From positions 1 to 23,861 of the IMG/VR virus record IMGVR_UViG_3300043409_002173: a DNA stretch of 23,861 nt. The stretch is one strand, 5' to 3'. Below are positions 1 through 23,861 of this stretch, in pieces; the stretch's first letter is position 1; the number at the start of each line of letters is the position of its first letter. The stretch comes from a virus. The notes below the pieces were generated by a model that saw nothing but the letters and a program-made list of their open reading frames with translations, was not told where the DNA came from and searched no databases. Made by a program: the position numbers and the translations under genes.

Positions 1-136
1 AAGTACTGTTTTAGTCGAACAAAACAATGATGACTGGAAAAAATCTCAAAATTATAAAATAAGAGATAATCAATATCTTAGAATTTCAGGTAACATTTTT
101 CAAAATCCTGAATTATTTGAAAGTACAAAAAAATAA
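1..136 (+). CDS. Partial hypothetical protein, C-terminal 44 residues
   Basis: An open frame enters from the left edge in the frame starting at base 2 and ends at TAA 134-136. The visible 44 residues are polar and rich in Asn, Lys and Gln (start STVLVEQNNDDW, end FESTKK). I recognise no family. It reads in the same direction as the cassette genes that follow and ends 41 bases before the first cassette core at 177-183. It may be the gene of a preceding cassette, although the 40-base gap is too short for an inverted-repeat site like the others, or it may be the host gene next to the array. Confidence 0.6.
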   Translation, partial: STVLVEQNNDDWKKSQNYKIRDNQYLRISGNIFQNPELFESTKK

Positions 137-217
137 AACAATTAATCACTAATACTACTGCAGGGTTCTACTAGCTGTTAGAAGCTGACTTTTTATTAAT
201 TAATTAAATTTCAAAAA

Positions 218-439
218 ATGATTAAATTATTCAAAAAAAACGGATTATACGGAATAGAAGAAGACGGAAATGATAGTGTGCCTTTTGTTTATGAGAATAA
301 AGAATGCGCTATTGATGAGTGGAAATATTTTGAAATAATCAATATATCAGAGGGTTTTCTTCCAAAAAAAAGAAGTATAGATGAAATAATAGATATAGAA
401 ATTTCATTAAGGAATAAAAATGAATATAGTCCTGAATAA
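218..439 (+). CDS. Cassette 1 hypothetical protein, 73 aa
   Basis: A small acidic and lysine-rich protein with no signal peptide, membrane segment or motif I recognise. The start ATG follows an A-rich stretch (TTTCAAAAAATG), the usual Bacteroidota initiation context. The gene fills the space between the proposed cassette joint at 177/178 and the attC-like site at 452-584. The stop lies only 12 bases before that site, which is typical of compact cassettes carrying one gene. No promoter is evident just upstream, so expression would depend on read-through from the left. Confidence 0.65.
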   Translation: MIKLFKKNGLYGIEEDGNDSVPFVYENKECAIDEWKYFEIINISEGFLPKKRSIDEIIDIEISLRNKNEYSPE

Positions 440-451
440 TAATAAGCTTGC

Positions 452-595
452 ACATAACGTTAAAGCATAACGGTAGTTTAGGAAAAATAAGCCTAATCTA
501 TCGAAGTTAAAAACTAAGATTACAAGTATAAAACAAATTATAAATCAAGCCTTATGCCTAAATTACTATTATGCAGTGTTAGCAAATCGGCTTTT
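452..595 (+). repeat. attC-like site 1; copy 1 of a 141-bp near-identical repeat
   Basis: The inverted repeat has left arm 452-482 (ACATAAC core, then GCATAACGGTAGTTTAGG) and right arm 557-584 (CCTAAATTACTATTATGC, then core GTTAGCA at 578-584), separated by an AT-rich loop. The 141 bases 455-595 recur at 1373-1513 with three substitutions. The copy includes the first 17 bases of the next cassette (TTAGCAAATCGGCTTTT), which cassettes 2 and 4 share. Pairing is poorer in this copy than in copy 2 because of the substitutions inside the arms. The role as a recombination site is inferred from architecture. Confidence 0.7.
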
Positions 596-609
596 AATAT
601 TCGGAAACT

Positions 610-834
610 ATGATTACAGCAAAAGAATTATTTGACAAAATGTTAGAAGAAAATGACGAATGTACATCAACTGAAATGATGATAGCATTTGCGAAATTAC
701 ACGTTGAGGAAGCTTTGAAACAAGCTTATATTAAAGCAGAATCGAGATATTATCATTCGCCTGACAGATATGTATTATGCGTAATTGAGAAGGAATCAAT
801 AATAAATGCTTATTCTTTGGACGGCATTGTTTAG
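610..834 (+). CDS. Cassette 2 conserved hypothetical protein, 74 aa (phage-type FAKLHV protein)
   Basis: A small protein starting MITAKELFDKM, with a central helix-like stretch FAKLHVEEALKQA (about residues 27-39) and a C-terminus with EKESIINAYSLDGI. From memory this layout (AKLHV..AL, then a charged segment and ESIINAYP-like ending) is common among small accessory proteins of Bacteroidota phages and mobile elements. Its function is unknown to me. The gene lies between joint 578/579 and the attC-like site at 840-1008, with the stop 5 bases before the left core. The ATG follows CGGAAACT, with no clear promoter or Shine-Dalgarno sequence. Confidence 0.7.
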   Translation: MITAKELFDKMLEENDECTSTEMMIAFAKLHVEEALKQAYIKAESRYYHSPDRYVLCVIEKESIINAYSLDGIV

Positions 835-839
835 CTGTT

Positions 840-1008
840 TGCTAACGGATTAGTGCTTGGCGAAGGCTGGGCATTGGAATACAAATGTTTAAATTAAGTA
901 CAAATGTCAAATAGAAATACAAATGCTGAATAAAGCACCACAGCCCAATAGAAGTAAAAGGCTCAAAACTTACACTTCTGCCCCTATTGCTACAAACCCT
1001 TGTTAGCA
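840..1008 (+). other. attC-like site 2
   Basis: Left core TGCTAAC (840-846) and right core GTTAGCA (1002-1008) are exact reverse complements. The arms continue with imperfect pairing: GGATTAGTGC on the left against GCTACAAACCC on the right, then GGCGAAG against CTTCTGCCCC. The loop is the longest in the array and holds three ACAAATG words at 881, 900 and 920. A frame beginning at ATG 904 runs into the next cassette (stop at 1021-1023) with three internal stops; its right-arm part reads CPYCYKPLLA. The flank AGCTGTTTGCTAAC complements the start of cassette 2, not cassette 3, supporting its assignment to the 3' end of cassette 2. Confidence 0.6.
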
Positions 1009-1056
1009 GAAGTGGCGGGTTAATTTACAAGGGTATAATTTAAAAATTTAAACAAA

Positions 1057-1362
1057 ATGCAAAAAGTAACAAACAAATTAAGAGTATCACATTATCCACA
1101 AATCCCTTGCAAACCTTTTATTGTAGAAGTAAAAGACGAGGAACAAGCATTACTAATTAGAGAAACATTAGCAAATCAACATTTGTTTTTGTTTGATAAC
1201 AATATGATACCAGACTATTCAAATGTAATTACAGTAGAAATGTGGGACGAAAATTCAGACGGAGAAGGTAATGCTGATTGGGTGGATTACTACAATGAAA
1301 ACGAAAATATGGAATTTGACGAATTTGTTGAAACGTATTTGTCTGCCGAAGTGGGGTCTTAG
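1057..1362 (+). CDS. Cassette 3 conserved hypothetical protein, 101 aa
   Basis: The protein has a basic N-terminal part with VSHYPQIPCKPFIVEVKDE (about residues 10-28), a middle with HLFLFDNNMIPDYSN (about residues 43-57), and a strongly acidic C-terminal half rich in Asp, Glu and Asn (WDENSDGEGNADWVDYYNE). I believe similar small proteins occur in Bacteroidota phages and plasmids, but I cannot name a family or function. The ATG follows TTTAAACAAA, a typical A-rich start context. The stop lies just before the left core of attC-like site 3 (1370-1376), so this is the single gene of its cassette. Confidence 0.7.
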   Translation: MQKVTNKLRVSHYPQIPCKPFIVEVKDEEQALLIRETLANQHLFLFDNNMIPDYSNVITVEMWDENSDGEGNADWVDYYNENENMEFDEFVETYLSAEVGS

Positions 1363-1369
1363 TCATTTC

Positions 1370-1513
1370 TGCTAACGTTAAAGCATAACAGTAGTTTAGG
1401 AAAAATAAGCCTAATCTACCGAAGTTAAAAACTAAGATTACAAGTATAAAACAAATTATAAATCAAGCCTTATGCCTAAATTACTGTTATGCAGTGTTAG
1501 CAAATCGGCTTTT
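1370..1513 (+). repeat. attC-like site 3; copy 2 of the 141-bp near-identical repeat
   Basis: This repeats 455-595 over bases 1373-1513 with three differences. Left core TGCTAAC (1370-1376) matches right core GTTAGCA (1496-1502) exactly. Arms GCATAACAGTAGTTTAGG and CCTAAATTACTGTTATGC pair with a single G-T wobble, better than in copy 1. One frame is open from 1395 straight through the right core into the gene of cassette 4, with a GTG inside the core (1494-1496) but no upstream ATG. The flank TCATTTCTGCTAAC complements the start of cassette 3 (GTTAGCAGAAGTG). Confidence 0.75.
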
Positions 1514-1526
1514 TAAAACACTAATT

Positions 1527-1712
1527 ATGAAATTAAAATGTAGATTAACACACGCTTTTGCTGAATTGAAAATAGATGAAATAGAAACAACAGTTTACAA
1601 AAGTTGCCCGCAAGAAATTGAAATACTAATTGACAACTTAACCGATGTTATTGATGATTTATCTAAATTAATAGGCAAAGATTTTAGTTTTTCTTTAACC
1701 GATGATGAGTAA
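1527..1712 (+). CDS. Cassette 4 hypothetical protein, 61 aa
   Basis: A small protein beginning MKLKCRLTHAF, probably helical through the middle (residues about 9-50), with an acidic tail ending LTDDE. I recognise no family. I chose ATG 1527, which follows AACACTAATT inside the cassette. The same frame stays open upstream through the recombination site, where GTG 1494 could in principle start a protein 11 residues longer. The stop at 1710-1712 lies 6 bases before the left core of attC-like site 4, so cassette 4 is very compact. Confidence 0.6.
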   Translation: MKLKCRLTHAFAELKIDEIETTVYKSCPQEIEILIDNLTDVIDDLSKLIGKDFSFSLTDDE

Positions 1713-1718
1713 GCTGTT

Positions 1719-1840
1719 TGCTAACGCTCCCTCGCTTGGCTTAGTGCCGAGTTATGAAAATATAATTTCTAATTAAAAACAAAACGTGATGAAAAACGAT
1801 AAAAACGAAAATAAGGCATTGAGCCAAACGAGTGTTAGTA
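1719..1840 (+). other. attC-like site 4
   Basis: This is one of the clearest inverted repeats of the array. The left arm 1719-1748 reads TGCTAACGCTCCC, then TCGCTTGGCTTAGTGCC. The right arm 1815-1840 reads GGCATTGAGCCAAACG, then AGTGTTAGTA. Pairing is good apart from a bulge of about four bases in the left arm, the kind of asymmetry attC sites use to mark the recombining strand. The loop contains AATTAAAAACAAAACG and an ATG at 1789 whose frame runs 27 codons across the joint before stopping at 1870-1872 in cassette 5. The flank AAGCTGTTTGCTAAC complements the start of cassette 4. Confidence 0.72.
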
Positions 1841-1889
1841 GCTGTTTACAAATTATTTTACATTTATTTTAAAAATATTTGTAATTTTA

Positions 1890-1939
1890 TTTGGTAGTTA
1901 CAAAATTAGTCGTATATTTGTAAAAGAAATAACGACTAA
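1890..1939 (+). promoter_or_regulatory. Bacteroidota-type promoter with operator-like inverted repeat, cassette 5
   Basis: TTTG at 1890-1893 is followed by exactly 19 bases and then TATATTTG at 1913-1920, matching the Bacteroidota primary sigma consensus TTTG-N19-TAnnTTTG. Transcription would start just downstream, about 20 to 25 bases before the ATG at 1951. An exact 8-base inverted repeat, TTAGTCGT (1906-1913) and ACGACTAA (1932-1939), brackets the -7 element and probable start site. A dimeric repressor bound there would block the promoter, so self-regulation by a cassette product is plausible but inferred. Confidence 0.7.
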
Positions 1940-1950
1940 AACAAAGCAAA

Positions 1951-2217
1951 ATGTACTTACAATTTATTCAAAAAGATATGTCAATGAAGTTAATAGACAA
2001 AAAATTAACTTTTGAAACTTTAAAAATATCTAATAATCGTTTAGATTTTAAATTTAAAACATATAATGAAAAATTACAATGTGGCGGTTGGGTTACTGAA
2101 GGTTATTTTTTAGGTAATATAGATGATATTTCAGAAAATATATTTGATTTATTTGATAGTGTTTATCTTAAAAAAAGAAGTTTAGACGGAATTAAGATTT
2201 ACTCAAAAACAAAATAG
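1951..2217 (+). CDS. Cassette 5 gene A, hypothetical protein, 88 aa
   Basis: First of three tightly packed genes behind the cassette's own promoter. The protein is lysine-rich with alternating hydrophobic residues suggesting beta strands, a CGGWVTEGYF segment (about residues 44-53), and a C-terminus ending GIKIYSKTK. No known domain is recognised. The start ATG at 1951 follows AAAGCAA; in-frame Met codons at residues 11 and 13 are alternatives. The stop is separated by a single base from the ATG of gene B, so the two are probably translated together. A promoter plus paired small genes is a layout often seen for toxin-antitoxin or regulatory cassettes, but nothing in the sequence proves it. 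Confidence 0.62.
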   Translation: MYLQFIQKDMSMKLIDKKLTFETLKISNNRLDFKFKTYNEKLQCGGWVTEGYFLGNIDDISENIFDLFDSVYLKKRSLDGIKIYSKTK

Positions 2218-2218
2218 T

Positions 2219-2458
2219 ATGAATGTAGCAGATTATTTAAAAGCAAAAAATATTGAGATTTTTAGTTCTCAAACATTATTAATTACAAAAGAAGGTAAAA
2301 ATATTTCTTTGTTTGATTTATTAAACGAATATGCGCAAATATATTCTAAAGATTATTTATGTTTTTCTAAAACTATTGATTTAATAGATAATAGTAACGA
2401 TTTAAAAGAATTTGAAGTTAACGTAAATAGATTTTTTAAATGCAAAGACAATCAATAA
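2219..2458 (+). CDS. Cassette 5 gene B, hypothetical protein, 79 aa
   Basis: Second gene of the cassette 5 operon, starting MNVADYLKAKNIEIF, with the ATG one base after the stop of gene A. It is probably mixed alpha/beta, with a helical centre (SLFDLLNEYAQIYSKDYL, about residues 31-48). The C-terminal helix ends VNRFFKCKDNQ. I recognise no family. Its 3' end overlaps the start of gene C by 19 bases. The arrangement implies translational coupling, and gene A, B or C could supply the factor that binds the inverted repeat at the promoter. Confidence 0.62.
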   Translation: MNVADYLKAKNIEIFSSQTLLITKEGKNISLFDLLNEYAQIYSKDYLCFSKTIDLIDNSNDLKEFEVNVNRFFKCKDNQ

Positions 2459-2607
2459 TAGTTTTTATTCAAGGCGAAAGAATAGAAACTTACGGAAATT
2501 TAAAAAAGTGTTGTGAGTTTGAAAACTTAAAATATCACACTTTAGCACGTTTAAAATTTCCTATTCGGATAAACGATGTAGTTATACACAAAACGTTGTT
2601 TAAATAG
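2440..2607 (+). CDS. Cassette 5 gene C, small protein, 55 aa
   Basis: An ATG at 2440, inside the last codons of gene B, opens a 55-residue basic protein: MQRQSIIVFIQGERIETYG, then NLKKCCEFENLKYHTLARLKFPI, ending VVIHKTLFK. The pattern of a short hydrophobic strand, ETYGNLKKCCE and a YHTLARLKFP helix resembles small proteins I recall from flavobacterial prophages. The NLKK...YHTLARLKFP stretch could be a helix-turn-helix that binds DNA, which would fit the operator upstream. This is inference. Its TAG ends 1 base before the core region of attC-like site 5. Confidence 0.55.
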   Translation: MQRQSIIVFIQGERIETYGNLKKCCEFENLKYHTLARLKFPIRINDVVIHKTLFK

Positions 2608-2608
2608 C

Positions 2609-2742
2609 TACTAACGGTTCGTGGCTTTGTATTGTTGCCAATAAAATAATACCTAATCTTTAAATTAAAAACAATGAATACAAGTACAAAAAAATCATTA
2701 AATGAAGCCGAATGTGGCAATAAGTCAAAACCACTGTTACAA
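2609..2742 (+). other. attC-like site 5
   Basis: Left arm 2609-2639 (TACTAAC core, then GGTTCGTGGC and TTTGTATTGTTGCC) pairs with right arm 2716-2742 (GGCAATAAGTCAAAACC, then ACTGTTACAA). A bulge of about four bases lies in the left arm at the same place as in site 4. The loop shares sequence with that of sites 1 and 3, including CCTAATCT, TTAAAAAC and ACAAGTA. Unlike those, it contains an ATG at 2674 that opens a frame crossing the right core into cassette 6. The flank AAATAGCTACTAAC complements the start of cassette 5 (GTTAGTAGCTGTTTA), supporting circular-unit logic. Confidence 0.7.
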
Positions 2743-2937
2743 GCAGTACATCTTTTCGGAGGATTAGATAAATATTTTTCGGATTTAGAAGATTATGAGT
2801 TTAGCGTATGTTGTGATGAATGTGGTAATGAAAAATTACAATTTAGACGTACCACTTCAAATAATGAAGTTCATTGGTGTGATAAATGTAAAAGAGAACA
2901 AACTACTTGTAAACGTCCTAATGAAGACGATTATTAG
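2674..2937 (+). CDS. Cassette 6 zinc-ribbon-like protein, 87 aa, start codon inside attC-like site 5
   Basis: Residues 43-75 hold two metal-binding pairs, CCDECGNEKL and, after FRRTTSNNEVHW, CDKCKRE. This CxxC...CxxC arrangement is a zinc ribbon; a further Cys follows at about residue 79. Such ribbons bind nucleic acid or protein. The only in-frame ATG is at 2674, inside the loop of the preceding recombination site, so roughly the first 21 residues are written by the site and the rest by the cassette. No ATG, GTG or TTG occurs in frame between the joint and the ribbon. A GGAGG sits at 2759-2763, but no usual in-frame start follows it before the ribbon. Either the protein truly straddles the joint or an uncommon start is used. 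Confidence 0.55.
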   Translation: MNTSTKKSLNEAECGNKSKPLLQAVHLFGGLDKYFSDLEDYEFSVCCDECGNEKLQFRRTTSNNEVHWCDKCKREQTTCKRPNEDDY

Positions 2938-2943
2938 TATTGC

Positions 2944-3022
2944 TTGTAACATTTGTATAAACGTATTACGTTTATATTTTATTAATAAATCCCCCCATAA
3001 ACCGAACGTTTACAAGTTGTAA
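2944..3022. other. Degenerate attC-like site 6 at the array-phage boundary
   Basis: Left part TTGTAAC (2944-2950), ATTTGTATAAACGTATTACG; right part ATAAACCGAACG, then TTTACAAGTTGTAAA to 3022. After inverting one arm they align over nearly 40 bases with small gaps, extending to GCAATA against GCCAATA outside the cores. The left core complements the start of cassette 6 (GTTACAAGCA). In the right arm the expected GTTAC reads GTAAA, so the crossover triplet is altered and the site may be dead. The right half also encodes the C-terminus of the - strand gene 2982-3200. It could instead be only a bidirectional terminator between convergent units. Confidence 0.45.
2956..2980 (+). terminator. Probable terminator of the cassette transcripts
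   Basis: TATAAACGTA (2956-2965), a single T, then TACGTTTATA (2967-2976) form a perfect 10-base-pair inverted repeat followed on the + strand by TTTT. It lies 18 bases after the stop of the last cassette gene, where + strand cassette genes meet - strand phage genes. It is nested in the left arm of attC-like site 6. With a single-base centre the folded stem would lose a few inner pairs, so its strength is uncertain. Confidence 0.45.
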
Positions 3023-3200
3023 AAAGCCAATACACTAATAAAAACAAAGACAATACAAAAGGACTACACCATAACATAGCGCAATTCCAATCAGTTGATT
3101 TAGCAACTTCGGAGACTACGGTAGTTGTGGTGTTGTACTTTTCTGTTTCCACCCTTATAGTGCTGCAACTTGCGAAAAGTAAAGGCAATAATTTTTTCAT
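2982..3200 (-). CDS. Small lipoprotein with C-terminal membrane segment; candidate unimolecular spanin
   Basis: A 72-residue protein with a short lipoprotein-type signal, MKKLLPLLFASC, with the lipid-modified Cys likely at residue 12. A roughly 33-residue hydrophilic stretch rich in Thr and Val follows, then a hydrophobic segment PFVLSLFLLVYWLF (about 47-60) and a short basic tail. An outer-membrane lipid anchor plus a C-terminal inner-membrane segment is the layout of unimolecular spanins, which join the two membranes in the last step of Gram-negative lysis. Adjacency to the holin (ATGA overlap, 4 bases) fits. The periplasmic part is much shorter than in known u-spanins, so the role is inferred. 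Its 3' end lies inside the inverted repeat at the array boundary. Confidence 0.5.
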   Translation of the reverse strand: MKKLLPLLFASCSTIRVETEKYNTTTTVVSEVAKSTDWNCAMLWCSPFVLSLFLLVYWLFTTCKRSVYGGIY

Positions 3201-3769
3201 TTTAATATCTTGTTTATTTTAGCTTCAAAAATACGTTCAGCTATTTTGAATATAGGTGCTTTTTTACCGTGTAGATATTCGGCATTATCCCCTATGCTTT
3301 TAAAATCATAATACCAAAATATTGCTAATGGTGCTTTCATTATTATTTCGTAAGTAAAGCCTATTGCTAAATTATCAAAATCGTTTTCTAAGAAAGTTTT
3401 TACAACAAATAAATACATCAATAGAGTAAAACATTTAAAGAATGTAAACTTTAACTTCTTTGGGTCAAAAGCGAATTTTTCAGATAATTTTATATTCTCC
3501 TCATAATTCAAAGATTGTGCCAACTCAAAATATTCCTTAGACTTTTTCTTTGATTTTTGAACGCCGTAATAGGCATCAGTCAAAGTGGTTAGTATCACCA
3601 TAGATAATAAAAAATTCGATACTCCAAATAATTTTTCTCCAAAAGTATGAGATAAAAATTGAATGATAGCTGTAAAACTCAGTGCTCTAAAGGTTAATTC
3701 ATAACTATTTAAGCTGTAAAATTCACAAACTTTTTTTAAATATAAATAGACAGGGAAGTAATATCTCAT
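3197..3769 (-). CDS. Phage holin, holin_4/TcdE-like family
   Basis: A 190-residue membrane protein with hydrophobic segments at about residues 28-41, 48-66, 108-124 and 135-152. Between them sits LTDAYYGVQKSKKK (63-76), the Asp-x-x-x-Gly loop followed by lysines that marks the holin_4 (toxin secretion/lysis) family. The C-terminal DFKSIGDNAEYLHGKKAP (155-172) matches the conserved E/D..SI.EN...G..P tail of that family. Holins permeabilise the inner membrane to time lysis. It overlaps its neighbours on both sides by 4 bases, forming a lysis block with the spanin candidate and the 108-residue membrane protein. No endolysin is adjacent, which is odd. Confidence 0.72.
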   Translation of the reverse strand: MRYYFPVYLYLKKVCEFYSLNSYELTFRALSFTAIIQFLSHTFGEKLFGVSNFLLSMVILTTLTDAYYGVQKSKKKSKEYFELAQSLNYEENIKLSEKFAFDPKKLKFTFFKCFTLLMYLFVVKTFLENDFDNLAIGFTYEIIMKAPLAIFWYYDFKSIGDNAEYLHGKKAPIFKIAERIFEAKINKILK

Positions 3770-4092
3770 TTTTTAAAAATTAAAACAAACAAAAATAGCA
3801 AAATTACACAAATTAAAGCGGGTTTTAAAAATATAAATATTAAAACTCCGCTTAGTTCAAACGTTAAATCAAAGAGGAAATCTTGCAAATTTTTACTTTT
3901 GTTCAATTGGTAAATCTCCCAAACTAACCAAAAGCTAGCTACAAAATACCACCCACCAATAAGGTAACAAGCCACAAACGAAATAGCACAATGACTTATC
4001 TGATTGGTCATAAAACTGTATAAATTGCCCCCAAAATCATCAGGGGCAAAGAATTTTAAAAGTCGCTCTACCACAATACAGACAATTCCCAT
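3766..4092 (-). CDS. Small membrane protein, 108 aa, possibly lysis-related
   Basis: It has about three hydrophobic segments: residues about 33-60 (SHCAISFVACYLIGGWYFV and following), 80-89, and a strongly hydrophobic C-terminal stretch PALICVILLFLFVLIF (about 91-106) ending in KK. Between them lie WEIYQLNKSKNLQDFLFDL and FELSGVLIF, a W-E...D...D...G pattern that I have seen in small VanZ-like and phage membrane proteins. Position directly upstream of the holin suggests an accessory holin or antiholin, but no catalytic motif supports this. Its start overlaps the 127-residue gene by 25 bases. Confidence 0.55.
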   Translation of the reverse strand: MGIVCIVVERLLKFFAPDDFGGNLYSFMTNQISHCAISFVACYLIGGWYFVASFWLVWEIYQLNKSKNLQDFLFDLTFELSGVLIFIFLKPALICVILLFLFVLIFKK

Positions 4093-4451
4093 TCATTTGG
4101 TTGGTAGCCGTAAACTGTAACCCCCAAATCTTCTATTAAATCTGTTGTTACACTAAGCAAAAAACCTATTTGAATGATTTTAAAATCTCTTTCGTTGCCA
4201 TAGAAACCATCTAATTGGCTTGTAAAATTAGCTTCTATGTAAGCTGTTGTGTCTATAACTTCCTGCCTTGTTCTGATTACATCTCTTGTCAAATGAAGTT
4301 TCTTAGTGCCATCCGCTAAAATAAAATATTCAGAAACACTATACTTATGGTCGCCATTAGGCATTATAACGTGTGAGTTGTAATGGATGTACAACTTACC
4401 CTCTGTTAAGTATTTTAAATCTACTACTTTTGTTGTTGTTGTGATTATCAT
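4068..4451 (-). CDS. Hypothetical phage protein, 127 aa
   Basis: No family is recognised. The protein starts with MIITTTTKVVDL and seems rich in beta strands in the first half (KLYIHYNSHVIMPNGDHKY, about residues 19-37). A Thr/Arg-rich middle follows (LHLTRDVIRTRQEVIDTTAYI) and then a hydrophobic C-terminus ending NEWELSVLW. It lies between the receptor-binding proteins and the lysis block and overlaps both neighbours (4 and 25 bases). By position it may be a tail-fibre accessory or assembly protein, but nothing in the sequence shows this. Confidence 0.55.
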   Translation of the reverse strand: MIITTTTKVVDLKYLTEGKLYIHYNSHVIMPNGDHKYSVSEYFILADGTKKLHLTRDVIRTRQEVIDTTAYIEANFTSQLDGFYGNERDFKIIQIGFLLSVTTDLIEDLGVTVYGYQPNEWELSVLW

Positions 4452-5419
4452 ATTTTAATGTTTAGAATTTGATTGTAAAAAAATGGTGTGCAAAAAATAT
4501 CTGTACCGACTCTTGTAGAACCTATAAATCTTTCTGTTGTTAAATTATAGGTATTTCCAACAAATTGACCTTTATTCTTCAAAATATCAAACTGATAAAC
4601 TCTATTGTTTGAATGAGGAATTAAATAAAGATTGTTTTTATAGGATTCTATACCTAAGGATCCAGAAGGTAATCCAGAACCAATTAATGAACTTATTTGG
4701 GTATCTAAATCAAAACTTAAAATTTCCGTTCTATTTTGGTTTGAAGCGTATAATTTACGCCCTAATTTAGTCCAACGACCCCATTTAAAGTCGTTTGTTA
4801 TCGTTCCGTAAGTAGAACCGACCAACTCGTTTAGTTCTGTTACTACATTGTAACGCATAATCTGATTGTAACCATTTGGACAAAAATAAATCCAATTTCC
4901 ATCAGTTACCCCATTACCGTTCCACTTATAAACACTGCCTGCATAAGTAGTGCCAACTAATCTAGTATTTCCTGTTACTGGATCGAGTTCTAAAACCTGA
5001 TTACTAAAGAAAGGTGTAAGATATAACTTATTATTAACTAAGCTCTCGACAATTCCTGCGAATTTGTCACCACCAGTATAAGTTGTGTTGCCTATTAATG
5101 TGGTTGTTTCTGTCGTGGGATTGTACTTTAAACATTGTGTTGCTTCTCCCATTCCAAAATAGATATTTCCATCGGAATGAGGGGTACAACCAACCCATTT
5201 TTTAGCCCCAGTATAAACACTCCCAATATTTCTACTTATCCCTGTTGCAATATTATATTCTAATATTTGATTAGCACCGTTCCAAGGAGCGAAATAAACT
5301 AATCCGTTTAAATTACACGCTCCTATATACTTGTTCGTACCACTTAAAATAGACCCTACTAAAACCGTTTTAGCAAGCCTTGTGTTTTTCAAAGCTTGCA
5401 TAATTGTTGTCTTTATCAT
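4448..5419 (-). CDS. Seven-repeat beta-propeller-like protein, probable receptor-binding protein
   Basis: The 323 residues consist mostly of seven repeats of about 40-46 residues, beginning near 29, 73, 119, 163, 209, 255 and 295. The core of each is G...x..G.lYf.P....qIL.yn..T....lvG, for example DGNIYFGMGEATQCLKYNP and NNKLYLTPFFSNQVLELDP. The last repeat is short, and the N-terminal strand (residues about 15-27, LAKTVLVGSILSG) could complete it, as in the closing blade of a propeller. A seven-bladed propeller in the fibre block suggests ligand binding at the host surface. It is not a known enzyme by any motif I see. It follows two other fibre-like proteins with a one-base gap. Confidence 0.65.
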   Translation of the reverse strand: MIKTTIMQALKNTRLAKTVLVGSILSGTNKYIGACNLNGLVYFAPWNGANQILEYNIATGISRNIGSVYTGAKKWVGCTPHSDGNIYFGMGEATQCLKYNPTTETTTLIGNTTYTGGDKFAGIVESLVNNKLYLTPFFSNQVLELDPVTGNTRLVGTTYAGSVYKWNGNGVTDGNWIYFCPNGYNQIMRYNVVTELNELVGSTYGTITNDFKWGRWTKLGRKLYASNQNRTEILSFDLDTQISSLIGSGLPSGSLGIESYKNNLYLIPHSNNRVYQFDILKNKGQFVGNTYNLTTERFIGSTRVGTDIFCTPFFYNQILNIKI

Positions 5420-5420
5420 A

Positions 5421-6356
5421 TTATATAGCTCCTCTTGTTAGATAATTATTGACCGTGGCTCTCGGTACTATAACACAATCCGATTCGGCTTGCATAACCA
5501 AACCGCCAGTTACAACGACTGAAACTCCCAATGTAAAAGTAAGAACAGCTCCTGCAAGTGTACTAAATCCAGCATTAAAACCCGCTGGTAAACCGTTTGG
5601 AATTGTTACCGTTGTGTTTGCTGTAATTATAAAAGAACGCCCTGCATCTTCCGCTAAAAGGGTATAAGTACCCGATATTTCTTTAGGAATTAAAGCATTA
5701 ATAATATGCCCCTGACCGCTAATACTAGCAACCTCTGTACCACCTTTTTTAAACGTAGCTATTTTTCCAGTATTAATAGCGCCTATTCCGAATTCTCCTG
5801 CAACAGCGGCGTTAGAATAACCCTGTACTCCGATACCACTAATAGAATTTCCAAAAACTCCAAAATTATTATCAGAAGTCCCCAAAACTCCACCAGTATC
5901 TACACCGTCACCATGTACCCCAGCATCTCCCGAAGAATCGCAAAAACCATGTACTCCTGCGACAGTTCCTTCTCCATAGATAGCTATAGATTCTTCTGTA
6001 CCTACACTTATAGAACCAGTCCTACTAATAGCACTTGTTTTATTATTTCCAGCATCCGTATTTGTACCGTTTATATAAAAATTAGAACTAGCTGGAACTA
6101 CCTTTGTACTGTAATTAGTGCCGTTATATACCCACGTTGAGTTATCTGTACCTATGTATAGATTAGCAACGTTATCCTCTAATAAAGGGTCATTTGTAAC
6201 AGGAGGGTTTACATTGTCAAAGATAGTAGCGGTAGTTGGATTAGTTGAATTAAAATAAACTATCGTTGCGTAGTCTGTAGGTTTTCCACTTTCAATTAAA
6301 TCTAGCAAACTCTGTGATATTTGCTTTTCGGATATTCCGTGTGTTGGTTGTGCCAT
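5421..6356 (-). CDS. Tail fibre-like protein with GVxG decapeptide repeats, 311 aa
   Basis: The N-terminal 25 residues (MAQPTHGISEKQISQSLLDL) look like an attachment helix. A middle part follows, with LYIGTDNSTWVYNGTNY (67-83), a motif typical of phage fibre shafts. Residues about 134-190 hold glycine repeats GVHG, GVHG, GVLG, GVFG, GVQG, four of them spaced exactly ten residues apart (146, 156, 166, 176), which suits a trimeric beta-helical or triple-stranded shaft. The C-terminal domain, rich in Thr, Val and Ile (SGTYTLLAEDAGRSFIITAN), is like a fibre tip. It lies one base from each neighbouring fibre gene, so all three are likely made together. Confidence 0.65.
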   Translation of the reverse strand: MAQPTHGISEKQISQSLLDLIESGKPTDYATIVYFNSTNPTTATIFDNVNPPVTNDPLLEDNVANLYIGTDNSTWVYNGTNYSTKVVPASSNFYINGTNTDAGNNKTSAISRTGSISVGTEESIAIYGEGTVAGVHGFCDSSGDAGVHGDGVDTGGVLGTSDNNFGVFGNSISGIGVQGYSNAAVAGEFGIGAINTGKIATFKKGGTEVASISGQGHIINALIPKEISGTYTLLAEDAGRSFIITANTTVTIPNGLPAGFNAGFSTLAGAVLTFTLGVSVVVTGGLVMQAESDCVIVPRATVNNYLTRGAI

Positions 6357-6357
6357 G

Positions 6358-7335
6358 TTATGTTGTTTTGTAAGTTACTGTTAAATATACAGAGTGTTGA
6401 TTTGTGTCTGCAGCCTTAAAAGTTATATTAGCGTTTATTCCTGTTATCGATTGAACAGTACAAGAGTTATAATTACCAATACCAGACCGAGCAGTTCCTA
6501 ACCCTACTAAATTACCTGTAAAATTCGCTGATAAACCGATTAAATCCAAACGGATACCACAACCCCCTGTAGCTGTTGGCGTTACATACATACTTAAATA
6601 TATCGTTCTAGTTTTTCCAATATCTGTATAGATAGCTTTTGTAAATGTAACATTTGAAATATTGGCAATAGCTGTTAAATTTAAATCAGATGCTATAAAT
6701 TCCCCTTCTGCTACACTACCACCTCCACCACCACCAACACCCGCAATTAAAGCATCTGTCTGTGCCTGTGTGTAATAAGGAGCAATATTTACGTTTTCAT
6801 CTACCAAATATAAAATAACCACTTGCTGTCCTGTACTTATGGTTTCATTAATTATAACCGTTGTGTCGTTTGGTGTAGTGTAGTTTTCAGTACTCCATCC
6901 ATTTACTGAAACTTCTATAATCTGTGCAAAGGTTGGTAATGTAAATGTGCTTGAACCCAAATATAAATCTGAAAATTTTTCTATTCTAGTAACAACACCC
7001 TCATCTAAATTGGTATAATTAGCCTTGTCGGTAACATCTCCTCCATTGTACCTTGCGTTCGTCCAAATAGTGTTTTCGTCATAAAAACCATGTACAATAT
7101 CCCCAGCCTGTAATTGGTTAAGCATTATATTATTTTCTCCTTTGAATTTCAAAGAGAAATTAGGATATAAAGGAATTTGATTAAGATTTACTTGTCCTAT
7201 TATCTCATTCAATTTGTCCTTAATTAAATTAGTTTCGTTCGCCGAAAGTTTATTAAAACCAACTTTGTTTCCTGAAATAAAAGCCTCTTTGTTACCGCTT
7301 GAATTAGCATCAATAAAACTATAATTATCTATCAT
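6358..7335 (-). CDS. Tail fibre-like protein with polyglycine hinge, 325 aa
   Basis: The N-terminal domain (residues 1-197) includes WTNARYNGGDVTDKANYTNL (91-110) and a beta-rich segment FAQIIEVSVNGW. It ends with PYYTQAQTDALIAGV, a motif I associate with phage fibre and appendage proteins. Six glycines at 201-206 form a flexible hinge to a C-terminal domain of about 115 residues with alternating Thr/Ile/Val strands, resembling a jelly-roll tip. The likely role is adsorption. The first 50 residues are hydrophilic and may anchor to the tail. It overlaps the 144-residue gene by 4 bases. Confidence 0.62.
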   Translation of the reverse strand: MIDNYSFIDANSSGNKEAFISGNKVGFNKLSANETNLIKDKLNEIIGQVNLNQIPLYPNFSLKFKGENNIMLNQLQAGDIVHGFYDENTIWTNARYNGGDVTDKANYTNLDEGVVTRIEKFSDLYLGSSTFTLPTFAQIIEVSVNGWSTENYTTPNDTTVIINETISTGQQVVILYLVDENVNIAPYYTQAQTDALIAGVGGGGGGSVAEGEFIASDLNLTAIANISNVTFTKAIYTDIGKTRTIYLSMYVTPTATGGCGIRLDLIGLSANFTGNLVGLGTARSGIGNYNSCTVQSITGINANITFKAADTNQHSVYLTVTYKTT

Positions 7336-7766
7336 ATCAAATTTATTTTAATAGAAGAATAAGGCTCGTAGTCATTCTTTTTAATACCTAAAACTTTATT
7401 GGCTTCAATCAATTGTAAAGTAATAGCATCGCTTAACATTGTAATATCGTATTGCTTTTCTTGCATCTTAGGACTTGACCAATTAGGTTGGTTTATAGCC
7501 TTTAACCCTGCTGTTGTATGTGTATAAACTGATTCTAATTGTTGGCGAACGACATTCATAGCTATAAAATTTCTAAAACCTACAAAAGTATCAGATTCTG
7601 AATTTGGGATTATATCGTTAAAAATATCGTTGGTTAATTTTAAACCAAACATCTTTAAAAAAACAATATTACGAACATTATTCGTTAGGTTGTTTATTTG
7701 ATCCTGAGTCATCGATTGGCTCAGTGGATAGTACTTCGTCAATTCCGTTAATAGTATTGGTGTCAT
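7332..7766 (-). CDS. Hypothetical phage structural protein, 144 aa
   Basis: A mostly helical protein (MTPILLTELTKYYPLSQSM, then a conserved-looking NNLTNNVRNIVFLKMFG) with no recognised domain. It lies between the portal and the first fibre gene, overlapping the portal's 3' end by 89 bases. A shorter start at Met 19 would still overlap. I keep the long start because its first 18 residues look like real coding sequence (ELTKYYPLS). Size and position next to the portal would suit a head-tail connector, but this is a guess from context. Confidence 0.5.
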   Translation of the reverse strand: MTPILLTELTKYYPLSQSMTQDQINNLTNNVRNIVFLKMFGLKLTNDIFNDIIPNSESDTFVGFRNFIAMNVVRQQLESVYTHTTAGLKAINQPNWSSPKMQEKQYDITMLSDAITLQLIEANKVLGIKKNDYEPYSSIKINLI

Positions 7767-8772
7767 CTGTTTTGTCTCTTAATTTGATTCCTATTTCCGT
7801 GAAGGCTTCTTCAATTTTTTTAGCGTGGTATAAACAAGTTTGCTTCCAACTCTCTAACGCTACTTTATAAGCTTCGCCACTATTCCCAAACAATCCCTCA
7901 CTAGGATTACAAAGAATTTGAGGGAAACAATATCCAGCCGTGCATATTTTCTTACCAGCTTTATCGTCCACACTATTGTACTTATCAATTTCAACATCGT
8001 TTCCAATTTGTATTTTTGTAAAAATTTCTTTTACATCCTCATCGCCTGTAACTTCTAACACGTAGTTTTGGGTAGCTCCTTTTACGCCTTTGCCTTGTTT
8101 CAAAGCGTCCAAAATCATATCGGTTCTGGTAACTATTACGTTGCCATTGTCATCCTTAGTAGTTTCTGCACCTTTCTTTATTATGTAAATATTATTACCA
8201 AATAAAGCGTTATCGCTTGCTTTTGTAATAAAAGTTGGCGTGTCGTTTTCGACTTCCAGCCAAGGCAACACCGAACAAAATACAGAATATTGGTATTGGT
8301 TAGTAGTTGTATTATACTGGTATATTTGACCTATAAAATTCTCCCAACCGTCTACTGATTTAACCTGAGACAAAACAGCTTCTTTACTTTTATTAAAAGA
8401 AGGAAACTCAGCCTTTGTATTTACATTGTAAAATTCTGAAATATAGCCAGTATCGTCTTGCTCTTTTGAACGATAAAACCTTGATTTTCTAAAATGTACA
8501 TCTCTTATCTCTACTGTTGCAGGATTATATTGTGCATAAAGTGTAAAGTGACCATACTTAATATATTCATCCACTACATTATCCCATAGTTTTTTTCTTT
8601 CTTCAAAAATTCCATCCAAAACACAAAACTCCTTGAATTTTAAAACCAACATAGAAGCTGTTGGACTTTCGTTAATTAGGTTGTCTAAAGTAACGTAGTA
8701 ATCGCCAGCTTCTATTAGTTTTGCAAAATCCTTCTTTTCTGTTGTAGGTTTATTCGCTTGATGTAGTTTCAT
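7678..8772 (-). CDS. Probable portal protein, 364 aa
   Basis: The layout matches Bacteroidota phage portals. There is a helical N-terminal region with SPTASMLVLKFKEFCVLDG (about 36-54), and a segment ending DEYIKYGHFTLYAQYNPATVEI (about 68-89) where portals have 'dY..yG.f.l...yn'. Then come HFRKSRFYRS, the contact region, and late GKKICTAGYCFPQILCNPSEG and LFGNSGEAYKVALESW, followed by the long helix QTCLYHAKKIEEAFTEIG. Portals form the dodecameric ring through which DNA is packaged. It is shorter than many portals and unusually encoded downstream of the capsid gene. The acidic tail (STEPIDDSGSNKQPNE) overlaps the next gene. Confidence 0.62.
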   Translation of the reverse strand: MKLHQANKPTTEKKDFAKLIEAGDYYVTLDNLINESPTASMLVLKFKEFCVLDGIFEERKKLWDNVVDEYIKYGHFTLYAQYNPATVEIRDVHFRKSRFYRSKEQDDTGYISEFYNVNTKAEFPSFNKSKEAVLSQVKSVDGWENFIGQIYQYNTTTNQYQYSVFCSVLPWLEVENDTPTFITKASDNALFGNNIYIIKKGAETTKDDNGNVIVTRTDMILDALKQGKGVKGATQNYVLEVTGDEDVKEIFTKIQIGNDVEIDKYNSVDDKAGKKICTAGYCFPQILCNPSEGLFGNSGEAYKVALESWKQTCLYHAKKIEEAFTEIGIKLRDKTDDTNTINGIDEVLSTEPIDDSGSNKQPNE

Positions 8773-9124
8773 TTGCTACTATTTTTTTTGCTTTTTCTGC
8801 TTTTACAGGCTCTAAATAAGCTTTGATTCTTATTTCTTCAAATGTACTAAATTTTTCTGGTCTTTTAGCGTGTAATTTTACAGCCAATTTCAATTTATCA
8901 ACTAGAATAGAATCTGTATCAGTTACGTAGATAGGGTATAATACGCCCTCTTCTGTTGGTATTGCTCCATTTCGCAATACGAAAAATGTTGTTTTTTGCA
9001 TTTCTAAATATTTTTTATAGAATTTATCTAAATCTTTTTTTTGCCCGCAAGATGCACACCCTTTTTGATCTGTAATAAAACGCCTTGCTTCTAAGGGCAA
9101 GGCGTTAAATTCTTCAGTAGTCAT
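8750..9124 (-). CDS. Hypothetical phage protein with CxxC pair, 124 aa
   Basis: The protein starts MTTEEFNALPLEARRF and holds a single CxxC (CASCGQKKDLDKFYKKYL, about residues 23-40), then YPIYVTDTDSILVDKLKLA and a lysine- and alanine-rich end. One Cys pair is too few for a standard zinc finger in a monomer; a metal could be shared in an oligomer. Found between the possible tail-tube protein and the portal, it may be a connector or adaptor, which I cannot confirm. It overlaps the portal start by 23 bases. Confidence 0.5.
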   Translation of the reverse strand: MTTEEFNALPLEARRFITDQKGCASCGQKKDLDKFYKKYLEMQKTTFFVLRNGAIPTEEGVLYPIYVTDTDSILVDKLKLAVKLHAKRPEKFSTFEEIRIKAYLEPVKAEKAKKIVANETTSSE

Positions 9125-9128
9125 ATTA

Positions 9129-9731
9129 CTAAGCTACTTCAAATCTGTTAAGGTATAGAGCATCAGTTGCAACGTAAGAGCCAACCAATAGGTTTAACCC
9201 ATTCGGTGTGTTCTCTCCAGCTCCTTCTGGACTCATAAACGAACCAATTACACGGTTTCCACTCTCAGGAGTAGATGGCGCAACAACAAACTTCAAGCCT
9301 TGATTAGCTCCATAAACATGGTAAGCGTTGTCGTTTGAATCTACTCCTTTAATTTTAGAAACGATTACCCATAAATCACTTGTTAAAGCTAAAACGTTAG
9401 CTTTACCTTCTTTAGTTTCTGAATCATTTATAATTACAGGCCCTACCGTTTGAGTGTAAGACATAAATCCAGCTCCCTCTACCACTTCGTAATTTGGCGT
9501 TACACTATTGTGTAACCATTCCGCTTTAACAGGGTAGAAAGAACTTGTTTCAAGTGGGTATAACCCTGAATTTAAATCCTTTACAGTTAGATTTGTAATC
9601 AACATTGGATTAGTTGGGTCTTTTGTGATAGAAATTGCTTTCAATCTTATTGCTAATAAATCACCGCTTAAATTTAAAGCGGTATTGTCGCAACCTTTGC
9701 TGACATCCTTAATTATTCCGCAAAAACTCAT
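9129..9731 (-). CDS. Phage structural protein, possible tail tube, 200 aa
   Basis: It begins MSFCGIIKDVSKGCDN, a Cys-containing start I associate with a conserved structural protein family of Bacteroidota phages. It continues with strand-rich sequence: LLAIRLKAISI, ETSSFYPVKAEW (about 60-71), SYTQTVGPVIIN (about 92-103), then VIVSKIKGVDSNDNAYHVYG (about 124-143). It ends with a Gly-rich segment NGLNLLVGSYVATDALY. Size, strand content and the late glycine-rich turn would suit a tail-tube subunit, and no other gene here is a better candidate. It could equally be a head decoration or connector protein since it follows the capsid gene directly. Confidence 0.5.
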   Translation of the reverse strand: MSFCGIIKDVSKGCDNTALNLSGDLLAIRLKAISITKDPTNPMLITNLTVKDLNSGLYPLETSSFYPVKAEWLHNSVTPNYEVVEGAGFMSYTQTVGPVIINDSETKEGKANVLALTSDLWVIVSKIKGVDSNDNAYHVYGANQGLKFVVAPSTPESGNRVIGSFMSPEGAGENTPNGLNLLVGSYVATDALYLNRFEVA

Positions 9732-9749
9732 AATGTTATTTTTTTTAGG

Positions 9750-10775
9750 TTAGTAAGCAATTGAGTAATAGTTTGGATGCACAGCATCAGGATGATTGAC
9801 ATTAATCAATGTAGAACACTTGAAGCTTCTACTTACCTTATCGAACTCAGTATTAAAAGTACTTTCTGTTGGTACTGGAAACGAAGCCATTGGCATACCC
9901 ACGGTCAAAACTATCCTGTGTGGCAATAAGTAAGTATCTGCAACGCCTGTTGTGAAATCTCTTAATGCGTAAGTTAATTCTTCGTACTTGATAAACTGAA
10001 TGTCTCTGTAAACGAAAGAAGAAAACGAACCATTAGAAGCTTCAACTGGTACAAATCTGATTCCTGCAAAGTCATTTTGCTGACGTTTTGACTGGATTAT
10101 ATCGAAAATTTCAACCGTTAGCCAACCGTATTTTTCATCGTCCGAAATCATTTGCAACTCGATTTCTTGGTTGTCAATTACAGCATCAATATAAGCTAAA
10201 GCCTGCTCGTAAGTCATAGCCTTTTGCAACTCTTTTGTTGCAGCGGAGTTTTGAGCAATGGTAACTGTTGGAGGATTAACTGCTGTAATTTTTTTCCACT
10301 GACCATCGTCTTTTTTATAAGCTTTTAAAAGACTAGCGTTTCTTAAGTCAGCAGCAACTAAATCAGTGTTACCTAACCAATAGGTTTTCATCGCAGAAAA
10401 AGCCAAAGCTGTCGCTTGTGATTTTTCTTTTTCCAAAACAAAGGCTTCTGAAGGCTCTGGATTATATCTATTTATACCGTACATTTGATATGCAGCAGGC
10501 GTTAAATCAATTAAACACAAAGAACAGTTTTCACCCATTTGGATGGTGCTGTTTTTCAAAACTTCAGGAAAGGTACAATCTCCTGCAACCTCACAACCTT
10601 CTGAAACATTTGCGTCTCTGATTAAAATTGGTGCTGGGCTGTATTCTTCTAGTTCAAGAGTTACAGAAGTGTTATATTTCTGAGTTTGTCTAAGCAAAGC
10701 TTGCAATACCAAGCTGTCCGTAGGAAACTCGTTAGCTTTCAGTGTAGAAACATCTACGCTATTAACATTTATCAT
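9750..10775 (-). CDS. Probable major capsid protein, 341 aa
   Basis: Placed right after the protease and scaffold-like genes, where the major capsid protein is expected, and of suitable length. The N-terminal region has a helix LQALLRQTQKYN (about 24-35) and a cluster of four cysteines (C61, C67, C84, C87) in CEVAGDC and CSLC. The middle is helical (EKSQATALAFSAMKTYWLG), with QALAYIDAVIDNQEIELQ later. The end HPDAVHPNYYSIAY is beta-like. Bacteroidota phages encode proteins with the same Cys-rich N-terminal block in this position. An HK97-type fold is likely but cannot be proved here. The gap to the upstream gene is 6 bases. Confidence 0.6.
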   Translation of the reverse strand: MINVNSVDVSTLKANEFPTDSLVLQALLRQTQKYNTSVTLELEEYSPAPILIRDANVSEGCEVAGDCTFPEVLKNSTIQMGENCSLCLIDLTPAAYQMYGINRYNPEPSEAFVLEKEKSQATALAFSAMKTYWLGNTDLVAADLRNASLLKAYKKDDGQWKKITAVNPPTVTIAQNSAATKELQKAMTYEQALAYIDAVIDNQEIELQMISDDEKYGWLTVEIFDIIQSKRQQNDFAGIRFVPVEASNGSFSSFVYRDIQFIKYEELTYALRDFTTGVADTYLLPHRIVLTVGMPMASFPVPTESTFNTEFDKVSRSFKCSTLINVNHPDAVHPNYYSIAY

Positions 10776-10781
10776 TTTATA

Positions 10782-11243
10782 TTATTTTTTAAAATTTAAT
10801 TTTGTTACATCGAAAGTCTTTCCCCCGAAGTTTACGCCTGTATTAACTGGTTTAGTTGGCTCTTGTTTATGTGAAAGGTTAGCCTTTAAATCCGTTAATT
10901 CTTGTCTTAAATTGGTAATTTCAGCAGTAGCCAAACCAAATTTACTTTGCAAATCATTAAAAGCAGTTACAACTGTTTCTACAAATTCAGCAGTTTGGTC
11001 TTCTTCTTTTTTCACAACGCTTGCGATTTTTCCGCTTGCAACACTCACGGTATAAACAATTTCATCAATTGTCAAAACGTGTTCGCCATCTGTTGCATCT
11101 ACTGATACACCTTCTTTTACCTGTGCGATGTCACCAATAGCCGAGAAAACCAAAGGCTCTCCAGCGACATCTTGTAATTCTAATTTTGCTTGTGGCTCTT
11201 TTTTTACAAAGCCTAATTCAGCAAGTTTCTCTCTCAAGTTCAT
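10782..11243 (-). CDS. Scaffold or capsid-assembly-like protein, 153 aa
   Basis: Residues about 20-81 form a small beta domain with VSVDATDGEHVLTIDEIVY and SVASGKIASVVKKEE, a pattern (dGe..l.d....v..GkI..i) found in capsid assembly proteins of Bacteroidota phages. Residues about 85-124 form a coiled coil (AEFVETVVTAFNDLQ, then ITNLRQELTDLKANL). A basic C-terminus follows (FDVTKLNFKK), suited to binding capsid subunits. It lies between the protease and the capsid protein, the classic place for a scaffold that is degraded during prohead maturation. Name and role are inferred from layout. Confidence 0.62.
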   Translation of the reverse strand: MNLREKLAELGFVKKEPQAKLELQDVAGEPLVFSAIGDIAQVKEGVSVDATDGEHVLTIDEIVYTVSVASGKIASVVKKEEDQTAEFVETVVTAFNDLQSKFGLATAEITNLRQELTDLKANLSHKQEPTKPVNTGVNFGGKTFDVTKLNFKK

Positions 11244-11255
11244 AGTTATTAATTA

Positions 11256-11750
11256 TTAATTTATTAAATTCAAAGTTTTTAAATCTTTTTTTGTCAAAAA
11301 TACATCATTTTTCTTTATAACGTCAAAAAGTTCAGCGGATATTTGCGTATTCTCTTTAAAAATCTTATATACAAATTCATCTTCTACTTCTAACATTTCA
11401 GACATTTGTTTTAAATATTCAGTTGTAACTCGTTCGTTTTCAATAGTAAATCCTGCTGGATGATACATAAATTCAGCCGTATCTGTTGTAAATCTAATAT
11501 CACCGAGCAAAAACAAAAGAAAACCAGCACTATATGCATAGTTATCTACATTGGTAACGAAAACAAAACCCTCTTTTTTCTTGGTTATTATTTGCGACTC
11601 CATAGAACGTAAAACCTTGACAAATCCACCTTTGCTTTCTATGTCTAAGACCACTATTTTAGGTTGTTTCAGCTCAGCTATAAAAGCAGTAAACCTTCTT
11701 TCTAAATCTAAGCTAAAATCCTCTTTTACTTCAAATATTATTTCTTCCAT
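11256..11750 (-). CDS. ClpP-type prohead maturation protease, 164 aa
   Basis: A ClpP-fold serine protease with a complete triad visible: Ser74 in DNYAYSAGF, His97 in FMYHPAGF, and Asp149 in KKNDVFLTKKDL. The last aligns with the ClpP segment around its catalytic Asp (RDRFLSAxEA). SKGGFV at 39-44 is the oxyanion-loop glycine pair. Spacing Ser to His (23 residues) is close to ClpP. Phages use such proteases to cleave scaffold and capsid termini during prohead maturation, and the next two genes are the scaffold-like and capsid proteins. The protein is shorter than cellular ClpP and stands alone rather than fused to the scaffold. The start overlaps the preceding gene by 13 bases. Confidence 0.82.
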   Translation of the reverse strand: MEEIIFEVKEDFSLDLERRFTAFIAELKQPKIVVLDIESKGGFVKVLRSMESQIITKKKEGFVFVTNVDNYAYSAGFLLFLLGDIRFTTDTAEFMYHPAGFTIENERVTTEYLKQMSEMLEVEDEFVYKIFKENTQISAELFDVIKKNDVFLTKKDLKTLNLIN

Positions 11751-11977
11751 TTTTCACAAATATTTTTCTGTCCTGTTGCGTAAATTTTAGTTGCAAAAGG
11801 GCAATTACACTTTCTACACCCCCATCCCTTTGATTCTACAATTTTAAAATCTACAAAAGTACTAAAAACAGACTCTATTTTTTCTTCGCAGTCTAAGCAA
11901 GTAGATAACCTCTCTGTTGCCAAAGGGGTTATCTCTTTTGTCGTTGCTTTTAAAACTGCTTTTATAAAATCTATCAT
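11738..11977 (-). CDS. Small zinc-finger-like phage protein, 79 aa
   Basis: Two metal-ligand groups are visible: CLDC (residues 27-30) and CRKCNCPFATK (54-64), with a further Cys near the end (NICEKW). The pattern R...C..C, then CrkCnCp...K and C..W is one I recall from small proteins near the tape measure and protease genes of Bacteroidota phages. The function is unknown; it may be structural or bind DNA. It sits 24 bases after the tape measure stop and overlaps the protease start by 13 bases. Confidence 0.68.
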   Translation of the reverse strand: MIDFIKAVLKATTKEITPLATERLSTCLDCEEKIESVFSTFVDFKIVESKGWGCRKCNCPFATKIYATGQKNICEKWKK

Positions 11978-12001
11978 AGGTACAAATATAATGGTTTTTT
12001 T

Positions 12002-14908
12002 TTATTTTGACTTTATCTTTACTTGTAAATTACTTTGGGCTTCCCTTAATGATTCTAGTATTAAAATAGGTTGCCCGCTTGCGTTAGTTGCTTGCGTTGG
12101 TTGTTGGTCTGCTCTAGCTATTATTGAAGTTCTAGCAGGGTTTTCAAAGCTTGATGTTGCTGTTGCTGTTGCCGTTGTTGGTGCGCTTGTTGTTCCGCTA
12201 CTTTGACCTGACTGACCTGCTCCGCTTCCAATATCTGTATTTAATATATTTTGAACAGACTTAAATCCTGTTGTTGCAGCTAGTGCAACAGCTGGGATAG
12301 CTAAAGGAAATCCTAATTTAACACCAGCCGTAATACCCTCGTATGTGTTAATTAAAGCGGTTGCAATTGATAACTCTTTGCTTTCACCAAATATAGCCTG
12401 CGCAACCGCTATCGAATCTTTCAGCATTCGTAGTTGATTTTCTCTATTTGTTTTCGAAACCTCTTTATCTATTACACCTTTAGCTAACTTATACCTCTTA
12501 TCCTCATTAATTTTTATTTGAGTTAATTGCGCCTGTGTTATCTTTCCATTATCTAAATCTAATTGCGCTAATCTTAATCTTTCAGTATGTTCTTCTTCTA
12601 ATATTTTTAAACGTAATTGACTTTCAGCATATCCTTGCTCTTCAATAGTCAATAATCGGTTTTCGTATTCCAAAACTCTAAGAGCTTCTTCTTCTTCTTT
12701 TCTAGCGATTTCAGATTCTTTAAAAGTAGCATTTATAGCTTCTAAGCTTTCACGGTAGCCGTTTTCAATTTCTAGTTTTGCGGTTGCCTTGTCTCGTTCG
12801 TTTAATAGAGATTGTTCTATCCTTGCGTTTTCGGCTTCTTTTAAAAATTGTGCGTTTTTGATTAACTCATTTTTTTCTTCTTGACTTATACGTTTCTTTT
12901 CTTCTATTGCTTTTTGTTGTAAAGCAATTTCTTCATCAATAGTTTTTGTAGATATTTCTAAAATTTTTTTTGATTGCTCTTCTGCATTTTTAACAGCTTC
13001 GGTATTCCCTTGTATTTTGTTTAAATCAGAATAATATTTTGTATAAAAAGCTAATTGTTCTTCCGCCGTGTGTTTTTCAGTTTCAAAAGTTACCTTTTTG
13101 TCTGACAATTCCTTAATTGCTAATGCGGTTCTTGCTTCAGCTTCTTTTTTCAAAACGTTAGTTTGTAGAGCTTTTCCAGCCATTAATCTGTCGTCAATAT
13201 CTTTATATTCCCCTAACATATCCCTTAGCCTATCTGCTTGGTTTGCCGATAGTTGGAATTTTTTAGCCATATCAAAAAGATTAATTCCAATTCTTACAAA
13301 TCCTTGCTCGTCAAACAAATTTCCAGCTCCTATCTTATTGTCTGTTACTTTTTTGAATAACCTGTCATACTCCCCTAACGCTTGCATTTTTAAAGCCTGC
13401 TCTTTTGCCACAATAGCTCCTATCTCTTTAGATGTGATACCTTCTTTATGTAGTTTAGTATCCAACAATTCTACCTGTTTTTTCAAGCCACCTGTAACTA
13501 TTTTAAATTCATCATCTGCAATTTGAACATTTGCATCACTAATTTTTTTACTTTTTTGAAGATTAAATAATTTAAGTTCTTGTTCGTTAGTGTATAGTGT
13601 TGCTCTTTTCCTTTGTAGTTCGTTAAACTGAGTTGCTACCGTTAAATCATTTTCTAATAATTCTTTTGTTAATTTACGCCCATTTAAAGCAATAGCAAGT
13701 TTTCGTTGTTCTACTCCCAATTCTTGCTTTGCTAATTTTGCAACCTCCGTCAATTGATTCTTTTGCAAATTAATAACACCTTTCATAGCTTGACTTCTTG
13801 AATCCATACTTTTGGTAGTATCTTCAAACCTAATCTGCATTTCCTTTTCTTTACCCGCATTAACCGCAAGTGTAACCGATAGTTTAGCGGAAGAAGCTTC
13901 TAATTCTCTTATAGCTTTGTTTAAATCAGCCGTGGCCCTATACGCTTTAATTGCATTATCTCCCATATTTGATAACGCATCGCCTGCGCTTGAGAAATCC
14001 GCCATTGAAATAAATTTAACTACACTCATGACCGATTCTCCAAGGCTTTTAAAACTAGCAATTACGCCATCTATTACGTTTTTAACTGGAGCAAAAGAAT
14101 CGTATAGTTTAGTAACTACTGCTATTATACCAGTTATAACAGCTAATATACCTACTTTTGAAAGAGTTAAAAAAGACTTGCCTAACCCTTCAAAACCTTT
14201 TGATGCCTTTTCTGTTGCAACCGTTTGGGTATTAGTAGATTCTGCTGCTAGTTGTGAACTTGTCTTAAAACCCAACATTGATTTAGTTGCTTGACCTGCT
14301 TGAGTTGCATAATTAGATACTGTTTTACCGCCCTCGCCGACAATCTTGCTAAAACCAGCTACTACCGTTCTAGCTTGCTGAACAACTGGTATATTATTGG
14401 CAAAACCGCTACCCAATTCAAATATTTTCTGTCTATAATTTCCAGTTATATGACTAGCTTTCTCTAATTCCGTTCCGTTATCAACAATGAATTTTTTATT
14501 TTTATTCATTTTATCGTTTAATAACTCGATAGCCTGCGCCCCCTCCTTAGTACTTGCATCAACCTGATTACGGATAGCTAATAATTCTTTATTTTGAATA
14601 GTGGCTTGCTCGATAGATTTAGCATTTTCGGTCAAGGCTTTATTTTCTTTCACCTGGGCCAAAGTCAAGTCATTAACCGCTGTTTGCTGTTTTTTATAAG
14701 AATCAGTAAGCTGTTTTAATTCAGCTTCGTTTTCTACAAACTTTTTTGTTTGCTCCCCTGTTGCATCACCGTTTTTTAAAATATCTTTTCTTAAATCGGC
14801 ATTGGCTTTTTGAAGTTCAAAAATCTGTTGCTTTGTCTTTACAATGCTATCATTTGCTTCTTTTCGGTCTATTGTAAGAGTAGCAATATTTATAATATTT
14901 GATTCCAT
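12002..14908 (-). CDS. Tail tape measure protein, 968 aa
   Basis: The longest gene of the window and strongly coiled-coil. Residues 15-150 are heptad-rich (IFELQKANADLRKDI and following), 330-600 and 630-800 are Lys/Glu/Ala-rich helices, and a hydrophobic segment KVGILAVITGIIAVVTKLY lies at 251-269. Near the C-terminus comes INTYEGITAGVKLGFPLAIPA, a segment typical of Bacteroidota tape measures. Then comes a low-complexity Ser/Thr/Gly/Ala linker (GSGAGQSGQSSGTTSAP) and a short final domain ending LQVKIKSK. It sets tail length and takes part in DNA injection. It abuts the preceding gene with no gap. Unusually, the tail proteins that normally follow the tape measure are encoded before it. Confidence 0.85.
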   Translation of the reverse strand: MESNIINIATLTIDRKEANDSIVKTKQQIFELQKANADLRKDILKNGDATGEQTKKFVENEAELKQLTDSYKKQQTAVNDLTLAQVKENKALTENAKSIEQATIQNKELLAIRNQVDASTKEGAQAIELLNDKMNKNKKFIVDNGTELEKASHITGNYRQKIFELGSGFANNIPVVQQARTVVAGFSKIVGEGGKTVSNYATQAGQATKSMLGFKTSSQLAAESTNTQTVATEKASKGFEGLGKSFLTLSKVGILAVITGIIAVVTKLYDSFAPVKNVIDGVIASFKSLGESVMSVVKFISMADFSSAGDALSNMGDNAIKAYRATADLNKAIRELEASSAKLSVTLAVNAGKEKEMQIRFEDTTKSMDSRSQAMKGVINLQKNQLTEVAKLAKQELGVEQRKLAIALNGRKLTKELLENDLTVATQFNELQRKRATLYTNEQELKLFNLQKSKKISDANVQIADDEFKIVTGGLKKQVELLDTKLHKEGITSKEIGAIVAKEQALKMQALGEYDRLFKKVTDNKIGAGNLFDEQGFVRIGINLFDMAKKFQLSANQADRLRDMLGEYKDIDDRLMAGKALQTNVLKKEAEARTALAIKELSDKKVTFETEKHTAEEQLAFYTKYYSDLNKIQGNTEAVKNAEEQSKKILEISTKTIDEEIALQQKAIEEKKRISQEEKNELIKNAQFLKEAENARIEQSLLNERDKATAKLEIENGYRESLEAINATFKESEIARKEEEEALRVLEYENRLLTIEEQGYAESQLRLKILEEEHTERLRLAQLDLDNGKITQAQLTQIKINEDKRYKLAKGVIDKEVSKTNRENQLRMLKDSIAVAQAIFGESKELSIATALINTYEGITAGVKLGFPLAIPAVALAATTGFKSVQNILNTDIGSGAGQSGQSSGTTSAPTTATATATSSFENPARTSIIARADQQPTQATNASGQPILILESLREAQSNLQVKIKSK

Positions 14909-17149
14909 TTATTCTGTTTTAGTGAATTTCCAATTTAAGTTTGTAAAAACTATTTTACCATCTACTGGGCTGTTTCTACTTCCGTATAAATACCCCTCAA
15001 TTTGAATGTATATAATTTCTCCTGCGTACGCCATTCGAGAATATTGTATAGCTATATTATCAACTTCTTGCGTTACAGTATTATATCCGTTTTGAGAATA
15101 AGCCGAAGTAAGGTACATATTCCAATACGCGTGTCTAGTTGAAAAAATATTGAACCTAACTTCATGAGATGCCGAAGTAGAGAACTCATTTGACTGATTT
15201 CTAACAGTTACTATAAGTTTTTCTATAATCAAATCAAAAGTAATCCAACCGTCTTTTTGAATTTCCAATACTTTAAATACAGGTAGGTTAAAATTAGGAA
15301 TATTAACCTCTAAAGGTTGTAATGAATTTTTAATATTAAAAGGGGTTTCTACCAAATTGGTTAAATTAATACTGTATCTATAATCATTAACTTCCTCAAA
15401 TAAAACTTCCTCTTCTATATCTAAATTGCTTTGAAATTCTGAAATATAGTTGGTTAAACCTATATTTGTAACGTTAATATTAGCCAATCTACTTACTCCA
15501 CCTTCTAAACTTGTGTAAAAAAATACAATATTAGTATTGCTTATGTTACTTACTACTTCTTTATTTGCTACTCTTATTTCAAATTGCGTAGTGACGTCAA
15601 ATGTAACAGGAAAAGCTAAAACTTCAATGCCATTTACGAATATAAAATTTTTATTTAAATCCGCGTTTTGAATAGTTATAGAACTAGCTGCACTCTTATT
15701 AATTGAAGCGTAAAGCAAAGACTGGTCTGTTATATAAACTTCTTCATTAACACCAATACTTAAATTCAAATCATAAACTATCGGAATATCCACTGCTGTT
15801 TTTTGAATCAACAAGGATTTGATAGAAATATTATCCTTTTTAGTACTAAAATTAATTTCTAAAGGCATCCAATAAGAAGATAGTTGTTTTATAAAAAAAA
15901 CTTGTTGCATATTGAAATCATTTAACAACAACGCATTGTATTTGAAATCTAATTCAGCAATTACTGGTTGTTCTATATTATCGGTATAAGATTTATGGAA
16001 TCGTTGATAAATTTCAAGTATGTTTGGAGAAACAGATACATACATACCAACTTCGTCTTTTATTCCATTTACATAAATGGAATAAAACTTAATTTCTGTT
16101 TCAAATCTATACAAATTTAATTTCTTTGGCTCTGTAATCTCTCCAACCTCTCTTAAAGGTATTGTGCCATCTTCTTTTATTTCTTGATCGGAAAACAAAC
16201 GCATATTACCTGCTCCAAAATCAGAATTTAAGTATACTTTTTCTTTTTCTAACGATTTATTATTATTAAAAAAACTATTGTAAAATTCTAAACCTTCTGA
16301 ATATTTTACTATGTTTTTTTTTGCCAAGCCTTCCTCACTTACATATTGTTTTTCTTTATCAAAATATTCACTGTAATCAATGAAATTATCTTTTAGAGTT
16401 TCAATGTTTTTCCAAAGATTAAAACTTGCGTATCTTGTAGAATCTAAAACATCAATATAGCCATTAAATGTTTCTAAAACTGATTCAAGAAAATCAAAAG
16501 TTGTTAAGCTATCAGAAAATTGCGCTGTACCATCTGCGCCATACCAACCTACATCGCTTGAGAAATAATATAAAGGAAAATATGTATCAAGTAGGTAATC
16601 CCCTGACAATGTATATCCTAATTTTTTAAATATAGTTTCTATTGCGAATTTAATATTAATTAAAATATTAGATTCTTCTAGTACTATTAATCCACTTTCA
16701 GACTGCGCACTAATACAAGCAGTGGTAACGTTGCCTGTTCGATTGTGTTTTTCAATAAAATTATAAATATTGGCTTTATTGTAATTTGTCCCAAAATCTA
16801 CATCTTTCATTAACAACTCTTTTGCTTTTTTCAATAAAAAACTATCTGAAAAAACTATGTAAGTATCAAATGACTCACTATCTTTTTTTATTTTTAGTTG
16901 TTGCTTTTTTAAATAAATTGTATCATTAAAAACCACATCACAATCAATAGACTGTGCCATGTTTTTTGATTTGGTATTAGGAAGATAATTTGAATTTAAA
17001 ATCCTTAAATTATTACTACTTTTATCTAATTTAAAATTATTGGTAAAAGAATATGACTCTTGCAGTCCATTTAATTTTTGCGTTCTTTTAAACGTTACTA
17101 TCTGATTCTTATCTACATCTAAGTCTTCATTATTTACAATTAATCTCAT
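14909..17149 (-). CDS. Large tail protein, hub/Tal-like, 746 aa
   Basis: The N-terminal part (MRLIVNNEDLDVDKNQIVTF, then FTNNFKLDKSSNNLRIL at 35-51) resembles the start of large tail-tip proteins of Bacteroidota phages. These share a pattern of fixed strands followed by '..NLR.L' and a hydrophobic strand pair (here DVVFNDTIYLKKQQLKIKK, 71-89). The rest is Asn-, Ser- and Tyr-rich with many predicted strands and no catalytic motif seen. A baseplate hub or tail-associated adhesin is the likely role. It overlaps the previous gene by 4 bases and touches the tape measure. It could also carry the receptor-binding region, as its C-terminal 250 residues look like several beta domains. Confidence 0.6.
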   Translation of the reverse strand: MRLIVNNEDLDVDKNQIVTFKRTQKLNGLQESYSFTNNFKLDKSSNNLRILNSNYLPNTKSKNMAQSIDCDVVFNDTIYLKKQQLKIKKDSESFDTYIVFSDSFLLKKAKELLMKDVDFGTNYNKANIYNFIEKHNRTGNVTTACISAQSESGLIVLEESNILINIKFAIETIFKKLGYTLSGDYLLDTYFPLYYFSSDVGWYGADGTAQFSDSLTTFDFLESVLETFNGYIDVLDSTRYASFNLWKNIETLKDNFIDYSEYFDKEKQYVSEEGLAKKNIVKYSEGLEFYNSFFNNNKSLEKEKVYLNSDFGAGNMRLFSDQEIKEDGTIPLREVGEITEPKKLNLYRFETEIKFYSIYVNGIKDEVGMYVSVSPNILEIYQRFHKSYTDNIEQPVIAELDFKYNALLLNDFNMQQVFFIKQLSSYWMPLEINFSTKKDNISIKSLLIQKTAVDIPIVYDLNLSIGVNEEVYITDQSLLYASINKSAASSITIQNADLNKNFIFVNGIEVLAFPVTFDVTTQFEIRVANKEVVSNISNTNIVFFYTSLEGGVSRLANINVTNIGLTNYISEFQSNLDIEEEVLFEEVNDYRYSINLTNLVETPFNIKNSLQPLEVNIPNFNLPVFKVLEIQKDGWITFDLIIEKLIVTVRNQSNEFSTSASHEVRFNIFSTRHAYWNMYLTSAYSQNGYNTVTQEVDNIAIQYSRMAYAGEIIYIQIEGYLYGSRNSPVDGKIVFTNLNWKFTKTE

Positions 17150-18243
17150 ATTTTTAGTTTTAAAATATAATCAAAGGTAAGCATTTGATTTGCTTTTGAA
17201 CCTGTTAATTCCGCTTCAATAAAAAAATCATTACCATTAACCTGCTTCATATTAACCTCAACTTTTGGCGACCTTAACAAGTCTTCAAATAATTCTTGAA
17301 GTTCTATCATTTTGCTTCCTTTAAAAGAAAATTCATTATTGTATTCCGAACTAGCCTGTACTTGTGGAGAAATATTTTCGTTTTCGTTATAGTAAGAATT
17401 ATTATAAAATTCTACCTTACTTCTATTTGAATTATTAGAATCAATTTGGCTATAAAAATAAGAGTAACCGCCTTTTCGATTAAAGAAACGAAATTGAACT
17501 ATTGGAACGCAATCTATACCTTTAAAATTAGTTACATAATGCTTATATGCTGCATTCCCATTATTAACGCTTAGCAACGTCATGCCTTTAACACTATCAA
17601 CTTGCTGTGTCGTTAGTAATGCTGTACCAACGCCTTCTATCTCTGGAATACTTGCGAAAAGATTGTTAATATTAACTGTGTTTAAATTGCTTTCGTTTTG
17701 GAATACAGATAAGTAGTTATTAAAACCGCTACATACTTCTATTGTGTTTGGTGCTAATATTGTGTTTACCGTTGGTATGGTAGGGTTAAAAAACTTATCC
17801 GATTGGTATTTAGTACCGAGCATAGAAAAGAAAATACCAGTATATGAATCTACTTGATTTGCGCTTTCAATAAAAACAAAATCATCAAATGTATAGCCAT
17901 CAAAAAAATAAGTACTATCATCGGGCAACGCTCCATTTTTAACAATTAAAGATGTACTAAATTTTTCTATGCCAAAGTTTTTATTTTTACTAAAATCATA
18001 ATCAAAATCTTTCAATTGAAGAGCTTTGAAAATTTCCTGACAATTTATCGAAAATACTTTAGTTTTAGTATTTGGCGGTATGTTTTTTATCGTAGCGGTT
18101 GCATTTCTCCATTCCGAAGTAATTACTACATCCAAAAGATAGTCATCATAATTGCCTACCAACGAATCGGTAGTAAATTCAAAGATAACTGGATTAGTGG
18201 CATTAAAAAATAAAGCTGGTTGCTTGCTTACCGTGATAGCCAT
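17146..18243 (-). CDS. Tail protein, possible distal tail protein, 365 aa
   Basis: A beta-rich protein starting MAITVSKQPALFFNATNPVI, with VPIVQFRFFNRKGGYSYFYS at about 246-265. That F/N-x-K-G-G-Y-S-Y-F motif occurs, from memory, in a conserved tail protein that neighbours the hub protein in Bacteroidota siphophages. The acidic and Asn-rich C-terminal part ends KANQMLTFDYILKLKI. It precedes the 746-residue hub-like protein with a 4-base overlap, and the pair parallels the Dit-Tal pair of other siphophages, but encoded upstream of the tape measure. The assignment rests mainly on context. Confidence 0.5.
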   Translation of the reverse strand: MAITVSKQPALFFNATNPVIFEFTTDSLVGNYDDYLLDVVITSEWRNATATIKNIPPNTKTKVFSINCQEIFKALQLKDFDYDFSKNKNFGIEKFSTSLIVKNGALPDDSTYFFDGYTFDDFVFIESANQVDSYTGIFFSMLGTKYQSDKFFNPTIPTVNTILAPNTIEVCSGFNNYLSVFQNESNLNTVNINNLFASIPEIEGVGTALLTTQQVDSVKGMTLLSVNNGNAAYKHYVTNFKGIDCVPIVQFRFFNRKGGYSYFYSQIDSNNSNRSKVEFYNNSYYNENENISPQVQASSEYNNEFSFKGSKMIELQELFEDLLRSPKVEVNMKQVNGNDFFIEAELTGSKANQMLTFDYILKLKI

Positions 18244-18653
18244 TTTATTTTATTTAAATCTTGTTTATATTCTTCTACTGCTATATTGACAATATTATTT
18301 ACATTGTTTTCACTAATTACCTCTTGCAATAATACAGACCCCCCTTTTTTATCCCAACTCGTCCCTTCGGTCAATATGTTTGCTAAAACTGAATTAGCAT
18401 CTAAAAACAAGCCTTTTGCATCTAACCATGTTTGAATATCTTGCAATGTTGGTTTTCTTTTATATTGTTCCCCATCTCTTAATTCTAAGATGTAACTTTC
18501 GGCAACTACTGAAATTTCTGTCTTGTCTTTTGTTGAAGTGTCTTTAGCTTCTACTGATTCAATTAATTGTTTAGTTGCCACCATATTTTCAGCGACAATA
18601 GCACCTTTTAACGGCTGCACAAACATATCATCTACCAAAGATTCTAAATCCAT
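18228..18653 (-). CDS. Putative neck or tail-completion protein (HK97 gp10-like), 141 aa
   Basis: The segment YKRKPTLQDIQTWLDAKGLF (about residues 63-82), followed by VLANILTEGTSWDKKGG (89-105) and then a helical C-terminus (VEEYKQDLNKIKWLSR), has a known layout. It is the 'P...I..Wl..KGL..... l...I...G......GG' pattern of HK97-gp10-like neck proteins common in Bacteroidota phages, which help join head and tail. Identification is by pattern memory only. Overlaps with both neighbours are 10 and 16 bases. Confidence 0.48.
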   Translation of the reverse strand: MDLESLVDDMFVQPLKGAIVAENMVATKQLIESVEAKDTSTKDKTEISVVAESYILELRDGEQYKRKPTLQDIQTWLDAKGLFLDANSVLANILTEGTSWDKKGGSVLLQEVISENNVNNIVNIAVEEYKQDLNKIKWLSR

Positions 18654-19105
18654 ATCGTGTAATTAATTTCAATACCAGTACTCTCTATTGCTTTGGCATA
18701 TTTTACAGTGTTGTAAATTGGTCTTACATTATTTACTTCAAATTGATAACCACAATTAATATAATTTATAAACTGTTTTATAAAATCAAAAGTAATCATA
18801 TCTTTTACAATACTAACATATTGACCGTTAGAGTAATTAACATCTGTATTGAAACCAGAAGGAACGCCAATAAATAAAACCCCTGTAAATTGTGTTTTTG
18901 CTTGGTCTAAAATTGGCGTGGCTTGACTGATTACATTTGCGAAATAAACATTAATTATTTCGTTGGTATTTACTCCTGTCGGGTCTGTATCATAATATTG
19001 AAACTCATTATACAAAGCTATGTACTGAAATATCTCAGAAGGCTCTACTGCATCAACTGGTAAAATGTATGTATTATCCTTTGGCTTTAGGTTTATTGCG
19101 CTCAT
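18644..19105 (-). CDS. Putative tail-terminator-like protein, 153 aa
   Basis: An alpha/beta protein with strand FTGVLFIGVP (about 73-82), helix TFDFIKQFINYINCGYQFEV (about 104-123), then KYAKAIESTGIEINYTIWI at the end. The ending, a strand after 'GIEI.y.iW', resembles tail-terminator and minor tail proteins, and the location between two likely connector proteins fits. No motif is decisive. It overlaps the preceding gene by 32 bases and the following by 10. Confidence 0.42.
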   Translation of the reverse strand: MSAINLKPKDNTYILPVDAVEPSEIFQYIALYNEFQYYDTDPTGVNTNEIINVYFANVISQATPILDQAKTQFTGVLFIGVPSGFNTDVNYSNGQYVSIVKDMITFDFIKQFINYINCGYQFEVNNVRPIYNTVKYAKAIESTGIEINYTIWI

Positions 19106-19589
19106 ATTCGTTATAGCTTTGTAATTTTTCTGCTAATATACTCAAAATAATTGTATCAAGATTAAACAACTCTCTTTTAGCTTGGTCTTTTTCATTTATG
19201 TTTAAGGGTATGTTTTTTTTATTGGCCCAATAGTTTAGGTAATAATACTTATTTACAATATCATTTTCAAAACCACCGCTGCTGTTTGGTATGTTGTAAC
19301 TAGCATTAGTGTATTCAATAGCTTCTTTTATTTGTATAATGGATTTTAGAAACTTGTAATAAAATGCTTGATTTATTATTTCGGTATGTTCTTTTTTTAT
19401 TTTAAAATTAAATTTAGACCATATATTGTTTACGACTGATTTAATATCGGATTCATTTTTAGCCTCCTGCAAATCAAACCAATCATAAGCATTTACTTTC
19501 GCCGTAATTTCACTTACCGATATACCTATGTCTAAGAACTGAGAAAAAGTATCTTTGTGTTTTAATATTGTTTTTTCTATTAAGCCCAT
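19074..19589 (-). CDS. Hypothetical phage protein, possible head-tail adaptor, 171 aa
   Basis: A charged, largely helical protein (start MGLIEKTILKHKDTFSQFLD, later ILKFSN-free Lys/Asn-rich helices such as YKFLKSIIQIKEAIEYTN, and a KKNIPLNINEKDQAKRE segment). I recognise no domain. It directly follows the large terminase with a 10-base overlap and precedes two likely neck proteins, so an adaptor role is possible. The C-terminus is very basic (NKPKAKG). Confidence 0.42.
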   Translation of the reverse strand: MGLIEKTILKHKDTFSQFLDIGISVSEITAKVNAYDWFDLQEAKNESDIKSVVNNIWSKFNFKIKKEHTEIINQAFYYKFLKSIIQIKEAIEYTNASYNIPNSSGGFENDIVNKYYYLNYWANKKNIPLNINEKDQAKRELFNLDTIILSILAEKLQSYNEYERNKPKAKG

Positions 19590-20989
19590 TGCGGTAGTGT
19601 TTTAAGTTCAAAAATAAATCTCATTAGTAACGCATCGAACCAGTCGGGGCTTCTTCCAGTACGTTCTTTGAATTTCTTTTTAGGTTCTAGCGAAATTTTA
19701 CCTTCATCGTCCGTTGGTAATCTACATATCTGCTCTAAGTCTGCAATTATTTGCTTTTTAAAAGTAAGGTCTTCTATGTAAATCAAACCCTCATCTACAT
19801 ATTTTTTAAGCATAAAAGCACACTCACTTTTTAAGTTTTTATATTGTTTATCCTTAATAGGTGCGCTATTGTTTACAAATCCACGAGCAACTGTCAATCT
19901 CTTTAAGCTGTTAGCTGTGAACTTCCTTAGTCCGTCTGCATCGTAAACGATATTACTAAACGGTATCTTATGCAGCTCAGCCAATTCTTTAATTTTAGTG
20001 CCAATTGCGGTTTCGTCTATTTTATCTATTCCGTAAGTTTTAATAACTTTGAAACCCTCCCAAATAAATATTGTAAATAAATCCGCTCCCATGTAGGCTA
20101 TATCGGCGGTCATATATCTTTGATTATTACCTTGTACGTAGTTGTTTGTGAAAATATCACATATTTTGGAATAATCAAACATAGCGTAGGGGTTGTCGTC
20201 AAATTCAAAGTTCCCGTATATCTGACGTTGTTTAGTCGATTCCGATATGGTGTTGTCGTTAAGCATATCGTTAATCCATTCAGCAACTGCTGGATTAGGA
20301 TTATCGCTAGGTAATGCTAAAACAAATTTTCTAAATTCTTTTTCTTGACCATCAACGGAAGGCTTGTAGAATTTACTGTAAACGTGATTTTTAGCAGGAT
20401 TAAAACACTCAAACATTTTTCTTTTAAGTCCGTGTTTTTCATTGTTTCGCCATCCTGTTCTTTCAAATAGTTTGTCAATTATTTCTTGGTCTGTTTCGTT
20501 GCTTTCATCTACGGCACACCTTGTTAGTTCAAAACCTCCAAATCTTGTATGCAACGGGTCTGTTGGATGTTTAGCCGAATCAATTAAAAATATTTCACTT
20601 TTATTTGTGAAAGTGATTTTGTTTAATTGTTGATTGTAGTTGTAATCCTCTCCTGTCTCGATACCATAAAAACTTAGTTGCTTAAAAAGAGTTAGTAAAG
20701 CGGTTCTTTTTAAAGTCGTTAATTCCTTTCTAGCTAAACCCCAAGCAATATCTGGGTAAGCTAAACAATCAAAAATAATTGCCACGACTTCTATAACAGT
20801 CTTGCCCGATCTAGCTGCTCCTCCATATCCTATCGAGGTTGTAGTTTCATCCGATAGTAGTCTAAGAGTTTTTATTTGCTTATCGGTGCAATAGAAATAA
20901 TCCCCATTAGCATAGGAACCAATAGGGATAGATTTATACTCTTTACGTTTGTAAAGTTCTATGTAAATATTAAGCTCCGCTCTTGTCAT
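19580..20989 (-). CDS. terL: Terminase large subunit, 469 aa
   Basis: The DNA-packaging motor. The ATPase part shows Walker A GAARSGKT (57-64), a Walker B-like strand ending LTRCAVDESN (155-164; D161, E162), and a coupling motif MFECFNPAK (192-200). The C-terminal nuclease shows the RNase H-like acidic residues D296 (TADIAYMGAD), D350 or D352 (VYDADG), and D449/D452 (PDWFDALLM). The length matches the family. It would dock on the portal and cut concatemeric DNA. It overlaps the small subunit by 20 bases. The call is clear from motifs. Confidence 0.92.
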   Translation of the reverse strand: MTRAELNIYIELYKRKEYKSIPIGSYANGDYFYCTDKQIKTLRLLSDETTTSIGYGGAARSGKTVIEVVAIIFDCLAYPDIAWGLARKELTTLKRTALLTLFKQLSFYGIETGEDYNYNQQLNKITFTNKSEIFLIDSAKHPTDPLHTRFGGFELTRCAVDESNETDQEIIDKLFERTGWRNNEKHGLKRKMFECFNPAKNHVYSKFYKPSVDGQEKEFRKFVLALPSDNPNPAVAEWINDMLNDNTISESTKQRQIYGNFEFDDNPYAMFDYSKICDIFTNNYVQGNNQRYMTADIAYMGADLFTIFIWEGFKVIKTYGIDKIDETAIGTKIKELAELHKIPFSNIVYDADGLRKFTANSLKRLTVARGFVNNSAPIKDKQYKNLKSECAFMLKKYVDEGLIYIEDLTFKKQIIADLEQICRLPTDDEGKISLEPKKKFKERTGRSPDWFDALLMRFIFELKTLPQWA

Positions 20990-21383
20990 TTAGTTCTTTA
21001 ACTGCTTTCGCTCTTTGTATCAATTCCTCTGTGGTAAGGTTTTCTATTGCAATACCTGTTTTAATTTCTCCTGAGTGTTCTTGGTGTGTCTGCGACAATC
21101 TTCTATGTTCTTCTGGACTTGCAATTAGTTTCATCAACCCCATTTGCAAAGTTGCGTTGTCGCTATCGTACCATTTTTTACGCAAAGATACTTTTATAGT
21201 TGTTCTGTTTACTTCCAATAATTCCCTTAACTCGTTAAAATCGTTAGAATCGGGTTTGAAATAATCATAAAATGTAGGTTTTGAAATAGGCAAAAAAGCA
21301 ACGATGTCCTCCACAAAAAACAAGTTGTGTTTGACTATCATTTCCTTTGCTTGTTGGAAGATTTTATTTTTGTCGTATGCCAT
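20970..21383 (-). CDS. terS: Terminase small subunit, 137 aa
   Basis: A helix-turn-helix is visible at about residues 24-42 (VEDIVAFLPISKPTFYDYF), followed by a helical segment with SLRKKWYDSDNATLQMGLMKLI and EEHRRLSQTHQEH. This is the 'W..sdnp.lqi.l.Kl....EE..rLs' layout of phage small terminases in Bacteroidota. It recognises the packaging start on phage DNA and passes it to the large subunit encoded next. The 20-base overlap with terL supports coupled translation. Confidence 0.82.
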   Translation of the reverse strand: MAYDKNKIFQQAKEMIVKHNLFFVEDIVAFLPISKPTFYDYFKPDSNDFNELRELLEVNRTTIKVSLRKKWYDSDNATLQMGLMKLIASPEEHRRLSQTHQEHSGEIKTGIAIENLTTEELIQRAKAVKELNDKSGA

Positions 21384-21387
21384 AATT

Positions 21388-22368
21388 TTAAATAATTCCT
21401 ACTTTAGTTCCTGTTATAATCCCTCTTACTTTATTTTCTGTGGTGAAGCTAGTTACACATTTTAAATAATATGTAGTATTGGCTGTTATTGATACGGTTA
21501 AAGGAATACAAGAAGCTCCTGCATCCTCTGCTCCTGACATTCTAGCCATTACCCCTCCGTTATCTACCATAATTGGTTCTGTCCAAAGAGTAATCGAATC
21601 TGTAATAATTCCTGCGATGTAATCATCTGCTTTCTCGCCAGCGGCTTGATTTAATGAAAAACCACCAGTTATAATCCATTTACCGGGTGTAAGTGTAATC
21701 GATGTAATATTAGCTGTAACTGCATTGGTAATAGTTTGATTTATGACAATACTTTCTATTTTAGTCCCTAAAGTAAGAATATCAGCTAATTGGTTAGAAG
21801 TAATAGGGCTAACTGCAACCTTACCTAAAGCATCGCTAACTAAAGCCCTACTAGCTGTTAAATTAGTAGTTAAAATAGTACTTACTGCCCCTGTTGCCTT
21901 GCTGATTATCCAATCCCAAACTTTAAGAAAAGAGTTTTGTCGAATGTTTGAACCATCATTTATTACAAGCCTGTTAGTGTCTATAATATTATTTCCAGTT
22001 GCCGTATTATTAGTTCTAAGGACTAATAATTCAGCCGATGAAACTTCACTAGATACTGTATTACCTAACGCATCCGATATTACAACCTTATTAGGAGTAA
22101 GGTTAGCTTCGCTACCGCCCGAAGCTGTCTTAAAACCCGTGTTAGTATCTTTCCAACTGTAAAAATCTACAAAAGGGGCGTTATTCTCATCTAAAAGTTC
22201 GGCTATATTGTAATAGCTGACAAATTTATCTTCGAAAAACAAAGCCGTAATAGTTGCTGATAGCTTTCTAAATTCTGACAATTTAGCTGACTTTTCAAAT
22301 TCGATAACATTATTTATTGTATCCGTTATCTTAAGGTAAGTACCTTGTATTTCTATTTTTTTAGCCAT
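21388..22368 (-). CDS. Fibre or appendage-like protein with internal repeats, 326 aa
   Basis: A beta-structured protein with two copies of a motif about 28 residues long: LTPNKVVISDALGNTVSS (90-107) and LTASRALVSDALGKVAVS (170-187). Each is followed by a short helix (SAELLVL, SNQLADIL). This 'ALvSDAlGnv..S' repeat occurs in tail-appendage proteins of Bacteroidota phages. The N-terminus (KKIEIQGTYLKITD) and C-terminus (TITNAVTANITSITLTPGKW) are strand-rich and suggest a tip domain. It lies before the terminase genes, away from the other fibres, and is the first gene after the probable promoter at 22454. Its role as a structural appendage is inferred. Confidence 0.6.
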   Translation of the reverse strand: MAKKIEIQGTYLKITDTINNVIEFEKSAKLSEFRKLSATITALFFEDKFVSYYNIAELLDENNAPFVDFYSWKDTNTGFKTASGGSEANLTPNKVVISDALGNTVSSEVSSAELLVLRTNNTATGNNIIDTNRLVINDGSNIRQNSFLKVWDWIISKATGAVSTILTTNLTASRALVSDALGKVAVSPITSNQLADILTLGTKIESIVINQTITNAVTANITSITLTPGKWIITGGFSLNQAAGEKADDYIAGIITDSITLWTEPIMVDNGGVMARMSGAEDAGASCIPLTVSITANTTYYLKCVTSFTTENKVRGIITGTKVGII

Positions 22369-22391
22369 TATTTTATTCTTTTATTTAGCAA

Positions 22392-22421
22392 ATACCCAAC
22401 ACTTACTAAGCTGTTGGGTAT
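22392..22421 (-). promoter_or_regulatory. Leader hairpin upstream of the structural operon
   Basis: ATACCCAACA (22392-22401) and TGTTGGGTAT (22412-22421) form a perfect 10-base stem, with CTTA and TAAG inside the loop able to extend it. Read on the - strand it would lie in the 5' leader of the gene starting at 22368, about 30 bases before the ATG. There is no U-run on either side, so it is a poor intrinsic terminator. A structural role in mRNA stability, in regulation, or as a protein-binding site is possible. Confidence 0.5.
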
Positions 22422-22437
22422 AAATCATGGAGGGTTT

Positions 22438-22509
22438 TTAAAAAGTGGTCAATGCAAAGATACAAAACCAAATCGATACTAAAATACAAAAGGCTATAAA
22501 ATTTTTCAT
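22438..22509 (-). CDS. Possible 23-residue hydrophobic peptide
   Basis: ATG at 22509 begins one base after the stop of the 266-residue gene and opens MKNFIAFCILVSIWFCIFAL, ending TTF. It is almost wholly hydrophobic with a basic start, like a single membrane helix. The spacing suggests translation with the gene upstream. It overlaps the proposed promoter at 22454-22462, so this could instead be non-coding. The evidence for expression is weak. Confidence 0.3.
   Translation of the reverse strand: MKNFIAFCILVSIWFCIFALTTF
22454..22462 (-). promoter_or_regulatory. Possible promoter -7 element for the late operon
   Basis: The - strand reads TATCTTTGC here, matching the Bacteroidota -7 consensus TAnnTTTG. 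The start site would be near 22448, giving an 80-base leader for the gene at 22368 that includes the hairpin at 22392-22421. An upstream TTTG exists but its spacing (about 24 bases) is not the usual 19, so the promoter may be weak or phage-specific. Confidence 0.4.
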
Positions 22510-22510
22510 G

Positions 22511-23311
22511 TTACTCTATATTAATTTTCAATTGATTTTCTGCTTCTTGTTTTGTAATGGTTGGTATCTCGGCAAATTGACCTTTGAAAAAAACACATAC
22601 ATTCCCTAAAAAAGCATACTGAAAGGTCAAGGGTTTGTCAAAAGATAACGGTTCATGGGCCAACTGACAAACATAATTTTCATTCCAAGGCTGTTTAATC
22701 CACATTCCAGCTTTGTACCTTTTTTCAATTTCGGTTTTGAAGAGGGCTTTTACTTTTTTGATGTTTGCTGGTTTGGCTTTAATTGTACAAAAGTCTATAT
22801 TTTCTAGATACAATCCATAATTTGTGAATCCAAATCCTTCTACACATCTTTTATTTATATTTTCTTCTCCTGTAGCCATAAAAACACTACCAAAAACATT
22901 CTCATACCACTTACCCACTTCTATTTCAGAAAAAACCTCTGGAAACAATTCTTTTACCGTTGTTGTGCCATCGTTTAATGCGTATATTTGTTCTTTTGAT
23001 AGTTGGAAAGCCTTATCAAGAGAGTTTTTCTCCGCTATCTTAGGCTCTAAAGCATTTTTGTAATCCACTCCGCAAGCTTTTAAAAAGGCTTCTTTGTTGT
23101 AGGTTGGGAAGAACATTCTGCCGTGCTTAAACATATCACTAGGGGGGATATTAGTAACTAGATTATTAACTGACATATAATTATTCACCAAAAAACGATC
23201 TGTTTCAAAGTTTGTAATATCTTCGATTTGAATCCCAAAACTCTTCAATACTGGTTTAATTTCCTCCCATTGCGCCTCAGTGCATGGCATACTTACTGCT
23301 TTAAATTCCAT
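22511..23311 (-). CDS. Conserved phage protein of unknown function, 266 aa
   Basis: It starts MEFKAVSMPCTEAQWEEIKPVL, followed by FLVNNYMSVNNLVTN (about 44-58). I recall this 'M.fK...M.cT..qw..IkP.L' opening from proteins widespread in Bacteroidota prophages; the function is unknown. The central part has KEQIYALNDGTTTVKELFPEV (about 110-130) and the C-terminal part is mixed alpha/beta, with no catalytic motif that I can identify. It precedes the structural operon, overlaps the small 44-residue gene by 11 bases, and belongs to the group of small accessory genes on the right. Confidence 0.62.
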   Translation of the reverse strand: MEFKAVSMPCTEAQWEEIKPVLKSFGIQIEDITNFETDRFLVNNYMSVNNLVTNIPPSDMFKHGRMFFPTYNKEAFLKACGVDYKNALEPKIAEKNSLDKAFQLSKEQIYALNDGTTTVKELFPEVFSEIEVGKWYENVFGSVFMATGEENINKRCVEGFGFTNYGLYLENIDFCTIKAKPANIKKVKALFKTEIEKRYKAGMWIKQPWNENYVCQLAHEPLSFDKPLTFQYAFLGNVCVFFKGQFAEIPTITKQEAENQLKINIE

Positions 23312-23435
23312 ATTCTATGTAGTTTATTTTATTTATTAATTCTTTTAAACGGTTAGGATTTTCTTTAGAAATCATTAACTTATCCCTTTCTTTTTTTAAA
23401 TCTGATAGTGTTGGAGGGGGTGTGTATTTTTTCAT
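23301..23435 (-). CDS. Small phage protein, 44 aa
   Basis: An ATG at 23435 overlaps the stop of the 94-residue gene in an ATGA arrangement and opens MKKYTPPPTLSDLKKERDKL, ending in KINYIEYGI, with the stop at 23301-23303. The N-terminal PPP followed by a Lys/Glu-rich helix is seen in many small phage proteins. Tight overlaps on both sides (4 and 11 bases) argue that it is a true gene despite its length. The function is unknown. Confidence 0.6.
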   Translation of the reverse strand: MKKYTPPPTLSDLKKERDKLMISKENPNRLKELINKINYIEYGI

Positions 23436-23716
23436 AACTCACGATATTTTTCTACTGCATCCTTTATTTCTTCTATTCCACTATCTCCGCTATCCATCCA
23501 TTCAACAGAAGACCAAACATCTCTAAGCCTGTCTATTCTTGTTTGTAATCTAACCTCAAAAGATTGCAACATTAATAAAACACTTTCAGTTTCTCCTGCT
23601 GCATCCGTAAAACCTAACTCAACAAGCCTATCGCGCATTTTCTTTAATTCTTCTTTTCCCTCGTGTATGTCATAATGTTCTTTATAACATAAATAATTGT
23701 AACTCCCTCCACTCAT
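23432..23716 (-). CDS. Conserved hypothetical phage protein (MSGGSYNYL family), 94 aa
   Basis: It begins MSGGSYNYLCYK, followed by a helical part with ELKKMRDRLVELG (about 23-35). It later has RLRDVWSSVEWMDSGDSGIE (about 63-82), ending VEKYREL. This MSGGS(Y/F)(N/D)YL start and 'dVW.avEW.dSgD' end is a pattern I recall from small proteins of phages and other mobile elements in many bacteria; the role is unknown. It is probably alpha-helical and soluble. Its start overlaps the preceding partial gene by a few bases (ATGA) and its end overlaps the 44-residue gene. Confidence 0.7.
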   Translation of the reverse strand: MSGGSYNYLCYKEHYDIHEGKEELKKMRDRLVELGFTDAAGETESVLLMLQSFEVRLQTRIDRLRDVWSSVEWMDSGDSGIEEIKDAVEKYREL

Positions 23717-23861
23717 AATTTTATTAATTTTATTTTTCTTTCTCTAATAACCTTTTTAAAACGTTTCAAAGTCCCCCATACACCTACTCCTTCGTGCCAT
23801 ACTTGTGCTGCATCGTTGTGGTCTATGATTTTGTAAACGACTTCCCTACCTTCTTCTTGAT
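23713..23861 (-). CDS. Partial phage protein, C-terminal 48 residues
   Basis: An open frame enters from the right edge and stops at TGA 23713-23715, overlapping the ATG of the next gene. The visible part has EEGREVVYKIIDHNDAAQVW and VGVWGTLKRFKKVIRERKIK, a basic helical end. I do not recognise a family from this fragment. It belongs to the same operon of small genes by direction and overlap. Confidence 0.6.
   Translation of the reverse strand, partial: QEEGREVVYKIIDHNDAAQVWHEGVGVWGTLKRFKKVIRERKIKLIKL

Follow-up and report, generated by a model that had tools for sequence, protein, structure and literature searches.

Recombination sites that bear a start codon and the first codons of a reading frame in cassette arrays of viruses of Flavobacterium-like bacteria

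The stretch of DNA analyzed here (the window) is a linear virus record of 23,861 bases. Small genes on the + strand, with attC-like sites between them, occupy its left 3 kb, and the remainder carries genes on the − strand that read, from translations alone, as phage structural genes. The features of the array are given in Table 1. Five of its cassettes begin with 9 to 10 nt that are the reverse complement of the cassette's own downstream core, the expected mark of cassettes that circularize at this crossover; in cassette 6, the left core of the downstream site (TGCTTGTAAC) is the reverse complement of GTTACAAGCA at 2736. Unlike these five, the first cassette of the window (about 150-460), which was not reported by the cassette finder, shows no match between its start (GTTAGAAGC) and its downstream core (CACATAAC). 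The cassette protein at 1057-1362 matched Pfam family PF17420 (superinfection exclusion gene product 17; E, 4.7e-17). A search of positions 1 to 3300 against Rfam gave zero matches.

Table 1. Coordinates of sites, cassettes, and coding parts in the left part of the window
Feature	Position	Strand	Remarks
Site 1, non-leader type	455-595	+	98% identical to site 3 (1373-1513)
Site 4, class B leader site	1722-1844	+	ATG at 1789; MKNDKNENKALSQTSV
Cassette 5, upstream neighbor, with site 5 as its attC	1834-2615	+	Three small ORFs with their own starts
Site 5, attC-like recombination site	2605-2745	+	Same class in 36 viral stretches and in cultured phages
Site 5, left half	2612-2615 (left core)		Left core TAAC; left arm GTGGCTTTGTATTGTTGCC
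Site 5, right half	from 2736 (right core)		Right arm GGCAATAAGTCAAAACCAC; right core GTTACAAGCA
Site-encoded leader with start codon	2674-2736	+	21 residues, MNTSTKKSLNEAECGNKSKPL; ATG at 2674-2676
Recombination joint G|TT	2736-2737	+	Leader frame (CTG)(TTA); right core G at 2736
Cassette 6, coding part	2737-2937	+	Cys4 (CxxC...CxxC) ribbon-like; 66 codons plus stop; own start absent
Downstream site of cassette 6	2941-3017	+	Leader ATG absent; array ends here
Five cassettes with start complementary to downstream core	578-846, 1002-1376, 1496-1725, 1834-2615, 2736-2950		

Sites 1 and 3 were rejected as leader sites; the cassettes that follow them have their own ATG. The leader of site 4 is idle in the window, where its frame meets a stop 11 codons beyond the joint and cassette 5 has its own ATG at 1951; an identical leader is fused in frame to a 98-aa protein on another contig (L019:1721-2014). 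In site 5, the loop is long and A/T rich, and the two arms pair by inspection. Folded as bottom-strand DNA, the site was no better than shuffled sequences (z, 0.40); folded as top-strand RNA, it was weakly better (z, −1.63), with the ATG in a large loop region. Initiation in Bacteroidota proceeds without Shine-Dalgarno sequences, and an ATG in an unpaired region suits such initiation.

The open reading frame (ORF) at 2674-2937 takes residues 1 to 21 from site 5 and the following 66 codons from cassette 6. That the ribbon gene has its only in-frame ATG in the loop of this site, and reads without a stop through the right core into the cassette, had been proposed at the outset from the sequence; both points were borne out, the frame ending with TAG at 2935-2937. 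Within the 66 codons at 2737-2934 there were zero in-frame ATG, GTG, TTG, CTG, ATT, ATC, or ATA codons (the starts of translation table 11), so that the ATG of site 5 is the only possible start. Codon log-likelihood ratios, trained on the long − strand genes of the window, were +15.3 for cassette 6 in the leader frame, against −8.3 and −17.9 when the two alternative + frames were read; the remaining cassette ORFs of the window scored 16.5 to 27.4, save that at 2440-2604 (−1.4). An overlapping competitor ORF (2795-3022) was rejected (codon score, −7.7). The ribbon protein matched zero Pfam, NCBIfam, or PHROG families, and the 87-aa ORF product had zero homologues at E values up to 1 in annotated phage and plasmid collections.

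Another contig, L009, encodes a homologue of the ribbon protein (75% amino acid identity over 61 residues; pS, 0.79; pN, 0.15). The L009 gene is of the ordinary kind, with an ATG of its own, and the GTTA core is absent from the roughly 530 bases around it. A homologue that starts downstream of the joint had been named as evidence to look for against a site-encoded start; the ATG in L009 maps to the joint itself, and the window lacks a start codon at that position, an outcome in favor of the site-encoded start. The comparison therefore points to cassette 6 as essentially the whole of a conserved protein that has lost its own start, for which the site ATG would substitute.

When the whole ORF was used as a query for related loci, five contigs matched the site-encoded part only, each running in frame into a different protein. 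The right-arm DNA pattern of this class of sites (class A) matched 36 viral stretches. A looser right-arm pattern matched six genome stretches; four held real sites (three Flavobacterium genomes and one contig from a Patescibacteria bin), and two (L043 and L047) were dismissed as chance. The Patescibacteria-binned contig (L048) has a class A leader site with a fused cassette and may be a misbinned phage contig. A two-mismatch search of 398 genomes of the genus Flavobacterium gave any match in 24 genomes, mostly chance; matches in G037 and G038 were exact, one (L054) was real on inspection, another (L064) was chance on inspection, and the rest were assessed by matched letters only. Matches of site 5 to Enterocloster plasmids (21 to 26% covered) were rejected as low-complexity chance. 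A small gene (MQRQSII...) lies directly upstream of a class A leader site in two phages (window 2440-2607 and L022:1817-1987).

After 3 near-duplicates were dropped from 45 class A sites, 42 were counted as unique, although L007 and L027 are probably one site; loci L002 to L006 were excluded from the count and re-fetched within later loci. An in-frame ATG lies 13 or 14 codons ahead of the right-arm motif GNKSKPLL in 39 of the 42, and GTG takes its place in one. At 40 sites (L007 and L010 were excluded at 30 codons, as the contig ends first), the leader frame stayed open for at least 30 codons beyond the joint in 35, and the other two frames did so in 2 and 1 (Fisher p, 2e-21 for 35/40 versus 3/80, a guide value only because the sites are related). 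Where a second ATG occurred in another phase of a class A site, an open frame followed it in 1 of 11 cases. The 34 fused ORFs kept from class A fell into 29 clusters of cassette proteins. This recurrence with open leader frames is not chance. The original prediction, that a shared leader would be added to every cassette that inserts in frame, is supported for class A across these 29 clusters, with two restrictions: the phase must match, and 5 of the 40 sites (L009, L011 [site 812], L031, L037 [site 8849], and L038, which lacks its left arm and was counted as a failure) meet a stop within 9 codons.

Whether translation begins in the site was judged from the cassette parts of the fused ORFs, with the caveat that related sites and cassettes are non-independent samples. 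Profile matches above the cut-off comprised YopX in five, NUMOD4, N6_N4_Mtase, a C5 methylase, and PAPS_reduct. A domain that begins between the joint and the first in-cassette ATG, GTG, or TTG speaks for a start in the site. Such a domain was seen for NUMOD4 in L033 (residues 39 to 86; first in-cassette start at 56), N6_N4_Mtase in L035 (from residue 42; start at 49), a PHROG DNA methyltransferase in L018:959-1624 (from 17; start at 44), NF008572 in phage snusmum6-1 (from 27; start at 36), and DUF551 in L041 (from 27, slightly below the cut-off; start at 67). Weaker cases, with a possible GTG or TTG, come from L022 (C5 methylase) and L014 (PAPS-reductase-like protein). Homologues with their own ATG, whose alignment starts near the homologue's N terminus, were available for 22 fused ORFs, and in 19 the alignment begins ahead of the first in-cassette ATG, a criterion that is loose for some of the 19 (e.g., L096 to L098) because a GTG or TTG lies near the joint. 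Of the remaining three, L014_3161 and L019_5762 turned out to have their own start, the leader frame being incidental, and L095 is ambiguous. An A at position −3 was present at 37 of 39 leader ATGs, at 6 of 39 other-frame ATGs in the same sites, and in 23 of 29 cassettes with their own ATG. The fused cassettes are under purifying selection. An internal start is possible in 29 of 95 fused ORFs, since GTG or TTG (rarely ATG) occurs within their first 10 codons.

Sites outside class A were surveyed among 106 cassettes with complementarity between the cassette start and its downstream core, drawn from 22 loci plus the window (duplicates L029 and L036 and a chance chain at window positions 10966-11909 were excluded, and loci without a chain were not counted). 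At the non-class A sites, frames with an in-site ATG were open in 31 of 43 cases and frames without one in 23 of 186. Under a stricter rule, the start lay in the site for 42 of the 106 cassettes (class A, 17/21; others, 25/85). Two further classes, E and B, were scanned in the viral collection. In class E, phase 0 with ATG was open in 23 of 26 sites, and three DNA methyltransferases were also found in phase 1; in class B, to which site 4 of the window belongs, phase 2 with ATG was open in 11 of 12 sites, the sole failure being site 4 itself, and the other frames in 6 of 34. These classes act like class A, each with its own reading phase.

In all, 95 fused ORFs were collected, with 80 distinct leaders and 71 protein clusters. 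Wherever the alignment of a homologous pair begins at the joint, both members have the same phase (35 of 35 pairs, 19 of them across site classes); among pairs that are not joint anchored (mostly distant methyltransferases), the phase differs in 22 of 31. In two pairs of contigs, cassette identity begins at the joint: L020 and L025 are 97% identical in the cassette, 79% in the site loop, and 51% upstream, and L018 and L037 are 93.5%, 76%, and 49% identical, respectively. A cassette of Flavobacterium succinicans behind a class A site (L044) is 85% identical to one behind a class E site (L092). In this comparison of records, one cassette is found behind distinct leaders, with unrelated DNA upstream, and behind distinct site classes, which speaks for exchange of cassettes between sites at the crossover. 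Start-less cassettes of the YopX family (L012, L018, L028, L045, L046, L007, L078, and L102) have a near-constant joint (ANRL/SSRL), and YopX genes with their own ATG are found elsewhere.

Site-started genes were also present in three cultured Flavobacterium phages (snusmum6-1, filifjonk9-1, and 11b), so metagenome assembly artifacts are ruled out as a general cause; a DNA search with site 5 matched phages 11b and snusmum6. The annotated DNA methyltransferase of snusmum6-1 (host, LMO6) begins at the site ATG, and its 21-residue leader is the same as that of L035, where the methyltransferase is different. In filifjonk9-1 (host, LMO9), three methyltransferase genes in a row differ in their starts: gp009 and gp010 each begin in a site, the two sites belonging to different classes, whereas gp011 relies on its own ATG. 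Gene PHG11b_5 of phage 11b has a class A-like leader and a cassette part without ATG, GTG, or TTG. DNA methyltransferases are common as cassettes, as in filifjonk9-1 (L125, 897-3282) and snusmum6-1 (L075). Among Baltic phages, plating efficiency on LMO6 has been linked to the presence of a specific methyltransferase (PMC7077304).

The integron integrase model TIGR02249 had no match above the cut-off in 36 records, including the window; a shorter, sub-cut-off Xer/IntI-like recombinase was present in six of the 36. No intI beside an attI was found in these records, and the window, which is a fragment, has no recombinase. A 267-aa Xer/IntI-like tyrosine recombinase lies 52 to 53 bases past the last cassette core in L022 (11028-11831) and L008 (2848-3651); the L022 protein scored highest against the XerA model, below the cut-off. 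This recombinase is a candidate enzyme for the exchange. It is codirectional with the array, at the opposite end from the intI of integrons, and is followed by an opposite-strand ORF of 384 to 387 aa that reads as a tyrosine integrase.

Taken as a mechanism, site 5 would be an attC-type site of a phage-borne, integron-like cassette array, whose unpaired, A/T-rich loop bears a start codon in a normal Flavobacterium-type context. A stop-free frame would leave the site over the G|TT crossover in fixed phase, and cassettes of matching phase would be genes without a start codon or 5' untranslated region (UTR), in which the conserved protein begins a few codons from the joint. Recombined behind a leader site, probably by an integron-type tyrosine recombinase, such a cassette would yield a fusion of a leader of about 15 to 22 residues and the cassette protein; after excision and reinsertion at another site, the leader would be swapped and the frame unchanged. 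Because many swapped-in genes have no start of their own, they would be read as fusions to whichever site precedes them. The comparisons directly establish the layout of the site, the coding character of the frame, the lack of other starts, the recurrence, the constancy of phase, and the swapping of leaders from record to record. We infer that translation begins at the site ATG, and it is very probable, judging from the sequences compared here, that ATG-less cassettes behind such sites are translated as leader-cassette fusions.

The leaders themselves bear on what they are for. Between the left arm and the ATG, the distance is evenly spread modulo 3 (11/11/11), while only two distances, 39 and 42 nt, occur between the ATG and the right arm. 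Selection on leader amino acids was looked for via pN/pS and none was found in the loop part (1.08 and 1.43); the right arm has zero amino acid changes but doubles as a DNA stem. Start and frame are kept and the peptide drifts, which is why we favor reading the leader as a portable start for translation, followed by a neutral linker; on these comparisons, initiation plus linker would most likely be the use of the leader. The idea that the site supplies the N terminus of the next protein would accordingly be narrowed to a start codon and linker, the leader's amino acids appearing unconstrained. A functional tag for localization, stability, or partner binding, needed by all fused proteins, seems to us quite improbable: class A leaders have a recognizable consensus (N-E-A-E-x-G-N-K-S-K-P-L-L), and identical leaders precede different methyltransferases in L035, snusmum6-1, and L095, but the loop ratios speak against it, stem pairing accounts for the conservation of the right arm, and leaders of different site classes are unrelated.

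The open frame might instead act in translational coupling or help to open up the hairpin that attC forms in the mRNA, in the manner of ORF-11 of attI1 and of short attC ORFs in class 1 integrons, with fusion a by-product. Coupling has a published precedent (PMC8876359) and would suit the drifting peptide as well as L009 and L031, in which the leader ends just ahead of the cassette's own ATG. However, the frame runs on into the cassette protein at the 35 open class A sites, and reinitiation has no place to start in the 6 of 95 fused ORFs whose cassette part is without any ATG, GTG, or TTG; we consider this account unlikely. That the leader frame is incidental, the true start being an in-cassette codon that went unrecognized or the genes being inactive, fits the two own-start genes L014_3161 and L019_5762, yet it is hard to square with the frame bias, the domains that start upstream of any start codon, the purifying selection, and the absence of any table 11 start codon from cassette 6 of the window, and its probability is very small.

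The integron core consensus is RYYYAAC/GTTRRRY. The cores GTTACAA and GTTAGCA deviate from RRRY by inspection, and GTT is fixed by the construction of the finder. The arrays resemble integron cassettes and their attC sites in the G|TT crossover, the inverted core and arm repeats, and the complementarity between the start of a cassette and the core downstream of it. A classical integron cassette brings its own start codon along with a short 5' UTR, whereas here the upstream site has the start and the cassette none. Shufflons and phage tail-fiber inversion likewise use site-specific recombination to link constant N-terminal to variable C-terminal parts; their constant part is an essential domain, in contrast to the short, unconstrained, in-site leader and unrelated partner proteins seen here.

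Tandem, same-direction small genes and methyltransferase cassettes are shared with phage-borne CALINs, for which a GTTRRRY core is given and among which an attC of the flavobacterial Polaribacter phage P12002L is used by IntI1; the terms "start codon," "Flavobacterium," and "Bacteroid" do not occur in that paper (PMC9892861). The closest functional likeness is to ORF-11 and ORF-18 of attI1, where a recombination site with a start codon and a crossover-spanning frame aids poorly initiating cassettes; ORF-11 belongs to a single fixed attI1 site and acts by coupling, whereas here many attC-like sites would act by fusion (PMC8876359). The ORF-11 stop comes from the cassette core (TAG, positions 3 to 5 of GTTRRRY), whereas the core phases used here have no stop; a core-supplied stop with reinitiation at the cassette start is not what was found at class A sites, where 35 of 40 are open. 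N termini that vary with cassette context are also known from the gcuF1-blaOXA-28 fusion and AAC(6')-Ib variants (PMC8876359, PMC3656343), which in these sources are single descriptions, that of gcuF1-blaOXA-28 with loss of function; the fusions here recur with a fixed phase and seem to be the usual mode in about 40% of sampled cassettes (42/106). Coupling of the ORF-11 type, short ORFs within attC, individual fusions, and clusters of attC sites on phages are all described in the open-access literature, where a search for start codons encoded by attC as a recurring trait found no account of them.

Integron sites are usually treated as noncoding cassette tails, and here the site would be part of the next gene, with the consequence for annotation that gene starts are to be placed outside the cassette. 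Site-borne starts would explain how an array is expressed without a 5' UTR or start for each cassette, under a phase rule that limits which cassettes work behind which site. Three cultured models are at hand: phage 11b, and snusmum6-1 and filifjonk9-1, which belong to a collection where plating efficiency was linked to methyltransferase content (PMC7077304). We give an even chance to a wider reading, in which the arrays are a large pool of start-less genes in two or three phase classes, and the fixed-phase sites are portable translation starts. If it is true, the order of cassettes would decide which genes are on and with which N terminus, recombination would switch the expression of anti-restriction and host-takeover genes, and methyltransferase cassettes of this type may set host range in cultured Muminvirus phages.
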